Part shown: positions 1-64,000 of the stretch, one piece after another
Numbering within the stretch: position 1 is the stretch's first letter
How the letters are laid out: every line of letters begins with the position of its first letter
Assembly: GCF_000300235.2 (NCBI RefSeq)
Contig: NZ_CP004388.1
Span: 4,224,001-4,288,000 of the forward strand
Origin: Thalassospira xiamenensis M-5 = DSM 17429
GTDB taxonomy: Bacteria; Pseudomonadota; Alphaproteobacteria; Rhodospirillales; Thalassospiraceae
Direction: 5' to 3'
Length of the DNA stretch: 64,000 nucleotides
Program-made: the position numbers and the translations under genes
Notes under the pieces: generated by a model
Database searches by the model: none
What the model was told of the DNA's origin: nothing
What the model saw: only the letters and a program-made list of their open reading frames with translations

Positions 1-1128
1 TGCAATCAGTTCAAAGGCACGCATCGCACCAATACCGCGCATCGCACCGATCACATGCCCACCGGGCAAATCACGCAGCCAGGCAATATGGGTGGCATAT
101 TTTTCGCCAAGCTGCCTGGAACGGTGCAAAATATCGTCTTTTTCCAGTACTTCAAACACACCGGTCGCCGCCGCACAGGCCACCGGATTGCCGGAATAAG
201 TCCCGCCCAGGCCACCGGGCATCAGGGCATTCATCACATCCTCCGCCCCCGTGATCGCAGCCAGCGGAAAACCACCACCAATGCCCTTGCCCATTACGAC
301 GATGTCGGGGCAGACATTGGCATGCTCGATGGCAAACATCTTACCCGTCCGGCCAAAGCCCGACTGGATTTCATCGGCGATCAGAACCATGCCATTGGCA
401 TCGCAAAGACGGCGCAGTTCGACAAGAAATTCCGCGTCGCACGCCCGAAAACCGCCCTCGCCCTGTACAGGTTCGATCACCACGGCACCGATGCTTCCGG
501 GGTCAACTGATACGGCAAACAATCTGGCGATGGCATCCATTGCATCGGCCACCGATACACCGGTTTCACGGCAGGGATATGGCAAATGGTAAACCGGCCC
601 CGGAAGCGGCCCCAATCCGGTCTTGTAGGGTTTGGTTTTACCCGTCAGCGCAAGGGTCGCAAGGGTCCGGCCATGAAACGCGCCTTCGAAAGCGATAACC
701 CCCGTCCGGCCGGTAAAGGCACGGGCAAGTTTCAGGGTATTTTCCATCGCCTCGGCCCCGGAATTGGTCAGCATCGATTTTGCCGGACCTTCGATCGGGC
801 AGTTTTGCGCCAGCCAATCGGTTACCGCGACATAAGGTTCATGAGGCAACGCGTTAAAGCACGAATGGGTAAAACGTTCGCACTGGTCCGCCACACGGGC
901 CATGACGACCGGATTGCGATGCCCGGTATTCAGCACCCCGATCCCGCCGATGAAATCGATATAACGATTGCCATCAATATCCCAGGCTTCGGCATTAAGC
1001 GCCCGGTCGAGATAAATCGGGTGCAGAGTACGAATACCATTTGAAACACTGTGTTTCTGGCGTGCCGTGACGGTGGCAGCGTCCATCACGGCATCAGGCG
1101 TCTGGTTTGTCATATCGTCACGGGGCAT
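1..1128 (-). CDS. Class III PLP aminotransferase (GabT-like), 3' end outside window
   Basis: This is the N-terminal 376 residues of a pyridoxal-phosphate omega-aminotransferase; the C-terminus lies beyond the left edge. Seen: the core motif VIEPVQGEGGF, GFGRTGKMFA, and the Schiff-base lysine in VVMGKGIGGGFPLA (about Lys281), all in the class III order. The start at 1128 has a GGAG box about nine bases upstream; a second in-frame ATG lies at 1113. The best family match from memory is 4-aminobutyrate/5-aminovalerate aminotransferase, but the amino donor cannot be fixed from sequence. It reads in the same direction as the FAD oxidase and the HglS-type dioxygenase upstream, so 2-aminoadipate or a lysine-derived omega-amine is a plausible donor. 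That is inference from context. Confidence 0.88.
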   Translation of the reverse strand, partial: MPRDDMTNQTPDAVMDAATVTARQKHSVSNGIRTLHPIYLDRALNAEAWDIDGNRYIDFIGGIGVLNTGHRNPVVMARVADQCERFTHSCFNALPHEPYVAVTDWLAQNCPIEGPAKSMLTNSGAEAMENTLKLARAFTGRTGVIAFEGAFHGRTLATLALTGKTKPYKTGLGPLPGPVYHLPYPCRETGVSVADAMDAIARLFAVSVDPGSIGAVVIEPVQGEGGFRACDAEFLVELRRLCDANGMVLIADEIQSGFGRTGKMFAIEHANVCPDIVVMGKGIGGGFPLAAITGAEDVMNALMPGGLGGTYSGNPVACAAATGVFEVLEKDDILHRSRQLGEKYATHIAWLRDLPGGHVIGAMRGIGAMRAFELIA

Positions 1129-1190
1129 GTGGGGTTGCTCCGGCTTTCATCGTTAAGATAGTGATCTCGAATATTCGTTTCGAAACCGAT

Positions 1191-2378
1191 TTAAATCACG
1201 TTCAGTTCCAGAACCGGGGCATTGTCGCGGATACGCTCATATCCGAACACCGACATATCAAGTGTCTGGTAATGGCCTGCGACGATCAGTTCCGAAAGAC
1301 CACGGCCAACTGCCGGGCTTTGCTGCAATCCATGGCCCGAAAATCCATTGGCAAAGAAGAAGTTCTTTACCTCTGGATGCGGACCAATGATCGCGTTCTG
1401 ATCAAGCAGGTTATAGGAATAATGCCCGGCCCAGGCATTGACCATCTTGATCGCCTCGAACCGTTCGCAACGCTCGTACAGACCCGGCCAGATGATATCG
1501 TCAAACAGGCTGTAATCGACGTCAAAGTCCCAGCATTCCGGGTCACGATCCGCAGGCGGCGCAATCCCGGTAATGAAAAGATCACCTTCGGGACGGACAT
1601 AAAGGCCACTTGGATCAATCAGCATCGGACAGGCCGCGTTAATGTCGGCCGCATCCCGGCAATCAAACACAAAGATGCACCGTTTGCGCGGCTCCACCGG
1701 GATTTCAAGCCCCGCCATGCGGGCAACTTTTGACCCACCGGTTCCCGCTGCATTAATCAGCGCCCCGCAGCCAAACCGCCGCCCGTCTTTCAGAACCACA
1801 CCAGTGATCTGATTGCCATCGCGCAGGACTTCGACAACTTCGCCGTCGATATAATCAGCCCCTTGGCGGCGGGCCTGTTTGCGGAAGGATTGCATCAGGG
1901 AATAGGCATCAAACCAGCCTTCCCCGGTGCGGCCCCAGCAGGCAGCCGCCAGATCGGATGTGTTCATCCACGGATATTTGGCGGCCAGTTCATCGGGCTC
2001 CATCCAGACGATATCAGCCCCCAATTTGGTCTGGGTTGCGTGATTCTGTCGCAGGATATCGCGGCCGGACTCGGTCGCCAGAACCAGATAGCCCTTTTCA
2101 TGGAAGGAAATATCAACTTCGGGATCAAGATCGCGTTTCAGGTTGCGCAGGAATTCAATGCCAAAACCCGACATTTCAATATTGATCGGGGTCGAAAACT
2201 GCTGACGGATCGATGCCGCCGACAGGGTTGTCGAACAGAATTCATAATTCGGGTCTTTTTCAATGACCAGAACCCGGCCCTTGAAATCATCCCGGCCGGT
2301 CAAAAACCACGCGGCGGAGCTTCCGATAACTGCCCCGCCAACAATGATGACATCATAATTTTCGTCCACTGAACCCAT
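1191..2378 (-). CDS. FAD-dependent amine/amino-acid oxidase (DAO family)
   Basis: A 395-residue flavoenzyme of the D-amino-acid oxidase/sarcosine oxidase beta fold. The ADP-binding motif starts near residue 9 (DVIIVGGAVIGSS; the third glycine of the usual pattern is alanine, as in many members of this family). The C-terminal FAD motif is NAIIGPHPEV followed by FFFANGFSGHGLQQ. The length is usual for the family. It oxidises a C-N bond of an amino acid or N-methyl amine and passes electrons to oxygen or a carrier; the substrate cannot be read from sequence. It sits between the aminotransferase and the 2-oxoadipate-type dioxygenase on the same strand, so pipecolate, aminoadipate or a related lysine metabolite is a reasonable candidate. 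Confidence 0.88.
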   Translation of the reverse strand: MGSVDENYDVIIVGGAVIGSSAAWFLTGRDDFKGRVLVIEKDPNYEFCSTTLSAASIRQQFSTPINIEMSGFGIEFLRNLKRDLDPEVDISFHEKGYLVLATESGRDILRQNHATQTKLGADIVWMEPDELAAKYPWMNTSDLAAACWGRTGEGWFDAYSLMQSFRKQARRQGADYIDGEVVEVLRDGNQITGVVLKDGRRFGCGALINAAGTGGSKVARMAGLEIPVEPRKRCIFVFDCRDAADINAACPMLIDPSGLYVRPEGDLFITGIAPPADRDPECWDFDVDYSLFDDIIWPGLYERCERFEAIKMVNAWAGHYSYNLLDQNAIIGPHPEVKNFFFANGFSGHGLQQSPAVGRGLSELIVAGHYQTLDMSVFGYERIRDNAPVLELNVI

Positions 2379-2455
2379 GATCGCCTGCCACCCGATAGAA
2401 TGTTTTGAAACCGGAACGGTACAATCCGTTCCGGCATTCCGGTCTTTTTGCTTCC

Positions 2456-3517
2456 TTATGCCGCCTTGCTTCCGGCGGTCATCTTAAAGATGCCCTGTGC
2501 ATTGCTGCTGTCAAATCGAAGATCCAGTTTTTGCTCCCCGGTCGTCTCGTCACGCACGTGATCACGGCTGATGAATTCATAAAAGGAACCGGGCACATCG
2601 CGGGTCACCAGATCGCCATTGGCATCACGCATCTGACGCAGAACACGGGTTGCCTTGAACGCGGTCTGACGCACCGATCCGGTGCTGGAAATCTCGACCT
2701 TCTCCTTCATCGGGCGGCCTTTGGCACGCTGTTCGTCGGCGACCGCCTCGATATCGTCAACCCGATCCGTTGCATGGTTGAACGCATTGCCTTCGGTCGA
2801 AATCCACGCCATTTCGGCGGATTCAGCCAACAGGACCTCATAATCGGCCTCGGCTACCGGGCCGTGCTGCGCGCCGAAACATTTGACCAGAACCGGCAGA
2901 AGCTTGGTCGCATCGGCAAAGCCGATATTGCCGTTAGCAGCCAGTTGATCCAGCAGGACCTTGGCACCGGGCGACAGCGGATCAACCGATTTGCCAACCG
3001 TATTGGCAACCGCCTGCTGAAAGGCGGGGCTGAATTCTTCGACATGAAGCTCGGACACAAAGAACTGCGCGATCAGTTCCGGTTCATCTGCATGACAAAA
3101 TGCCCGACCCGTCATTTTCAAACGCGACAGCGGATAAACACCGGCAATATCGAACCCAAGCGGGGCCAGGATGCGTGCCATGGCAACATGACCGCGCGGC
3201 AATGCGCCGGTTGCGGGGCCATCGACGGTACGAATGGCACCATGATCGAAAATGATCGGCTCGCCCGCCGCCAGCTTATCCTCGGAATAGGCTTTGCCTT
3301 CGGGAACGGCTTCCAGCAGACCATCAAACAGGATCATGTTAAGCGCCTGCGCCATCGTCAGGCGGCTGACTTTTCCGGCCTCATTCGCAGGATCGGCCAA
3401 AAGCCGGTCATTCACATCAATCATCCGAAACAGATAATCGGCCTTTGTCTCGCCAATAACGGCCTTAAGCACCGCGCCAAGCTGGCTGTCTAGCGGGGAT
3501 TTAACTGGCTGGGGCAT
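2456..3517 (-). CDS. hglS: 2-oxoadipate dioxygenase/decarboxylase (HglS, DUF1338)
   Basis: A 353-residue DUF1338 protein. The family enzyme HglS turns 2-oxoadipate into D-2-hydroxyglutarate with Fe(II) and oxygen, in lysine breakdown. Candidate metal ligands are His92 (FDHGAIRTV), His248 (GNAFNHATDRV) and Glu314 (SFYEFISRD), with Arg96 four residues after the first histidine. This spacing closely follows the His/Arg/His/Glu set I recall for Pseudomonas HglS. I chose the ATG at 3517 because a GGAAGGAG box lies ahead of it; a longer reading frame back to 3691 has no such site and would run to the divergent lysR start. It is the first gene of the leftward group with the oxidase and aminotransferase. 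Confidence 0.88.
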   Translation of the reverse strand: MPQPVKSPLDSQLGAVLKAVIGETKADYLFRMIDVNDRLLADPANEAGKVSRLTMAQALNMILFDGLLEAVPEGKAYSEDKLAAGEPIIFDHGAIRTVDGPATGALPRGHVAMARILAPLGFDIAGVYPLSRLKMTGRAFCHADEPELIAQFFVSELHVEEFSPAFQQAVANTVGKSVDPLSPGAKVLLDQLAANGNIGFADATKLLPVLVKCFGAQHGPVAEADYEVLLAESAEMAWISTEGNAFNHATDRVDDIEAVADEQRAKGRPMKEKVEISSTGSVRQTAFKATRVLRQMRDANGDLVTRDVPGSFYEFISRDHVRDETTGEQKLDLRFDSSNAQGIFKMTAGSKAA

Positions 3518-3696
3518 TTCTGCCTCTCCTTCCGTAATATTATCAATTACCCGATCAATTTTACTGTCCGGAAGGATCATGTGGTGGCACGAGGGGTTCC
3601 GAACCATTGAAATGCTAAGACTTGGCAGGAAATCTAACAAACGATATATTCGCACCATATCATTCCATTTGGTAATGAACTTTGGGATCAAAACAT

Positions 3697-4614
3697 ATGC
3701 GTCGCGTCCTGCCGTCCCTCACTGCCCTGCAATTTTTCGAAAGCTCCGCCCGGCATCTCAGCTTTACCCGTGCGGCAGAGGAACTGAACGTGACGCAAAG
3801 CGCGATCAGCCGCCAGATCCGCGCACTTGAGGAATATCTGGGCCGGGATCTTTTTCGTCGGGTGAAAAAACGCCTGAAACTGACGGCGGCGGGCGAAGCC
3901 TATGCCGCACAGGTGCGCGACCTTCTCGACCGGGCAGAAGCCGCAACCTTGCAGGTCATGGCCTATTCCGATGCGGGCGGGATGCTGAATGTCGGGACAT
4001 TGCCGACCTTTGGCGCACGCTGGCTGGTGCCGCGACTGGGGGATTTCAAAACCACGTGGCCCGATATCCAGCTTAACCTGATCACCCAGACCCGCGAATT
4101 CAACTTCACCCGCGAAGGCATCGATATCGCCATCCATTTTGGCGAGGACAACATGCCCGGCTGCGTGTTTCACCGCCTGATGGGCGAAACCCTGATTGCG
4201 GTTTGCGCGCCCAAAATCCTTAAGGAAAATGACGATCTGCCGATTGCACGTGAACGGGTCCGCAATTGCACCCTGTTGCAACATTCCACCCGTCCCCGCG
4301 CCTGGCAGGACTGGCTGGCGGCAACCGGCGTTGCGGTTGTGGATGAACTGGCCGGTCCCAGGTTTGAACATTTCCATATGGTCATCCAGGCCGCTGTTGC
4401 CGGATTGGGGCTGGCTCTTCTGCCGGAATTTCTGGTGCGCGAAGAACTTGATAACGGGCGGCTTGTCGCCCCGTTTGACGTATCGATCCCCAACCGGCAT
4501 GCCTATTACGTTGTTTATCCCGAAGAAAAGGAAAACAACTTTGCGGTTCGCGCCTTCCGCGACTGGATCATCGCGACATGCAGGTCGGAATCAGCACAAT
4601 CAAACGCCGCATGA
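3697..4614 (+). CDS. LysR-family regulator (GcvA-like), divergent from hglS group
   Basis: A 305-residue LysR-type regulator. The N-terminal winged helix shows ALQFFESSARHLSFTRAAE and VTQSAISRQIRALEEYLG within the first 50 residues, the GcvA/AmpR subgroup pattern, followed by a two-lobe effector domain. I start at ATG 3697; an upstream in-frame TTG at 3682 adds five residues and is less likely. The gene faces away from hglS across about 180 bases, the classic arrangement for a LysR protein controlling its divergent operon. The expected effector is an intermediate of that pathway, which is inference. Confidence 0.92.
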   Translation: MRRVLPSLTALQFFESSARHLSFTRAAEELNVTQSAISRQIRALEEYLGRDLFRRVKKRLKLTAAGEAYAAQVRDLLDRAEAATLQVMAYSDAGGMLNVGTLPTFGARWLVPRLGDFKTTWPDIQLNLITQTREFNFTREGIDIAIHFGEDNMPGCVFHRLMGETLIAVCAPKILKENDDLPIARERVRNCTLLQHSTRPRAWQDWLAATGVAVVDELAGPRFEHFHMVIQAAVAGLGLALLPEFLVREELDNGRLVAPFDVSIPNRHAYYVVYPEEKENNFAVRAFRDWIIATCRSESAQSNAA

Positions 4615-4787
4615 CATTCTTCAACGGATATATCCCGACAACGAATTTTATTGCCGATTGAATTCACGCCCCCTAAAGTTCCCATCCATATGTATAAGAG
4701 CCGCCATTCAGGCGGTCAGGCCGGGGCATCCGTTGCAGGATGTTCAGACAGGGGTGGCCCTTCGGGGAATGACTGGGGTATAGGGAA

Positions 4788-6509
4788 ATGGTTGTGTCAC
4801 AACTGGAAAACCGTCTGGCGATTTACAACATCCTGCCGGAAACATTTGGTGCCCTTCGCAAGGCATCAGGACTGATCCACGATAAATCGGCCCAACGCGC
4901 CGAGACATTTTACCGGACCATCAGCCAAAGCGAAGATCTGAAATCCGATCCCCTTTCAAACGCCACCATTACATCCCTGATAAAAACGCTTCAAAACCAC
5001 TGGACCCAATTGTTTGATGGCAAGATCGACGAAGATTTCGTCAAGCAGGCCAACCGGATCGGCCAGACCCACGAAACCCACGGCATTACCCCAAAACTTT
5101 ATATCGCGACCTACAATGCGATCACCGATGCCCTGATCGAGGCCATCATAACCCGCTTTCGCTGGAACGCCGGTCAGGCGGCAAACATCGTCACCTCGCT
5201 CACCTCGGTCATGCTGCTCGATATCGAACTGACGCTGACCGCCTATTGCGATGCCAGTGCTGTCAAACGCCACAACGCATCGGAAAATGCCTTCGCCGAT
5301 CAGCAGCTTGATCGCACGATGGATTTGTCCGTCGCAATCAATCAAAGTGCCGTATCAAATGCCCGCATGATGAATGTGATCGAGGATGTCGACCGCAAGG
5401 CGCAATCGATTTCGGCCGCTATTGATCAGATGGTCTCGGGCATCAGTCACATCGCCGAAAATGGCCGCGCTGCTGCCGATAACGCGACCGATGCCATCAC
5501 CGCCACCCGCAACGGCCAGCAAACCGTCAAGGAAGCTGTCGGCAGCATGGATGACATCGCACATGCGGTGTCGGACGCATCCGGCCGGGTCGATGCCCTG
5601 GCCGAGGCATCGGAAAAAATCGGCGAGATCGTCGCCTCCATCGAAGCAATTGCCGCCGAAACCAACCTTCTGGCGCTCAACGCTACAATCGAGGCCGCCC
5701 GCGCGGGCGAAGCGGGCAAGGGTTTTGCCGTCGTCGCGGGCGAGGTCAAGGCCCTTAGCCAGCAGACCGCACGCGCGACCGAGGAAATCCGCAGCCGCAT
5801 CGTCAACCTGCAAGGCGAAACACAGGGCATCGTCGATGCCATGGCACGCGGCAATGATGCCGTATCACGCGGGCAGAATGTGATGAATGATGTTGCCCGC
5901 GAAATGGGGGATATCGGCAGCAAGATGGAAGACACCACACGCCGCATTGCCGATATTTCAACCATCCTTGATGAACAGAACAAGGCAACCGATGCCGTCC
6001 GCGATGGCATTACCGGTATCGCCGGGCAAACCGGCGGGCAGGTTGCGGCAATCCGCTCGGCCATTGGTGTTATCGGTCAGGTCGAAGGCCTGATCGAAAC
6101 ACAGGTTTCCGAACTGGTTCAGTATGAAATTCCGAACCGCACCATACGAAGTGCCCGCGCCGAACATGCCGTGTTCTTCAAATCCGTTGCCGAATTGCTC
6201 GCCGGACTGGGCAGCAGTGCCGATATCCAGATGGGCGATGCCAAAACCTGCCGGTTTGGCAAATGGTATGACAGCCCGGCATCAAAACCGTTCCGCCATC
6301 TGCCGTCTTTCGACGCGATCCGGGCACCGCATCTGGCACAACACGAAGCCGGTCATGCGGCAATCACGGCCTTCAGGAACCGCGATATTATTGCCGCGGA
6401 AACGGCCTTCGCCCGCATGGAAACTGCGACCCGTGAAGTCCTGCAGAAACTCGATCAACTGGCAAACGAAGCGCGCAATATCACACCACTCGCCGAAGCC
6501 GCCGAATAG
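4788..6509 (+). CDS. Globin-coupled methyl-accepting chemotaxis protein with C-terminal CZB domain
   Basis: A 573-residue soluble chemoreceptor (no membrane segment seen). Residues about 10-160 are a protoglobin sensor domain with a likely haem-ligating His95 in [16 protein letters not shown]. Residues about 190-430 are the MCP coiled coil with the conserved hairpin [20 protein letters not shown] near 290-310. Residues about 460-555 match the chemoreceptor zinc-binding (CZB) domain: AEHAVFFKS, the metal-site CRFGKWYDS and [10 protein letters not shown]. Globin-coupled MCPs such as HemAT steer cells by oxygen; CZB domains bind zinc and, in some proteins, sense oxidants. Carrying both suggests one receptor reading oxygen and zinc/redox. 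No che gene lies nearby, so it is an orphan receptor feeding a distant cluster. Confidence 0.93.
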
Positions 6510-6544
6510 CCGGCCACGTAAAAAGACCCGAACAGCTTGAAACC

Positions 6545-7819
6545 TTATCCACCGATCTTGCTGGCAGATCCCGCACGAAGGGCTGCAATCATCTGAATGC
6601 ACACAATCACGAACAGGAAGGACAAGGCCGCCTCCCAGTTGCCAAGCAGGTCATGCAGGGCTCCAAACAAAACCGGACCGACCGCGGCCAGCAAATAGCC
6701 AACCGACTGACACATCCCCGACAACCGCGCCGAAGTTTGCGGGTCCGCCCCGCGGATACCCACCAGCGTCAATGCGATGCTGATCATCGCCCCCTGCCCA
6801 AGCCCCATGCAGAACGCCCAAAGATAGGGAAGCTCGGTCGTGGCAAAAACAAACCCCGGAATGCCGATCATCAACGGAACGTGCAAAATGACCATCGCCA
6901 GTTTCTTGTTGGCGATTTTCGAATAGATCAGCGGTGCGGCAAACGCGGCCGGGATACCAAACACATTAAAGATGGTTAGCAAAGTTGCGGCCTCCCCCTC
7001 GGAAATGCCGCTATCGATGAAGACCTTCGCGACCCATGCCGTGCCGGTATAAAACATCAGCGACTGGCACCCGAAAAACAGCGCAAGCCACCATGCCTCG
7101 GCATTTTTCCACAGGGAAACCTGTGTGACAGAAACGGGTGCTGGGCCCTTATGTCGATAACGCAACATTGGCAACCACAACAGGAAGGCAAGGGCGGCAA
7201 ACACCGCCCAGATCCCCAATGAATAGCGCCAATCACCATCCGCCGCACTTCGTATCGGAATTGCAACGAATGCCGCAACAGTCGCACCCGTTGACATCGT
7301 AAAGGTGTAAAGCGCTGTAATCAAAGCAACACGGGTCGGGAAACTGCGCCGCACCAGCGACGGGGTCAGCACGTTTAAAACGGCAATCGCCGACCCCAGA
7401 ATGATCGTGCCAACAATCATGATGCCATAACTGCCGGTCGCGCGAAGTCCCTGCCCCACCGCAATAAACAGCAACATGGTCAGAAGGGTTGCCTCCAACC
7501 CGAACCGCTGGCCAAGGCGCGGCGCAAAGATCGATAACACACCGAAACTAAGAACCGGTATGGTCGTCAACAGCCCAAGCTGCACGCCCGAAAGCTGCAG
7601 ATCAAGACCGACAATCTCGGCAAGCGGCCCCATGGCAACGATACTGCCGCGCATGTTCGCTGCCAAAAGCAAAAGCGCCAGCAGAAAGCCGATATGCGGA
7701 CCAAGATGGCGAAATCCGCGTGCCGCAGGATCGGCTGATCGCGTGTTTCCATCCTGCTGCGTTGGGGACACAGCGGGCGAAGCTTCAGACGGTGCAACAC
7801 CGCCCTGATTTTGGGTCAT
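6545..7819 (-). CDS. MFS transporter, CynX/NimT family
   Basis: A 424-residue major facilitator protein with about twelve hydrophobic segments. An N-terminal cytoplasmic tail of about 35 residues comes before the first helix, FLLALLLLAANMRG. The LAANMRGSIVAMGPLAEIV start of helix 1 and the short loops fit the CynX/NimT (cyanate/nitroimidazole) branch of COG2807. A GGAG box seven bases ahead of 7819 supports the start. The substrate is unknown; family members export small anions or toxic compounds. It ends 36 bases from the convergent chemoreceptor and is followed upstream by a LysE exporter on the same strand. The two are separated by about 70 bases and may be co-transcribed. Confidence 0.88.
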   Translation of the reverse strand: MTQNQGGVAPSEASPAVSPTQQDGNTRSADPAARGFRHLGPHIGFLLALLLLAANMRGSIVAMGPLAEIVGLDLQLSGVQLGLLTTIPVLSFGVLSIFAPRLGQRFGLEATLLTMLLFIAVGQGLRATGSYGIMIVGTIILGSAIAVLNVLTPSLVRRSFPTRVALITALYTFTMSTGATVAAFVAIPIRSAADGDWRYSLGIWAVFAALAFLLWLPMLRYRHKGPAPVSVTQVSLWKNAEAWWLALFFGCQSLMFYTGTAWVAKVFIDSGISEGEAATLLTIFNVFGIPAAFAAPLIYSKIANKKLAMVILHVPLMIGIPGFVFATTELPYLWAFCMGLGQGAMISIALTLVGIRGADPQTSARLSGMCQSVGYLLAAVGPVLFGALHDLLGNWEAALSFLFVIVCIQMIAALRAGSASKIGG

Positions 7820-7891
7820 CGGAATACTCCGGCGAGTGTGGTGGCGGGGAAAGCCTGAGTAACTTTGTTATTCATGCAGAAGAAAGATCGA

Positions 7892-8524
7892 TCAAACCGG
7901 CAGAATGCCAATCAGAACACGCATCGCAATCACGACAAACAATATCGCGATGATGCGTTCGATCCACATCGAATGTGCGCGCAGCCATGGCAAAACCGCG
8001 CCATGCGACAAGCCGACAGCAACAAGGCAGTACCAGGCGGCATCAATCCCCGCCGCGGTGAAAGCCAGCAGGAATTTACCGCCCCATTCAAATTCCGGGG
8101 ACACGAACTGACTGAACAGGGCCAGGAAAAACAGCGCAATCTTCGGGTTCAGAAACGCGATCATGAAACCATCGCGGGCCGCCTGCGTCATTGTATCTGC
8201 AACCTGCCCACTCTGATCAGATTCGAACCGTGCGCCTGACCCTGCCGCACGCCAGGCCTTGATCGCCAGATAGATCAGATAAAGTGCGCCAAGAACGCTG
8301 ACGATATTGCGAAATGCCGGAACCGTCTGGAAAAGTATGCCAAGGCCGGTCATGGTGATGACGGCATAAAAACCGACGCCCAATCCATGGGCCACCGCAC
8401 AGGCAAACCCCGCCTGACGTGATTGCCCGACGGAATATCGCAAAACAACGGCCAGACTGGGGCCGGGCGTCATCGCGCCAAGGATGCAGATTGTCGCAAC
8501 GGACAACCAGGCCGCAAATGTCAT
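7892..8524 (-). CDS. LysE/RhtB-family amino-acid exporter
   Basis: A 210-residue inner-membrane exporter with five to six predicted helices. It shows the family signature GAMTPGPSLAVVLRYSVGQ close to the N-terminus (residues about 15-35) and the matching basic loop region near residues 60-85. LysE/RhtB proteins export amino acids or homoserine-lactone-like metabolites by proton antiport, protecting cells from surplus during peptide or amino-acid catabolism. It lies upstream of the CynX-like MFS gene on the same strand. The substrate is not predictable from sequence. No LysR/LysG partner is adjacent. Confidence 0.9.
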   Translation of the reverse strand: MTFAAWLSVATICILGAMTPGPSLAVVLRYSVGQSRQAGFACAVAHGLGVGFYAVITMTGLGILFQTVPAFRNIVSVLGALYLIYLAIKAWRAAGSGARFESDQSGQVADTMTQAARDGFMIAFLNPKIALFFLALFSQFVSPEFEWGGKFLLAFTAAGIDAAWYCLVAVGLSHGAVLPWLRAHSMWIERIIAILFVVIAMRVLIGILPV

Positions 8525-8740
8525 GACGTTTCCCTTGGTCTTTCTGAGATTTTGTTATCGCGCCTAATGCCGCGCCATCAAGCTAGCGGGATGTCTGAAC
8601 CGTTTCAACGCAAATGATGTTTCAAAATCGCATCAATCACAGGCGAAAACGCGTTCTGAATCAAGGCATTCCCCGATGCCTTTTTCTTACCTTATCTGCC
8701 GCACTCTCTCCTTAAAGCCGCCCGATGCCTTCCTTATTGC

Positions 8741-8761
8741 CCGATCAGACTGTCTGATCGG
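8741..8761. promoter_or_regulatory. Perfect 21-bp palindrome ahead of the lipoprotein gene
   Basis: Two 10-base arms, CCGATCAGAC and GTCTGATCGG, flank a single T. It lies 59 bases before the lipoprotein start at 8821 and 216 bases from the divergent LysE start, in an otherwise featureless 296-base spacer. The size and symmetry suit an operator for a homodimeric repressor such as a TetR-type protein, or a small RNA hairpin. No T-run follows, so it is not an intrinsic terminator. The binding protein is unknown. Confidence 0.5.
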
Positions 8762-8820
8762 CGGCGTATCCATTTCCCGGAATGCCACCACGATAAAACA
8801 AAATGGGAAGGACACGAGAG

Positions 8821-9054
8821 ATGCGAAACGTAGCTATTACATTGGCCGTTGCCAGCACACTGGGATTGTCGGCCTGCAGCGGTTTGGGTGACAGGGATCA
8901 GAAAATGCTGAGCGGTGCCGCCATTGGTGCCGGTGTTGGCGTTGTGGGTACAGCCGTCACGGGCGGATGTATTTCCTGCGGGGCTTTAATTGGCGGGGTC
9001 GTTGGCACCGGTGCCGGTTATATCCTTCATGAAAATGAGGAACGCCGGAAGTGA
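8821..9054 (+). CDS. Small glycine-zipper lipoprotein
   Basis: A 77-residue lipoprotein. The signal peptide ends in a lipobox (LGLSAC) with the acylated Cys near residue 18. The rest is a glycine-zipper segment, AAIGAGVGVVGTAVTGG then GGVVGTGAGYILHENEE, typical of small outer-membrane-associated proteins of the OsmB/YmgG kind. I start at ATG 8821, preceded by GGAAGG and GAGAG; an in-frame ATG at 8803 would add six residues before the hydrophobic core. Its last bases overlap the GTG start of the next gene (GTGA). Translation of the two is therefore probably coupled. Likely envelope structural or stress role; no enzyme motif. Confidence 0.8.
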   Translation: MRNVAITLAVASTLGLSACSGLGDRDQKMLSGAAIGAGVGVVGTAVTGGCISCGALIGGVVGTGAGYILHENEERRK

Positions 9055-9662
9055 CAGGCTTGAAATGGTCCCGACGCATTATGGCCGCTGCGGTCTCTGT
9101 TGGCATCGTCGCACCGGTTGCCATTCCGGCGACGGCCTTTGCCGACCCGCCACCCTGGGCACCGGCGCACGGTCATCGTGCAAAGCATAATGATAAACAC
9201 CACCACCACAGGGATTATGACCGCGGATATCGACCCGACATGTTCGTATCAGACGGGAATTTCCTGCGATGCAACCGCGATGTGATTGGTGCACTGATCG
9301 GCGGCGGCGCAGGAACGGCTATCGGATCGACAATCGGCAAAGGCAGCGGGCGTGACGTTGCCATGATTGGCGGTGCGATCCTTGGCCTGCTGGGTGGGTA
9401 CTCTGTCGGGCAAAGCCTGGATCAGGCCGATGTCGCCTGCACGGGATATGCCCTTCAACAAATTCCGGACGGACAGACCGCCCGATGGATCAACCCGGAG
9501 TCGCAACGCCAGTTTGATATGACGCCAACCCGGACATGGCAAAATACGGCGGGACGTTATTGCCGCGAATATACGGCAACAACTGTCATTGGCGGAAATC
9601 AGCAGCAAAGCTATGGCACAGCCTGCATGCAACCCGATGGAAGCTGGCAGATCGTATCCTGA
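9051..9662 (+). CDS. Secreted glycine-zipper 2TM protein (RT0821-like surface antigen family)
   Basis: A 203-residue protein with a Sec signal peptide ending at ATAFA near residue 30, then a histidine-rich stretch (HGHRAKHNDKHHHHRD, residues about 41-56). A glycine-zipper hairpin follows (ALIGGGAGTAIGSTIGKGSG and MIGGAILGLLGGYSVG), and then a C-terminal domain with four cysteines that resembles COG4520 surface antigens (REYTATTVIGG...YGTACMQPDGSWQIV). The GTG at 9051 overlaps the upstream stop codon and has GAGGAA ahead of it. The histidine run could bind metal ions, but that is only a guess. The product is probably in the outer membrane or periplasm with the preceding lipoprotein. Confidence 0.82.
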   Translation: MTGLKWSRRIMAAAVSVGIVAPVAIPATAFADPPPWAPAHGHRAKHNDKHHHHRDYDRGYRPDMFVSDGNFLRCNRDVIGALIGGGAGTAIGSTIGKGSGRDVAMIGGAILGLLGGYSVGQSLDQADVACTGYALQQIPDGQTARWINPESQRQFDMTPTRTWQNTAGRYCREYTATTVIGGNQQQSYGTACMQPDGSWQIVS

Positions 9663-9706
9663 TATCGCCTGCCGGAAATACGACCTATACGCGTAGTTGT
9701 ATATTG

Positions 9707-9735
9707 AAGGACCCGGAATTTCCGGGTCCTTTCTG
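9707..9735 (+). terminator. Intrinsic terminator after the glycine-zipper pair
   Basis: A 10-base perfect stem, AAGGACCCGG with CCGGGTCCTT, with a five-base loop, followed by a weak T-rich tail (TCTG). It lies 45 bases past the stop at 9662 and before the fatty-acid operator, so it separates the envelope genes from the fatty-acid locus. Confidence 0.75.
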
Positions 9736-9820
9736 CTGTCTGGAACCGCAATTTTGCGGTCGATTATTTATCCAGATCAGTGACTTAATAGGAGCCCAAC
9801 TATCCATATCGTAATTTGTT

Positions 9821-9841
9821 TTACGTTAACGTCACTTTGCG
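9821..9841. promoter_or_regulatory. MerR-type palindromic operator A (TTACGTTAACGTCA)
   Basis: The palindromic core ACGTTAACGT lies at 9823-9832, 54 bases before the SCP2 start. Read on the minus strand, these 21 bases are identical to 12311-12331 upstream of the acyl-CoA ligase. Two further copies lie in front of the merR gene. The position is suited to controlling the SCP2-DUF6134-fadL unit. The most likely ligand is the MerR protein encoded at 14142. Confidence 0.75.
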
Positions 9842-9894
9842 TTACAGTGCTGACATAAACAGAAAAACAACATCAGCTTCACAGGGAGGCGTTC

Positions 9895-10191
9895 GTGGAG
9901 GATATCCTCGAATCCGTAAAACAGAAACTTCCGCAATTGCGCGGCCTTAATGCCGTGGTTGCCTTTGATTGCGGCGAAGATGGACATATTGTCATTGATG
10001 CGACCGGCCCCGAGCCAGAAATCAGCGATGACGATATGAGTGACGCGGACTGCATCCTGAAAATCAAGAAAGCCAATCTGGAAAAGCTCATTGCCGGCAA
10101 ACTTGATCCCATGCTCGCCTTTACAATGGGCAAGCTCAAGATCAAGGGCTCCATGGGAGTCGCGGCAAAACTTTCATCCATGCTGGATTGA
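9895..10191 (+). CDS. Stand-alone SCP2 sterol-carrier domain protein
   Basis: A 98-residue single-domain SCP2 protein: an N-terminal helix (ILESVKQKLPQ), beta strands (VVAFDCGEDGHIVIDA), CILKIKKANLEKLIAGKLDPMLAFTMGKLKIKG and a terminal helix. This is the full lipid-tunnel fold with no catalytic domain. SCP2 proteins carry fatty acyl-CoAs or sterols between enzymes. The GTG at 9895 has GGGAGG six bases upstream. It is the first gene behind operator A and precedes DUF6134 and fadL at 23 and 54 bases. In animal HSDL2, an SCP2 domain is fused to an SDR very like the one at 21311, so the two proteins may work together. Confidence 0.88.
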   Translation: MEDILESVKQKLPQLRGLNAVVAFDCGEDGHIVIDATGPEPEISDDDMSDADCILKIKKANLEKLIAGKLDPMLAFTMGKLKIKGSMGVAAKLSSMLD

Positions 10192-10214
10192 TTTCTATCG
10201 TCAGGGGAACAGGG

Positions 10215-10886
10215 ATGCGGCACAGCTTTATCAAAAGCACCGTTCTTTGCACTTTGGCCGCCGGATTGATCGGAAGCCTTGGTGCAATTTCATCGGCGCA
10301 TGCCGACGAAACACTGAATTATCAGGTCTTGAAGGATGGGGAACCCATCGGCTTTGAAACGGTCGAAATCACCGATACGCCAGATGGTTATACCGCCACC
10401 ATCACCACGCGTACGGATGTAAAGGTCCTTTTCCTTCAATTCCAGTATGGCCATTCACGCCTTGAAAAATGGCGGAACGATCAGCTTGTGTCGGTTGATA
10501 CCGACACAAATGATGACGGCACCCCCTATGTCTACAAGGCTGAATATGACGGCGACTGCTATGAAGTCGCTGGCAAGCGGATCGCGAAACGTGATGCCTG
10601 CGACGGTGCATGGCCCCTCACGCTTTGGCGCGAGGATATCACTGCGAAAACAAGTCTTTACAGCGTCATCAATGCCGAACCTTACGCTGTGACAACCCGG
10701 AAAACCGGGACAGAAACACTTGCCATCAAGAACCGGGAAATACCGGCCACACACTATGCCATGACCGGGGATGTTCAACGCGACCTTTGGTATGGCTCCG
10801 ACGGCAAGCTTCTGAAAACAAGCTTCAAAAGAAAGGGTTACGACATCGACTTTATCCGGGTCGATGCCAAAGACCTTCAAAAATAA
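10215..10886 (+). CDS. Periplasmic DUF6134-type protein in the fatty-acid locus
   Basis: A 223-residue exported protein: a signal peptide of about 30 residues ends at SSAHA, followed by a beta-rich domain (LNYQVLKDGEPIGFETVEI, then repeated strand pairs). There is a Cys pair near CYEVAGKRIAKRDAC. I see no enzyme motif; the pattern fits DUF6134, a family of unknown role. I start at ATG 10215 behind CAGGGGAACAGGG; an earlier in-frame start at 10188 overlaps the SCP2 stop. Lying between SCP2 and fadL under the same operator, it may help lipid handling at the outer membrane. That is inference from context only. Confidence 0.75.
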   Translation: MRHSFIKSTVLCTLAAGLIGSLGAISSAHADETLNYQVLKDGEPIGFETVEITDTPDGYTATITTRTDVKVLFLQFQYGHSRLEKWRNDQLVSVDTDTNDDGTPYVYKAEYDGDCYEVAGKRIAKRDACDGAWPLTLWREDITAKTSLYSVINAEPYAVTTRKTGTETLAIKNREIPATHYAMTGDVQRDLWYGSDGKLLKTSFKRKGYDIDFIRVDAKDLQK

Positions 10887-10940
10887 AAGCGGGCGCAAAA
10901 AGCGCATTCTTCAAAACCGTTATGATTCAGGGAGATACCC

Positions 10941-12248
10941 ATGACGTCCAAATTCAAGAAAGGCTGCCTGTGGGGGGCAGCTTCCGGAACGGCACTTATC
11001 TGCGCACTTGCGGCAAGCGGCAGCGCCCATGCATCAGGCTTTCAGGTCCGTGAGACCAGCGGCACATTACAGGGTTCCAGCTTTGCTGGCATGTCGACGC
11101 TCTCAACCGATGCATCAACCATGTTCTACAATCCCGGAACCGTCGGGCAATATAAGGAAACGAGCTATAGTGTTGGTGGCTCACTGATCATGCCCGTCGC
11201 GAAAGCAAAGAACATTGTGGCCTCTGGTGGAGCTGTAACGAATACTCAAACCTTCAATAACGGCAGCTATAAAGATATGGCACAGGACGCGTTTGTGCCT
11301 AACGCCCATGCCGTCTGGAAACTAAATGACCAGTTAAATATGGGTATTTCAATTACATCCCCTTGGGGACTGGTAACTGACTATGAACCTGATTTTGCGG
11401 GGCGCTTCTATGGTACAACCTCCAAAATCAAGACCATCAATATCAAGCCTGTTCTTGCCTACAGATTTGATAACGGGTTGTCGGTCGGTGCTGGACCTCA
11501 AATTCAGCAGATGGATGCGTCGCTCGCTAGGTCAGTTCCAAACCTTGCTGGTGCTGGCGAAGGAAACAGTGAAGTAAGCGGTGATTCAGTAGACGCTGGT
11601 TGGGCCGCAGGCATCAACTGGGAAGTGATTGATGGTACGAAAATCGGTCTTTCCTACAACTCTGAAATCAAGCACGAACTTGACGGTAAAATTGACTTTG
11701 ATACGGCCGCCAACGCACTTGGTTATACCGACCGGAATGCGACGGCAAAGGTTGCCACGCCAGAATCAATCACCTTTGGCGTCTCCCAGGAACTGAACAG
11801 TCAGTGGACCGTTATGGCGGACGCACAGTGGACCAACTGGAACTCCATCGACACGCTCACCTTCAATTATGATGGTGACATCAGCCCGCAAGCCGGAACG
11901 CAGAGCTCAACCTCGGACGAATACAAGTGGGGCAGCGCCTGGTTTGCATCACTTGGCGCAAGGTACCAGTATGACGATAACTGGTCCTTTACGGGTGGCG
12001 TCGCCTTTGATGAATCGCCAATAAAAACCAAATATCGCAACGTTCGGCTGCCTGACTCCGACCGGTATTGGGTCTCTCTTGGTGCGGCATACAAGGTTGC
12101 AGACTGGGCGGCCGTAAGCCTTGGATATACGCATGTTTTCGCAAACTCGGCACGCGTTGACGAGACGGATACATTCCTTGGCAGCTACGCGGCGGATTAC
12201 GACGCGCACGTCGACATCATCGCTCTACAGGCGAATTTCAAGTTCTGA
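10941..12248 (+). CDS. fadL: FadL/OmpP1/TodX outer-membrane fatty-acid transporter
   Basis: A 435-residue outer-membrane beta-barrel. The signal peptide ends near ASGSAHA (about residue 32). The mature N-terminus SGFQVRETSGTLQGSSFAG and the STDASTMFYNPG segment are hallmarks of the FadL hatch domain, and the protein ends in aromatic-rich strands with a C-terminal phenylalanine. FadL proteins take up long-chain fatty acids or hydrophobic compounds by diffusion through the barrel wall. The GGGAG box before 10941 supports the start. It is the last gene of the operator A unit and feeds the acyl-CoA ligase next door. Confidence 0.92.
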   Translation: MTSKFKKGCLWGAASGTALICALAASGSAHASGFQVRETSGTLQGSSFAGMSTLSTDASTMFYNPGTVGQYKETSYSVGGSLIMPVAKAKNIVASGGAVTNTQTFNNGSYKDMAQDAFVPNAHAVWKLNDQLNMGISITSPWGLVTDYEPDFAGRFYGTTSKIKTINIKPVLAYRFDNGLSVGAGPQIQQMDASLARSVPNLAGAGEGNSEVSGDSVDAGWAAGINWEVIDGTKIGLSYNSEIKHELDGKIDFDTAANALGYTDRNATAKVATPESITFGVSQELNSQWTVMADAQWTNWNSIDTLTFNYDGDISPQAGTQSSTSDEYKWGSAWFASLGARYQYDDNWSFTGGVAFDESPIKTKYRNVRLPDSDRYWVSLGAAYKVADWAAVSLGYTHVFANSARVDETDTFLGSYAADYDAHVDIIALQANFKF

Positions 12249-12266
12249 TCGGTTATACTGTTCGAT

Positions 12267-12307
12267 GCGGGATGGTGGTGGCCATTCCGCGTCGGGCGGT
12301 TTTTTTT
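12267..12307 (+). terminator. Probable terminator after fadL
   Basis: A stem GCGGGATGG with CCATTCCGC (one wobble pair) and a six-base loop lies 18 bases after the fadL stop. A further CCGC/GCGG pair and then eight T at 12300-12307 follow. The gap between the first stem and the T-run is longer than in a textbook terminator, so the exact hairpin used is uncertain. Confidence 0.5.
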
Positions 12308-12310
12308 GCC

Positions 12311-12331
12311 CGCAAAGTGACGTTAACGTAA
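12311..12331. promoter_or_regulatory. MerR-type palindromic operator B ahead of the acyl-CoA ligase
   Basis: TGACGTTAACGTAA at 12318-12331 carries the same palindrome as operator A in the opposite orientation; 21 bases are identical between the two. Its end lies 14 bases from the ligase ATG at 12346, close to the GGAG ribosome site. A bound regulator there would block transcription initiation or early elongation. Confidence 0.75.
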
Positions 12332-12345
12332 TGGAGTTAACGCGT

Positions 12346-14037
12346 ATGAACCAAATAAACGTCCAAGACGCGCCTGTCCTGCAAAACGGTGTCGATGTCA
12401 GCTCGCCGGTGCGCATGCGCCCGGTTCACGAGATTTTTGATGATGCCGCAAAACGTTTTGCCAAGCGCCCCTGTCTTGATTTTCTGGGTCGTATTTACGA
12501 CTACGAAGACATTTCCAGACAAATTGATCGCGTCGCCGAAGGCTTTCATCAGCTTGGCGTGCGTAAGGGGGACAAGGTCGGGCTTTGCCTGCCCAACACG
12601 CCTTATTACGTGATCTGCTACTATGCCGTGCTGAAATGCGGCGGTGTTGTTGTCAATTTCAACCCGCTTTATGCCAAGCGCGAGATCGCTTACCAGATCG
12701 AGGATTCCGGTTGCCGCCTGATGGTAACGCTTAATCTGAAACAGATTTATTCCAAGGTGGCAGATTGCCTGGATGTAACCTGCCTGAAGCGGATCGTCAT
12801 CTGCGAGATGAGCGACATCCTGCCCCCGGTCAAAAGCGTTCTTTTCAGCCTGTTCAAGCGCAGCGAACTTGCCGAAATCCCCAAAGATCTGCGTCATATC
12901 CCTTTCTCCCGGCTGATCGACTGCAAACCCATAAATTTCGTCGCAGACGTAACAAACGACGATTTGGCCGTACTGCAATATACCGGTGGCACCACCGGTC
13001 GCCCGAAAGGCGCGATGCTGACGCATGGCAATCTCAGCGCCAATGTCGATCAATTGACGCGCTGGATGCCCGATGCAAATCCGGGGCACGAAGTTACGCT
13101 TTGCGTTCTGCCGTTTTTCCACGTCTTTGCCATGACCGTGGCGCTTAACACGTCGATCAATCTTGGCGCAGAACTTGTTTTGCAGCCGCGCTTCGAACTT
13201 GATGCCTTGCTAAAGGCACTGGATAAAAAAAACGTCACGATCTTCCCGGGCGTGCCCACGATCTATACCGCGATCAACAACTCGCCCGAGACATTGAAGC
13301 ATGACCTGTCAACGATCCGATGCTGCATTTCCGGCGGCGCGCCCCTGCCGGTCGAAGTCAAACACCGGTTCGAGGAAATTACGGGCGCAAAAGTGGTCGA
13401 GGGATACGGCCTGACAGAGGCAAGCCCCGTCTGCACATGCAATCCGGTAAAAGGTGTCAACAAGGAAGGATCAATCGGTATCCCGATGCCGGGTACCGAA
13501 ATCCAGATCAGGTCGCTTGACCGACCGGATCAGATCATGCCGACCGGCGAGAAAGGCGAGGTTTGCGTCCGCGGCCCGCAGGTAATGCCCGGCTACTGGC
13601 AGAACGATGCCGCAACCAAAGAAACCTTTGTCGATGGCTGGCTGAAAACCGGTGATGTCGGTTATTCCGATGAGGACGGATATATCTTTCTGGTTGATCG
13701 GCTTAAAGACGTCATCCTGTGCAGCGGTTATAATGTCTATCCGCGCGCCATCGAGGAAGCGCTTTATCTGCACGAACAGATCGCCGAAGTCACCGTGATC
13801 GGCGTGCCCGATCAATATCGCGGTCAGGCACCAAAGGCCTTTGTCCGGCTGAAAGACGACGCCGCAGGCGTGACCGCCGAAGATTTACGGGCTTTCCTTG
13901 ATGATAAAATCTCGAGAATCGAGATGCCGCGCGAAATCGAAATACGCGAAGAGCTTCCCAAGACCATGGTCGGCAAATTGTCGAAGAAGGAACTGGTCGA
14001 AGAAGAACGCCTGAAACGCGAGGGAAAAGCACAATAA
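12346..14037 (+). CDS. fadD: Long-chain fatty-acid--CoA ligase (AMP-binding family)
   Basis: A 563-residue acyl-CoA synthetase. Adenylate-forming motifs appear in order: the P-loop YTGGTTGRPKGAML, YGLTEASPVC, GWLKTGDVGYSDEDG, DRLKDVILCSGYNVYPREIEE-type hinge (here PRAIEE) and the C-terminal lysine in PKTMVGKLSKKEL. It activates fatty acids imported by FadL. I start at ATG 12346 because GGAG lies nine bases upstream; the ATG at 12331 sits on the operator and lacks a site, and a much longer frame from 12121 lies inside fadL. The gene has its own operator B, and is followed by two more operators before merR. Confidence 0.93.
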   Translation: MNQINVQDAPVLQNGVDVSSPVRMRPVHEIFDDAAKRFAKRPCLDFLGRIYDYEDISRQIDRVAEGFHQLGVRKGDKVGLCLPNTPYYVICYYAVLKCGGVVVNFNPLYAKREIAYQIEDSGCRLMVTLNLKQIYSKVADCLDVTCLKRIVICEMSDILPPVKSVLFSLFKRSELAEIPKDLRHIPFSRLIDCKPINFVADVTNDDLAVLQYTGGTTGRPKGAMLTHGNLSANVDQLTRWMPDANPGHEVTLCVLPFFHVFAMTVALNTSINLGAELVLQPRFELDALLKALDKKNVTIFPGVPTIYTAINNSPETLKHDLSTIRCCISGGAPLPVEVKHRFEEITGAKVVEGYGLTEASPVCTCNPVKGVNKEGSIGIPMPGTEIQIRSLDRPDQIMPTGEKGEVCVRGPQVMPGYWQNDAATKETFVDGWLKTGDVGYSDEDGYIFLVDRLKDVILCSGYNVYPRAIEEALYLHEQIAEVTVIGVPDQYRGQAPKAFVRLKDDAAGVTAEDLRAFLDDKISRIEMPREIEIREELPKTMVGKLSKKELVEEERLKREGKAQ

Positions 14038-14041
14038 TTCA

Positions 14042-14110
14042 ATGCGTTAACGTCATGTCACACAGAATGGAAAAAATCCAAGTGACGTTAACGTAAACTA
14101 ATTGACGTAA
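14042..14110. promoter_or_regulatory. Double MerR-type operator (C and D) plus half-site ahead of merR
   Basis: Site C (core GCGTTAACGT, 14044-14053) has an intact right half only. Site D, TGACGTTAACGTAA at 14083-14096, is identical to the core of operator B; 17 bases match. The site centres are 41 bases apart, about four helical turns. A half-site TTGACGTAA follows at 14102-14110, and the merR ATG is at 14142. The arrangement suggests cooperative autoregulation of merR and the downstream beta-oxidation genes. Confidence 0.7.
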
Positions 14111-14141
14111 AGATAAAAATATATACCATAAGGGCGATCAA

Positions 14142-14546
14142 ATGACGAAAATTGACGACCGGTTTTATACCGTTCCCGAACTGGCTGAAAATCTGGGGGT
14201 CACACCACGCACCATCCGGTTTTACGAACAAAAGGGTCTCGTAGCACCACAGCGTGCTGGAACTACCCGGATTTATACCCGTCAGGACAGGGCAAGAATG
14301 CTGATCATCCTGCGGGGCAAGAGGCTGGGTTTCACGCTGAAAGAGATTGCAGATTATCTGGATCTTTATGGCGCAGACCCCACCCAGGCCGAGCAGATCA
14401 AAATGCTGCTGACCCGGGTTCGGGATCGAATAGAAGCCCTGGAGGATCAACGCCAGGCACTGGACGTCACGTTGGATGAATTGCGCGAAATCGAACAACA
14501 ATCGATTGATGCGCTGAAAGAAAAAGGACTCGATCCGGCATCGTAA
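14142..14546 (+). CDS. MerR-family regulator of the fatty-acid locus (LiuR-like)
   Basis: A 134-residue MerR protein: a winged helix (YTVPELAENLGVTPRTIRFYEQKGLVAP, residues about 9-36), RIYTRQDRARMLIILRGKRLGFTLKEIADYL, and a long dimerisation helix to the C-terminus. It lacks the cysteines of metal-sensing MerR proteins and resembles the LiuR group, which regulates acyl-CoA catabolism and, as I recall, binds a similar TTGACGTTAACGT-like palindrome. It lies 47 bases ahead of the thiolase and right behind operators C and D. It probably controls the whole locus from 9.8 to 22.2 kb, with an acyl-CoA as the likely signal (inference). Confidence 0.88.
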   Translation: MTKIDDRFYTVPELAENLGVTPRTIRFYEQKGLVAPQRAGTTRIYTRQDRARMLIILRGKRLGFTLKEIADYLDLYGADPTQAEQIKMLLTRVRDRIEALEDQRQALDVTLDELREIEQQSIDALKEKGLDPAS

Positions 14547-14593
14547 CAATTGCTTTCCGGAATCGCTGACAGCTCAGGAAGGAATACTTCACC

Positions 14594-15730
14594 ATGACCA
14601 ATGCCGTTATTGCCGGATACGTCCGGTCGCCTTTCACCCCGGCACGCAAAGGTGCCCTTGCCAAGGTCCGTCCTGACGATCTTGCTGCACAGGTTGTCAA
14701 AGGTCTGGTGGATAAAACCGGGATTGATCCCAACACGATAGAGGATCTGGTTCTGGGTTGTGCCTTCCCCGAAGGCGAACAGGGGCTTAACGTCGCCCGA
14801 CTGGTTACTTTCCTTGCCGGTCTGCCGCGTTCGGTCGGCGGTGTTACGGTCAACCGTTTCTGCGGATCATCCATGCAATCGATCCATCAGGCAGCAGGCG
14901 CCATCGCGATTGGTGCCGGTGATGCCTTCATCTGTGCCGGTATCGAAAGCATGTCGCGCGTGCCGATGATGGGCTTCAACCCGATGCCCAACCCGGCCCT
15001 GTATAAGGAAATGCCCGAGGCATATATGGGCATGGGCGACACCGCAGAAAACGTCGCAGCCAAATACAACCTGTCGCGTGCCGAACAGGAAGCCTTTGCC
15101 GTGGAAAGCCATAAAAAGGCCGCCGCCGCACAGGCCGCAGGAAAATTTGTCGATGAAATCATCCCGATTGAGGGCCCGGACGGCACAATCGCCGAAGATG
15201 GCTGCATTCGCGGCGACACCACAGCCGAAGGTCTGGCCGATCTGAAACCGGCCTTCAAGGCGGATGGCGTTGTCACCGCCGGAACATCCTCGCCGCTGAC
15301 CGATGGCGCATCCGCCGTTCTGGTCTGCTCCGAAGAATATGCCAAGAAACACGGCCTGACCCCGCTGGCACGGATAAAATCCGTCGCGGTTGATGGCTGC
15401 CTGCCGGAAATCATGGGGATCGGCCCGGTTGGTGCCTCGAAAAAGGCGCTGGCACGTGCTGGTATCACGGCTTCCGACCTTAATGTCGTTGAACTGAACG
15501 AGGCCTTTTCATCGCAGGCAATCGCCAGCATTTCCGACCTTGGTCTGGATATCAAAACCGTCAATATCGACGGTGGTGCGCTGGCCATCGGGCATCCGCT
15601 GGGCGCAACGGGTGCGCGTATCGTTGGCAAGGCCGCCGCCCTTCTGAAACGTGAAGGCGGCAAATACGCACTTGCCTCGCAATGTATTGGCGGGGGTCAG
15701 GGGATCGCGACCATTCTGGAGGCGATGTAA
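14594..15730 (+). CDS. fadA: Acetyl-CoA C-acyltransferase (thiolase)
   Basis: A 378-residue thiolase with all catalytic residues: the nucleophile Cys90 in NRFCGSSMQS, His334 in GGALAIGHPLGATGAR and Cys364 in SQCIGGGQG; NEAFSSQ is also present. It releases acetyl-CoA from 3-ketoacyl-CoA in the last step of beta-oxidation. The RBS is GGAAGGAA before 14594. Its stop codon overlaps the ATG of the next gene (TAATG), so the thiolase and the dehydrogenase/hydratase are translationally coupled. The set thiolase, HAD-ECH fusion and acyl-CoA dehydrogenase matches the FadA-FadN-FadE trio of Bacillus rather than E. coli FadBA. Confidence 0.95.
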   Translation: MTNAVIAGYVRSPFTPARKGALAKVRPDDLAAQVVKGLVDKTGIDPNTIEDLVLGCAFPEGEQGLNVARLVTFLAGLPRSVGGVTVNRFCGSSMQSIHQAAGAIAIGAGDAFICAGIESMSRVPMMGFNPMPNPALYKEMPEAYMGMGDTAENVAAKYNLSRAEQEAFAVESHKKAAAAQAAGKFVDEIIPIEGPDGTIAEDGCIRGDTTAEGLADLKPAFKADGVVTAGTSSPLTDGASAVLVCSEEYAKKHGLTPLARIKSVAVDGCLPEIMGIGPVGASKKALARAGITASDLNVVELNEAFSSQAIASISDLGLDIKTVNIDGGALAIGHPLGATGARIVGKAAALLKREGGKYALASQCIGGGQGIATILEAM

Positions 15731-18054
15731 TGACCAGCATCAAACAGGTCGCCGTTATCGGCGCCGGTGTTATGGGCGCGGGGATTGCCGCCCATATCGC
15801 CAATTCGGGCACGCCCGTTCTGTTGCTTGATATCGTTCCCGAAGGATCAGAAAACCGCAACGCGGTTGCCGAAGGTGCGGTTGCCAAGATGCTGAAAACC
15901 GATCCGGCCCCGTTCATGTCCAAACGCGTGGCAAAGCTGATCACGTTCGGCAATATCGAGGACGACCTTGATAAGCTGGCAAAATGCGACTGGATCGTCG
16001 AGGCCGTCATCGAACGCCTTGATATCAAGCAGGATCTGTATCGCAAAATTGACGCCGTTCGCGCCAAGGGATCGGTTGTCTCGTCAAACACCTCGACCAT
16101 TCCGCTTGCCACACTGATCGATGGCATGGGCGACGGGTTTGCGCAGGACTTCATCATCACGCATTTCTTCAACCCGCCGCGCTATATGCGTCTGCTGGAA
16201 CTGGTTGGCTCGGACGTCACCCGAAACGGCGTCATCGATATGGTCGAGCAATTTGCCGATCATAAACTGGGCAAGACCTGTGTCATCTGCCATGACAAGC
16301 CGGGCTTTATCGCCAACCGCCTTGGTGTCTACTGGATTCAGGCCGCAATGGTCGAAGCCATGGATCGGGGATTGACTGTCGAAGAAGCCGACAGCGTCAT
16401 TGGTCGCCCGTTCGGCATTCCCAAAACCGGTGTCTTTGGTCTGATGGATCTGGTGGGTCTGGATCTGATGCCCCATGTGCAATCAAGCATGGCAGGTGCC
16501 CTTGATAAATCCGATCCGTTCCACGCCATTTACCGCGAAAGCGATCTGGTCGGAAAACTGATCGCCGATGGCTATACCGGTCGCAAGGGCAAGGGCGGTT
16601 TTTACCGTCTGAACCGCGAAGGTGGCGAAAAGGTCAAGGAATCCGTCAATCTTCAGACCGGCAAATTCGCCAAGTCGGAAAAAGCCCGCCTTGAAAGCGT
16701 TCGTTCTGCCGGCAAAGACCCGCGCAAAATGATGGAAGCAAAGGACAAGGGGGGTCTTTATGGCCGTGCCGTGATGGCCAAAACCCTTGCCTATGCCGCC
16801 TTCATCGCCGAAGAAGCCGCCAATTCGATTGTCGATGTCGATGACGCGATGAAACTTGGCTATGCGTGGAAAACCGGCCCGTTCGAACTGATGGATGCCA
16901 TCGGGGTCGATACCCTGATTGCCATGCTTGAGGCGGATGGCATTGAGGTCCCGGCATTACTCAAAAAGGCCACCGGGAAATCGTTTTACAAGGTCGAAGA
17001 CGGCACGCTGTTCTTCCTTGGTTTTGATGGCAAATACGCCAAAGTCACTCGCCCGGACGGTGTTCTTCTGCTCGAAGACATCAAACGCAAAGCTGAACCG
17101 GTTGCTGGCAACCGCGCCGCATCGCTTTGGGATATCGGGGATGGCGTCGCCTGCCTTGAATTCCATACCAAAATGAATGCCCTTGATGCTGACGTTCTTG
17201 GCATGGTCAAGACATCCATCCGGACTGTCAAAAAGCAGTTCAAGGCAATGGTGATCTATAACGAAGGCAGCAATTTCTCCGCCGGGGCCAACCTTGGTCT
17301 GGCGCTGTTTGCCGCCAATATCGCCGCATGGCCGGAAATTGAAAACCTCGTTGAAACCGGTCAGGAAACCTACAAGGCCCTGAAATATTCGCCCTTCCCG
17401 GTCGTTGGCGCACCCAGCGGCATGGCACTGGGCGGGGGCTGCGAGGTCCTGCTGCATTGTGATGCCGTGCAGGCCCACGGGGAAACCTATATCGGTCTGG
17501 TCGAACCCGGTGTTGGTCTGATCCCGGCCTGGGGCGGGTGCAAGGAAATGATCCGTCGCTGGTCGGAAAACCCGAAATTCCCCAAGGGACCGATGGCCCC
17601 CAGTGCCAAGGCGTTTGAAATCATCTCGGTGGCAACCGTTGCCAAATCGGCGATGGAAGCCAAGGAAAACCTGTTCTTCCGTCCGGATGACGGCATCACC
17701 ATGAACCGCAATCGCCTACTGGCCGATGCCAAGGCACGTGCGCTTTCCATGGTCGATGGTTACGAAGCCCCCGAAGAATTCACCTATCGCCTTCCGGGCG
17801 AAAGTGCCCGGGTTGCCTTCGAGATGGCGGTTGATGGTTTCTATCGCCTCGGCAAAGCCACCGATTACGACCGTGTCGTCGCAGGTGAACTTGCCAAAGT
17901 TCTCGCCGGTGGTGACACCGACGTGACCGAAGAACTTTCCGAAGATGACATTCTGGAACTGGAGCGCGAAGGCTTCATGCGTCTGGTCCGCAACGAAGGC
18001 ACCATGGCCCGGGTCGAACATATGCTTCTGACCGGCAAGCCGTTGCGAAACTAG
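15730..18054 (+). CDS. fadN: 3-hydroxyacyl-CoA dehydrogenase/enoyl-CoA hydratase fusion (FadN type)
   Basis: A 774-residue bifunctional enzyme. Residues about 5-190 are the NAD-binding domain (VAVIGAGVMGAGIAAHIA, and the FIITHFFNPPRYMRLLELV region holding the catalytic His). Two 3HCDH C-terminal domains follow to about residue 430, and then a crotonase domain (FSAGANLGLALFAA, GMALGGGCEVLLHCD, oxyanion-hole glycines). The order dehydrogenase first, hydratase last is that of FadN, opposite to E. coli FadB/FadJ. It performs hydration and oxidation of enoyl-CoA. The start overlaps the thiolase stop; an upstream in-frame start at 15682 is inside the thiolase. Confidence 0.93.
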   Translation: MTSIKQVAVIGAGVMGAGIAAHIANSGTPVLLLDIVPEGSENRNAVAEGAVAKMLKTDPAPFMSKRVAKLITFGNIEDDLDKLAKCDWIVEAVIERLDIKQDLYRKIDAVRAKGSVVSSNTSTIPLATLIDGMGDGFAQDFIITHFFNPPRYMRLLELVGSDVTRNGVIDMVEQFADHKLGKTCVICHDKPGFIANRLGVYWIQAAMVEAMDRGLTVEEADSVIGRPFGIPKTGVFGLMDLVGLDLMPHVQSSMAGALDKSDPFHAIYRESDLVGKLIADGYTGRKGKGGFYRLNREGGEKVKESVNLQTGKFAKSEKARLESVRSAGKDPRKMMEAKDKGGLYGRAVMAKTLAYAAFIAEEAANSIVDVDDAMKLGYAWKTGPFELMDAIGVDTLIAMLEADGIEVPALLKKATGKSFYKVEDGTLFFLGFDGKYAKVTRPDGVLLLEDIKRKAEPVAGNRAASLWDIGDGVACLEFHTKMNALDADVLGMVKTSIRTVKKQFKAMVIYNEGSNFSAGANLGLALFAANIAAWPEIENLVETGQETYKALKYSPFPVVGAPSGMALGGGCEVLLHCDAVQAHGETYIGLVEPGVGLIPAWGGCKEMIRRWSENPKFPKGPMAPSAKAFEIISVATVAKSAMEAKENLFFRPDDGITMNRNRLLADAKARALSMVDGYEAPEEFTYRLPGESARVAFEMAVDGFYRLGKATDYDRVVAGELAKVLAGGDTDVTEELSEDDILELEREGFMRLVRNEGTMARVEHMLLTGKPLRN

Positions 18055-18072
18055 GACGAGGAGGACAGAAAA

Positions 18073-19857
18073 ATGGCCCAATATAAAGCACCGCTGCGCG
18101 ACATGCGCTTCGTCCTGACCGAACTGTTTGACTATAACGACATCAACCAGATGCCCGGATGCGAGGATTTCACCCCGGACGTCGTCGATGCCGTTCTCGA
18201 AGAAGCCGCAAAAGTCTGCGAGGAAATCCTGTTCCCGATCAACCGCACAGGTGACGAGGAAGGCTGTCATTGGGATGATGGTGTTGTCACCACGCCCAAG
18301 GGCTTCAAGGAAGCCTATCAGACCTTTGCCGAAGGCGGATGGACGGGCATTGCCTGCGATCCCGTCTATGGCGGTCAGGGTGCGCCGAAAACGATCAATG
18401 CCCTGGTCGAAGAAATGATCTGTTCGACCAACCTGTCCTTCGGGATGTATCCGGGTCTGTCTTTTGGTGCTTACGCCGCCCTTCACAGCCACGCCTCGGA
18501 CGAACTGAAGGACAAATATCTGCCGAAAATGGTCGAAGGCACGTGGGCTGGCACCATGTGTCTGACCGAACCGCATTGCGGTACCGATCTTGGCATCATC
18601 AAGACCAAGGCCGAACCACTTGAAGATGGGTCTTATGCCATTTCCGGCACCAAGATATTCATTTCCGCCGGGGAACATGACCTGACGGAAAACATCATCC
18701 ATCTGGTTCTGGCAAAACTGCCCGATGCGCCCAAGGGGACCAAGGGTATTTCCCTGTTCCTTGTCCCGAAATTCATGGTTGGCGACGACGGGTCCCTTGG
18801 CGATCGCAATGCGGTCAAATGCGGTTCCATCGAACACAAGATGGGCATCAAGGCATCCGCCACATGTGTCATGAACTTTGATGGCGCAATCGGCTATCTG
18901 GTCGGTGAACCCCATCAGGGCATGCCCGCCATGTTCACCATGATGAACCAGGAACGGCTTTCAGTTGGTATTCAGGGTCTTGGCCTTGGCGAAGCCGCCT
19001 ATCAGGGGGCGGCGGCCTATGCCCGTGACCGCCTGCAGGGCCGGGCATTGACCGGCCCCAAAAGCCCGGACAAGCCCGCCGACTCCCTGCTGGTGCATCC
19101 CGATGTCCGCCGGATGCTTCTGACCGCACGCGCGACCAACGAAGGCTGCCGGGCGATGGGGATTTGGGTGGCGCGTGCGCTTGATACCGCCAAACACCAT
19201 GCCGATCCGGTCAAACGCGAAGAAGCCGACGAATTCGTGCAACTGATGACCCCAATCGTCAAGGCCCTGTTCACCGACTGGGGCTTTGATAACGCCAATC
19301 TTGGCGTGCAGGTCTTTGGCGGCCACGGTTACATCCGTGAATGGGGGATGGAACAATATGTTCGTGATGCCCGCATCGCCCAGATTTACGAGGGCACCAA
19401 CGGCATTCAGGCCCTTGATCTTGTCGGGCGTAAAATGCCGGCAAAGGCAGGACGTTACCTTCGGCGTTTCTTCCACCCGGTACAGGAATATATCGAAGCC
19501 AATGTCTCGAAGGACGGGCTTGGCGATTTTGTTCAGCCACTGGCAAAGGCCTTCATGCGCTTGCAGCAGGCCACCGGTGAACTGGCCCAACGCGGCATGA
19601 AAAACCCCAACGAAGCCGGGGCCGCCGCCACCGAATTCCTGCGCCTGTTTGGGCTGGTCGCGGTTGGCTATATGTGGGCCCGCATGGCCGAAGTCGCCCT
19701 TACGAAACAGGACGACGACCCGGACGGTTTCTACAAGGCGAAACTGATCACCGCCAAATTCTATATGGAACGCATCCTGCCGCAGTCCGGCGCACTGTTC
19801 AGCGCGATGATGGCGGGGTCCGGCACCATGATGGAACTGGACGAGGATCTGTTCTGA
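18073..19857 (+). CDS. fadE: Acyl-CoA dehydrogenase (long form, C-terminal extension)
   Basis: A 594-residue FAD acyl-CoA dehydrogenase with an N-terminal extension (DMRFVLTELFDYNDINQM), the FAD/substrate motif CLTEPHCGTDLG, FGGHGYIREWGMEQYVRDARI and the likely catalytic Glu in QIYEGTNGIQALDLVGRK. A C-terminal domain of about 130 residues is characteristic of the long bacterial ACADs. It introduces the first double bond of beta-oxidation and passes electrons to ETF, which is not encoded here. RBS GAGGAGG lies before 18073, 18 bases after the previous stop. Confidence 0.94.
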   Translation: MAQYKAPLRDMRFVLTELFDYNDINQMPGCEDFTPDVVDAVLEEAAKVCEEILFPINRTGDEEGCHWDDGVVTTPKGFKEAYQTFAEGGWTGIACDPVYGGQGAPKTINALVEEMICSTNLSFGMYPGLSFGAYAALHSHASDELKDKYLPKMVEGTWAGTMCLTEPHCGTDLGIIKTKAEPLEDGSYAISGTKIFISAGEHDLTENIIHLVLAKLPDAPKGTKGISLFLVPKFMVGDDGSLGDRNAVKCGSIEHKMGIKASATCVMNFDGAIGYLVGEPHQGMPAMFTMMNQERLSVGIQGLGLGEAAYQGAAAYARDRLQGRALTGPKSPDKPADSLLVHPDVRRMLLTARATNEGCRAMGIWVARALDTAKHHADPVKREEADEFVQLMTPIVKALFTDWGFDNANLGVQVFGGHGYIREWGMEQYVRDARIAQIYEGTNGIQALDLVGRKMPAKAGRYLRRFFHPVQEYIEANVSKDGLGDFVQPLAKAFMRLQQATGELAQRGMKNPNEAGAAATEFLRLFGLVAVGYMWARMAEVALTKQDDDPDGFYKAKLITAKFYMERILPQSGALFSAMMAGSGTMMELDEDLF

Positions 19858-19912
19858 TCATGCAAATGGGCCGCATCCCTCAACCGGCAATCATTGGTGC
19901 AAGGAGCCTGTC

Positions 19913-20443
19913 GTGAATCTGATTTTCCGACTGATCCGTGTGCTGGTTCTGTCCTGGTTGCGGCCCGGTCTGCATCCGCTTGATCCGTCTGTCTTGTCAT
20001 TCCGTGCATGGCCACTGGATCTGGATATCAATGTCCATATGACCAATTCGCGCTACTTCGCCCTGATGGATCTGGGACGCACGGAACTGATCCTGCGTAA
20101 CGGCATTGCCAGACAGATGTTCAAACGCAAATGGCAGCCGGTCGTGTCCGGCTCGACCATGCGGTTCAAGCGCGCAATCAAACCGTTTCAGCACTTCAAA
20201 CTCGAAACCCAGGCCCTTTATTGGGACGACAAGGGTTTCTATCTGGAACAGCGTTTCATCGCGGAAAACAAGACACTGGCACTTGGCATCGTAAAGGCCG
20301 TGTTTGTCGGTCCCGATGGCATCGTCCCGCCCGAACAGATTTGCCGTCTGGTGGGTGCGGATGAAACATCACCAGTCATGCCCGACTGGCTTTCAGGCTG
20401 GCCGGACATGGAAACCGCCATCGAAGCACGGCTTGCCGCCTGA
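19913..20443 (+). CDS. Acyl-CoA thioesterase (hot-dog fold)
   Basis: A 176-residue hot-dog protein of the 4HBT/Them6-like kind. The DLDINVHMTNSRYFALMDLGRTELI signature gives the central helix and the catalytic-site Asn/Asp; a hydrophobic N-terminus (IFRLIRVLVLSWLRPG) may associate with the membrane. It would hydrolyse acyl-CoAs that stall in beta-oxidation or release CoA. GTG 19913 has AAGGAG seven bases ahead. It sits in the beta-oxidation operon between acyl-CoA dehydrogenase and enoyl-CoA hydratase. Confidence 0.85.
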   Translation: MNLIFRLIRVLVLSWLRPGLHPLDPSVLSFRAWPLDLDINVHMTNSRYFALMDLGRTELILRNGIARQMFKRKWQPVVSGSTMRFKRAIKPFQHFKLETQALYWDDKGFYLEQRFIAENKTLALGIVKAVFVGPDGIVPPEQICRLVGADETSPVMPDWLSGWPDMETAIEARLAA

Positions 20444-20482
20444 CAAAAAGAACCGGGTGCAAACCCGCGGGAGGAATTCTTA

Positions 20483-21289
20483 ATGACTTCAACTGATGCC
20501 GTCTTGCTGGCGATCACCGATCAGATCGCAACGATCACCCTGAACCGGCCCGACCGGATGAATGCGCTTGATCAATCCATGATCGAAGGGCTTGGTACCG
20601 CGCTTGACCGGATCGAGGCGGACATTGCCCATATCGGTGCAATCATTATCGAGGGATCAGGCGGCACTTTCATGGCCGGTGGCGATGTGAAGTTCTTTTA
20701 TGAGCTATCAAAAAACCCGGCCGAAGAATCCCGCCCCCAGATCGAAACCATGATCAACCGGGTCCATGACATCATCATCCGCCTCACCGCTCTGCCCCGT
20801 CCTGTTATCGCAAAGCTTGAAGGGGCGGTTGCCGGATTTGGCATCAGCCTGATGAATGCCTGCGATCTTGCGGTTGCCGCCGAGGAAACCGTTTTCACGC
20901 TGGCCTATATCCATATCGGTACGTCGCCGGATGGCGGATCAACCCATTCGCTGCCCCGCCTTGTCGGCATGAAGAAAGCCAAGGAAATCGCCTTTCTGGG
21001 TGACCGGTTCACCGCGACCGACGCCCATGAATGCGGCCTGGTCAACAAGGTCGTCCCCGCCGATCAACTGGCATCGGCCACGGCAAAATATGCCGCCCGC
21101 CTTGCCGCCGGTCCACGCGACGCCCTTGCCCGCACCAAGGCGTTGCTCAACACCGCGCCCGAAAACGATCTGGCAAAACAATTGGCCCTCGAAGCCACCG
21201 CCTTCGCCGATTGCGCCGGAAGCCACGACTTCCGCGAAGGTGTCAGCGCCTTTGTCGAAAAACGCAGCCCGCAATTTGGCAAATCATAA
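20483..21289 (+). CDS. Enoyl-CoA hydratase/isomerase family protein
   Basis: A 268-residue crotonase: ITLNRPDRMNALDQSM, the oxyanion hole GGTFMAGGDVKFFYE and AKLEGAVAGFGISLMNACDLAVAAEET. The usual catalytic Glu before the oxyanion turn is not obvious, so it may be an isomerase or act on branched or unsaturated acyl-CoAs, complementing the hydratase domain of the FadN protein. RBS GGGAGG is six to eight bases before 20483. It is the fifth gene of the operon. Confidence 0.88.
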   Translation: MTSTDAVLLAITDQIATITLNRPDRMNALDQSMIEGLGTALDRIEADIAHIGAIIIEGSGGTFMAGGDVKFFYELSKNPAEESRPQIETMINRVHDIIIRLTALPRPVIAKLEGAVAGFGISLMNACDLAVAAEETVFTLAYIHIGTSPDGGSTHSLPRLVGMKKAKEIAFLGDRFTATDAHECGLVNKVVPADQLASATAKYAARLAAGPRDALARTKALLNTAPENDLAKQLALEATAFADCAGSHDFREGVSAFVEKRSPQFGKS

Positions 21290-21310
21290 GAAAATTCAGG
21301 GAAGAAAATC

Positions 21311-22204
21311 ATGGCAAGTTTAGCAGGCAAAACACTGTTCATCACCGGCGCATCGCGCGGGATCGGCAAGGCAATCGCGCTGCGTGCGGCACGCGACGGA
21401 GCAAATGTCGCGATTATCGCCAAAACCGATGAACCCCATCCCAAACTGCCCGGCACCATTCACAGTGCTGCCGCCGAGATCGAGGAAGCCGGTGGCAGGG
21501 CACTTGCCCTTAAAACCGACATTCGCGAAGAAGACCAGATCGCGGACGCTGTTGCCCGAACCGTTGAAACTTTTGGCGGGATCGACATCCTGATCAACAA
21601 TGCCAGCGCGATCAACCTGACCCCGACCCTGCAAACACCGATGAAACGGTTTGACCTGATGTATCAGGTCAACACCCGGGCCAGTTTCGCCTGTGCGCAG
21701 GCCTGCCTGCCGCATCTGATGAAATCGGACAACCCGCATATCCTGACCATGTCACCCCCGCCCAACCTGTCGGCACAATGGTTTGCCAATCACACCGCCT
21801 ATACGATTTCAAAATACGGTATGAGCCTCGTGACGCTGGGCCTTGCTGCGGAATTCGAAGACGAAGGTGTTGCTGTCAACTCACTTTGGCCCGTTACCGT
21901 CATCGAAACCGCCGCCCTTAACATGATCCCCGGCCTTGAACAGGGTCGTGCGCGTAGCCCCGAAATCCTTGCCGATGCCGCACACGCCATCCTGACATCG
22001 CCTGCACGCGACGTTACAGGGGGATTCTTCACCGATGAAAGCGTGCTGGAAGCCATCGGGATCACGGATTTCGAACCCTACAACCTGACACCGGGCAAGG
22101 CCCCCTATCCGGACTTCTTCCTTGAACTGGACCGGAACGGCAAAAACGATCCGGCCGTCGCCCGGCTTCTTGAAAAACTGTCCGCCGCGCGCAAAGCCGC
22201 CTGA
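21311..22204 (+). CDS. SDR-family oxidoreductase, HSDL2-like
   Basis: A 297-residue short-chain dehydrogenase: cofactor motif TGASRGIGKA near residue 12, NNASAINLT, a run of residues typical of HSDL2 (AKTDEPHPKLPGTIH), and the catalytic YTISK pair near residue 163. HSDL2-type proteins are linked to fatty-acid metabolism; the eukaryotic form carries a fused C-terminal SCP2 domain that is missing here, while an SCP2 protein is encoded separately at 9895. It is the last gene of the operon, ahead of a strong terminator. Its exact substrate is unknown. Confidence 0.9.
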   Translation: MASLAGKTLFITGASRGIGKAIALRAARDGANVAIIAKTDEPHPKLPGTIHSAAAEIEEAGGRALALKTDIREEDQIADAVARTVETFGGIDILINNASAINLTPTLQTPMKRFDLMYQVNTRASFACAQACLPHLMKSDNPHILTMSPPPNLSAQWFANHTAYTISKYGMSLVTLGLAAEFEDEGVAVNSLWPVTVIETAALNMIPGLEQGRARSPEILADAAHAILTSPARDVTGGFFTDESVLEAIGITDFEPYNLTPGKAPYPDFFLELDRNGKNDPAVARLLEKLSAARKAA

Positions 22205-22295
22205 ACCTTTTTTCGTCGGCGTTGGGGAGTGTGTGCCCTGACGTCATCGGGATCTGATTTCAATCGGGATCAGGTCCCACTCGCCCGCTGAACTC

Positions 22296-22323
22296 AACCC
22301 GCCCTTTGGGCGGGTTCTTTTTT
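22296..22323 (+). terminator. Strong intrinsic terminator closing the beta-oxidation operon
   Basis: A perfect nine-base stem AACCCGCCC/GGGCGGGTT with a three-base loop is followed by C and seven T. It lies 92 bases beyond the SDR stop. The rest of the stretch from 22324 to 22428 shows nothing that I recognise. Confidence 0.9.
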
Positions 22324-22428
22324 GGCCATATGCACAAACAACAAAGCACCGCCTTTATGGCAGTGCTTCGTTGGTAATGCGCAAATGACGTTGAGGGTAA
22401 AACAAGTCAGCGCAAATCTTTAAATTAT

Positions 22429-22911
22429 TCAGGATGCGGCGCGACGATCCAGCGACTGGCGCGGCATCACACAGCTTTTCACCGCCGGGGTCGGGCACAT
22501 CATCTGTACCGACAGGGCAAGGGCAAGGTCGTTGTTGCTGTGTTCACGATCCAGAAAACGCTCGGACCAGGCGTTGTCGCAGTTGGCCGACAGAAACGCA
22601 CAACGCATCATGGCAAAACCGGAAGAACCAAAACAGTTGTTCTGGCCGCTCAGATCAGCAAACCAGCTTGCGATGGCATCATGGGCCGCCTGATCAAGAA
22701 TGTCCTGCATGCTTTCTTTTTCCGTTGTCGCAACGGAGTCCTGCTGCAACGCAGTACGCAGCTCGTTCACCAGACGCTGATGAGCCTGCGGATTATCAAC
22801 ACTGAACGAACGCAACCACGCACGCGCGGTTTCATCGATCAAACGCGTCACGGCAGCAGATTCAAAAGCAGCGTAGGAAAAGCCTTTTGATGCGATGGTC
22901 AGATCAGTCAT
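22429..22911 (-). CDS. Hypothetical protein, 160 aa
   Basis: I do not recognise this gene. It is 160 residues, with no signal peptide or membrane segment, and looks mostly helical (FESAAVTRLIDETARAWLRSF, HQRLVNELRTALQQD, ESMQDILDQAAHDAIASWFADL). The C-terminal half is richer in cysteine (four or five Cys among SGQNNCFGSSGFAMMRCAFLSANCD and later) and could bind metal or form disulfides. AAGGGG lies about seven bases ahead of the ATG at 22911. It is a single gene between the fatty-acid terminator and opgH, in a locally AT-richer neighbourhood. Coding is likely from the ribosome site and the sustained reading frame. Confidence 0.6.
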   Translation of the reverse strand: MTDLTIASKGFSYAAFESAAVTRLIDETARAWLRSFSVDNPQAHQRLVNELRTALQQDSVATTEKESMQDILDQAAHDAIASWFADLSGQNNCFGSSGFAMMRCAFLSANCDNAWSERFLDREHSNNDLALALSVQMMCPTPAVKSCVMPRQSLDRRAAS

Positions 22912-23050
22912 GTTTGCGGCCCCTTCGGGCTAAATGGCGACAATCGGTGATTAACTCTTTGGTAAGGATTATGATCACCTAAAAACCGCGGCATATTTTG
23001 ATTAAATCAGGGCGTTTTTGTGGCGCGACCTATGCAAGAAAATCAATGCA

Positions 23051-25165
23051 CTATGACGAATTAGCGGGCATTTTTGCGTTTTCGTCCTTTTTGCCAGCCA
23101 TAATCTGATCAAGCGGTTTGACCGGCCACGATAGAATCTTGAGTTTCTCGTCTTTTGTCAGGCTTTCGACCCCCAACCGGGACAGCTTTTCATAGATGAT
23201 CCCGATCTCGATCTGGGTACGACGATCGGGTTTACGCGCGGGCAAAAGGGCCGAATGCAACGCGTTGGCAAACGGGTCCTCGATCAGGCGCAGCAACCCG
23301 TCTTTGACATCTTCATCGGGCGCTTCCGCTGTCAGGCGCGCCAATGTCGCAAGTTCTTCGGGGGATTCGGTTTCTTCGGGTGTCACAAAAAGCTTCATCC
23401 GGCGCGCCGCACGCCCGATGGCAAGGCTGCTTGACCAATGCGTCAGCCACGGTGCCAGAACAAGCCCCGCCAGAATCGGCGACAGCCACCAGAAGAACGC
23501 CGTATCCACAAACAGCGCCACCGCCCCCCAGATAAGGCCGATCACGATGATCGTCCGATGGGTTTTCAATGCCGCCTTAAACGGTACCCCCGTATCGTCA
23601 CGTTCCTGTGCATCCCAACCCACCTGATTGCCGGTCAGAACCGAAAACACGAACTGCGCATGCAACATCATCATGATCGGTGCCTGCAAGGCGGAATACA
23701 GCGTTTCAAGAACACCACTCGCCAGCACCATGACCCCACCGTATTTCTTGCGATCACGGCCGAAACAAACCATCAGGATCGAGATGATTTTGGGCACCAC
23801 CAGCATACCGATGGTAAAGACCAGCAACACCAGCATCTCGAACGACCGGTCAACCGGCCATTGCGGGAACATCGTGAACTGGCTGGGGAAGAAGCTATAG
23901 GTCAGTTGGGTGTTTTGCAGCGTCGCAATCGTCGAAGACAGCAACAGCAGAAGCCACAGCGGCGATGAGCCAAAGCTCATGACCCCCATGAAGAAATGCA
24001 AACGGCTAAGCGGCCTGAATCCCGGCGCAAACAGAAGCCGCAAATGCTGCATATTGCCCTGGCACCAGCGGCGATCACGGATTGCATAATCAATCAGGTT
24101 CGGCGGCAATTCTTCCCAGCTACCTTCAAGCTGCGGGATCAGCCAGCAACGCCAGCCCGCCTTGCGCATAAAGGCGGCCTCGACAAAATCGTGGCTCAGG
24201 ATATGCCCGCCCATCGGCGGCTTGCCCGACAGAACAGGCAACCCGCAGCAATCAATGAACGCCTGCACGCGAATGATCGCGTTATGCCCCCAATAGTTCG
24301 AACTGCCCATGCACCAGAACGAAAGACCGGCCGACATGGTCGGACCATGCACACGCGAAATGAATTGCAGGATACGGGCAAACAGGGTCTGGCGGCCGGT
24401 CGGCTGCGGCGGACTCTGGATGATCCCGGCATCGGGATTGTTTTCCATCAGATAGGCCATATTCACCATGGCCTCGCCCGACATCACACTATCGGCATCA
24501 AAAACGATCATGTGATCGTAATGCGTCGCATAGGTTTCGCAGAATTCCTTAAGGTTCCCCGATTTGCGTTCGGTATTTTCCGCCCGACGGCGGAAAAAGA
24601 TCTTGCCGCGCGCTTTCAAATCCGCGCAGGCCTTGGCCCATGCGACTTCCTCGGCGATCCAGATATCGGGATCACGGGTATCGGACAGAACAAAGAAATC
24701 AAACGCATCGATTTCACCCGTCGCGACAAGGCTTTCATAACTTGCGCGAAGCCCGGCAAAAACCCGGTCCGGGTCTTCGTTATAAACCGGGATCACCACC
24801 ACATTCCTGGATCTGAGCGACCCTTTGCGCGCAATCGGCTTCAACCGTTTCAGCGTAATCGCATCCAGTCCGAACCCACGCAGGAATATCCCGACAATCC
24901 CGGTAAAGAAGGACACTGAAATCCAGGCAAAGTTGATCGTAAAGAACGCAATAACCACCATTTCCATGACGGTCAGCTGGTCGGCCCCCAATACATCCGC
25001 CATCAACCACGCGGCATAGGCGGTCGCAAAAATCGATGCGCCAAACAGGAAAATGCGCCGTGATCCAACACCCGGCCCACGCAGTTTGACTGTCGGGTCA
25101 AGGTCATCCTCGTTGACACCATGATTGGCTGCGCTATCAGGCATAGGATCGGAAATCCGGCTCAT
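23051..25165 (-). CDS. opgH: Glucans biosynthesis glucosyltransferase OpgH (MdoH)
   Basis: A 704-residue inner-membrane family 2 glycosyltransferase. An N-terminal pair of helices (residues about 35-95) is followed by the catalytic domain with NVVVIPVYNEDPD, FDADSVMSGE (donor/metal aspartates), and the RRWCQGNMQHL motif (Q/RxxRW-like). Several helices follow in the C-terminal half. It makes and exports osmoregulated periplasmic glucan from UDP-glucose. It lies 91 bases downstream of opgG; the opgG-opgH order is the usual one. The N-terminal domain is shorter than the 847-residue E. coli protein, as in many alphaproteobacteria. Confidence 0.95.
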   Translation of the reverse strand: MSRISDPMPDSAANHGVNEDDLDPTVKLRGPGVGSRRIFLFGASIFATAYAAWLMADVLGADQLTVMEMVVIAFFTINFAWISVSFFTGIVGIFLRGFGLDAITLKRLKPIARKGSLRSRNVVVIPVYNEDPDRVFAGLRASYESLVATGEIDAFDFFVLSDTRDPDIWIAEEVAWAKACADLKARGKIFFRRRAENTERKSGNLKEFCETYATHYDHMIVFDADSVMSGEAMVNMAYLMENNPDAGIIQSPPQPTGRQTLFARILQFISRVHGPTMSAGLSFWCMGSSNYWGHNAIIRVQAFIDCCGLPVLSGKPPMGGHILSHDFVEAAFMRKAGWRCWLIPQLEGSWEELPPNLIDYAIRDRRWCQGNMQHLRLLFAPGFRPLSRLHFFMGVMSFGSSPLWLLLLLSSTIATLQNTQLTYSFFPSQFTMFPQWPVDRSFEMLVLLVFTIGMLVVPKIISILMVCFGRDRKKYGGVMVLASGVLETLYSALQAPIMMMLHAQFVFSVLTGNQVGWDAQERDDTGVPFKAALKTHRTIIVIGLIWGAVALFVDTAFFWWLSPILAGLVLAPWLTHWSSSLAIGRAARRMKLFVTPEETESPEELATLARLTAEAPDEDVKDGLLRLIEDPFANALHSALLPARKPDRRTQIEIGIIYEKLSRLGVESLTKDEKLKILSWPVKPLDQIMAGKKDENAKMPANSS

Positions 25166-25256
25166 AAGGTTTTACTTTTCCCTGAATTCAACTTGCGACT
25201 GTCGGGCAAAACGCACCACACAGGCAATTGTGCCCGCGGGATTGGGGCCAAAGGCG

Positions 25257-27023
25257 TTAAAACACCCACGGCATTGTCCAGGTTTCACTCAGCACCCTGT
25301 CGTCATATTGCAGGAAGGCCCGTAAATTTGAACTTTGGGCATCACCTGTCCCAATCAGATCAAAGATCACGCGAACCCCACCGTTTTCCGAATCCTTCAT
25401 GATACGGACATTACGTATTTCGGCATTGGACGCGCTGATATTGGCTTTAAGATTGTCGAGGTCAGCCAGATAATATTCAAGCTCTTCACCGGCAAAATTC
25501 AGGATGAAACGGGTTGCCGCCTGCGCGTCATCACCCTCAGACTGGATACGCATGATGCGCGTATCTGTCGCCTGTGACAGCTTGTGCAGGTCGCTTCCAT
25601 CCTGTGTTGCCGCAATCTTATATTCGAATGTCAGCTCGGTTCCCGCCTCGGGCTTGTTCTGCGGGACCCAGAAGGCGACAATATTGTCGTTACCTTCGCT
25701 CGGGCTTGGTATCTCGACCAGTTCGACATGCCCTTTGCCCCAATCGCCTTTTGGCGTCACCCAATATCCCGGCTGCTGATCGAAACGGGTATCGAGATCC
25801 TGATAATGGTCAAAGTTCCGGTCACGCTGCAAAAGCCCGAAGCCGCGCGGATTTTCATCCAGGAACGAACTGATTTGCAGATTTGCCGGATTATCAAGCG
25901 GCCGCCAAAGCCATTCATTTTTACCGTTATTGATCAAAAGACCATCACTTGAATGAACTTCACCACGATAATCATCAAGGCGGCGGCGCTTCTGTTCGCC
26001 ATAAAGGAACATGCTGTTCAATGGCGCAAGGCCGATCTTTTCGACACGATCGCGGAAAAACAGGGTGCTGCTGACATCGACTTTGCTGTTGTTACCCGGG
26101 CGAATATCAAACCGATAGGCACCGGTTACGCGCACGCTATCAAGAAGCGCAAATACCGTGATCGTGCGCTCGCCTTGTTTGGGCGCCACGATCCAGAATT
26201 CACGAAACACCGGAATTTCTTCGCCGGACGGACCGGCAAGATCAATGGTCAGGCCGCGTGCCATCTGCCCGGCAACCTGATCACGCCCCAGAATGCGGAA
26301 ATAGGAAGCGCCAAGGAAGGTCGCCAGTTCGTCACTGCCTGCAACATTCCCCAACGGATACCGCAGACGGAAACCGGCATATCCCTGTGTGGAGAAATCA
26401 TTACCCGAAAGGCCGGTCTCGCCAAAATCGAACAATCCGGCAGAATAGGGAACAGCCTGCACCTGACCTTCACGAATAAGGTTTATGGCAACCGGCACGT
26501 CATACATGTTGCCCGGATGATAAAGGTCCAGTGCGAAACCCGAATTCGCCTGACTGAAAAATGCCTTCTCGGATTTAAATCGGATCTTCGCATAATTATC
26601 GGAGCTAAGATTTGCCAGTGCTTCGGGCAGCTCACGATGCGGATTCTCGAACGGTTGCTTTGCAAGATTGCGCGCCCGCTCGATCACCTGTGCGGGATCA
26701 AAGGCCACTGGCACGGAAACCGCCGGTTTTTCAACCGTCTCTGGCGCCGCCGCACCCTCAGCAGGTTGCACAGGATTTTCAGCAGAATTATCAGCAGGGG
26801 TTTGGGCACTATCCGCCGCCGGCTCTGTGCTTTCTGCTGCCGGGCTGGCCGTCTCGGCCTGTACGGGTACAGCAGGCTGCTCGCCTGACGAAGTTTCGGT
26901 CGTGGTGCTGCTATCCTGCGCGTGTACCGGGCCACTCGCCCCAAACGTTAAAAACCCCGCCAGCGCAACCGCAAGCAGAGCATGAACCGAGACACTGGTG
27001 ACACGCTTTTGAAATCTGTACAT
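25257..27023 (-). CDS. opgG: Glucans biosynthesis protein G (OpgG/MdoG) with long acidic linker
   Basis: A 588-residue periplasmic protein. The signal peptide (residues 1-35, ending GPVHA) is followed by about 85 residues rich in Ala, Pro, Glu, Thr and Ser (for example SSTTTETSSGEQPAVPVQAE). The OpgG fold then starts at FDPAQVIERARNLAKQPF and continues with KIRFKSEKAFF, DLYHPGNMYDVPV and YFRILGRDQVAGQMARG. OpgG helps branch or build the glucan backbone. The E. coli protein is about 511 residues; the linker explains the extra length. I chose ATG 27023, with GGGA close ahead, over an earlier in-frame start at 27185 that puts 54 charged residues before the signal peptide. Confidence 0.93.
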   Translation of the reverse strand: MYRFQKRVTSVSVHALLAVALAGFLTFGASGPVHAQDSSTTTETSSGEQPAVPVQAETASPAAESTEPAADSAQTPADNSAENPVQPAEGAAAPETVEKPAVSVPVAFDPAQVIERARNLAKQPFENPHRELPEALANLSSDNYAKIRFKSEKAFFSQANSGFALDLYHPGNMYDVPVAINLIREGQVQAVPYSAGLFDFGETGLSGNDFSTQGYAGFRLRYPLGNVAGSDELATFLGASYFRILGRDQVAGQMARGLTIDLAGPSGEEIPVFREFWIVAPKQGERTITVFALLDSVRVTGAYRFDIRPGNNSKVDVSSTLFFRDRVEKIGLAPLNSMFLYGEQKRRRLDDYRGEVHSSDGLLINNGKNEWLWRPLDNPANLQISSFLDENPRGFGLLQRDRNFDHYQDLDTRFDQQPGYWVTPKGDWGKGHVELVEIPSPSEGNDNIVAFWVPQNKPEAGTELTFEYKIAATQDGSDLHKLSQATDTRIMRIQSEGDDAQAATRFILNFAGEELEYYLADLDNLKANISASNAEIRNVRIMKDSENGGVRVIFDLIGTGDAQSSNLRAFLQYDDRVLSETWTMPWVF

Positions 27024-27270
27024 ATTTCCCGTCTGAGTTTTCCAACTGATCGGCGAATTTCCCGCCAAAGATGTTTTGCTTAAAGAACGGGGCAGCAATG
27101 TGACAGCATATTGATAAGAATCCGGTGCTGCCAGCATTTCAAATTCCGTATCGCGCGTCTTTACGCCTGTCCTGACCAGTCTCAAAGCGGCATTTTTGCA
27201 TGGGCTATCATGCTGGAAAGCAGTGATTTCCAGCTTGACTAGAAAGAAAAAATTTTATGCGGTGCAATGA

Positions 27271-28158
27271 TTAACGGATCGCCACAGACGCGGTCTTTAA
27301 ATCACCCTGCAACATTCTGGGTGATACGCCGTATTTCTGCAAAATAGCCCGCGCAAGTGCTGTCGAACTGCGATACCCGACCTCGCCCGCGACGAATTGC
27401 AAACGCTGCCCCGCCTGCAAAAGCGCATGGGCGCGCTCAAGGCGGATGGTTTGCAAAAATTCCCCGGGAGATATTCCAAGCAAATCTCTGAATAACTGCG
27501 CAAAAGCCGCACGCGACATGCCTGCCAGCTCCGCCTGACTTTCAACCGACCAACCGTGCCCCGGACGATTGTAAAGTGCCCCAACGACACGCGAAATTCT
27601 TGGATCACGCAAAGCAGATAGGATACCCGCGCGCATCAATCCATGCTTTTGGCAATGTCGCATCACCATCAGGAATAACAGATCAATCAGGAGATTGACG
27701 GCTGTTCGCGTCCCCGGCTGAATCTCAAAAGCTTCGTTAAAAAGCTGCCCGGTGATCATTTCCAGCCCCGGCATCTCATCAAATGTCAGGACAAGGCAAT
27801 CAGGAATCCCAAGCAGGGCCGGACCGGGTCCAGCATCATGAAAAAGCAAATTCGCGCATACGATGCCCGATCCCGTTTTCGGGGTTTCAATCTCATGGCG
27901 GGTAGCTTTTCCAAAAAGGATCAATCCCGGACGATCCAGAAAATGTGTCTGACGACCATCTATGAACACACGAACCGAGCCGCTACGCAAAACATGCAAT
28001 ATGCCCTGTTGAATAAGCGGCTTGTCATCTCGCCCCTGATGATCGCTGCGACCACACAAAGTTCCGGTGAAAAACGCATTTCCACGCGGATGGTTCACAC
28101 CAAAAACGTCGGACAGAATATCTCGTTCAGACAAATTGCGCGTTTGTTCAGACAACAA
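27271..28158 (-). CDS. AraC-family regulator with N-terminal cupin domain
   Basis: A 295-residue AraC protein: an N-terminal cupin_6 effector domain (GILHVLRSGSVRVFIDG and a following His/Glu pattern), and a C-terminal double helix-turn-helix (SQAELAGMSRAAFAQLFRDLLGISPGEFLQTIRLERAHALLQAGQ and VGYRSSTALARAILQKYGVSPR). The start appears to be a TTG (28158, or the next codon at 28155), with GGGGGAG just ahead; no ATG exists nearby. It is divergent from the YHS protein gene across 113 bases, which is its most likely target. Confidence 0.87.
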   Translation of the reverse strand: MLSEQTRNLSERDILSDVFGVNHPRGNAFFTGTLCGRSDHQGRDDKPLIQQGILHVLRSGSVRVFIDGRQTHFLDRPGLILFGKATRHEIETPKTGSGIVCANLLFHDAGPGPALLGIPDCLVLTFDEMPGLEMITGQLFNEAFEIQPGTRTAVNLLIDLLFLMVMRHCQKHGLMRAGILSALRDPRISRVVGALYNRPGHGWSVESQAELAGMSRAAFAQLFRDLLGISPGEFLQTIRLERAHALLQAGQRLQFVAGEVGYRSSTALARAILQKYGVSPRMLQGDLKTASVAIR

Positions 28159-28271
28159 GTCACTCCCCCGCTGCTAGCTTGTCTCAGGATTTCAAGGCCA
28201 TTTCTTGATGCCTCACATTATCGATAACCGGCCAGTCACAAGCCGGTGATCGACCGGGAAGGAGAACCTCA

Positions 28272-28811
28272 ATGACGAACCGTAAATTCAATCTTCGGAC
28301 TGCCGCACTTACGCTTGCAATTGGCGTCACCGCAATCGCTGGCATCGCCTCATTCGCAAGCCCCGCCATCGCCGCACAGGAAGTCAATATTGTCGAAGGC
28401 TATGCCTTGCATGGCTATGACCCCGTGGCTTATTTCACGGTTGGCAGTCCAACCTTGGGAAATTCTGATTTTGTCGCTGAACATGACGGCGCGAAATATC
28501 GTTTTGCCAGCGCGGAAAATCGTGATCAATTTAATGCTGATCCGGAAAAATATGCACCGCAATATGGCGGTTTCTGTGCATTCGGTACCGCGATGGGCCG
28601 CAAATTTGATGGTGATCCGACCGCATGGCGGATTGTGGATAACAAGCTTTATCTCAACCTGAACAAAGAAATTCAGGCACGCTGGCTGGCAGATATTCCG
28701 GGCTTCGTCCGGGGTGCTGATCACAACTGGGATATCATCCGTTCTATCGAAGACGCAAAACTTGCCGACGAAGCAATGGCACCCAAAAACCTGACGATTG
28801 GCGCCCAGTAA
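28272..28811 (+). CDS. Exported YHS-domain protein
   Basis: A 179-residue protein with a signal peptide ending at PAIA near residue 35 and a YHS-type domain: VEGYALHGYDPVAYFTVGSP and KYAPQYGGFCAFGTAMGRKF, with a single Cys in the conserved YGGFC loop. YHS domains are linked with metal or redox chemistry, often copper; the function is not settled. AAGGAG lies seven bases ahead of the ATG. It is transcribed divergently from the AraC gene and closed by a strong hairpin terminator. Confidence 0.85.
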   Translation: MTNRKFNLRTAALTLAIGVTAIAGIASFASPAIAAQEVNIVEGYALHGYDPVAYFTVGSPTLGNSDFVAEHDGAKYRFASAENRDQFNADPEKYAPQYGGFCAFGTAMGRKFDGDPTAWRIVDNKLYLNLNKEIQARWLADIPGFVRGADHNWDIIRSIEDAKLADEAMAPKNLTIGAQ

Positions 28812-28851
28812 TACCGAAATACGGTTCCTGATCTTTTTTGGCCATGAACGG

Positions 28852-28886
28852 AAACGGGCCGGTTCACGTCATGAACCGGCCCGTTT
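28852..28886. terminator. Bidirectional intrinsic terminator between the YHS gene and ggt
   Basis: A perfect 15-base stem (AAACGGGCCGGTTCA with its complement) and a five-base loop. The arms begin with AAA and end with TTT, so it can act on both strands, which fits its place between two convergent genes (YHS stop at 28811, ggt stop at 28931). Confidence 0.9.
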
Positions 28887-28930
28887 AATTTCAGATGACT
28901 GCGAATGCCGACCTGAAAACAAATCCCGTA

Positions 28931-30529
28931 CTAGTAACCGACGGCACAACCGTCTTTTCGCGGATCAGAACCGGCAACATATCCGGCATCGGTTTTCGCA
29001 ATAAGCTGCGCTCCGCCAAAACCGAAATTGGTGCTGTCGGGGGCCTCAACCTTGATCGCATGCCCCTTGGCTTTCAGGGAATCAATCACATCAGCCCCGA
29101 CCGAGGACTCAACGGCAACCTCAAGCCCGGAAAGCGCCTGCCAGCGCGGCGCATCTGCCGCCGTTTGCGGGTCCTGCCCCCAAAGCTGGGTGCGAAGCGT
29201 CATCTGCAAATGGCCCTGTGACTGCATCGGGCCGCCCATCACGCCAAAGCTCATGACCGGGTTGCCGTCGTCCCCCATCAGGAAACCCGGAATAATCGTC
29301 TGGAACGGGCGTTTTCCGCCTGCCACCTGATTGGGATGACCATCTTTCAGGGTGAAACCGAAACCACGGTTTTGCAGGCTGATCGATGTGCCCGGCACGA
29401 CAACACCGGACCCGAAACCCATATAGTTCGACTGGATGAACGACACCATCATGCCGCTTTCATCCGCCGCCGTGACATAGACCGTGCCACCATGCTTGGG
29501 CGCACCGGCCTTGAAATCCTGCGCCTTGTTGGCATCAATCAATGCCGCACGCGATTTCAGATAATCATCGGACAGCAGATGTTCGACCGTCACGTCACGC
29601 ATGTGATCCAGATCGGCGACATATTCATGCATATCCGCAAAGGCGAGCTTCATCGCCTCGATCTCAAGATGCAGGGCCTCGACCGAGTCCGGTGCATGAT
29701 CGGCAATGTTGGTATGACGCAAAATACCAAGCGCAATCAGGGCTGAAATGCCCTGTCCGTTTGGCGGGATTTCATGCAGCTTGACCTTGCCAAAGCTTTG
29801 CGAAATCGTTCCAACCCAGTCGGTTTTATGATTGCCAAGATCATCCTCGGTAAGCACCGCACCATTTTCCTTGGCAAAAGCCGCAATTTTGGCCGCCAGC
29901 CGCCCGCGATAGAAACTCTCGCCACCGGTTTCGGCAATATCTGTCAGGCTTTCCGCAATCGCACGGTTGATGAACAATTCACCCGCCTTCGGTGCCTTGC
30001 CACCGGGCAGAAACGCCTCGGCAAAGCCCGGTTGCTTGCCCAAAAGATTGCCGCCCTTTTCCCAAAGGGTTGCAATGATCGGCGATACGGCAAAACCACG
30101 GCTGGCATATTCGATGGCTGGCTCGAACAGTTTTTCAAACGGCAATTTGCCGAACTTGTCGGAAATTTCGCGCCAGGCCGAAACCGCCCCCGGTACGGTC
30201 ACAGATTCCCAGCCGCGCTGCGGCATGGCATCCGCCCCGGCAAAGCGTTCCGGCGACCATGCCGCAGGCGCACGACCCGATGCATTAAGGCCATGCAGCT
30301 CCTTGCCATCCCAGATGATCGCATAGGCATCCGAACCAAGCCCGTTGCCGGTCGGCTCAAGCACCGTCAATGCGATGGCAGAAGCCAATGCAGCATCGGC
30401 GGCATTTCCGCCCGCCAGCAACATGCGCAAACCGGCCTGTGCGGCCAATGGCTGGGATGTCGATACAACATTGCGCGCAAGCACCGGCGAGCGGCGTGAG
30501 GCATAAAGCGCGTCATGACGAAGTTTCAT
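28931..30529 (-). CDS. ggt: Gamma-glutamyltransferase family protein
   Basis: A 532-residue Ntn hydrolase of the gamma-glutamyltranspeptidase family. The pro-segment has AGGNAADAALASAIALTVLEPTGNGLGSDAYAI; the autocleavage and catalytic Thr is about residue 349 in KHGGTVYVTAADESG, then FIQSNYMGFGSGVVVPGTSISLQNRG. The length matches the family. No signal peptide is seen, so it may be cytoplasmic, as in many FAD/YwrD-like members; these act on gamma-glutamyl or other amides. A good AGGAG box precedes the ATG. It follows tctA by 18 bases in a tctCBA-ggt operon, so the imported acid could be a gamma-glutamyl compound or its product. Confidence 0.9.
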   Translation of the reverse strand: MKLRHDALYASRRSPVLARNVVSTSQPLAAQAGLRMLLAGGNAADAALASAIALTVLEPTGNGLGSDAYAIIWDGKELHGLNASGRAPAAWSPERFAGADAMPQRGWESVTVPGAVSAWREISDKFGKLPFEKLFEPAIEYASRGFAVSPIIATLWEKGGNLLGKQPGFAEAFLPGGKAPKAGELFINRAIAESLTDIAETGGESFYRGRLAAKIAAFAKENGAVLTEDDLGNHKTDWVGTISQSFGKVKLHEIPPNGQGISALIALGILRHTNIADHAPDSVEALHLEIEAMKLAFADMHEYVADLDHMRDVTVEHLLSDDYLKSRAALIDANKAQDFKAGAPKHGGTVYVTAADESGMMVSFIQSNYMGFGSGVVVPGTSISLQNRGFGFTLKDGHPNQVAGGKRPFQTIIPGFLMGDDGNPVMSFGVMGGPMQSQGHLQMTLRTQLWGQDPQTAADAPRWQALSGLEVAVESSVGADVIDSLKAKGHAIKVEAPDSTNFGFGGAQLIAKTDAGYVAGSDPRKDGCAVGY

Positions 30530-30547
30530 TGGAGTCTCCTGATCGGC

Positions 30548-32068
30548 TTAATCGCCGTCCTGTTCATCGGTGGCGGGACGGTTCTTTTTGCGCATTTTAA
30601 GGATGGAACGGACACTGAAGATAACCGACAGCAACGCTGCCGCCAGAAGGACGGCTGAAATCGGTCGGGTAAAGAAAGTCATCCAGTCGGGATCACTCAT
30701 CAATGCGCGGCGTAAATTGGTTTCGGCAATCGGCCCCAGGATCACACCCAGCACCAGCGGTGCCAGCGGATAATCAAGGCATTTAAGGCCATAGCCAACC
30801 AACCCGATAATCCCCAGAAGATACAGGTCCGTCACACGGTTATTAAGCGCAAACGCCCCAATAACGCAGCAAATGATGACGGTCGGCACGATGAACTGTT
30901 TGGGAATGTCGGTCACCCGCAGGAACAGGCGCATGGAAGCAACACACACCACCAGCATCATCAGGCTTGAAACGATCATGGCAATGAACATGCCATAGGC
31001 CAGATCGGCATGATCCATGATCAGGCGCGGGCCGACTGAAATGCCGTGCACCATAAGCGACGCCATCAGAATAGCATCAACCGCAGACCCCGGAATGCCA
31101 AGCGCAATCATCGGGATCAGACCACCACCCGCCGTGGCAGAATTCCCTGCCTCGGACGCAACCACACCATCGGCACAGCCTTCACCGAATTTTTCCGGAT
31201 TTTTGGAACTGCGTTTGGCCTGATCATAGGCCAGCAGGTTGGCGATGGATCCACCCGCACCGGGCAGGGCCCCAATCAGCACCCCGATCATCGATGACCG
31301 GAACAGATTGACCGGCGCCATCAGGACTTCGCGCATGACTTTCCATGTCTTGAAGTCGATGACATCGGGGATCAGTGCCTGATTGGCCTTCTTGCCATGA
31401 ATTTCGACTTCGCTCAGAAGCTGGCTGATCGCGAAAATACCAATCAGCACCACAAGGAACGGCAAGCCCGGCATCAGAAGATCGGTGTCAAAGGTCAGGC
31501 GCGATTTGCCCATCATCGGGTCCGGGCCGATGGTCGCAATGCCAAGGCCAATGACGCCCGCGATCAAACCACGGATTAACGAGTTTCCGACAAGGCTTGC
31601 GACAATCGTCAGTGCAAAGACGATCAGCGCGAAATATTCCCACGGGCCAAGCTTGACCGCAATCAGTGCCAGCGGCGGGGCGGCCACGATCAGAACGATG
31701 GTCGAAATCACCGTCCCGAAGAACGATGCCCATACACCCAGTGAAAGGGCCCGGCCCGGTTCCCCCTTGCGCGCCATCGGAAAGGCATCAAAGGTCGTGG
31801 CAACCGAACTTGGTGTTCCGGGAATGCCCAGAAGGGCGGCACTGATCAGGCCACCGGTATACCCACCGACATAAACCGACAGCATCACCGAAACACCCTG
31901 CAATGGTTCCATCGCAAAGGTCAGCGGCAGGGTCAGAATGATTGCCATTGTCACGGTAAAACCGGGGATGGCCGCGGCAACAATCCCGGCAACCGACCCG
32001 ATCAGCATGTATGTCAGGGTATCAAAGGCAAATACCTGATGGGCCCCGGCAAGAAACGCATCCAGCAT
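30548..32068 (-). CDS. tctA: Tripartite tricarboxylate transporter large permease TctA
   Basis: A 506-residue permease with about twelve helices. The TctA signature is clear in FTVTMAIILTLPLTFAMEPLQGV, YVGGYTGGLISAALLGIPGTPSS and GALPGAGGSIANLLAYDQAKRSSK. It conducts a carboxylate into the cytoplasm with cations, fed by TctC. It follows tctB by 17 bases and precedes ggt. The C-terminus is highly basic (MRKKNRPATDEQDGD). The substrate (citrate, tartrate, glutamyl or other carboxylate) cannot be told from sequence. Confidence 0.93.
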   Translation of the reverse strand: MLDAFLAGAHQVFAFDTLTYMLIGSVAGIVAAAIPGFTVTMAIILTLPLTFAMEPLQGVSVMLSVYVGGYTGGLISAALLGIPGTPSSVATTFDAFPMARKGEPGRALSLGVWASFFGTVISTIVLIVAAPPLALIAVKLGPWEYFALIVFALTIVASLVGNSLIRGLIAGVIGLGIATIGPDPMMGKSRLTFDTDLLMPGLPFLVVLIGIFAISQLLSEVEIHGKKANQALIPDVIDFKTWKVMREVLMAPVNLFRSSMIGVLIGALPGAGGSIANLLAYDQAKRSSKNPEKFGEGCADGVVASEAGNSATAGGGLIPMIALGIPGSAVDAILMASLMVHGISVGPRLIMDHADLAYGMFIAMIVSSLMMLVVCVASMRLFLRVTDIPKQFIVPTVIICCVIGAFALNNRVTDLYLLGIIGLVGYGLKCLDYPLAPLVLGVILGPIAETNLRRALMSDPDWMTFFTRPISAVLLAAALLSVIFSVRSILKMRKKNRPATDEQDGD

Positions 32069-32085
32069 AATTTAAACTTTCCCGC

Positions 32086-32637
32086 CTAACCCGCGAACAG
32101 AACGCCGCGCGGTAAGAACACATTGAAAACTTCTGCAAACAGCAGGTTCAACCCGACCGAAAAAATCAGGGCGGCGATGATGGACTGAATGACGGTTCGT
32201 CGCGAAACACCCGCGATCATCAACTGCGCAATCAGCAAAAAGACAAAACTCGCAAGCGAGAACCCGGTCCACGGCAGAACGCCAAGATAAACCGCAAACA
32301 GCGCAAACAGGCCGATGGATACCCGACGCACATAAAGCCACTGGGTAAAGGCAGCCCCCACACCCGCAAGGCCCCCAGCCCGCACGATTTCAATGATCGA
32401 GCGAATAGCAGCAATCAGGCAAAGCACCGCCAGCAGCGCAAAGACAAGTTTCGGGAAGGTGCCCGCCCCCAGCGGTTCCCAGCGTGACGTCGGCAAACCG
32501 GCCGCCATCGAGGACAGAACAACAGAAACGCCACCAAAAACGATATAGGAGATCAGCCGCGCCAATTCGGTGCGGGCGCGCGAAGCAGCGGATACACCTG
32601 TATCCGCTGCTGCTGCCTCCGTCACCTTGACGGTCAT
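32086..32637 (-). CDS. tctB: Tripartite tricarboxylate transporter small subunit TctB
   Basis: A 183-residue protein with four predicted helices, the TctB arrangement (LISYIVFGGVSVVLSS, FPKLVFALLAVLCLIAAI, SIGLFALFAVYLGVLPWTG, TVIQSIIAALIFSVGLNLLF). It overlaps tctC by four bases (ATGA), so the two are translationally coupled. It forms the small membrane subunit of the carrier with TctA. Confidence 0.88.
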   Translation of the reverse strand: MTVKVTEAAAADTGVSAASRARTELARLISYIVFGGVSVVLSSMAAGLPTSRWEPLGAGTFPKLVFALLAVLCLIAAIRSIIEIVRAGGLAGVGAAFTQWLYVRRVSIGLFALFAVYLGVLPWTGFSLASFVFLLIAQLMIAGVSRRTVIQSIIAALIFSVGLNLLFAEVFNVFLPRGVLFAG

Positions 32638-33578
32638 CCTTCGAGCTTGCCTACAAGCTTCGCGATGGTCGCGTTAAGCTTTTCAAGATAGGCGCTGTAT
32701 TTTTCCTGACCATAGAACACCGGATCGGCACCAGCATTTTTCATCAGCTTGATCACGTCTTCGCGCTGCATGACCTTTTCGATATGGGCTTCAAGCGCAT
32801 CAACGGTTTCCTGCGGCGTCCCTTTCGGCAGAACCACACCACGCGTGATCACCAGCTCGGCATCCATGCCAAGTTCCTTAAGCGTCGGAACGTCCGGTGC
32901 ATCATCGGTACGTTCCTCGGTACCAACGGCTGCATAAATCAGATCACCATTGTCGACGAACTGCTTGGCCGACGAAATATCGCCAATCGCAATATCGATG
33001 TTGCCACCCATCAGCGCGCGGATACGCTCACCCGTATCGGTGTAACCGACATAGGAAAACTGAAGCCCCATGGCTTCTTCGATCATCGCGATATGAACAT
33101 GCGGAATCCCGCCCAGCGTCACACCGGCGCGAACGGCACCCGGATGCGCCTTGGCATAGGCAACCAGTTCTTCAAAGTTCGAGAAATTGTCGTTCTTCGA
33201 CAGCGTCAGATATTGCGGCGAGGACGCCACCAGCGCGACCGGAATGAAGCTGTCCCAGTTAAGCTCGGTAATCCCGGTCTGGTTCGATACCAGAAGACCT
33301 TCGTGAATCTGCGAAATGGTATAACCATCTGCCGGGCGTTTGGCGAATTCGGCAAGGCCGACATTGCCACCCACGCCGGGCATGTTGATAACCGGTACGG
33401 CCTGACCGGTTTCTTCGGTAAGGCCCTGGGCAACGATACGCATCAGCGTGTCACTGCCACCACCCGGGCCCCACGGCACGATAAATTCAATCGGTTTTTC
33501 GGGATAGCTCTGCGCCTGCGCGGGTGCGGCAAAGGCAGCGGCCATCAAACCGGCGGCTACGGCAATCTTGCGGAACAT
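32634..33578 (-). CDS. tctC: Tripartite tricarboxylate transporter substrate-binding protein TctC
   Basis: A 314-residue periplasmic binding protein. The signal peptide ends at APAQA near residue 22, then SYPEKPIEFIVPWGPGGGSDTLMRI, the Bug/TctC signature. LGGIPHVHIAMIEEAMG follows at the ligand site. It captures the carboxylate for TctAB. The gene starts an operon tctC-tctB-tctA-ggt. The upstream spacer holds several TTGGTT/AACCAA elements, possible sites for the FCD-GntR protein encoded at 34764. Confidence 0.9.
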   Translation of the reverse strand: MFRKIAVAAGLMAAAFAAPAQAQSYPEKPIEFIVPWGPGGGSDTLMRIVAQGLTEETGQAVPVINMPGVGGNVGLAEFAKRPADGYTISQIHEGLLVSNQTGITELNWDSFIPVALVASSPQYLTLSKNDNFSNFEELVAYAKAHPGAVRAGVTLGGIPHVHIAMIEEAMGLQFSYVGYTDTGERIRALMGGNIDIAIGDISSAKQFVDNGDLIYAAVGTEERTDDAPDVPTLKELGMDAELVITRGVVLPKGTPQETVDALEAHIEKVMQREDVIKLMKNAGADPVFYGQEKYSAYLEKLNATIAKLVGKLEG

Positions 33579-33837
33579 ATGTTCTGCCTCCTGATGAGAT
33601 TTGATACCTGAGTCTGAACCAATTTATATTTGGTTTGTTCATTTTGTCGCCATATTGTTGGCATTCTTGCATTTGGTTCGCAACTATTAAATCTGGTTAA
33701 TGCTGATTAATTGCCAGATTAAGCTGATTAACAGCGCAAAACATTTGCCAACTACGACCAATCAGAGTTAGTACCAATACACCTAGATAGTCATTATTGG
33801 TTTGGATTGGTTCATCATGATTGAAATCGAAGGCACC
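33579..33837. promoter_or_regulatory. Divergent promoter region with AACCAA/TTGGTT elements
   Basis: The spacer between tctC and the TauE gene. AACCAA (33617-33622) and TTGGTT (33630-33635) form an inverted repeat with a seven-base gap; further TTGGTT half-sites occur at about 33673, 33798 and 33807, the last within a TTGGTTTGGATTGGTT direct repeat. GntR proteins of the FCD class often bind TTGGT/ACCAA half-sites; no RNA element is seen. The whole region is AT-rich relative to the genes. Confidence 0.45.
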
Positions 33838-34650
33838 ATGAGCCTGTATCTGCTGTGGGGTGCAGCAATGCTGTTTGCCGGCATCGTTGGCGGCATCATG
33901 GCCGGGCTTCTGGGCGTCGGCGGCGGCATCGTCATTGTGCCGGTGCTGTATCATTTCCTGACCACCATGGGTGTGGATGAAAGCCTGCGCATGCAGGTTG
34001 CGGTTGCCACCTCGTTAACGACGATTATCGCCACCGCGATTTCATCCACCCGAAGCCATTACAAAAAGGGATCGGTCGATATCGCCCTGCTCAAACACTG
34101 GGGCCCGGCAATTGTCGTCGGTGTCCTGATTGGCACCGCGATTGGCGGTTTTGCCGATGGCCGGGTTCTGACCATTGTCTTTGCCGTCGTGGCCCTGCTG
34201 GTCGCGGCCAACATGATGCTGGTCCGCGATCGCGAAACCGATACCCAGAAAAATCCGCCCAAATCCGTCTGGGCCGTTCTTGGCGTCATCGCAGGCAGCC
34301 TGTCGGCCATGATGGGGATCGGCGGCGGCACGATCTGCGTGCCGGTGCTCAGCTTCCTTGGATATGACATCCGCCGTGCGGTGGGCACATCGGCCGCAAT
34401 CGGCCTGATCATCGCCCTGCCCGGCACCATCGGTTATGCGATGTCCGGCATCGGCGTTGACGGACGTCCGCCCTTCTCGCTGGGCTATGTGAACGTTCTG
34501 GCCGCGGCCCTGCTGATCCCGATGACGGTTCTTTTCGCACCGGTTGGCGCACGCATCGCACATTCCATCCCGAGACGGGCGCTGCGCATCTGTTTTGGCC
34601 TGTTTCTGGCCATCACATCATTGCGCATGTTCTATGATCTGATTTCCTGA
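33838..34650 (+). CDS. TauE/SafE-family sulfite/sulfonate exporter-like permease
   Basis: A 270-residue membrane protein with about eight helices and the duplicated GxxxGLLGVGGGxxxVP motif of TauE/SafE: AGLLGVGGGIVIVPVLYHFL near residue 20 and AMMGIGGGTICVPVLSFLG near residue 165. Family members export sulfite, sulfoacetate or other anions. I start at ATG 33838 because of AAGG ahead; in-frame alternatives at 33817 and 33802 exist. It is divergent from tctC and is followed by a GntR gene on the same strand, so it may be part of the same catabolic unit. Confidence 0.85.
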   Translation: MSLYLLWGAAMLFAGIVGGIMAGLLGVGGGIVIVPVLYHFLTTMGVDESLRMQVAVATSLTTIIATAISSTRSHYKKGSVDIALLKHWGPAIVVGVLIGTAIGGFADGRVLTIVFAVVALLVAANMMLVRDRETDTQKNPPKSVWAVLGVIAGSLSAMMGIGGGTICVPVLSFLGYDIRRAVGTSAAIGLIIALPGTIGYAMSGIGVDGRPPFSLGYVNVLAAALLIPMTVLFAPVGARIAHSIPRRALRICFGLFLAITSLRMFYDLIS

Positions 34651-34763
34651 TATCTGATTGGGATTGATGCTGTTCCGAACCGATGAAACCGCAAGGGTGC
34701 AAAACGCGGGCGACGGTTTGGAACAGATAAGATTTAAACGTCCAGATAACGATAAAAAAAGCC

Positions 34764-35435
34764 ATGAATGACATAGCAACCCAGGACTTGGCAGAAAAGC
34801 TGAGAACAAGCTTTGCCGCGGGAGAATTCGTCAAGGACGGGCGCGTCATCGCCGAACGCGAACTGGCCGAACAGCTTGATGTCGGGCGTCGGGCGCTGCG
34901 CAAGGCACTCGATCAGCTTGAATCTGATGGCCTGATCTGGCGTCGTCAGGGTCAGGGCACCTTTGTCGGCACCCCACCCACACCACGCCTGCGCAAGCTT
35001 GAAGGACTGGCCACCCGAACAAGCCCGTTTGAAATCATGGAAGTCAGGCAGGAGATCGAGCCATCCATGGCCCGGTTTGCCGCCCTTCGCGCCTCTCAGG
35101 CCGATATCGACACCATGCGCACCATGGTCGAAAACGCCGCCAAGGCCCAAAATCAGGGCGAATATGAAAAATGGGACGCGGCATTCCATCAGAAACTGGC
35201 CGAAAGTGTCCGCAACACGCTGTTTCTGGCAGTGTTCGAAGCCGTCAGTGCCGTCCGGCGCGAAGCCGCATGGGCCCGCATGCGCGAAAGCAGCCATTCG
35301 GATCGCCTGATCAATGACCTAAGCACCCAGCATCGCGAAATCGTCGATGCCATCGAACAGCGCGACCCCAAACGCGCAGAAGACGCCATGCGCCGTCATC
35401 TGGTTCAGGTCGAACAGGCGTTAAAGCAAATCTGA
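34764..35435 (+). CDS. GntR-family regulator, FCD subgroup
   Basis: A 223-residue GntR protein: winged helix at residues 8-75 (DGRVIAERELAEQLDVGRRALRKALDQLESDGLIWRRQGQGTFVG) and an all-helical FCD effector domain (EIMEVRQEIEPSMARFAA, WDAAFHQKLAES, the His of QHREIVDAIEQRD). FCD domains bind carboxylic acids and often a metal. It sits between the TauE gene and the racemase and is the likeliest regulator of the tctCBA-ggt operon or the ABC operon. The ribosome site is weak (AAAAAAAGCC before ATG). Confidence 0.9.
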   Translation: MNDIATQDLAEKLRTSFAAGEFVKDGRVIAERELAEQLDVGRRALRKALDQLESDGLIWRRQGQGTFVGTPPTPRLRKLEGLATRTSPFEIMEVRQEIEPSMARFAALRASQADIDTMRTMVENAAKAQNQGEYEKWDAAFHQKLAESVRNTLFLAVFEAVSAVRREAAWARMRESSHSDRLINDLSTQHREIVDAIEQRDPKRAEDAMRRHLVQVEQALKQI

Positions 35436-35454
35436 CCGGAAATTTGATCGTCGA

Positions 35455-36210
35455 TCACTCCACCGGCGCAAATGCGGCAAATATCCCGTCGTAGGTTTTC
35501 ACCGGCGGGCTGGCATACGCCCCCGCCTTGCTGGTCTGAAGCCCAAGCATCCCCATCGCCTCGATCAGCTTGACCGCCGCACTGACCCCGTCAATCACCG
35601 GCACGCCAAGCTCGGCCTGCAGACGCTCAGCAATATCCGTCATCCCGGCACAACCCAGAACAATCGCCTCGGCACCATCTTCGGCAAGGCAGTTTTCCGC
35701 CGACATTTTCAGTGCCAGATACGCCATATCCGCATTTTCGCCATCGAAATCGAGTGTGCGAACACCCGCCGCCCGCACCACACATTGCGATGATGCCCCG
35801 TATTTCGACACCAGATGTTCAAGCGGCCGCACCGATACCGCCATCGGGGTGACAATGGCAAAGCGCGATGCAACAATCGCCGCAAACCGAAGGGCCGCCT
35901 CACATAGCCCCATCACCGGTGCCTTGGTCAAACAGCGCGCGGCATCAACACCGGTATCGTCAAAACACGCCACGACATATCCGCTGATCTTCCCGCCCGA
36001 TGCCCCGTCTGCCTCAAGCCCGCGCATCGCGGCAAGCAATCCGACACTTGCAAATGCCTCGTCATAGTAACCCTCAATACTGGCCGGGCCGAATTGCGGA
36101 TTAAGCGCCATAACCTCGGTCCCCGCTGCAACAATACGGCGTGCTTGGGCACCAACCTTTTCGGTAAACCCGACCGACATATTGGGATTGATAACCGCGA
36201 TCCGGGTCAT
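35455..36210 (-). CDS. Asp/Glu/hydantoin racemase-family protein
   Basis: A 251-residue protein of the aspartate/glutamate/hydantoin racemase fold: RIAVINPNMS at the N-terminus, first Cys about residue 82 in YVVACFDDTG, second Cys near residue 190 in AIVLGCAGMTDIA. The paired cysteines are the acid/base of the family. It overlaps the ATG of the permease upstream by four bases (ATGA) and is therefore the last gene of the ABC operon. It probably inverts a D- or L-amino acid, or a hydantoin, imported by that transporter. Confidence 0.88.
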   Translation of the reverse strand: MTRIAVINPNMSVGFTEKVGAQARRIVAAGTEVMALNPQFGPASIEGYYDEAFASVGLLAAMRGLEADGASGGKISGYVVACFDDTGVDAARCLTKAPVMGLCEAALRFAAIVASRFAIVTPMAVSVRPLEHLVSKYGASSQCVVRAAGVRTLDFDGENADMAYLALKMSAENCLAEDGAEAIVLGCAGMTDIAERLQAELGVPVIDGVSAAVKLIEAMGMLGLQTSKAGAYASPPVKTYDGIFAAFAPVE

Positions 36211-37034
36211 GCCTTTTGCCCCTTGCGATGACGCAGGATCAGGACCGAACCGAGCGCAATGGCAATCACCACAAACGAAAAGCCCGTCGTCACCGTGCCC
36301 AGCGCATAAAGCACCGGTGTCGTCACATTTGTCGTCATCCCGTAAATCTCAAGCGGCAGGGTATTAAGCGCGCCCGCCGTCATCAGGGTCCGGGCAAACT
36401 CGTCATAGGACAGGGTAAAGGAAAACATCGCGACCCCGATCAGGCTGGGGGCCACCATCGGCAAAACGATATGCCAGATGGTTTGCCAACTGCTCGCCCC
36501 CAGATCGCGCGCCGCTTCCTCATAGGACGGATCAAACCGGTTAAACACGGCAAACATGATCAGAAGCCCGAACGGGAAGGTCCATGTCAGATGCGCGCCA
36601 AGGGCCGATGTAAACCATTGCGGTTGCCAGCTCACGATATTGAACAGCAATCCGATGCCAAGCGAAATCAGGATCGAGGGCACGATCAGGCTGGCAATCG
36701 CCAGATAGAAAATCACGCTGTCCCCCTTGAACCGCTTGCGAAACGCCAACCCCGCCATGAAGGACACCAGAACCGTCACCAACATGACAATCAGGCCAAG
36801 CTTGAGAGATCGCAGGAACGATCCGCCAAAATCCCCGACCGCCTGCTGTTCAAACAGGTTGCCGAACCAATGGGCCGAAAACCCATTCATCGGGAAGGTC
36901 AGACCACCATTTTCACCCTGAAATGACAGGATAAAGATCGTCAGCATCGGCCCATACAGAAACAGCACAAACAGCGCAAAGAAAGCCGCCAGAAAATAGA
37001 AACTTGTCGGACGCTTTTCACGGGTCTTCGCCAT
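36207..37034 (-). CDS. ABC transporter permease (PotC-like)
   Basis: A 275-residue inner-membrane permease with six helices and the binding-protein-dependent transport loop (YEEAARDLGASSWQTIWHIVLPMVAPSLIG). It is of the PotC class for polyamine or similar cations. It follows the partner permease with a one-base gap, and its 3' end overlaps the racemase start by four bases. Confidence 0.9.
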   Translation of the reverse strand: MAKTREKRPTSFYFLAAFFALFVLFLYGPMLTIFILSFQGENGGLTFPMNGFSAHWFGNLFEQQAVGDFGGSFLRSLKLGLIVMLVTVLVSFMAGLAFRKRFKGDSVIFYLAIASLIVPSILISLGIGLLFNIVSWQPQWFTSALGAHLTWTFPFGLLIMFAVFNRFDPSYEEAARDLGASSWQTIWHIVLPMVAPSLIGVAMFSFTLSYDEFARTLMTAGALNTLPLEIYGMTTNVTTPVLYALGTVTTGFSFVVIAIALGSVLILRHRKGQKA

Positions 37035-37035
37035 C

Positions 37036-37893
37036 TCAAAGCTCCTTCCTGATATCGACCATGCGCAGCAACGCCGTCACGATCAAAAGCACGGTCACCA
37101 GAAGCACCACCGCACTGGCCGCCGCCGCCGGATATTGCAGCAACCCGATTTCATTGGAAATCTGAAGCCCGACCGACGCACTCTGCCCGCCACTCATCAA
37201 ACGCACCGTGATGAAATCCCCCATCACGACCGTGATGACAAAGATCGAACCGATTGCAATACCGGGCTTTGATAGCGGCACAATCACGTGGCGCAGGGTT
37301 TCAAACCCCGATGCCCCGGCATCACGCGCCGCCTCGATCAGGGAACGGTCAATGCGCATCATCGAATTGAAAATCGGCACCACCATAAACAGGGTGTAAA
37401 GATGCACATCCGCCAGAACGACCGCAAAATCCGAAAACAGCAGGAATTCAAGCGGTTCATCCACAATCCCCAGCCCCATCAGGGCCGAATTCAAAAGCCC
37501 GTTGCGCCCCAGAAACGGAATCCACGAAATCATGCGAATGATGTTCGATGTCCAGAACGGGATCGTGCACAACATGAACAGGACAATCTGCCATGTCAGG
37601 CTGCGCACATGAAACGCCAGGAAATAGGCAACCGTGAACCCGATCAGAAGCGTGAAGCCCCAGGTCAGGGCAGCATATTTGAAGGTATTAAGGTAAATCT
37701 GCCAGGTCACCGATGACCCCAGCAGATATTTGTAATTTTCAAAAATGAAGTCGGGCAGAATGCGGTATTCGTCATAATCCCAGAAACTGACGACAATAAT
37801 CGTCAGCAACGGCACGACCAGAAAGATCGCAAAGATCAGCGCCATCGGCGAGATCAGGAAATACGACGATCGTTTGGACATATCAAACGCCAT
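37036..37893 (-). CDS. ABC transporter permease (PotB-like)
   Basis: A 285-residue permease with six helices (SSYFLISPMALIFAIFLVVPLLTIIVVSFWD first) and the EAA loop SLIEAARDAGASGFETLRHVIVPLSKPG. It pairs with the PotC-like permease. It begins 44 bases past a stem-loop that lies behind the binding-protein gene. A PotB-type channel half for amine or amino-acid-like solutes; the exact substrate is unknown. Confidence 0.9.
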   Translation of the reverse strand: MAFDMSKRSSYFLISPMALIFAIFLVVPLLTIIVVSFWDYDEYRILPDFIFENYKYLLGSSVTWQIYLNTFKYAALTWGFTLLIGFTVAYFLAFHVRSLTWQIVLFMLCTIPFWTSNIIRMISWIPFLGRNGLLNSALMGLGIVDEPLEFLLFSDFAVVLADVHLYTLFMVVPIFNSMMRIDRSLIEAARDAGASGFETLRHVIVPLSKPGIAIGSIFVITVVMGDFITVRLMSGGQSASVGLQISNEIGLLQYPAAAASAVVLLVTVLLIVTALLRMVDIRKEL

Positions 37894-37936
37894 TGTCTGC
37901 CCTTTGAACCGGAAAAATCATCAAAGAAATCAGGAT

Positions 37937-37964
37937 ATCGGGCGCAACCAAAGCTGCGCCCGAT
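37937..37964 (-). other. Stem-loop between binding-protein and permease genes
   Basis: A perfect ten-base stem ATCGGGCGCA/TGCGCCCGAT with an eight-base loop lies just after the binding-protein stop (37980, minus strand) and before the permease start (37893). On the minus strand it has no long T-run, so it probably acts as a partial terminator or 3' mRNA stabiliser to raise the binding protein above the permeases, as in many ABC operons. Confidence 0.65.
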
Positions 37965-37979
37965 CAAATTCAGATGCCC

Positions 37980-39296
37980 TTAGGCAGCAATGAATTCGTT
38001 CCACTTGCGGACCATGTGCTTGTTCTCGTCCATGACAGAGTTCCAGCACGCAACCGATCCCATGCGTTCCTCGTACGAACCGCCATCGCGAACCGCACCG
38101 GCCTTTTCCATGACCTTGCCATCCGGGCTAAGGATATCGCCCTGGGCTTCCTTGCCTTCCATCCAGAAGCCCCATTCGTCTTCGGACATGAATTTCTGTG
38201 CCGTTGCCGGGGCGGCGCTGTAATAACCCTGACGGTTAAGATACGCCCCGACCCAGCCCGACAGGTACCAGTCGATATATTCATACGCCGCCTCAAGTTC
38301 GAGGCCGGTCAGGTGCTTGGCAAGACCAATGCCACCACCCCATGCACGATACCCTTCCTTAAGCGGCTGGTATTTGCACGCAATGCCCTTGGACCGAACG
38401 GCGGCAACGGCAGGCGACCACATCGACTGGATCACGACTTCACCCGATGCCATCAGGTTGACCGACTCATCAAAGCTCTTCCAGAAGGCGCGGAACTGAC
38501 CGGCTTTCTTGGCATCGATCATGATCGCAATCGTCTTGTCGATTTCTTCCTGGGTCATGTTGCCCTTGTCACCATAGGTGATTTCGCCCATGGCTTCGCA
38601 AACCATGGCGGCATCCATGATCCCGATGGACGGAATATTCAGGATCGATGCCTTGCCCTTGAAGGCCGGGTCAAGCAGATCGGCCCAGCTATTGATCGGA
38701 CGTTCGATCAGGTCGGGGCGAATGCCCAGCGTATCCGCATTGTAAATCGTCGGGACAAGGGTCATCCACTGGGTCGGTGCAGATGCAAATTCGACACTGT
38801 CGGCACCTTCAACAAAGCCAACCGTGTGCGGTGCCGTGCCCTGTGCAATCTCGGAATCCGGGGTCAGTTTGCCATCGATGAACAGCTTGGAGATATACTG
38901 ATAGTTTTTAAGCTTGGTGGTATCCATCGGCTGCATGGTGCCCGCCGGGAAAACCTTTTTACAGATCCAGTATTCGATATCGGCAATATCAAACGATTTC
39001 GGCTGGGTGACCGCACGCTGCGCAACCGCATCGGAATCAAGGGCCGTCATCTGAAGCGTGAAACCAAGGTCTTCCTTAACCTTGTCGGCAACCGCGTTGA
39101 TGTTTGAAACACCCGTACCGAACTGGCGCAATGTCACATCCTTGATGTTCTGCGCCCAGATGGTCGGGAAACCGGTGATCGCACCTGAACCAATCGCGAC
39201 ACCGGCAGTCGCAGCCGCCCCTTTAACAAAACCGCGGCGGGTGACTTCCTTGGTCGAAAGCAGGCTTTTCGTCGGTTTGGAATTGTCGGTCGTCAT
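37980..39296 (-). CDS. ABC transporter substrate-binding protein with Tat signal (PotD/PotF class)
   Basis: A 438-residue periplasmic binding protein. It has a twin-arginine signal (TRRGFVKGAAATAGVAIGSG, residues about 19-38), so it is exported folded. PotD-type motifs follow, such as INSWADLLDPAFKGKASILNIPS, AMGEITYG and AAYEYIDWYLSGW. It binds the solute for the adjoining permeases. It lies between the ATPase gene (upstream) and the permeases. A Tat signal is unusual for this class, where Sec is common. Confidence 0.9.
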   Translation of the reverse strand: MTTDNSKPTKSLLSTKEVTRRGFVKGAAATAGVAIGSGAITGFPTIWAQNIKDVTLRQFGTGVSNINAVADKVKEDLGFTLQMTALDSDAVAQRAVTQPKSFDIADIEYWICKKVFPAGTMQPMDTTKLKNYQYISKLFIDGKLTPDSEIAQGTAPHTVGFVEGADSVEFASAPTQWMTLVPTIYNADTLGIRPDLIERPINSWADLLDPAFKGKASILNIPSIGIMDAAMVCEAMGEITYGDKGNMTQEEIDKTIAIMIDAKKAGQFRAFWKSFDESVNLMASGEVVIQSMWSPAVAAVRSKGIACKYQPLKEGYRAWGGGIGLAKHLTGLELEAAYEYIDWYLSGWVGAYLNRQGYYSAAPATAQKFMSEDEWGFWMEGKEAQGDILSPDGKVMEKAGAVRDGGSYEERMGSVACWNSVMDENKHMVRKWNEFIAA

Positions 39297-39323
39297 GTGA
39301 AGCTCCTGATAAATGATGTTTTT

Positions 39324-40409
39324 TTAGGCCAGAACATGCGCGTGTTCGGGTTTCCAATAGGCGATGAACTTTTCCTTCCGGCGCACGGGCGCCTGCCGAA
39401 ATTCACTTTCGGTCTTCATCAGGGTGATTTCCTTGCCGTCATTGGTCGTCGCCACAATCCGCACCCAAAGGCCAAGATACTCGACCGTTGTGATTTCGAC
39501 GGGAATCTGACCGTTTTCGGCATCACCGGGCGCTGTTTCACCCAGTCCGATCAGGTCGGTACGAATTGTGAATTCAAGATCCTCGCCCGTGGCACCACCG
39601 CCATAACCGGGCAGGAAGAAACTATCGGGACCACGGCTCAGAAGGGTTCCCGCCGGGCTGCTTTCCGAAACCGTTCCCTTGAAGATATTCTGACCGCCCA
39701 TGAAATTGGCGATGAAGCGCGAACGCGGCTTGTTGAATATTTCCTCAGGCGTGCCTTTCTGGCGAATGACACCGTCTTCCATGACAACAACCATATCCGA
39801 AAGCGCCAGCGCCTCGTCCTGGGCATGGGTGACATGGACAAACGTGATGCCAAGCTCCTGCTGAAGGCGGCGCAATTCATCGCGCATCCGCGCCCGCAGG
39901 AACGGATCAAGCGCTGAAAGCGGCTCGTCAAGCAACAGGACGGAGGGCTGCGTGATCAAGGCCCGTGCAAGCGCAATGCGCTGCTGCTGCCCACCCGAAA
40001 GCTGATCGGGCTTGCGATCCGCAAACTTTTCCATATGGACACGCGCCAGCATTTCCTTGGCCCGCTCGTTGCGCTCTGCCGGGGAAACGCCCTGCATCCG
40101 CAGACCAAACGCGACATTTTCCATGCAGGTCATATGCGGAAACAACGCATAATTCTGGAACATCATCGCCGTGCCGCGCTTGACAGGCGGAAGCTCGGTC
40201 ACATTGCGATCCCCGATCAGAAGATCACCTTCGCTGATCACCTCATGCCCGGCGATCATGCGCAATGTCGTGGTTTTGCCGCAGCCGGATGGACCAATCA
40301 GGCAGCAATAGGCCCCTGCCGGTATCTTGAGGTCGATCGATTTGACTGCGATGGTACTGCCGTAATGCTTACTGACAGCGATCAACTCAATGGCCCCGTT
40401 ACCCTTCAT
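39324..40409 (-). CDS. ABC transporter ATP-binding protein (PotA-like)
   Basis: A 361-residue ATPase: Walker A in GPSGCGKTTT near residue 38, signature LSGGQQQRIALARAL, Walker B LLLDEPLSALD, the switch His in VTHAQDEALAL, and a C-terminal TOBE domain. It energises the polyamine-type importer. I start at ATG 40409 (GGTGGG ahead); in-frame alternatives at 40475 and 40532 add up to 41 residues that have no family match. It is the first gene of the ATPase-binding protein-permease-permease-racemase operon, divergent from a GntR gene. Confidence 0.92.
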   Translation of the reverse strand: MKGNGAIELIAVSKHYGSTIAVKSIDLKIPAGAYCCLIGPSGCGKTTTLRMIAGHEVISEGDLLIGDRNVTELPPVKRGTAMMFQNYALFPHMTCMENVAFGLRMQGVSPAERNERAKEMLARVHMEKFADRKPDQLSGGQQQRIALARALITQPSVLLLDEPLSALDPFLRARMRDELRRLQQELGITFVHVTHAQDEALALSDMVVVMEDGVIRQKGTPEEIFNKPRSRFIANFMGGQNIFKGTVSESSPAGTLLSRGPDSFFLPGYGGGATGEDLEFTIRTDLIGLGETAPGDAENGQIPVEITTVEYLGLWVRIVATTNDGKEITLMKTESEFRQAPVRRKEKFIAYWKPEHAHVLA

Positions 40410-40724
40410 GCGCCCACCCGTTACTGCATGCAAAATTGTTAACAATCCATATTTTCGATTGTAGGCAAATTGCATGCCATTTTCAGGATCGGCGGTTTTC
40501 CGCGAAACGCACACAAAACCCCAAGGCGACAAAACCGGCCAATGCCCGATTCATACGCAACTTGTGCGCAATTTTTGCGCAGCAGCATTCTTTTGATTAA
40601 ACCTGATGCAATGCCATTCCGACTCACCCAAAAGGACAGTCGCATTTTTTTGTTTTGCAGATCGTCAACAATTTTGTAGAAAAGAATTGACCCCTCGAAT
40701 GAACAACCGGAAAGACGCGCCGCG
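40410..40724. promoter_or_regulatory. Divergent promoter region of the ABC operon and GntR gene
   Basis: A 315-base spacer. It holds the perfect palindrome TGCGCAA-TTT-TTGCGCA (40565-40581), and closer to the GntR start ACAATTTTGT (40668-40677), itself flanked by GTCAA and TTGAC. These are candidate operators for the GntR protein at 40725, whose class often binds TTGT/ACAA half-sites. No gene or RNA element is seen here. Confidence 0.45.
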
Positions 40725-41456
40725 ATGGCCAACCCTGCACAGCCCACCCCCTATAAAGGCAGCGGTAAACTTCGCCCGGAAGAACTGATTTATCGGGAAA
40801 TGCTCGACGCCATTCTTGACCGGCGGCTGGAACCAGGCATGAAACTGATCGAAGAAGATCTCGCCAAAACCTTCTCGGTCAGCCGGGCGCGCATCCGGGC
40901 CACATTTTTGCAGCTCGCACATGACAAGCTGATCAATCTGGTCCCAAATCGCGGTGCCTTCATCGCCGAACCGACCATTGACGAGGCGATAGAGGTCTTT
41001 TCGGCGCGCCGCATGATCGAGGATGGGGTGGTCCGCAAAATCGCCGCCAACATGACGCCCGACCGGGCAAGCCAGATCCGCGAACATCTGGAACGCGAAC
41101 ATCAGGCCCATCACGCCGGCGATCACCGCGCCGCCATTATCCTGTCGGGGGAATTCCACCTTTTGCTGGCACGCCTTGCTGGCAATCTGGTGATCGAGGA
41201 ATTTCTGGAACGCCTGATCCTGCGAAGCTCGCTGATCATTGCGATGTATGAAAGCCCGCAACCGGTTGATTGCTCTCACTCGGAACATGAAAGCCTTTTG
41301 AACGCCCTTCTGGACGGCGACCCGGATGTGGCGGCCGCTGAAATGGCCAAACACCTTGATGCCATTCGCGACCGGTTGCAGCTTCAACGCCCCAAACCGG
41401 CCAAAACCGATTTCGCCAGCATCTTTGGCCGAAATCCCAAATCGGTTGCCAGCTAA
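40725..41456 (+). CDS. GntR-family regulator, FCD subgroup (ABC-operon regulator)
   Basis: A 243-residue GntR protein. The winged helix appears at residues about 20-85 (EELIYREMLDAILDRRLEPGMKLIEEDLAKTFSVSRARIRATFLQLAHDKLI), then an FCD domain with GEFHLLLARLAGN and SHSEHESLLNALLDGD carrying the metal-site histidines. It is divergent from the ABC transporter operon across 315 bases, the usual arrangement for a ligand-controlled repressor of that operon. It is also the nearest regulator to the aldehyde dehydrogenase at 42066. Confidence 0.9.
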   Translation: MANPAQPTPYKGSGKLRPEELIYREMLDAILDRRLEPGMKLIEEDLAKTFSVSRARIRATFLQLAHDKLINLVPNRGAFIAEPTIDEAIEVFSARRMIEDGVVRKIAANMTPDRASQIREHLEREHQAHHAGDHRAAIILSGEFHLLLARLAGNLVIEEFLERLILRSSLIIAMYESPQPVDCSHSEHESLLNALLDGDPDVAAAEMAKHLDAIRDRLQLQRPKPAKTDFASIFGRNPKSVAS

Positions 41457-41553
41457 TCCGGCCAGTGATGGGTCGGGATTTTCAAATATCAGCACCCGTT
41501 ATCGGCTTCCGTGAAGTCATGGGGCGGACCGCGCAGCTTCCGCCCGAACACGC

Positions 41554-41595
41554 CAGAAATCCTTGGCCAGAAATCCCTAGCCAGTAATCCTTGGC
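41554..41595. repeat. Three tandem 14-bp repeats
   Basis: Three contiguous 14-mers: CAGAAATCCTTGGC, CAGAAATCCCTAGC and CAGTAATCCTTGGC, with at most three changes between them. They lie 98 bases after the GntR stop in a 609-base gene-free spacer. Possible slipped-strand repeat or binding array; I see no matching copies elsewhere in the window. Confidence 0.75.
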
Positions 41596-41682
41596 CGTAA
41601 TGCGCGGCACAACACAGCGCAGCACTATACGGCACGGGCATACACGCCCGCAGACTACTGACACAGTATGCCCAACCAGAAC

Positions 41683-41765
41683 ATCATTCCCACGACGGCG
41701 GGAATCCATTCTGTTTCAATGGGATATGGATTCCGGGTCTGCGCGCCGCTTTGCTCGAAATGGCG
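41683..41765. repeat. Dispersed hairpin repeat of the FPRRRESI type
   Basis: The sequence is a nested inverted repeat: ATTCCC with GGGAAT (41686-41705), and GGAATCCAT (41701-41709) with ATGGATTCC (41726-41734). Translated, it gives the familiar pseudo-peptides FPRRRESI on one strand and MDSRRRGND on the other, which are signatures of a widespread intergenic proteobacterial repeat. It does not encode a protein. A further hairpin GACGGGC/GCCCGTC follows at 41806-41825, possibly a terminator. Confidence 0.75.
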
Positions 41766-41842
41766 ATTTTGATCCATTCCGGGCTTTGTCAGTAATCTGA
41801 ATTCTGACGGGCCCACACGCCCGTCGCTTTCTCTGACCAAAT

Positions 41843-41926
41843 ATAATTGTATAAATTATCCAATGATACTTAACTGATTGAATCTCTACTTGCGGCTGCC
41901 GATGTCAATTTTGTCATATAATATGA
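41843..41926. promoter_or_regulatory. AT-rich palindromes upstream of the aldehyde dehydrogenase
   Basis: ATAATT-GTATA-AATTAT (41843-41859) and TCATAT-A-ATATGA (41914-41926) are two inverted repeats in the AT-rich promoter stretch 140-220 bases ahead of the dehydrogenase ATG. They are candidate operators; the binding protein is unknown, with the FCD protein at 40725 a possible partner. Confidence 0.45.
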
Positions 41927-42065
41927 TATTTACATCGCCGCCCCGATTTCCTAAGCTGCGCCGAAGAAAACCGCGCAAATCGGGCGTTTGCAGATTACCG
42001 CAATCCACGGCCCAACCCTTTGCACGGTATCATCATACAAACACGCCAACCCCACAGGAGGCTCC

Positions 42066-43643
42066 ATGCTGAATGGACAGCACTATATTGCAGGCGAATG
42101 GCTGAACGGTCCGGATGTGTTTCAGGCCGACAATCCTTCGACGGGTGAAAAACTGCCAACAAAGTTCCAGCACGGCACCGAGGAACTGGTGGATCAGGCG
42201 GTTCAGGCGGCAAATGCCTGTGCCGAAGAATTTGCGGCGATGCTGCCGGCCAAACGCGCGGCCTTCCTGCGCGCGATTGCCGATGAAATTGATGCACGCG
42301 GCGATGAAATCACCGAAATCGGCAATCTTGAATCAGCCCTGCCCGCGGCACGCCTGACCGGCGAGCGCGGCCGCACCGTGGGCCAGTTGCGCTTCTTTGC
42401 CGACTGGATCGAAGAAGGATCATGGTTCGAAGCCCGTATCGAAACCGCCCAGCCGGATCGTCAACCCCTGCCAAAGCCCGACATCCGCGTGATGCACAAG
42501 GCACTTGGCCCGGTCGGTGTTTTCGGTGCGTCAAACTTCCCGCTGGCATTTTCGACCGCGGGCGGTGACACCGCATCGGCACTGGCTGCGGGTTGCCCGG
42601 TCGTGTTCAAGGGCCACGCCGCCCACCCCGGCACGTCCGAAGTCGTTGCCAAGGCCATCGAAGCCGCGATTAAAAAAACCGGCATGCCAAAGGGCGTGTT
42701 CAGCCTGATCCATGGCGGCACCCGCAAGGTCGGTCAGGCGCTGGTCGCCCATCCGCTGATCAAGGCGGTCGGCTTCACCGGCTCGACCGGTGGCGGTCGT
42801 GCGCTGTTTGATATTGCTGTTTCCCGCCCGGAACCGATCCCGTTCTATGGCGAACTCGGCAGCAACAACCCGGTCTTCCTGATGCCAAAAGCGATGGGTG
42901 CCAAGGCCGTTGAAATCGCCAAGGGCTGGGTCGGGTCGCTGACCATGGGTGTTGGTCAGTTCTGCACCAATCCGGGTCTTCTGATCGCGCTTAAGGGTGC
43001 CGATCTTGATGCCTTTGTCGAAACTGCTGCCGCCGAACTCGGTCAGGTTGGCGGTGCCGCCATGCTGACGGATCGTGTATCAAGCGCCTATCATCATGTC
43101 ACCGATGCCATGGCCGGTCACGCCAAGGTAACCTGCGCGCTTAAACGCCGCGACAGCGACGGCCCGTTCGAAGGCAGCCCGGCGATCTTCCGCACCACCG
43201 CTGCCGACTGGCAGGCCAACCCGGAACTGGCCGAAGAAATGTTCGGCCCGGCTGGCATCATTGTCGAATGCGACACGCCCGAAGAAATGGTTGCCCTGTC
43301 CGCCACCCTGATCGGGCAGTTGACCGCGACCGTTCATATGGTTGATGCCGATGCCGAACTGGCCGGGAAACTGCGCCCCGCCCTTGAAAAATGTGCGGGC
43401 CGCATCCTGATCAATGGCTGGCCAACCGGGGTCGAGGTCTGCCACTCCATGGTCCACGGTGGACCCTATCCGGCAAGCACGGATTCCCGTGCAACATCGG
43501 TTGGGTCGCTCGCGATCAAACGTTTCATCCGCCCGGTCTCCTATCAGGCCTTCCCGGATGCATTGCTGCCCGAAGCCCTCAAGGACGCGAACCCGCTTAA
43601 CATCCCGCGCCTTGTAAACGGCAAATGGCAGATGCCGAAATAA
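42066..43643 (+). CDS. Aldehyde dehydrogenase, 2,5-dioxovalerate (alpha-ketoglutaric semialdehyde) type
   Basis: A 525-residue NAD(P)-dependent aldehyde dehydrogenase. Catalytic Cys300 is in GVGQFCTNPG and Glu263 in FYGELGSNNP, and the cofactor loop is GFTGSTGGGRALFDIA. The short FYGELGSNNPVFL and WPTGVEVCHSMVHGGPYPAST segments match alpha-ketoglutaric semialdehyde dehydrogenases, which finish pentose, hexarate or hydroxyproline breakdown. ATG 42066 has AGGAGG five bases ahead; an in-frame ORF from 41988 lacks a ribosome site. It stands alone, followed by a terminator hairpin. Confidence 0.9.
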   Translation: MLNGQHYIAGEWLNGPDVFQADNPSTGEKLPTKFQHGTEELVDQAVQAANACAEEFAAMLPAKRAAFLRAIADEIDARGDEITEIGNLESALPAARLTGERGRTVGQLRFFADWIEEGSWFEARIETAQPDRQPLPKPDIRVMHKALGPVGVFGASNFPLAFSTAGGDTASALAAGCPVVFKGHAAHPGTSEVVAKAIEAAIKKTGMPKGVFSLIHGGTRKVGQALVAHPLIKAVGFTGSTGGGRALFDIAVSRPEPIPFYGELGSNNPVFLMPKAMGAKAVEIAKGWVGSLTMGVGQFCTNPGLLIALKGADLDAFVETAAAELGQVGGAAMLTDRVSSAYHHVTDAMAGHAKVTCALKRRDSDGPFEGSPAIFRTTAADWQANPELAEEMFGPAGIIVECDTPEEMVALSATLIGQLTATVHMVDADAELAGKLRPALEKCAGRILINGWPTGVEVCHSMVHGGPYPASTDSRATSVGSLAIKRFIRPVSYQAFPDALLPEALKDANPLNIPRLVNGKWQMPK

Positions 43644-43668
43644 TCCCGGCCACATCAAACAATCTGCA

Positions 43669-43695
43669 AAGGGCGCGTCACAAAGGCGCGCCCTT
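43669..43695 (+). terminator. Probable intrinsic terminator after the aldehyde dehydrogenase
   Basis: A perfect nine-base stem AAGGGCGCG/CGCGCCCTT with a nine-base loop, followed by the weak T-containing tail CTGCCTT. It lies 25 bases after the stop. Confidence 0.7.
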
Positions 43696-43799
43696 CTGCC
43701 TTATGAGGCGGTCAAGGACACCCGGATCATCCTGACGGCAATGGCAGGATAGAACGCCAGACTCCGAAAGCACGGCAACAGGCCGGTTTTCCCGTAAGC

Positions 43800-44790
43800 A
43801 GGCTCAATGCCCCGCCCGGCCAAAACACGGGCCTCCAACAGCCCCACCAACGAACGATCCACTGACAGCCACAGGCTTACCGCCCGCTCCAGTCCCATCC
43901 GCCAATTGCATGACCACCGAGCCCCGACAAACCTCGGGCCTCCACCATCCTCGCCAGCAGACGGTCCACAACCTCGCTGCCCGCTACGGCCCGTTCCGGC
44001 AAATCCATGACCACGAAGCCCGGAAAAACCTCGGCTTCCATCAACGTCGCAACAGACGACCATCAGGCTCAAGGCCTGCTCCACGACCACTTCCGGCGAT
44101 GCAGGACTTTCGGCAACTCTGGACAAATCCCGGACTTTCGCCACCCTCGCCGACAGACGGCCTTCTGACGAATGCCCCACCTGTCAACCGCTGGCGGATC
44201 ACGACCCAATGCTGCCCTGCTGCCTCTTCCGGCAAATCCTCCACGACGACTGGCGATGCGGAACTTCCAGCACCCCTCGACAAATCTCGGGCCTCCATCG
44301 GCCCCACCACCAGACGGTCCACTGACGGCCCACCGACGGCCAACGACCTCACTGCCCGCTCCGGCCCCTTTCGGCAATGCCAGGACCACCAAGCCCGGAC
44401 AAACCTCGGGCCTCCAGCAACCACGCCAACTGACGACCAACGGACCGCCCATAACCTCGCTGCCCGCTCCGACCCCTTTCGCCAATCCCATGACCACCGA
44501 CGCCGGACAAACCTCGGACCTCCAGCAACCACGCCAACTGGCGTCCCACGGACCGCCCACCGGCTCTTTGCCGCCTCGATCACCGTCCGGCCAAGGCGGC
44601 AACCTGCCACCCCGACATCCAGACACACCTCGGGCGTTCGCCATTTTCACCAGTAGACACTCTTCGGGCGTACTGCCCCCAACCTGCCCACCGCTGACGG
44701 GCCACAAATCCCCGCCGCCACTGCTGCCATTGCTGCCGCTTCCGGCAAATTCGGGGTCCGTTCCCCGACAAGACGCACCTCTCCCGTCAT
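43800..44790. repeat. Degenerate C-rich tandem repeat array in a gene-free region
   Basis: About eight diverged units, each opening with a form of GACAAACCTCGGGCCTCCA. The first bases of this block occur at about 43926, 44023, 44122, 44279, 44398, 44506 and 44622, with a weaker copy near 43818. Unit lengths are 97, 99, 157, 119, 108 and 116 bases. A second block, CTGCCCGCTCCGGCCCCTTT, recurs in the middle of the units, then a CCATGACCACCGA-like end. The units at 44398 and 44506 are most alike. The plus strand is strongly C-skewed (27 C to 11 G in 44401-44460). Unit lengths are mostly not multiples of three, and all frames of both strands give low-complexity translation, so it is not a protein gene. 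It lies between the 3' ends of two convergent genes. Confidence 0.8.
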
Positions 44791-44948
44791 GACAAATAAG
44801 CGTTTTCGAAACCTGTTAGCACCAACGCGGAATGCCGCCGTAATGGCTTCGCCATCCGCCGATGAGCATCCTGCGGATTGCCCCGCGACCCTGCCTCAAT
44901 CTTTGTCCCTGCATCCCGATCACCTCTTTGATTCCGCCCCAAACGCAA

Positions 44949-44983
44949 AAACCCGCGAGGCGCACAAGGCGCTTCGCGAGTTT
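44949..44983 (-). terminator. Minus-strand intrinsic terminator downstream of the thioesterase
   Basis: AAACCCGCGAGGCGC pairs with GCGCTTCGCGAGTTT (one mismatch, one wobble; five-base loop). Read on the minus strand it ends in GGGTTTTTGCG, a T-run suited to termination. It lies 144 bases past the thioesterase stop and could instead end a small RNA that starts near 45010, where TTGATT and CATAAG lie 17 bases apart. Confidence 0.7.
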
Positions 44984-45126
44984 CGGTCCGGGTGCATTTC
45001 TCCCGTTGACTTTGTCCTTATGCCACAATGAAAAGAACAAATCAAGAACTTTTTGAAAAAACTTTATACCCGGTCAGAAAGGCGGAGCATGCAACCATCC
45101 GGGGCCGTCCTGTATTTTCATAAACC

Positions 45127-45576
45127 CTATGCGTCGCGCGGCACCCCGTTCGGGTCCTCGCTGCCGCGATGGTATTTGAAGGTGCCGGTCGCGGTTGCAA
45201 TCACCTCGCCCGCCGCGTTATAGGCCGTGGCTTCGGTAAAGACGATCTTGCGCCCGCCGCCCTGTTTGCGTCCCTCAACCCGCACCGTGCCGCCGGTTGC
45301 CATCCCGATGAAATTGGTCGTCAGTGACAGGGTCAGCGATTTGCGGACATTCCCCGGAACAGCGCAGTAACAGACGGCACAGCCCGACGCCGTGTCCATC
45401 AGGGTCGCAATCACGCCACCATGCAGGATGCCCGCCCGATTGCGGTGATGATCCCTGATTTCAAGCTCGACCACGGCACGGTCTTCTTCCCATTCAACAA
45501 CCTGATAGCCCAGATAAGCCTGAAGCCCGCTACCATGCGCCTGTTCCCAGGCAAGATTGTCATCCACATCACTCAT
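45127..45576 (-). CDS. PaaI-family hot-dog thioesterase
   Basis: A 149-residue PaaI/YdiI-type thioesterase: HRNRAGILHGGVIATLMDTASGCAV is the catalytic helix with the HGG motif and the Asp that acts as nucleophile or base, and SLTTNFIGMATGGTVRVEGRKQGGGRKIVFTEATAYNAAGEVIATATGTFKY follows. It hydrolyses small aryl- or acyl-CoA thioesters. I start at ATG 45576 (AAGG ahead); an earlier in-frame start at 45642 precedes a stretch without family match. It converges with the aldehyde dehydrogenase across the repeat array and is divergent from the small ORF at 45811. Confidence 0.88.
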   Translation of the reverse strand: MSDVDDNLAWEQAHGSGLQAYLGYQVVEWEEDRAVVELEIRDHHRNRAGILHGGVIATLMDTASGCAVCYCAVPGNVRKSLTLSLTTNFIGMATGGTVRVEGRKQGGGRKIVFTEATAYNAAGEVIATATGTFKYHRGSEDPNGVPRDA

Positions 45577-45670
45577 GTCGCCGACCTTTGCGTAAATCCT
45601 GTTTGCCAATCTATAGCAGATAAATCCAACATTTTGGACCATGCGAGTTTGGCAATAGATTGTGCATTGC

Positions 45671-45707
45671 GATATAAGTTAATCAATCAATATCAATTAC
45701 TTATATC
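45671..45707. promoter_or_regulatory. Long AT-rich inverted repeat in the thioesterase/small-ORF spacer
   Basis: GATATAAGT (45671-45679) and ACTTATATC (45699-45707) are perfect nine-base arms around a 19-base spacer; adding the neighbouring bases nearly lengthens them to twelve. The spacer holds repeated ATCAA steps. It lies 95 bases from the thioesterase start and 104 bases from the small ORF, so it is a candidate operator for one of them. Confidence 0.5.
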
Positions 45708-45810
45708 TATCGTTCTCCAAACAAGAAGGGGATAGCGGTGAAACGAGAATAGTGGGTTCAAACGGCTTCTGGTACATTTGAAATCACCCCAGACGCAAAG
45801 GAACCTAACC

Positions 45811-45987
45811 ATGGCAACGCTTGCACTTAAAGACACCACCACCATCGAACGCGAAGTTCGCGTCAACTGGTTCACCAACCTTGTTCATGCGCTTCAGGTC
45901 GCCGTGATCATGAAATCGTCGAAAGCACGCACCCATGATGAACTGATGACCGAATGGAACAATGCATGGCGTCAGGTCGAGGGCTAA
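45811..45987 (+). CDS. Orphan small protein, 58 aa
   Basis: A 58-residue protein with no signal peptide or recognised domain: an N-terminal hydrophilic part, then an amphipathic helix WFTNLVHALQVAVIMKSSKAR and an acidic/aromatic end DELMTEWNNAWRQVEG. I start at ATG 45811, which has AAAGGA eight bases ahead; the reading frame reaches back to 45778 without a ribosome site. The stop lies within a GAGGGC/GCCCTC hairpin (45979-45996). I do not recognise it. The size, clean ribosome site and AT-rich upstream palindrome support a real gene. Confidence 0.6.
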   Translation: MATLALKDTTTIEREVRVNWFTNLVHALQVAVIMKSSKARTHDELMTEWNNAWRQVEG

Positions 45988-46060
45988 TTCGCCCTCTCTG
46001 ACCCTGCGGGTTTGAGGATTGGCATCCAAAAGATGCTGACAATTCATCGCCCTTGACGGT

Positions 46061-46088
46061 TTCAACCAAACAACCGAAAACGGTTGAA
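46061..46088. promoter_or_regulatory. Inverted repeat overlapping the start codon of a LysR gene
   Basis: TTCAACC (46061-46067) and GGTTGAA (46082-46088) are perfect seven-base arms; the last base is the A of the ATG at 46088. No Shine-Dalgarno sequence is visible between them. Likely autoregulatory operator or mRNA hairpin. Confidence 0.5.
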
Positions 46089-47020
46089 TGCAAAAGTTTG
46101 ATATCGTCACGATCCGGTTGTTTGTCGCCATTGTGCGCGCCGGAAGCATCAATGAGGCCGCCCGGCGCGAACATATCGCGACATCGGCTGTAAGTCGCCG
46201 CATCGGTGAACTTGAAGCCATGCTTGGCGTCAAGCTGCTGCGCCGTCTGCCCCGCGGTGTCGAACCGACGGAAGAAGGTGCGATTTTCGCGCGCTACGGC
46301 GAAAAGCTTCTGGGTGATCTTAATCACCTGTCAAACGAGCTGCGCGATTTCAATACCGGCGAAAAAGGCAAGATCTATCTTGCTGCCGTAACCTCGGCAA
46401 TCCTCACCGGACTGCCTGCTTTTCTGGCCGATTTTCAACGTGATTTCCCCGATGTGACCGTCGATGTCCGTGAACTGACATCTCGCGAGTCATCCGATGC
46501 CGTCCGCGAAGGTCGTGCCGATCTGGCGATCATGGCCGATAACGGCCCGTGTCAGGGTTTGTCGAACCACGTCTTTTGCGACGACCCGATCTGGGTTGTG
46601 ACGCCCAAGGGCCATCCGTTGATCCCCGATCCATCCAATCCGGCCCCGGTTACCTTTGCCGAAGCCGCAAAATACGACATCATTTCCCTGCACGAGGGCG
46701 GCGTGATTGATGATCTGATCAGCGAGGCGGCGGGCAAACTGCATCACGACATGCATCCGCATATCAAGGTCATGCGTTTTGGCTCCTTGCGCCAGATGAT
46801 CGCCGCCGGACTTGGCATCGGCTTCCTGCGGCAAAGCTCGGTTGCCGGTTACATTGACCACATGAATATTTCCGGCGCGCCGATTGCCGATAGCTGGGCC
46901 AAACGCCAGTTGCTGATCGTGCATGACGGCGAGGATACCCTGACCAGTTCGGCCAAAATATTCCGGGACTATCTGTTAAAGAAATCGTCCGAAACAACAG
47001 TCAAACCGGGTCTTGGCTGA
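46088..47020 (+). CDS. LysR-family regulator
   Basis: A 310-residue LysR regulator: MQKFDIVTIRLFVAIVRAGSINEAARREHIATSAVSRRIGELEAMLGVKLLRR is the winged helix, with a normal two-lobe effector domain (LAIMADNGPC, DPIWVVTPKGHPL). Family spacing supports the start at 46088, though no ribosome site lies ahead and the ATG falls in an inverted repeat, so weak or regulated initiation is likely. Its target is not obvious: the small ORF and the CbiX-like gene are neighbours, the latter convergent. Confidence 0.88.
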   Translation: MQKFDIVTIRLFVAIVRAGSINEAARREHIATSAVSRRIGELEAMLGVKLLRRLPRGVEPTEEGAIFARYGEKLLGDLNHLSNELRDFNTGEKGKIYLAAVTSAILTGLPAFLADFQRDFPDVTVDVRELTSRESSDAVREGRADLAIMADNGPCQGLSNHVFCDDPIWVVTPKGHPLIPDPSNPAPVTFAEAAKYDIISLHEGGVIDDLISEAAGKLHHDMHPHIKVMRFGSLRQMIAAGLGIGFLRQSSVAGYIDHMNISGAPIADSWAKRQLLIVHDGEDTLTSSAKIFRDYLLKKSSETTVKPGLG

Positions 47021-47030
47021 TCACGCCATT

Positions 47031-47834
47031 TTATACAATGGCTGCACTGCTTGCGGCATGGCCGTCTTTGGCATTCACGCTTAACCGCAGATTTGGCCTG
47101 CCCATTTCAGTCCGGACGTATTTTGCGGCTTCCTTCAGGATCAAGTCGGGTAATTCGGCCCACTCGCCAATCGGATCAAGTATCTCAATGGCTTCATCGG
47201 GTTGCCCGGCAATCATTTCCGGCAGATCGGTGGTGGCGTGCGTGCCGCCGCCAGCCAGCATCGGAACAATCACAGCCCGTTTGCGCGAGCCAATTTTCCG
47301 CCAATCGCGAAGGGACGGGTTGCCTTCGATATTTCCAATGCAAATTTCTGCATCGGGGCAGAACTGACCCACTTCATTGGCAAGCCTGACGGTTTCCGGC
47401 AATGCTTTGGTCAGGGTTTTCAGGCCATGCGGCACAAGAAATACCGACGTTTCCGAACAATCCCAGCCACGCCGCACCATCGCGGAATTCACATGACGTG
47501 AAACCATCTCCGCAAAACCGGGCAAATTGATTGCAGGCGGCAGAATTACCGCACGATCAAGTCCGGCATCACGCAAATTGCGCGGCAATTCCTGAAACAC
47601 CAGATAACCTTCACTGAAAAACAGCGGAAAGACGATCAGTTCGCTGGCGGCGTGATTGCGTTTCAGCTTTGCCAATTGATCCGCAACCGAAGGCTGGCTG
47701 CGCATATAGCCATGATGCACAAAACCAGCCCAATGGTCGCGCACGGCTTCTGCCAGTGTTCCCGCAGGATCACCGCCATTACCACTGTTACCGTGCGACA
47801 CAATCATCAGGGTCGGCATATCGAATTCCGCCAT
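47031..47834 (-). CDS. CbiX/SirB-family (chelatase-fold) protein
   Basis: A 267-residue protein of the CbiX class (sirohydrochlorin cobalto-/ferrochelatase fold), with the N-terminal IVSHGNSGNGG and the second half VFLVPHGLKT, each carrying a His of the type that binds the metal in CbiX. CbiX inserts cobalt or iron into sirohydrochlorin. Here no cobalamin gene lies near, so the metal and substrate are uncertain. The start may be 47834 or 47819; neither has a perfect ribosome site. Confidence 0.7.
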   Translation of the reverse strand: MAEFDMPTLMIVSHGNSGNGGDPAGTLAEAVRDHWAGFVHHGYMRSQPSVADQLAKLKRNHAASELIVFPLFFSEGYLVFQELPRNLRDAGLDRAVILPPAINLPGFAEMVSRHVNSAMVRRGWDCSETSVFLVPHGLKTLTKALPETVRLANEVGQFCPDAEICIGNIEGNPSLRDWRKIGSRKRAVIVPMLAGGGTHATTDLPEMIAGQPDEAIEILDPIGEWAELPDLILKEAAKYVRTEMGRPNLRLSVNAKDGHAASSAAIV

Positions 47835-47915
47835 GTCCTTGAACAGTTCCAAAGCTGGTTCAGATCTAAAGCTTTGTACGGACCTCGCAAGAGATCGGAT
47901 TTCACCACAGGCAGA

Positions 47916-48827
47916 TTATTGTACCAGATCCCAACGCGGTTGCCCGCCAAACCGGTCATAAAGAAAATCAACCAGAAGCCGGATACGCGCCGATAACTGC
48001 CGACTGGGCGGATACAACAGATACAGGAAAAGCTCTGGCGAGGTATAATCACACAAAACACTGACAAGATTGCCGCTTTGCAAATCCGGACCGGCGATAA
48101 AGGTCGGCAATAATGCCAATCCGAGATCAGCCAGGGCTGCATCACGCAGAACCTCGGCATTGTTGCAGCAGAACACGCCATTCACCTGCACCGAAACCGG
48201 TCCGTCCGGTCCGGTCATCTTCCAGCTCGACCCGGCGGGCAAGCTACCGTAATGCAAACAAGGCAAGGTTGCCAGATCACGGGGCGATACAGGTTCGCCA
48301 TGCTTTCGGATGAATTCCGGCGATGCACACAGAACCCGGTTCATCGGAATGATTTCGTGATCAATCAGTGCCAATGTCTCGCTTGGCTGACTGATCCGCA
48401 CCGTCATGTCGTAACCATCAGCAACCGGATCGATGAACCGGTCCGAAAGTGCCAGCTCCACCCGTATTTCAGGGTATTCACGGGCAAAATCGACCAAAGC
48501 AGGCCCCAGATGCAGGGTGCCAAAGGACATCGGCGCATTGATGCGAATATCCCCCGACGGGGTTGCGCGGTTTTCACGAATGGCTTCTTCTGCTTCGTGC
48601 AAATCGGCCAAAACAGCCTTGGCCCGGTCATAAAAAGCGCGCCCGCTTGGCGTGACAGCAACCTGACGGGTCGTACGGTTCAAAAGCTGCACGCCCAGGT
48701 CTTCTTCAAGTGCAATAACAGCGCGGTTAACCTGGGACCGTGATTGCCCGATGGCACGTGCCGCGGCGGCAAAGCTTCCTTCATCAACCACTTTTACAAA
48801 GGTTTGCAAGCTTACCAGCTTGTCCAT
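47916..48827 (-). CDS. LysR-family regulator of the pirin operon
   Basis: A 303-residue LysR protein: MDKLVSLQTFVKVVDEGSFAAAARAIGQSRSQVNRAVIALEEDLGVQLLNR, followed by an effector domain (GDIRINAPMSFGTLHLGPAL). I start at ATG 48827, which has GGAG seven bases ahead; the frame extends far upstream across the pirin promoter and is not coding there. The gene is divergent from pirin-DoxX across 138 bases holding a perfect TGTCGCA palindrome, its probable operator. Confidence 0.9.
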   Translation of the reverse strand: MDKLVSLQTFVKVVDEGSFAAAARAIGQSRSQVNRAVIALEEDLGVQLLNRTTRQVAVTPSGRAFYDRAKAVLADLHEAEEAIRENRATPSGDIRINAPMSFGTLHLGPALVDFAREYPEIRVELALSDRFIDPVADGYDMTVRISQPSETLALIDHEIIPMNRVLCASPEFIRKHGEPVSPRDLATLPCLHYGSLPAGSSWKMTGPDGPVSVQVNGVFCCNNAEVLRDAALADLGLALLPTFIAGPDLQSGNLVSVLCDYTSPELFLYLLYPPSRQLSARIRLLVDFLYDRFGGQPRWDLVQ

Positions 48828-48860
48828 CCGAACGCTCCATCTGGCGAAGGTCACAACAAT

Positions 48861-48879
48861 TGTCGCATAATCTGCGACA
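48861..48879. promoter_or_regulatory. LysR-type operator palindrome TGTCGCA-N5-TGCGACA
   Basis: Perfect seven-base arms with a five-base spacer (48861-48879) between the divergent lysR and pirin genes. A second TTGTC half-site lies at about 48899. The spacing and symmetry match LysR-type T-N11-A operators. Confidence 0.65.
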
Positions 48880-48965
48880 GTATGCACATTTTTACGATAA
48901 TTGTCACTTTCGCCGAAAAGCGTATTCTGGCTCCAACAAACGACAACCCAGCGATGGAGACCAAC

Positions 48966-49667
48966 ATGATTACCAAGATCGAATCTGCCGACCGTGGCCG
49001 CGCCCAGTTTGGCTGGCTTGACTCCCATCACACTTTTTCCTTCGGTCACTATTACGACCCGAAACGGATGGGCTGGGGCCCGCTGCGCGTGATTAACGAA
49101 GACCGGGTTATCCCCGGTGCCGGTTTCGACACGCACGGCCACAAGGATATGGAAATCATTTCCTATGTGCTTGATGGCGCGCTTGAACACAAAGACAGCC
49201 TTGGCACCGGTTCCGTTATCCGTCCGGGCCGCCTGCAACGCATGACTGCCGGTACCGGCATCCGTCATTCGGAATACAACCATTCCAAGGAGAAGCCGGT
49301 TCATTTCCTGCAAATCTGGGTCATACCCGAAGCCGCGAACCTCGAACCGGGTTACGAGGAAAAGGAAATCGCACGTTCCGATACGGGTTCGGGCCTGTCA
49401 CTGATCGGCAGCCGCACCGGCCGGGATGGATCGATCACCATTCATCAGGATGTTGACCTTTACGTTGCCCATCTGGGTGAAGGTGAAACGGCATCCCACA
49501 AAATCGAAACGGGCCGGATTGCCTGGGTTCAGGTGGCACGCGGCATGCTGAGCGTTAATGGCGAAACCCTGAAGGCCGGCGATGGTGCCGCCATCCGGGA
49601 CGAAGACGAACTTGTCTTCACCGACGCAACCGAAGCCGAAGCTCTTGTTTTTGACATGGTCGCCTGA
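48966..49667 (+). CDS. Pirin-family protein
   Basis: A 233-residue bicupin of the pirin family. The metal site shows HTFSFGHYYDP, then FDTHGHKDMEIISYVLDG with two histidines, and MTAGTGIRHSEYNHS with His and Glu; together these supply the usual three His and one Glu of the N-terminal cupin. Some pirins are quercetinases or redox sensors. GGAG ahead of ATG 48966 fixes the start. It is followed after 38 bases by a DoxX gene, a common pair under one LysR regulator. Confidence 0.9.
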   Translation: MITKIESADRGRAQFGWLDSHHTFSFGHYYDPKRMGWGPLRVINEDRVIPGAGFDTHGHKDMEIISYVLDGALEHKDSLGTGSVIRPGRLQRMTAGTGIRHSEYNHSKEKPVHFLQIWVIPEAANLEPGYEEKEIARSDTGSGLSLIGSRTGRDGSITIHQDVDLYVAHLGEGETASHKIETGRIAWVQVARGMLSVNGETLKAGDGAAIRDEDELVFTDATEAEALVFDMVA

Positions 49668-49705
49668 GCCGGTCTTCCGGTCCGACCCTTCAAAGGAAAA
49701 CGAAT

Positions 49706-50176
49706 ATGTCGTCCCTTGAATGCTCCAAACCACGTCCAATTATCCCGGCCCTTGGCAATCTGTGGGCTGCCCTTGAACCTCTTTCACCCGTGATCGTCCG
49801 CGTCACCACGGGTCTTCTTCTGGTCCCGCACGGTGCCCAGAAACTGTTTGGTGCCTTTGGTGGCTATGGCCTTGAAGGTACGGCTGGCTGGCTTGAAAGC
49901 ATCGGCTTTGCCCCGGGCTTCCTGTTTGCCCTTCTGATCGGGCTTCTGGAATTCGTGGGCGGCCTGATGCTGACTGTGGGCCTTCTGACCCGTCCGGTTG
50001 CCGCCGCTGTGATTGCCTTTATGGCTGTTGCGGTCACCATTCATCTGCCCAACGGGTATGCATGGAACAATGCCGGGTTTGAAATGCCGGTCTTCTGGGG
50101 CCTGATGGCACTTTCGGTTCTGATCCGTGGCGGCGGAAAATATTCGATCGATCGCAAGATTGGTATCGAATTCTGA
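49706..50176 (+). CDS. DoxX-family membrane protein
   Basis: A 156-residue membrane protein with four helices and the DoxX core GLLLVPHGAQKLFGAFGG, LESIGFAPGFLFALLIGLLEFVGGLMLTVGLLTRP and AVAVTIHLPNGY. DoxX proteins are membrane subunits implicated in quinone or thiosulfate oxidation and redox defence. It is the second gene of the pirin operon, ended by a strong terminator. Confidence 0.88.
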   Translation: MSSLECSKPRPIIPALGNLWAALEPLSPVIVRVTTGLLLVPHGAQKLFGAFGGYGLEGTAGWLESIGFAPGFLFALLIGLLEFVGGLMLTVGLLTRPVAAAVIAFMAVAVTIHLPNGYAWNNAGFEMPVFWGLMALSVLIRGGGKYSIDRKIGIEF

Positions 50177-50227
50177 TCCTGCTCACTCCAACGCAACGAC
50201 CTTCCCTCTTCCCTGAACAACGACTTC

Positions 50228-50256
50228 GGGCTGCCTTTACCGGCAGCCCTTTTTTG
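50228..50256 (+). terminator. Intrinsic terminator after the pirin-DoxX operon
   Basis: A perfect eight-base stem GGGCTGCC/GGCAGCCC with a six-base loop is followed by seven T. It lies 51 bases beyond the DoxX stop. After it, until the receiver gene at 50386, is an AT-rich promoter stretch with the palindrome CCTATATAGG. Confidence 0.92.
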
Positions 50257-50385
50257 TTTCCCTCCCTATATAGGGATATGTGGCTCTTCTCAATCGACGT
50301 AACATCCACACATAAAAGACTGCCAACTGAACCAGTATTTTGATCAACCGGTCTTCAGGAAACCATTACGGTCAGAGTTTGAGAA

Positions 50386-50856
50386 ATGAACGCGATAAAA
50401 TCCAATAGCCATAATGATATTGCCATTGCCGATGGCTTGCGTCGCTGTAAGGGTGACAATGCTTTTGGCAAACCGAACGCGCAGAAAAAGTTCCTGATCG
50501 TGGACGACAGTATCGAAGTCCGCTTCTCTATACGTCGGATTTTGCGCAGCGGCGGAGCACAATCCGTCGATGTTGCAGAAAACGGTGAAACCGCACTTCA
50601 GATGATGGCGCAACTGTCGCGAAAACAGCAAAGCTATGACGTCATACTGATTGATTACATGATGCCCGGCATGTCGGGGATCGAAACGCTCTATGAAATC
50701 AAACGCCGACAAATCAAACATGCAGAAGGCACCCGCATGATCATGCTGACCGGCTTTTTTGATCCGGATATGGGCAAAGAAGCCGTATCGGTAGGAGCCG
50801 CATTTGTATTGTCAAAACCCTGCGATGCTGCCAGCCTGATGGCAGCAATTGCCTGA
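50386..50856 (+). CDS. Stand-alone response-regulator receiver
   Basis: A 156-residue protein: about 34 N-terminal residues, then a complete receiver (KKFLIVDDS, phosphorylated Asp90 in ILIDYMMPGMSG, MIMLTGFF, switch Lys in VLSKPC). There is no output domain. It lies just ahead of the REC-HDOD gene and on the opposite strand to the sensor kinase at 52140. Single receivers often act as phosphate sinks or by protein contact. Confidence 0.9.
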   Translation: MNAIKSNSHNDIAIADGLRRCKGDNAFGKPNAQKKFLIVDDSIEVRFSIRRILRSGGAQSVDVAENGETALQMMAQLSRKQQSYDVILIDYMMPGMSGIETLYEIKRRQIKHAEGTRMIMLTGFFDPDMGKEAVSVGAAFVLSKPCDAASLMAAIA

Positions 50857-50878
50857 ACCCTTCCGCGAAGGAGCCGGG

Positions 50879-52093
50879 ATGCCAGAAAGCGCTTCAATCA
50901 TTTTCGTCGATGATGATCCCCATGTCCTCAGCGGATTACGCCGCCGTATTGTATCCAAACGCCCGAATTGGAAACTGCGGTTTTGCACCAGCGGCGCAGA
51001 AGCACTCGTAAATCTGGATCAGCATAGTGCAGATGTCATTGTTTCGGACATGCGCATGCCCGAGATGGACGGGGCAGAATTGCTTCGGTCTGTTGCCCGG
51101 AAATATCCGGATACCGCACGCATCCTTCTTTCCGGCTACGCCGATGAACAGGCTATCCAGACCGGTCTTGCGGCAACCCATCATTTCCTGATGAAACCCT
51201 GCAGCGATCAGGAAGTTATTCATGCCATCGAACGTGGCCTGATACTGCGCAACTATCTGCGAGACCCCCAGCTGATCAATATTCTGTACCGCATGCCTGC
51301 TGAACTTGTCTGGCCCCCGGTGTTTTACCGGCTTCATGCAATTCTGCAATATAAGGGACCACACAGTCAGAACGAACTACAGGAATTCTCCTTTGAAAAT
51401 CCTGGTTTTATTATGCTGGTATGCGAAATGGCGCGGCGCGAAAAGCTGATCCTGCCAACAGAGGGTCCGGATCTCGTTACCCTGATTGACCTGTTCGGTC
51501 TTGAAACCATCAAGGCACTATGTGTCATTTGGACCTTGCATGGACAGCAAACCAGATTTGATCCTGACAATATCGACCAGCCAATAGATCGCTGCCTCAT
51601 TCTGGGCAATATGGCGGCCGGGATCGCAAAACTTGAAGGCATGCCCTCAGAAACAATTGATCTGATTCGGGCAGCAGCATTGCTGTGTCATATCGGCCTG
51701 AATGTGATGGAGCATGTAATACCTGATCAGGTTGCTTTAAGCCGCAAGCAGGCCGACGACGATCAATGCGATATCATTTCCACTGAGATCGGCGAGATTG
51801 GAGTGTCTCATCCTGCCGTATCGGCATGCTTGGCCGCTCTCTGGGGTTTTAAACACGAAATTGTCGAAAACATTGCTTTTCATCATCGCCCCGAAGCTGC
51901 GCCAACCCGTGACTCGCTGTCTCTTTTGATCGTTTATGCAGCCCAGCATTTTGCCCGCAAGTTTGGCAATGACCGTCATACCCGGGCGGCAAAATATGAT
52001 CGCGCTTCGGGTTTCATCGCCCATTGTGATGCCCAGCAAAAATGGGCGAATTGGGAACGTCATTGTGCCCCACTTGGCGATAACCAAGCCTGA
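50879..52093 (+). CDS. Response regulator with HDOD output domain
   Basis: A 404-residue protein: receiver at 1-125 (IIFVDDDPH, Asp57 in VIVSDMRMPEMDG, Lys near 105 in LMKPC) and an HDOD-like domain at about 180-390 (EFSFENPGFIMLVCEMARREK, AAALLCHIGLNVMEHVI, FHHRPEAAPT). HDOD domains resemble HD phosphodiesterases but lack the metal site, and often regulate c-di-GMP or stress circuits. I use ATG 50879, with AAGGAG six bases ahead; the frame extends back to 50849. It follows the lone receiver by 22 bases. Confidence 0.88.
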   Translation: MPESASIIFVDDDPHVLSGLRRRIVSKRPNWKLRFCTSGAEALVNLDQHSADVIVSDMRMPEMDGAELLRSVARKYPDTARILLSGYADEQAIQTGLAATHHFLMKPCSDQEVIHAIERGLILRNYLRDPQLINILYRMPAELVWPPVFYRLHAILQYKGPHSQNELQEFSFENPGFIMLVCEMARREKLILPTEGPDLVTLIDLFGLETIKALCVIWTLHGQQTRFDPDNIDQPIDRCLILGNMAAGIAKLEGMPSETIDLIRAAALLCHIGLNVMEHVIPDQVALSRKQADDDQCDIISTEIGEIGVSHPAVSACLAALWGFKHEIVENIAFHHRPEAAPTRDSLSLLIVYAAQHFARKFGNDRHTRAAKYDRASGFIAHCDAQQKWANWERHCAPLGDNQA

Positions 52094-52139
52094 CCAATCA
52101 CCTTCCATCTCAGTCAAACGATGCCAACGGCCATGAACA

Positions 52140-53660
52140 TCACGACCGGATGTCGTAGAATTCATCGGTCGCGGTGTAATTCAATGCACTATCATCATCA
52201 GTTGATCGAACACCAGGTTTCGGAATTCGAATAACGAATTCCGCCCCTTCGCCGTCCGGAGCGGAAAGGGTCAAGTCACCGTTAAAATCGTCCTGAATCA
52301 ATTTCCGACATATCGGCAAACCCTGCCCCGTCCCAACGCCCCGTTCCTTCGTCGTGAAGAAATAATCGAAAATTCGATCTCGTAAATCCTCGGGGACACC
52401 ACCGCCATTATCGCGTAATCGGATAAAAACATTCTCAGCGTCCGACGTGACATTCAGTTTGATTTTGCCGGAACGTTGGCCCGACTCGCGGATCGCCTGC
52501 GAAGCATTGACGATCAGGTTGATCAGGGCCTGTGACAAATGGTTCCGCCGCCCTTCAACTTCGGTGACGTCCGTATCATAGCTTTGTTCGAGTTCGGCGA
52601 CATGTTTGACCTGGTTGCGCGTCAACGTTATCGCCGTTTCAATTTCCTCGGCGATGGAAATCCGTTCCACAGAGTCCGTTGTAGGATGGGCAAATTTCCG
52701 GATACCACGAACAATTTCCGCTATGCGATCAAGCCCCTGAATGCTCTCGCGGATCGCAAGCGGTATTTCTTCGGTCATAAAATCGATCCGTTCCGGCGCC
52801 AGTTCAAGACGAACAGACCCGTCACCTTCGTCTTTGCGGAGTGCATGAACGAAATCGTCAAAGCTGTCAGAGAGAAATTCAAGATTGTTCTGTATGTATT
52901 GGGCTGGGGTATTGATTTCATGTGCAACCCCACCAGCCAGCGTCCCCAAAGCATGCATTTTCGCGTAATCTGCAGCTTCTTCAATCACTTCCTGTTCCTG
53001 ACGTGCGCGTCTTGCATCGATATCAGCGGCAAATGCACGTTGACGGTGACGAATTACAAAGATCGCCAGGCCAATCATCACGATCATCCCGGAAAAGAAT
53101 AGATATGACAGAATCTCTATGTCGGACTTTACGCTCGCGATGTTACTTGCATTGTAGACTGACACAAAATTTGTTGTCCGCACCACCGCTTGCTGCAAGG
53201 GATCATCGATCGACACAAGTTCTTCGCGGATAAATTCCACCAATGCAGTCGCGTTCGATACGCTTTTGATCCGCTCATCAATCCGTGCGATCTTTTTATC
53301 AAGCATCCCAAGCAAATCGCCAACTTCCGGGATTTGGGCTAAAACCTGAAACCCTTCGCCCTGCTTGACCAATAGGGTTCTGCTAACAAAGATTTCATAT
53401 TCCAGTAAAACCTTTTCAAGCTCCTCCCTCTCAACAACGCCATCGGAACGGGCATACTCGATATACCGTTCGATTTCGAGGAACTGCCGCTGAATCTGGA
53501 AAACTGCCCATGCAAAATTTTCGCGATAGGCAAATTTCTCATCTTCGAGCTTTCTTACGATTGCGATCGAGAAAACCCCATAAAGAACAACGAACAGAGC
53601 CAAAATTGAAAAAATGGCCCTGTTCGATATTTTTGACAGAAAATTTCTAGTTTTGCCCAT
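52140..53660 (-). CDS. Sensor histidine kinase coupled to a periplasmic Moco-fold protein
   Basis: A 506-residue kinase. TM1 is at about residues 14-36, a periplasmic loop of about 145 residues follows, TM2 is near 187-205, then the dimerisation helix with phospho-His about 247 in LAGGVAHEINTP and an ATPase domain (INLIVNASQAI, RDNGGGVPEDLRDRIFDYFFTTK, GQGLPICRKL). The start at ATG 53660 lies inside the last codons of the upstream Moco-fold gene (stop at 53647), so translation is coupled and the two probably act as one sensing unit. Its response regulator is not in the same transcript, but several regulators flank it. Confidence 0.9.
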   Translation of the reverse strand: MGKTRNFLSKISNRAIFSILALFVVLYGVFSIAIVRKLEDEKFAYRENFAWAVFQIQRQFLEIERYIEYARSDGVVEREELEKVLLEYEIFVSRTLLVKQGEGFQVLAQIPEVGDLLGMLDKKIARIDERIKSVSNATALVEFIREELVSIDDPLQQAVVRTTNFVSVYNASNIASVKSDIEILSYLFFSGMIVMIGLAIFVIRHRQRAFAADIDARRARQEQEVIEEAADYAKMHALGTLAGGVAHEINTPAQYIQNNLEFLSDSFDDFVHALRKDEGDGSVRLELAPERIDFMTEEIPLAIRESIQGLDRIAEIVRGIRKFAHPTTDSVERISIAEEIETAITLTRNQVKHVAELEQSYDTDVTEVEGRRNHLSQALINLIVNASQAIRESGQRSGKIKLNVTSDAENVFIRLRDNGGGVPEDLRDRIFDYFFTTKERGVGTGQGLPICRKLIQDDFNGDLTLSAPDGEGAEFVIRIPKPGVRSTDDDSALNYTATDEFYDIRS

Positions 53661-54129
53661 CAATCGACTTCACCTGCCAGACGGAATAAGACCAATAGGT
53701 ATCAGTCTGGAAACGGGTATCGCTGTCATAGGGGAACACAACCCAAAACGGCCCTTTGTCTCGTACCGACATTTCCGCATCATTAAGTCGATAAACCAGG
53801 ATGGCATTGTCACGACGCAGGACACCAGCCGGAACCATCACGCTATAATCATTTAGCGCAGAAACGCGGACTGTATCGGCGGTGATGCCATAGGTATCGA
53901 ACAGAACGTCGAAATCGACACCCTGAAATTTCTGAACACCATCCGTCCATGGGGTCGAGGTGTAAAACTCGGTGCTTGGCAGTTTGGTCAATTCATCAAA
54001 CGAGACAGTCACCGTTTCACCGCCCGTGTTTGAGAGCATGAGCTTTCCGGCTGCTCGGGCGTTTTCCGTTGAGAGAAAACCGATGACACACAAAGCCATC
54101 GTAAATTTAATGATCGTTTTCATCATCAT
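53647..54129 (-). CDS. Periplasmic molybdopterin-domain-like protein next to a sensor kinase
   Basis: A 160-residue exported protein with a signal peptide (MALCVIGFLSTENARAA) and a domain that resembles the molybdopterin-binding domain of sulfite oxidase/nitrate reductase-like proteins: SFDELTKLPSTEFYTSTPWTDGVQKFQGVDFDVLFD, VSALNDYSVMVPA and RDKGPFWVVFPYD. The cofactor-ligating Cys of true sulfite oxidases is not seen, so it may bind a ligand rather than catalyse. The short overlap with the kinase suggests it acts as its periplasmic input partner. Confidence 0.75.
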   Translation of the reverse strand: MMMKTIIKFTMALCVIGFLSTENARAAGKLMLSNTGGETVTVSFDELTKLPSTEFYTSTPWTDGVQKFQGVDFDVLFDTYGITADTVRVSALNDYSVMVPAGVLRRDNAILVYRLNDAEMSVRDKGPFWVVFPYDSDTRFQTDTYWSYSVWQVKSIDGQN

Positions 54130-54216
54130 AGTTGTACTCCGAAACTGATTTACACATTGGTCACGCCAAAGGGTTACAACAATAGCTGGACCGGAAAAAA
54201 TGGCTGTATGGCCGGT

Positions 54217-55383
54217 TCATTGCGTAAAGATACTTGGAATATGTTCTTCAATCGGTTGTGGCATACCAAACAGATATCCCTGCAATTCATCAACGCCATA
54301 ACTTCTGAGACGAAGGGCTGTTGCCTCATTTTCAACGCCGGTGGCGACGACCGAATAATCAATCTGTCGGCATATCTGGACAATCCAAGAAATAAACCTG
54401 CCCGTATCGTCATTTTCCATCACCTGGCGGATCAATCGACGATCAAGTTTAACGCCAACAAAAAATTCGTGGCGCAGCAACTCCAACGCCCCTTTATCAG
54501 CCCCAAACCCATCGATAAAAATTCGTATTCCGCGATCTGAGAGAAACCTCGCGTTTTTTATAAAATTTTCGTCAATCTTGCCGAGCTGCATTTCATGAAT
54601 TTCAAACGCGACTTCCAAACCACATTTCTGCATTTCAGCAACAAAGCCAGACAAAGCCTGAACGAACTGGCTGTTGCAAACCGAGACGTAATCAAGATTA
54701 AGTGACAACAGGGCACCTGAACCCAGAATTTTGCGATAAACAGGCGCTGAATTAATCGTGATATCCATCAAACACATCGTCAGACGATCCATGACAGGCT
54801 GATTTTGGCACTGCCTGATGATTGTCCCGATATCATAACCTTTATGCACATCGGACATTCGGCAAAGAACCTCGCCCCCCGTTCGCGAAAAGTCTTCGGC
54901 ACTGACACGGGGCTGGAACGCGGTTATGACTGCGGATCGATCAAGAAGCTCATTCAACGTATCGGCAATGAGTTGATCAGCATGATTTTCTTTGCGTTTG
55001 TCCTCAATCGTCTTGAAAAGCACTTCCTTGAAGGTCGAAATCGAAATCGGCTTTGTCAGAATTTTACTGACTTTTGCCAGACCGTTTGCTTCACGCATGG
55101 GAACTGCCGAAATATTTCCGGTTAGCAGAATCCTCGGAATATCGGGGGCGCACCGAAATGCACGTTTCAGAAAGCTGATTCCATCAATCGTCGGCATCAC
55201 CAGATCAGCTACAATGATATTCACACCCGAACGATTTTTGGATAACCATTCAAGAGCTGCTTCACCATTGATATATTTGACTAAATTAAAGCTTCCGGAC
55301 AAAGAACGGGATACCGAAGCCAGAAGATTCTCATCATCATCTACTATCAGAACCGTCGGAAGACCGGCTGCAGCAACGCTCAT
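54217..55383 (-). CDS. Response regulator with EAL-like output domain (altered active site)
   Basis: A 388-residue protein: receiver at 1-135 (LIVDDDENLL, Asp60 in IIVADLVMPTIDG, TKP Lys near 105), then an EAL domain (AVITAFQPRVS, VGVKLDRRLIRQV, VATGVENEATALRLRSYGVDELQGYLFGMPQP). The signature E-x-L is EVL in GGEVLCRM, the second acid of the usual DDFGTG pair is replaced (IDGFGADKG), and FEIHE stands in for FEITE. It is probably a reduced or inactive c-di-GMP phosphodiesterase that works by binding. Start at ATG 55383 (GGAG ahead). Confidence 0.85.
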   Translation of the reverse strand: MSVAAAGLPTVLIVDDDENLLASVSRSLSGSFNLVKYINGEAALEWLSKNRSGVNIIVADLVMPTIDGISFLKRAFRCAPDIPRILLTGNISAVPMREANGLAKVSKILTKPISISTFKEVLFKTIEDKRKENHADQLIADTLNELLDRSAVITAFQPRVSAEDFSRTGGEVLCRMSDVHKGYDIGTIIRQCQNQPVMDRLTMCLMDITINSAPVYRKILGSGALLSLNLDYVSVCNSQFVQALSGFVAEMQKCGLEVAFEIHEMQLGKIDENFIKNARFLSDRGIRIFIDGFGADKGALELLRHEFFVGVKLDRRLIRQVMENDDTGRFISWIVQICRQIDYSVVATGVENEATALRLRSYGVDELQGYLFGMPQPIEEHIPSIFTQ

Positions 55384-55517
55384 CTGAAACAACTCCGGTT
55401 AGTACGAAACCTTAAAGATTCTGGGCACAAACGATCTTCACCAGTTCATACAGGTCTTGATATACTGAAGAATAATGTCAGGATGGACGCACCAATATCC
55501 CCATATGTGGAGTGTGC

Positions 55518-56495
55518 ATGACAATGGTGTCGGATCAGCCTGTCCGCATTGCTTTTGTCGATGATGATGAAAACCTTCTGTCATCGCACCGGCGGAATTT
55601 CGCGCGTCTCGCCCCGCATTGGCAGGGATTGTATTTCAACAATCCGCAAACCGCGCTGGCAGAAATTTCTGGTGATCCCGATGTTACGGCGGCGATCCTT
55701 GACATTCATATGCCGATCATGACCGGGCTTGAGCTGGCGGCCAAGCTTCGAAATCTTCGAAGCGATCTGATCATCGTCATGTTGACCGGCTATGCCGATC
55801 TGCAATCAGCATTAACCGCGGTCAATGAATTCGGTGTATTTCGGTTCTACCCCAAACCTACCGCCCTGAAGACGGTTCTTGAGGGCATCGAAACCGAAAT
55901 CGCCCGCAAACGCGGAGAAAGCCGCGATACCATCCCCGCGGCATTCCTGGATCTCTTTCATCTGGGGCTGATTGCAACCGATGACCGGCTTGCGATTTCA
56001 CATATGAATGCACAGGCTGCGGAAATGCTACGCCGATCACCCGCCATGCAGGTTAATCCTGAAAACCGGCTTCTGATCGACAATGCCCCGGATGATCTGG
56101 ATCGGTTTCTGCACCCCCCCGCCGGTCGTGTCCCAGCGATGCAACGCGGTTTTTCGCTTGATCATGAACAAGGTGCCCTTTCGGTTTTCCTGCGCCGTGT
56201 GCGAAATGGTGCTGACAAGAAAGACAGTTTTGTGTTCATTCTGGTTGAACCGGAACGAATGGGGCCGCCAACAATTGATGATCTGATTGATGTGTTTGGT
56301 CTGACCCGGTCCGAGGCCAAACTGACACAAAAACTGGCAGAAGGAATGTCCCTTGATCAGGCCGCAGATCTGGTCGGTATTTCGCTAAGCTCGGCGCGCA
56401 CCTATCTTAAAACGGTGTTTTCCAAAATCGGAGTTAACAGGCAGCCGCAATTAATGAAAACCGTGCTGTCGACCATCCCAGCCCTTCGCCGTTAA
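55518..56495 (+). CDS. Response regulator with LuxR-type HTH
   Basis: A 325-residue regulator: receiver at 1-125 (IAFVDDDENLLSS, Asp62 in AILDIHMPIMTG, Lys in FYPKPT), a middle region of about 130 residues that looks like a PAS-type domain (AFLDLFHLGLIATDDRLAIS), and a C-terminal LuxR HTH (VFGLTRSEAKLTQKLAEGMSLDQAADLVGISLSSARTYLKTVFSKIGVNRQ). The ATG at 55518 has GGAG just ahead. It is divergent from the EAL protein. It is probably the DNA-binding output of the nearby kinase system. Confidence 0.88.
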   Translation: MTMVSDQPVRIAFVDDDENLLSSHRRNFARLAPHWQGLYFNNPQTALAEISGDPDVTAAILDIHMPIMTGLELAAKLRNLRSDLIIVMLTGYADLQSALTAVNEFGVFRFYPKPTALKTVLEGIETEIARKRGESRDTIPAAFLDLFHLGLIATDDRLAISHMNAQAAEMLRRSPAMQVNPENRLLIDNAPDDLDRFLHPPAGRVPAMQRGFSLDHEQGALSVFLRRVRNGADKKDSFVFILVEPERMGPPTIDDLIDVFGLTRSEAKLTQKLAEGMSLDQAADLVGISLSSARTYLKTVFSKIGVNRQPQLMKTVLSTIPALRR

Positions 56496-56503
56496 AGTGC
56501 ATT

Positions 56504-57910
56504 TTATTGGCCTGATGCCAATCGGAAACGCACCGAGAAGATCGCGCCGCTGTGATTTTCGGGTTCATCCAGCCCGATACGGGTATCGTGGCGCAAGGCG
56601 ATTTCGCGCACAATAGACAGGCCAAGACCACATCCGTCTTCCCCGCCATCCGACACGCGATAGAACCGCTCGAACACATGCTTGCGATGTTCAAGCGCAA
56701 TGCCCGGCCCGTCATCCTCAACCACCAGCTTGATGAATGCATTGTTACCTGCCTCGGGTATTAACCGAACCGTGACCGAACTGCCTTCTGGGCAATAGGT
56801 CAACGCATTGTGGATCAGGTTCTTCAGCAATTCCTCGATCAGCGTCGCATCGCCCATGATCGGGGCCGCCCCGTCAATCCCTTCGTATCCGAGATCAATA
56901 CCGCGTTCCAGTGCCTCGGGCACCTTGCTGCCCGTGACCGCACGGGTGATCTCGCCCAGATCAATACGGACAAAGGGTCGTCCGGCCAGACCTTCGGGCG
57001 CGGACCGTGCAGATGCCAGCAACTGATTGGCAAGATGGGATGTCTGACGCGTTGATGCCGCCAGCTTTTCCATGACATCATGCAGCTTTTCCGGGTCCTT
57101 TTCACGCAGTCCCAGCTCGGCCTGGGTACGTAACGCCGCCAATGGTGTCCGCAACTGATGCGCGGCATCTGCGGTAAAGCGCTGCATGGTCGAAAGCGTA
57201 TTTTCCAAACGTTTCAGCAAATGGTTGATCGCCCCGACAAGGTGGCGCACTTCGGTTGGGACATCATGCAAAATCGGCCTCAGGTCCGAAGGCGATCTGC
57301 GGTTAAGTGCTTCTTCCAATCGCGCCAGCGGTTTAAGCCCCTGCCCGATCCCAAACCAGACAATAAGAGCCGCAATCAGGATCAGTCCGAATTGCCGGAC
57401 AGCGGCACGTGCCAGAATATCCTCGCTCAGGCTTTCGCGTGTTCCGGTAGTTTCCGCGACCAGTACGTGAAAACGGGTCGCCATCCTTGCACTGGCAACA
57501 TACCGCGATAACGCCCCGATCCGCACACGTTCACCGTTATATTCCGCATCATAAAATACCGGCTCTTCAAGTAGTGGCATCAGTTTTTCGGGAACCGGCG
57601 GTAATTCCTCATAACCAGTGATGAATTCACCTTGTGCAGTACTGACCTGATAAAAAACCCGATCCTGTGCGGAGCTTGTCAGCATCTCAAGCGCGACATA
57701 AGGCACGTCAACCTCAATCTGGCCGCCAATCAGAACCACACGATCAGCAATTGCCAGTGCAGAACTCAGAAGCGCACGATCAAACGCCTGATTGGCGGAA
57801 TGCACGGCATTGCTGCGCACCTCGAACAGCATCAGCGAACTGATCAGAAGCAACGGGATCAGAAGCCAGATCAGCAATCGCCGGCGAAGGGATGCGTTAC
57901 GCCACTTCAT
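56504..57910 (-). CDS. TctE/QseC-type sensor histidine kinase
   Basis: A 468-residue kinase. TM1 is at 12-30, a periplasmic 2CSK_N-like loop to about 170, TM2 at 175-190, then phospho-His251 in TADAAHQLRTPLAAL and the ATPase (LLKNLIHNALTYCPEGS, VEDDGPGI, GLGLSIVREI). Overlapping its regulator by four bases (ATGA), it forms a TctD/TctE-like pair. Such pairs sense organic acids and switch on transporters; the divergent solute-binding gene at 58726 is the probable target. Confidence 0.9.
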   Translation of the reverse strand: MKWRNASLRRRLLIWLLIPLLLISSLMLFEVRSNAVHSANQAFDRALLSSALAIADRVVLIGGQIEVDVPYVALEMLTSSAQDRVFYQVSTAQGEFITGYEELPPVPEKLMPLLEEPVFYDAEYNGERVRIGALSRYVASARMATRFHVLVAETTGTRESLSEDILARAAVRQFGLILIAALIVWFGIGQGLKPLARLEEALNRRSPSDLRPILHDVPTEVRHLVGAINHLLKRLENTLSTMQRFTADAAHQLRTPLAALRTQAELGLREKDPEKLHDVMEKLAASTRQTSHLANQLLASARSAPEGLAGRPFVRIDLGEITRAVTGSKVPEALERGIDLGYEGIDGAAPIMGDATLIEELLKNLIHNALTYCPEGSSVTVRLIPEAGNNAFIKLVVEDDGPGIALEHRKHVFERFYRVSDGGEDGCGLGLSIVREIALRHDTRIGLDEPENHSGAIFSVRFRLASGQ

Positions 57911-58572
57911 GTTTTTTTCAGCAGATAGCCAAGGCCGCGGATGGTCTGGATTTTGACATCAGCCGTTTCGACGCGTTTGCGTAATCGACTAATATAAAGT
58001 TCGACCGCGTTCGCACTGATATCATCCTCAAATCCGGCAAGCTGGTCTGTAATCTGTTCCTTGGATAAGACATGCCCAAGCCGCAGCAACAGAATCTCAA
58101 GGATATTCAGTTCTCGCCTTGGAATTTCGATATCCTCGCCATCAATCATCGCACGGCGGGCTACGGTATCATATGTCAGGCGGCCACAGGTGATCCGGGT
58201 ATTATGCGTACCGGAATGGCGACGCATAAGGGCGCGCACACGCGCTTCAAGCTCGATCAGTTCAAACGGTTTTGCCAGATAATCATCCGCACCAAGATCA
58301 AGGCCGCGCACACGATCATCGATATCATTGCGGGCCGTAAGGATCAACACCGCACTTTCTGACCCGCGATGACGCAACCGGCGTAGTATTTCAAGTCCGT
58401 CCATCCTGGGAAGGTTGAGATCAAGCACCACAAGACCGTATTCCTGTGTACGCAGAATTTCATCCGCTTCCTCGCCATCGGAAATCACATCAACCGCATA
58501 GCCGGCCAACTGCAAGGAGCGGGCGATGCCATCGGCAAGTGCTGCGTGATCTTCTACGACAAGGACTCTCAT
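57907..58572 (-). CDS. TctD/OmpR-type response regulator
   Basis: A 221-residue OmpR-family regulator: receiver with Asp51 in VVLDLNLPRMDG, switch Lys in LAKPFELIE, and a winged-helix output (RRELNILEILLLRLGHVLSKEQITDQL, LYISRLRKRVE, IQTIRGLGYLL). Gene order is regulator first, kinase second. It faces the solute-binding gene across 153 bases. Confidence 0.93.
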   Translation of the reverse strand: MRVLVVEDHAALADGIARSLQLAGYAVDVISDGEEADEILRTQEYGLVVLDLNLPRMDGLEILRRLRHRGSESAVLILTARNDIDDRVRGLDLGADDYLAKPFELIELEARVRALMRRHSGTHNTRITCGRLTYDTVARRAMIDGEDIEIPRRELNILEILLLRLGHVLSKEQITDQLAGFEDDISANAVELYISRLRKRVETADVKIQTIRGLGYLLKKT

Positions 58573-58725
58573 TGTATCGGGTCCGGTCCCCTGTTAAACC
58601 AGAAAGGTCTGGTACATATTGCCCGAACCACATGAATTTTCCAGATTTTGCCGGATCGGGAAAGCCTTGATATAATCATCTGGCATCACGCCTGCGCGTA
58701 AACGGTTAATGAGGGCCTGTAAGCA

Positions 58726-59847
58726 ATGAACCTGCGCAGTACTATCATTATTGCAGTTTTCTGCGCAGCAATTTTCCGCGTTTTTCCAGCGTCTGCCGAG
58801 TTGTTTGTTTTTCCTGCACAGCAAAATACAGGTCCCGGCGACCCGGAACAGAACCTGTTATCGGAAAGTCGAACTGTCGTCATTTATGGATCGGCCGACA
58901 TTGAGGCCTTTCGCCCTGTGATTGATGGCTTCCAGCAAAGTAACCCTGAAATTCGCGTCGAATATCATCAGCTACAAACGCTGGAAATGTATCACCAGAC
59001 CCTGGCGGAGCATGAAGCCGGAGAACCAAACGCCGATCTGGTGATCAGTTCTTCGATGGACTTGCAGATGAAACTGGCGAATGACGGTTATGCCATTTCC
59101 CATCAAAGCGATCAGACCCGCGCTTTGCCAAACTGGGCGCGCTGGCGCAACGAAGCATTTGCCGTCACGCAAGAACCCGCCGTAATGGCGTATAATCGGC
59201 AGTTCTTTCGCGAAAACAATCTCGAACCTCCAAGAACACGTAACGACCTCATCCGGCTTCTGAACGATCATGATGATCTGCTCAGCGAAAAAGTCACGAC
59301 CTATGATATCGAGCGCAGCGGGGTTGGCTTCCTGTTTCTGGCACGCGATGAACGCTTTTTTTCGGGGATATGGGATTTTGTCCGCACACTGGGGCAGGCA
59401 AGGGTAAAACTGTATTCCAACACATCCCCGATGCTTGAAAAAATCGCCGACGGCCAGTTGGTCCTGGGATACAATTTGCTGGGATCATATGCAGAAACAT
59501 TCAGTCGCCGAAACCCCAATCTTGGGGTGATCCTGCCTGATGATTTCATCGTTGTTTATTCCCGTATCGCCATCATTCCGCGCGGCGCGCGCAACCCGGA
59601 AACTGGCGGCAGATTCCTTGACTATATCCTTTCTATCGAAGGCCAGAGCATCCTGCAGGATGAAGGGAATTTTAACCCGGTCCGCCCCGATGTCCCACCC
59701 AGCCCGTTTTCGTCGCTGATTTTCGACCGCTACGGCGAACGGGTCCGATCATTCCCCGTAGGGCCCGGGCTTCTGGTTTATCTCGATCAGGCAAAACGCC
59801 AGCGGTTTTTAAGCCGCTGGCAGGATGCATTGCTTAATCGCCGGTAA
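58726..59847 (+). CDS. Extracellular solute-binding protein (iron/organic-acid type)
   Basis: A 373-residue periplasmic binding protein of family 1: a signal peptide ends at PASA near residue 24, then TVVIYGSADIEAFRPVIDGFQQSNPEIRVEYHQLQ, LVISSSMDLQMKLANDGYA, and FLDYILSIEGQSILQDEGNFNPVRPDV. No permease or ATPase gene follows, so it is an orphan binding protein, possibly a periplasmic sensor partner for the divergent TctDE-like kinase, as in Bct/Bug-type systems, or a part of a remote transporter. Confidence 0.85.
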   Translation: MNLRSTIIIAVFCAAIFRVFPASAELFVFPAQQNTGPGDPEQNLLSESRTVVIYGSADIEAFRPVIDGFQQSNPEIRVEYHQLQTLEMYHQTLAEHEAGEPNADLVISSSMDLQMKLANDGYAISHQSDQTRALPNWARWRNEAFAVTQEPAVMAYNRQFFRENNLEPPRTRNDLIRLLNDHDDLLSEKVTTYDIERSGVGFLFLARDERFFSGIWDFVRTLGQARVKLYSNTSPMLEKIADGQLVLGYNLLGSYAETFSRRNPNLGVILPDDFIVVYSRIAIIPRGARNPETGGRFLDYILSIEGQSILQDEGNFNPVRPDVPPSPFSSLIFDRYGERVRSFPVGPGLLVYLDQAKRQRFLSRWQDALLNRR

Positions 59848-59940
59848 AAATTTTGTATCGGCCGGAATAAAATACCATGCGGCGGTGTCTTGCTTGATGA
59901 AGGCGGATTTTCGATCCGTCCCTGTTCCAAGGAGGAATTC

Positions 59941-60327
59941 ATGAAGAAGCTTATGATCGCTGCCGGCCTGTTCACTGTGATGTCCCTACCGCTTTCGACC
60001 GCCGCCCTTGCTGCCCCCGATACCATGACCGTTGAAACCGGCATTGGCCCGGTACTTGCCGGTGGAAATGGCATGACCCTTTACACTTTTCGCAAGGACA
60101 CGGACGGACAATCGAATTGCTATGATGCCTGCGCAAGTGCTTGGCCGCCATTTATTGCCAAAGCCGGTGCAACTGCGGATGGCAACTTCGGCCTGATCCA
60201 GCGTAAAACCGGTGAAATGCAATGGGCCAAAGACGGAAAACCGCTCTATTTCTGGGTCAAAGACACTAAAAAAGGCGACACAACGGGTCATGGCTTCAAG
60301 GATATCTGGGATGCTGCCCGTCCTTAA
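59941..60327 (+). CDS. Secreted COG4315-type protein (YxxxxD repeat family)
   Basis: A 128-residue exported protein. The signal peptide ends at ALAAP near residue 25. The mature part shows LYTFRKDTDGQSNCYDACASAWPPFIAK and LYFWVKDTKKGDTTGHGFKDIWDAARP, the paired Y/W-x-(F/W)-x-x-D motif of COG4315. Two cysteines (CYDAC) could form a disulfide. AAGGAGG lies just ahead of ATG 59941. It is followed by an ECF sigma gene and may belong to its envelope-stress regulon. Confidence 0.85.
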   Translation: MKKLMIAAGLFTVMSLPLSTAALAAPDTMTVETGIGPVLAGGNGMTLYTFRKDTDGQSNCYDACASAWPPFIAKAGATADGNFGLIQRKTGEMQWAKDGKPLYFWVKDTKKGDTTGHGFKDIWDAARP

Positions 60328-60420
60328 GCGACCAATCCGTAACAGGTCTGACTGCAATTTGTTTTGCAAGTCTTCCGGGGCAGTACGAAATTCGTTTCGT
60401 GCTGCCCGGAGGATAATGTG

Positions 60421-60924
60421 ATGTCGCGACAGAGTCAGGCGATGCTTGATCTGATCCCGCAATTGCGCCGCTATGCGCGCAGCCTGACCCGATCATCGCA
60501 CGATGCCGAAGACCTGTTGCAGGACTGCCTGACAAATGCTGTGGAAAACGAGGCATCCTGGCGCGGCACCAATCTGCGCGCATGGATGACACGAATCATG
60601 ACCAATCTGAATTACAATAACCTGCGCAAAAACCGCCGCACCCCGCCACATATCCCAATCAATACCACCGACAGCGATCCGGGTCTGCAAAGTCCCAATC
60701 TGACTGTCGAACATTATGCCTTTCGCGAGGCAGCGGAAAAATTGCCGGTCGATCAGCGATCTGTATTGATGTTGGTGGCGATTGAAGGATACAGCTATGG
60801 CGAAACCGCAGAGATTCTTGACATACCGGTAGGCACGGTAATGTCACGCCTGTCACGTGCCCGTCACTTCCTTGCCAAACAGCTTTCCGGCAACAATATT
60901 GTTGAATTACGGAGTTCCAGATGA
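60421..60924 (+). CDS. ECF sigma factor (RpoE-like)
   Basis: A 167-residue ECF sigma factor: region 2 RRYARSLTRSSHDAEDLLQDCLTNAVEN, region 4 LPVDQRSVLMLVAIEGYSYGETAEILDIPVGTVMSRLSRARHFL. The length is typical. I take ATG 60421 (GGAGG ahead). The stop overlaps the ATG of the next gene by four bases, so sigma and anti-sigma are coupled. It is likely to control envelope or oxidative stress genes. Confidence 0.93.
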   Translation: MSRQSQAMLDLIPQLRRYARSLTRSSHDAEDLLQDCLTNAVENEASWRGTNLRAWMTRIMTNLNYNNLRKNRRTPPHIPINTTDSDPGLQSPNLTVEHYAFREAAEKLPVDQRSVLMLVAIEGYSYGETAEILDIPVGTVMSRLSRARHFLAKQLSGNNIVELRSSR

Positions 60925-61700
60925 ACGATAGGAACAACACATCCGTAACCGAAAATGATCTTCATGCGTGGGTCGACAACCAATTATCTGATGAACGTCG
61001 ACAGACTGTCGACGACTGGCTTGAAACCCACCCTGAAGACCGGCAAAAGGTTGAAACCTGGCGCAGACAAAATGTAATTCTTAGGGATCTGTTCCCCGAA
61101 CCTGATGCAGATCTGGGACTTCCCCTATCACGACGTCGCGCATCAACAACAGAACATCATCGCACAATCTGGCGTAACCTTGCTGCGGCTTTGATCCTGT
61201 TTATCGCCGGAGGGGCCAGCGCGCTTTTGGGACAAAAAATCATTGGCCCAACCAGCCGTGAAGCCTCCTATATCGACATCCTTCAAAAGGCATCACGTGA
61301 CGGATATGGAATTTATGCCAGCGAAGTTCGCCATCCGGTAGAAGTCTACGCCAATGAAAAGGATCATCTGGTCACGTGGCTAGGCAAACGTCTTGGCATG
61401 TCGATGACGGCGCCTGATCTGGAAACACAAGGTTTCGAACTCGTTGGCGGGCGATTGGTGCCCTTTGATGGCAAACCCGGTGCGCTTTTGATGTATCAGG
61501 ATGGCAGTGGCGCAAGACTGACCGTAATGATCGCACGTGATCCTGATAATGGATCAACGGCATTTCGCTATGATCAGAAAGGGTCTATCGGCACCTTTTA
61601 CTGGGTCGATCAGGGGATCGGTTATGCCTTAAGTGGCGAATTTGATCGGGATCTTCTGGAAAGTGCTGCGCGCAGCATCTACGCGCAGCTGCCGACCTGA
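60921..61700 (+). CDS. Anti-sigma factor with single membrane span
   Basis: A 259-residue protein: an N-terminal anti-sigma domain of about 75 residues (LHAWVDNQLSDERRQTVDDWLETHPEDRQKVETW, helical zinc-finger-less type), a membrane helix at about 87-107 (NLAAALILFIAGGASALLG), and a periplasmic domain (EVRHPVEVYANEKDHLVTWL, GRLVPFDGKPGALLMYQDGSGARLTVMI). The periplasmic part would receive the signal. It starts within the sigma stop codon. No Cys/His zinc motif is seen, so it is not a ZAS-type sensor. Confidence 0.9.
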   Translation: MNDRNNTSVTENDLHAWVDNQLSDERRQTVDDWLETHPEDRQKVETWRRQNVILRDLFPEPDADLGLPLSRRRASTTEHHRTIWRNLAAALILFIAGGASALLGQKIIGPTSREASYIDILQKASRDGYGIYASEVRHPVEVYANEKDHLVTWLGKRLGMSMTAPDLETQGFELVGGRLVPFDGKPGALLMYQDGSGARLTVMIARDPDNGSTAFRYDQKGSIGTFYWVDQGIGYALSGEFDRDLLESAARSIYAQLPT

Positions 61701-61704
61701 AACC

Positions 61705-62553
61705 TTACTGATCGCCGACATCTTTCGGGAACGGGCGGCGTTCCGGACCGTCATAATTCCAGATCAGGCGACGCGGAATTGGCCCCTTGTTGCGCCCCCC
61801 CTGATTGGTTTGCTCCCACGCGTGGGCCAGTATCCCAACCGAACGGGACAAACAGAACAAGCCCCGTGCAAGAGGTGCTGCAAATCCAAGCTCGGCATAT
61901 ATCACCGCCGTCGCACCGTCGATATTCATCGGGATGCGTTTGCCTTTGCGTTGCAGAAGGGTTTCCTCGATCTGACTGGCGATCTGTCCAAAGCGCCCGG
62001 AAACGATGCCCTCCGCAGCCGCCTTTTCAACAAGCGACAATAAACGCGGGGCACGCGGATCAAGCGGATGGAAACGATGCCCAAATCCCGGAATATGTTT
62101 GCCATGTTCGGCAATCTGATGATCCAGACCAGCAGCTGTCGCATCGGCCAGGCTTGCGCCGCTATCCATGCGCGCGGCAATATCGTGGTAAAGTCCGACA
62201 GCCTGTTCGCCCGCCCCACCATGAACATCACCCAGAACATTTACAGCACTGGCCATCGCGTTATTCAACCCGACCCCGCAGGTCGCAGCCATTCGCGCGA
62301 TTGCGATACTCGGTGCCTGCGGGCCGTGATCGACTGCCGCGACAAGCGCGGCCTCAAGCAAGGCTGCCTGTCCCTTTGATGGTAACTCACCGCGCGTCAT
62401 CAACCAAATCATACCGGGGAAACTGATATTGCCGATCAGGTCCTCAATGGGGTAACCGCTGAAATGGATTTTCCCCGGTTCCATATCGATGATGGATGTT
62501 TTCCACCAGTCGCTGACTTCGTTTTCAATGTCTTCTGCAGTTTTATCGCTCAT
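61705..62553 (-). CDS. Citryl-CoA lyase/citrate synthase-like protein
   Basis: A 282-residue citrate synthase-fold protein without the full-length citrate synthase N-terminal domain. It retains FSGYPIEDLIGNISFPGMIWLMTRGE, CGVGLNNAMASAVNVLGDVHGGAGEQAV and IPGFGHRFHPLDPRAPRLLSL, with candidate catalytic His (VHGG, GFGHR). This compact form is annotated as citryl-CoA lyase, which splits citryl-CoA into acetyl-CoA and oxaloacetate. It overlaps the class III CoA-transferase upstream by four bases, so a CoA-ester is formed and then cleaved in one pathway. Confidence 0.82.
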   Translation of the reverse strand: MSDKTAEDIENEVSDWWKTSIIDMEPGKIHFSGYPIEDLIGNISFPGMIWLMTRGELPSKGQAALLEAALVAAVDHGPQAPSIAIARMAATCGVGLNNAMASAVNVLGDVHGGAGEQAVGLYHDIAARMDSGASLADATAAGLDHQIAEHGKHIPGFGHRFHPLDPRAPRLLSLVEKAAAEGIVSGRFGQIASQIEETLLQRKGKRIPMNIDGATAVIYAELGFAAPLARGLFCLSRSVGILAHAWEQTNQGGRNKGPIPRRLIWNYDGPERRPFPKDVGDQ

Positions 62554-63767
62554 AGCACGCCCTCGGCTTTCAAGGTGGCGACCTCCTCGGCGGAAAGACC
62601 AAGAGTGGCCAGAATGGTTTCGTTGTCCTGTCCCAGAACCGGTGGCGGCGCATTAACCGAAGGCGCGTCGCCATTCATCTTGATACCGGTACGCAGAATG
62701 CGGATGTCACGTTCGGCACCCGGTACATCGGTAAAATCGGCAAGCATCCCGCGATCAGCAATTTGCGGCAGCGAAAGGGCATGCGGCACGGTCAAAACCG
62801 CGCCTGCCGGTACGCCAGCGGCGTTGAATTTTGAAACCCAGTGATCTGTTGGACGGGTTACGAGTATTCCTTCAAGCAGATCGCTTAGTTCCCTGCGATG
62901 CGACAGGCGTTCCGTTCGGGTAATGAAACGCGGATCGATTTTCAGGTCTGGCAATTCCAGAACATCACAAACGGCTTCAAACTGTTCCTGTTTGTTTGCT
63001 GCAATGTTGATCTTGCCATCCTGTGTGCGGAAAGTACCCGACGGCGAGGATGTGAAATTATCGTTTCCGTTGGCTGTTGGCTGTTTCCCGGCGATCAGGA
63101 AATTCGACACCACCCACCCCATGGTGGCAATTACGGATTCCAGCATCGAAATATCGATAAAACTGCCCTTGCCTTCATTGCTTCCCATGGCACGCCCGGC
63201 AAGTGCCGCTGTGATTGCGTATGCGGCGGTAAGGCCCCCTATCGTGTCAGCCATCGGATATCCGACACGATAGGTTTCCTTATCTTCTTCGCCGGTGATT
63301 GTCATAATGCCCGAAAGCCCCTGCACGATCTGGTCATAGGCAGGCAGCTTTTTCATCGGTCCGGTTTGCCCGAAACCCGAAATCGCACAGTAAACCAGCG
63401 CCGGATTTACCCTCGACAGCACATCATAGCCAAGGTCAAGCCGATCCATCACGCCGGGTCGGAAATTTTCGACAACGACATCCGCCTTCGCGACCAGCTT
63501 TTTGAGTATTTCCTTACCGCGCGGATCCTTGAGGTTCAGCGTGACGGATCGTTTCCCGGCATTCTGCGCCATGAACGAAACCCCCATCAGCTTTTCATTC
63601 AATCCCTGATCCGCGCCCAATTGACGTGCAAGGTCCCCCCGACCGGGTGCTTCGACTTTGATGACATCAGCCCCCAGATGGGCAAGCTGATGGCAGCAAA
63701 ACGGGCCCGCCAGAACGTTGGTCAGGTCCAGAACGGTAATACCGGCAAGTGGTTTGGTCGTATCCAT
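62550..63767 (-). CDS. CaiB/BaiF class III CoA-transferase
   Basis: A 405-residue class III CoA-transferase: LAGITVLDLTNVLAGPFCCHQLAHLGADVIKVEAPGRGD at the start, NFRPGVMDRLDLGYD and the catalytic Asp174 in GYPMADTIGGL. It transfers CoA from a donor ester to a carboxylate. AAGGAAATC precedes ATG 63767. It is coupled to the citryl-CoA-lyase-like gene and divergent from an IclR regulator. A citrate- or citramalate-like acid is a plausible substrate (inference). Confidence 0.9.
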   Translation of the reverse strand: MDTTKPLAGITVLDLTNVLAGPFCCHQLAHLGADVIKVEAPGRGDLARQLGADQGLNEKLMGVSFMAQNAGKRSVTLNLKDPRGKEILKKLVAKADVVVENFRPGVMDRLDLGYDVLSRVNPALVYCAISGFGQTGPMKKLPAYDQIVQGLSGIMTITGEEDKETYRVGYPMADTIGGLTAAYAITAALAGRAMGSNEGKGSFIDISMLESVIATMGWVVSNFLIAGKQPTANGNDNFTSSPSGTFRTQDGKINIAANKQEQFEAVCDVLELPDLKIDPRFITRTERLSHRRELSDLLEGILVTRPTDHWVSKFNAAGVPAGAVLTVPHALSLPQIADRGMLADFTDVPGAERDIRILRTGIKMNGDAPSVNAPPPVLGQDNETILATLGLSAEEVATLKAEGVL

Positions 63768-63781
63768 GAGATTTCCTTAAA

Positions 63782-63816
63782 TTCTGTCTGGTAGAATTTT
63801 GTTCTATTATATAGAA
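63782..63816. promoter_or_regulatory. Operator of four half-sites spaced ten bases apart
   Basis: TTCTG (63782-63786), TAGAA (63792-63796), TTCTA (63802-63806) and TAGAA (63812-63816) follow each other with exact five-base gaps, making overlapping palindromes on one face of the helix. The array lies 15 bases ahead of the CoA-transferase start and 70 bases ahead of the IclR start. It fits tandem binding of an IclR dimer pair and repression of both genes. Confidence 0.65.
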
Positions 63817-63886
63817 TTTTGACCAATCACAAAACGCCCAATAACATTGCATCGGGTCCAACCGTCACGCGGAAATCGGATTAATC

Positions 63887-64000
63887 ATGTCAGAACAGAA
63901 TGTTAGCGCGGTTGAACGTGCCCTGGTCATTCTTGATGCCTTTACAGATCGCGACGCCGATCTTTCGCTCAAGGACCTTGCTGAACGCACAGGGATGTAT
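63887..64000 (+). CDS. IclR-family regulator, N-terminal fragment (runs off window)
   Basis: The first 38 residues of an IclR regulator: SAVERALVILDAFTDRDADLSLKDLAERTGMY, the start of the winged helix-turn-helix. The remainder is beyond the right edge. It is divergent from the CoA-transferase gene across the half-site operator, which suggests it controls that pair. Confidence 0.85.
   Translation, partial: MSEQNVSAVERALVILDAFTDRDADLSLKDLAERTGMY

Follow-up and report, generated by a model that had tools for sequence, protein, structure and literature searches.

What is the long degenerate repeat that fills the spacer between two convergent genes of Thalassospira xiamenensis M-5, and does this spacer hold a gene? 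The locus lies in the window, i.e., the whole stretch of 64,000 nt of contig NZ_CP004388.1 that was analysed, and is bordered by an aldehyde dehydrogenase gene (ORF end at 43643, PF00171) and a 4HBT thioesterase gene (45127-45642, minus strand, PF03061), in agreement with the convergent arrangement given in a preceding sequence-only reading. This reading had described about eight irregular, C-skewed units without any gene. A degenerate tandem repeat does exist: a 17-nt opener occurs in seven copies at 43816-44635, accompanied by several longer repeat families, and TRF detects tandem units with a period of 108 between 44321 and 44560 (score 354 at 84% matches). The openers near 44398 and 44506, said to be nearly identical, share 50 out of 54 bases, and the plus strand is indeed C-rich (43800-44799, with GC skew values between -0.26 and -0.40). 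As to the number of units, repeat units are present as claimed, but a profile built from three other copies recovers 5 of them in the window at E<0.01 rather than about eight, probably because the outer units are decayed.

Two statements of the sequence-only reading had to be revised. The array is very likely the 3' tail of a dispersed mobile element which starts at about 45070 and so exceeds the extent previously proposed, and the alleged absence of a gene is at odds with a 32-codon ORF at 44816-44914 (minus strand), supported as coding. More specifically, the window repeat is probably the tail of a non-autonomous mobile Thalassospira element carrying a LexA-type promoter cassette. Similarity to other copies stops at about 45053-45080, and similarity of the tail to the paralogue L111 reaches 43739. 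On the minus strand, the element reads in the order promoter with LexA-type box, intrinsic terminator, 32-codon ORF, 22-nt motif, and tail:

43739-45070 (both ends approximate), minus: whole dispersed element, promoter-first, about 1.3 kb, delimited by similarity to other copies and by the empty site
45035-45049, minus: LexA-type box GTTC-N7-GTTC (GTTCTTGATTTGTTC), overlapping the -35-like TTGATT (45040-45045)
45017-45022, minus: -10-like hexamer CATAAG, 17 nt from TTGATT, in a block conserved in 86 aligned copies
44984-45012, minus: conserved leader AAGTCAACGGGAGAAATGCACCCGGACCG, with which the transcript is expected to begin, from the alignment of copies
44947-44980, minus: predicted intrinsic terminator (GC hairpin and TTTTT) in the interval between promoter and ORF, fold z -2.64
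44816-44914 (stop 44816-44818), minus: micro-ORF of 32 aa, MQGQRLRQGRGAIRRMLIGGWRSHYGGIPRWC, with the core GxW[KR]SHYGG, from frame and codon-position evidence
44772-44793, minus: conserved post-ORF motif of 22 nt, GTCATGACGGGAGAGGTGCGTC, resembling the leader, from the 86-copy alignment
43814-44656, minus: degenerate tail array of about 108-nt units, with a transcript-strand opener of about GCCCGAGGTTTGTCCGGGC
43669-43695, no strand assigned: terminator hairpin of the aldehyde dehydrogenase gene, adjoining the element on its 3' side and possibly an old target, with only one intact copy observed

Two other repeats were noticed in the window. A REP-like repeat containing GCGCAGACCCGGAATCC is located at 41658-41777, and elsewhere in the genome several B-type elements carry it at their 3' end. 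A 14-bp tandem repeat (3.2 copies) is situated at 41552-41596, upstream of the aldehyde dehydrogenase gene.

Copies and distribution of the element

With 43790-44790 as query, the host genome (G000) gave 30 matches at E<0.03, which represent the window locus and ten others. With 44640-45130 as query, 25 loci were found that share the thioesterase-proximal part, namely 23 dispersed copies and the special loci L082 and L083. The latter (G000:C1:3076894) and its orthologues consist of a short promoter-leader-terminator module without the peptide, whose position is conserved among relatives.

The promoter pattern with at most 1 mismatch occurs in 28 out of 29 genomes of the family. Six genomes are rich in promoter copies, with 25 in the host and 22, 24, 24, 22, and 30 in the others, and the other 22 genomes contain no more than one or two, of which one typically adjoins a podovirus-like gene cluster. 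In case of G001 and G014, the second promoter copy precedes an MFS-like gene (by eye) and comes without the peptide. No DNA match to the element was obtained in phage and plasmid collections, the 6 pattern stretches found in viral contigs include no relatives, and no description of this element was found in the open-access literature searched.

Promoter, leader, and terminator

All 23 dispersed host copies begin with GTTC-N7-GTTC, 22 of them as GTTCTTGATTTGTTC and L065 with a single change in the spacer. The box is usually followed by a -10-like CATAAR 17 nt from TTGATT and then by AAGTCAAC. Among 86 aligned copies, conservation is observed for the blocks of the box, promoter, leader, terminator, ORF, and 22-nt motif, and most of the sequence outside these blocks is unconserved. 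The copies were gathered by the box and AARTCAAS, and the conservation of these two is given by construction; the first 8 nt of the leader likewise belong to the collection pattern. A strict sigma-70 scan reports no promoter at the -10/-35-like hexamers.

The presumed terminator sits within about 65 nt of the expected transcript start and is separated from the micro-ORF by a stretch resembling a ribosome-binding site. In its helix, 95.3% of the cells are paired and 45 cells are changed on both sides, above all 500 shuffles, the helix register being the best of seven; counted by base pairs, two-sided changes affect 2, which does not exceed the shuffles.

A LexA-type box in front of every dispersed host copy

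GTTC-N7-GTTC, the alphaproteobacterial LexA box, precedes the lexA gene of the host (PF01726, PF00717) in the same form, and a box differing by 1 nt is situated in front of the ImuA-ImuB pair of the same genome (ImuB by PF00817, ImuA by eye). In G005, the motif is found in 19 of the 20 fetched copies, a count that leaves out one truncated copy without promoter end and three promoter copies, and the exception, L119, reads GTTC-N7-GCTC. Considering G000 and G005 together, the box is intact in 42 out of 43 fetched copies (again leaving out the promoter-less truncated copy of G005). Throughout the host genome, GAAC-N7-GAAC occurs 187 times versus 120 times for the reversed control, with 25 occurrences stemming from this module.

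Judged from these boxes, it is quite likely that the element is under LexA control, and it would then be induced in the SOS response. If so, roughly one in three of the LexA-type boxes that the genome has in excess of chance (25 of about 67) may stem from it, and most of these 25 would come with a tiny gene of their own. The SOS response of a bacterial clade would thus have been rewired, which would provide a clean natural test of the spread of regulatory sites by transposition.

The micro-ORF and its peptide

Out of 97 distinct copies considered after prior removal of phage-type leaders, 89 have a recognisable terminator and core and were scored. Except for one of these, all have an ATG in frame with the core (88/89), at eight different distances, every one a multiple of 3. 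The eight unscored copies were inspected by eye: L064 and L119 contain intact frames missed by the patterns, L228 is a phage-type locus, and the remaining five (L077, L127, L205, L223, and L226) represent one orthologous site with an early stop and hence a broken ORF.

In 86 peptides, the W-S-H-Y-G-G block varies almost only at third codon positions, and outside the core all three codon positions vary equally. Since these peptides were picked by W[KRGE]S[HR][YF]G, the invariance of the residues is partly a selection effect. Altered cores occur in four copies (WWSHYGG, WKSYYGG, WKNHYGG, and WRIHYGG), and the conserved ORF measures only 25-40 aa. As indicated by frame and codon positions, the micro-ORF is under coding constraint. 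We consider it fairly probable that the peptide is actually made; a function would be expected from the same pattern, and a microprotein family would be added.

The peptides are Arg-rich by inspection and not hydrophobic membrane peptides, for which reason a type I toxin of the TisB kind was rejected. No family match was obtained for three peptides against Pfam and PHROGs and for one against NCBIfam. With a peptide profile, 385 genomes sampled from the class gave strong matches only in the host (at least 20, E<=2.8e-10); six other genomes appeared at E 0.002-0.009, which we judge to be chance matches, and G007, the other Thalassospira of this sample, had none. In the searches made, the peptide is found only in Thalassospira.

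Turnover and composition of the tail

Over the copies with a peptide, the unit profile detects 120 units, of which 94 are full-length, most of them 104-108 nt. Because these lengths are mostly not multiples of three, a coding repeat was ruled out, as the sequence-only reading had argued. The array might instead be a decayed protein-coding gene, and long open frames do run through the tail on the minus strand, but the unit lengths speak against this as well, and in G031 the window site is empty, with only a terminator spacer of approximately 110 bp between the same two genes. An intact gene of the same sequence at this position, which the earlier reading would have taken as counter-evidence, was looked for and not seen in the relatives read. 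We therefore regard a decayed gene as extremely improbable.

Five units are present at the window site, compared to one at the orthologous site of G038 (L249) and part of one in L114 (G005), L248 (G033), and L232. As the number of units differs at the orthologous site, the proposed birth-and-decay array holds. A presumed array extension of 1.5 kb at this site in G005 proved wrong, the extra DNA carrying other ORFs. Positions 1248-3514 of L114 (G005) contain chromate-transporter-like and rhodanese-like ORFs (by eye) between the dehydrogenase gene and the element; they are unlike the array and absent from this interval in the window.

The strand asymmetry pointed out before is strong and turned out to be a property of the element: in G000 and G005, the transcript strand is the G-rich one in each of the 38 tails measured, regardless of the direction in which they face (mean skew 0.24). 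This asymmetry would suit a tail that itself acts as a functional structured or protein-binding RNA, e.g., a sponge or scaffold, with the micro-ORF being secondary. Such a role may further be suggested by the mutual likeness (by eye) of leader, post-ORF block, and tail openers, and by GCCCGA..T..GTC motifs, which most A-type tails contain in numbers well beyond those of dinucleotide shuffles, the motif having been picked from the tails themselves. The folding analyses point in the opposite direction. For 75 thinned units (65% mean identity), RNAalifold gave no structure on the transcript strand and none of significance on the other (z -1.36), and shuffled sequences fold as well as the tail of the window (z -1.46 and -0.16), so that the structured RNA envisaged for the array is not supported. 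Rfam gave nothing at gathering score in the window, two sub-gathering matches in the region being attributed to chance. Since GGA motifs are not enriched, the tail is not a CsrB-like sponge. G-quadruplex motifs (four GGG runs with short loops) are lacking in 7 out of 7 tails tested. Together with the reduction to one unit or part of one at the orthologous site of relatives, these results leave a functional tail RNA unlikely.

Fast decay of the tail, the one site with a broken ORF, and the lack of conservation in most sequence outside the blocks would also be compatible with neutral debris, i.e., dead repeats in which promoter and ORF survived by chance or recent spread. Yet orthologous sites are common to diverged species while the box and the reading frame are kept in nearly all copies (42/43 and 88/89, respectively), and we give this explanation little credence, slightly less than the tail RNA. 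Most likely, the tail has little sequence-specific function, its units being duplicated and lost by recombination. Its rapid turnover argues that its exact sequence does not matter, and the conservation of box and frame argues that promoter and peptide do.

Empty sites and duplicated hairpins

The window site, empty in G031, is filled in G000, G005, G033, G038, and G015. Judged by the upstream flank, an orthologue exists in G005 or the other named genomes for 17 of the 23 dispersed host copies. The six copies without an orthologue comprise two in L063 as well as L066, L068, L076, and L078, for which rearranged flanks are an alternative cause. In case of L068, the flank search gave no match in 4 relatives. 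The flanks of L076 and L078 match in all four relatives searched, and where their junctions were aligned (G005 and G033 for L076; G005, G038, and G033 for L078), the element is absent. At both sites, the upstream gene is followed by one terminator hairpin where the element is lacking, and where it is inserted, this hairpin occurs on either side of it. A hairpin repeat of 21 bp borders L074 on both sides, and likewise its orthologue L128.

By scan, hairpin duplication was found for 3 out of 44 promoter copies of G000 and G005, with L074/L128 counting as one event, and L076 was added by alignment. Hence the terminator hairpin is duplicated in three insertion events, and neither the window copy nor the other copies scanned show such a duplication. 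L076 and L078 carry different pieces of an hppD 3' end upstream of the promoter, which resemble the L073 locus (hppD and the L076 piece by eye), so the borders of the element are loose. Among the copies of G000 and G005 with an upstream ORF call, 31 out of 43 loci, L082 and L083 included, lie behind a co-directional ORF, according to crude gene calls. In terms of the criteria for MITEs, dispersed copies without a transposase (23 in G000) and a target duplication (three events) were observed.

Relation to IS1182-type insertion sequences

The host encodes a transposase of the IS1182 family (NF033551, 345 bits at a cut-off of 270). Its 22 distinct copies among 27 loci read are located at L141:7887-9062 and at 21 further places (L280-L305), where the whole hairpin is duplicated. 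All 22 lie inside duplicated terminator-like hairpins, in which a few edge bases differ. The target choice is shared, as the dispersed elements likewise entered hairpins in 3 events. The ends of this IS1182-family element read CAGACTGCTGACAAAG and GGGTTTGTCAGCGGTCTG, and in each of the four elements defined by a target-site duplication, the 3' end at the duplication consists of 9-12 nt identical to one or the other of these ends.

The 5' side of 83 copies matches the terminal repeat of IS1182 at 8.58 of 16 positions versus 8.41 after shuffling. A general IS1182 repeat at the 5' ends was thus rejected, and since the 5' side is not above shuffles, the 5' end of the element is left undefined. The IS1182 element of the host is absent at E<=1e-20 from G005, G033, G038, G015, G040, and G031, of which the first five contain 22-30 promoter copies. 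Because of the negative 5' side and the absence of the insertion sequence from five element-rich relatives, we take a graded view. Mobilisation of the elements by an IS1182-type transposase is, on balance, the probable route; it is probable for the recent B-type insertions, and the A-type copy of the window may have arrived in the same way by extension from these. A terminator-duplicating variant would then be added to the IS1182 family.

A podovirus-like cluster with the same promoter type

The promoter type and a portal gene locus occur together in 26 out of 29 genomes (L082 in the host, 25 others by tblastn); in this count, the promoter of G009 has more than one mismatch and the cluster loci of G005, G015, and G033 are left out. 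In the host, the podovirus-like portal locus behind the LexA-boxed promoter corresponds to L082/L141 (G000:C1, about 1036900-1054000); portal loci elsewhere are L089-L102, L105, L106, L144-L146, L148, L151-L168, L171, L172, and L238-L245. An ORF of 80 aa mostly precedes the portal gene. The host cluster encodes a head-tail connector (PF12236), a capsid protein (PF19821), tail proteins, and a lysozyme, and about four hairpin/T-run terminators are stacked in front of it (by eye). It is possibly a domesticated phage or gene-transfer particle. At L141:5773-6630, inside the cluster, a 2Fe-2S ferredoxin domain is fused to a phage lysozyme.

As promoter-type loci lie beside portal genes throughout the genus, the dispersed elements share a promoter-leader-terminator module with the phage-like cluster. 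This common module is the basis of a further explanation, in which the elements are satellites that borrowed promoter, leader, and terminator from the cluster and are read through only in the presence of a cluster-encoded antiterminator. The joint occurrence in 26 of 29 genomes, the identified portal, capsid, and tail genes, the stacked terminators of the host, and the cluster leader of G040, which resembles that of the dispersed elements, fit this idea. On the other hand, no antiterminator was identified, nothing in the cluster corresponds to the remainder of the dispersed element, and most genomes contain the cluster without elements, so that a satellite nature is unlikely, to about the same degree as a functional tail RNA.

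A still more doubtful extension is a satellite-like network, in which about two dozen elements would have copied the module of the possibly domesticated cluster. Upon damage, a putative antiterminator of the cluster would open all of them together, Arg-rich peptides and G-rich tail RNAs would feed back on expression or packaging of the cluster, and IS1182-type transposition would spread the elements into terminators. In this case, each new copy would put damage-inducible transcription downstream of a host gene.

Working model and comparison with known systems

The best-supported working model remains that of a selfish or domesticated DNA-damage-type cassette. The three datable insertions took place at intrinsic terminators, whose hairpin was duplicated, and IS1182-family transposases would move the elements in trans. 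Upon DNA damage, LexA would leave the promoter, and the derepressed promoter would give rise to a short, terminated leader RNA. Part of the transcription would then pass the terminator, from which a long RNA including the tail, as well as the Arg-rich peptide, would result.

TisB, DinQ, and SidA are hydrophobic small proteins under SOS control. The element is similar to these in that a LexA-type box would drive a very small protein, and differs in an arginine-rich peptide, about two dozen copies, and apparent mobility. Phage late promoters combine an early terminator with Q-type antitermination. Similar to these, the element has a predicted intrinsic terminator within about 65 nt and shares its module with a phage-like cluster, whereas here no antiterminator or site for it was identified and structural genes are lacking downstream of the dispersed copies.

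BrickBuilt, a MITE of Porphyromonas gingivalis, is a non-autonomous element with promoter activity and 19 intergenic copies in one strain (PMC4596501). Its 23-nt repeats and small inverted-repeat ends differ from the present element, and the available part of that source mentions neither a LexA box nor a terminator in the leader nor a family of micro-ORFs; common to both is a multi-copy, non-autonomous, intergenic element which contains a tandem array (PMC4596501). IS1272 and TnSha1, IS1182-family elements of staphylococci, insert into hairpins, several of which were shown to be transcription terminators, and a neighbouring host gene can be carried along by use of a degenerate outer repeat; IS1272 is reported to delete part of the hairpin and to produce no target duplication (PMC4923244). 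Here, the whole hairpin is duplicated and the present elements come without a transposase; insertion into hairpins is a common feature, and, to judge by the hppD pieces of L076 and L078, neighbouring sequence may be carried along in a similar way.
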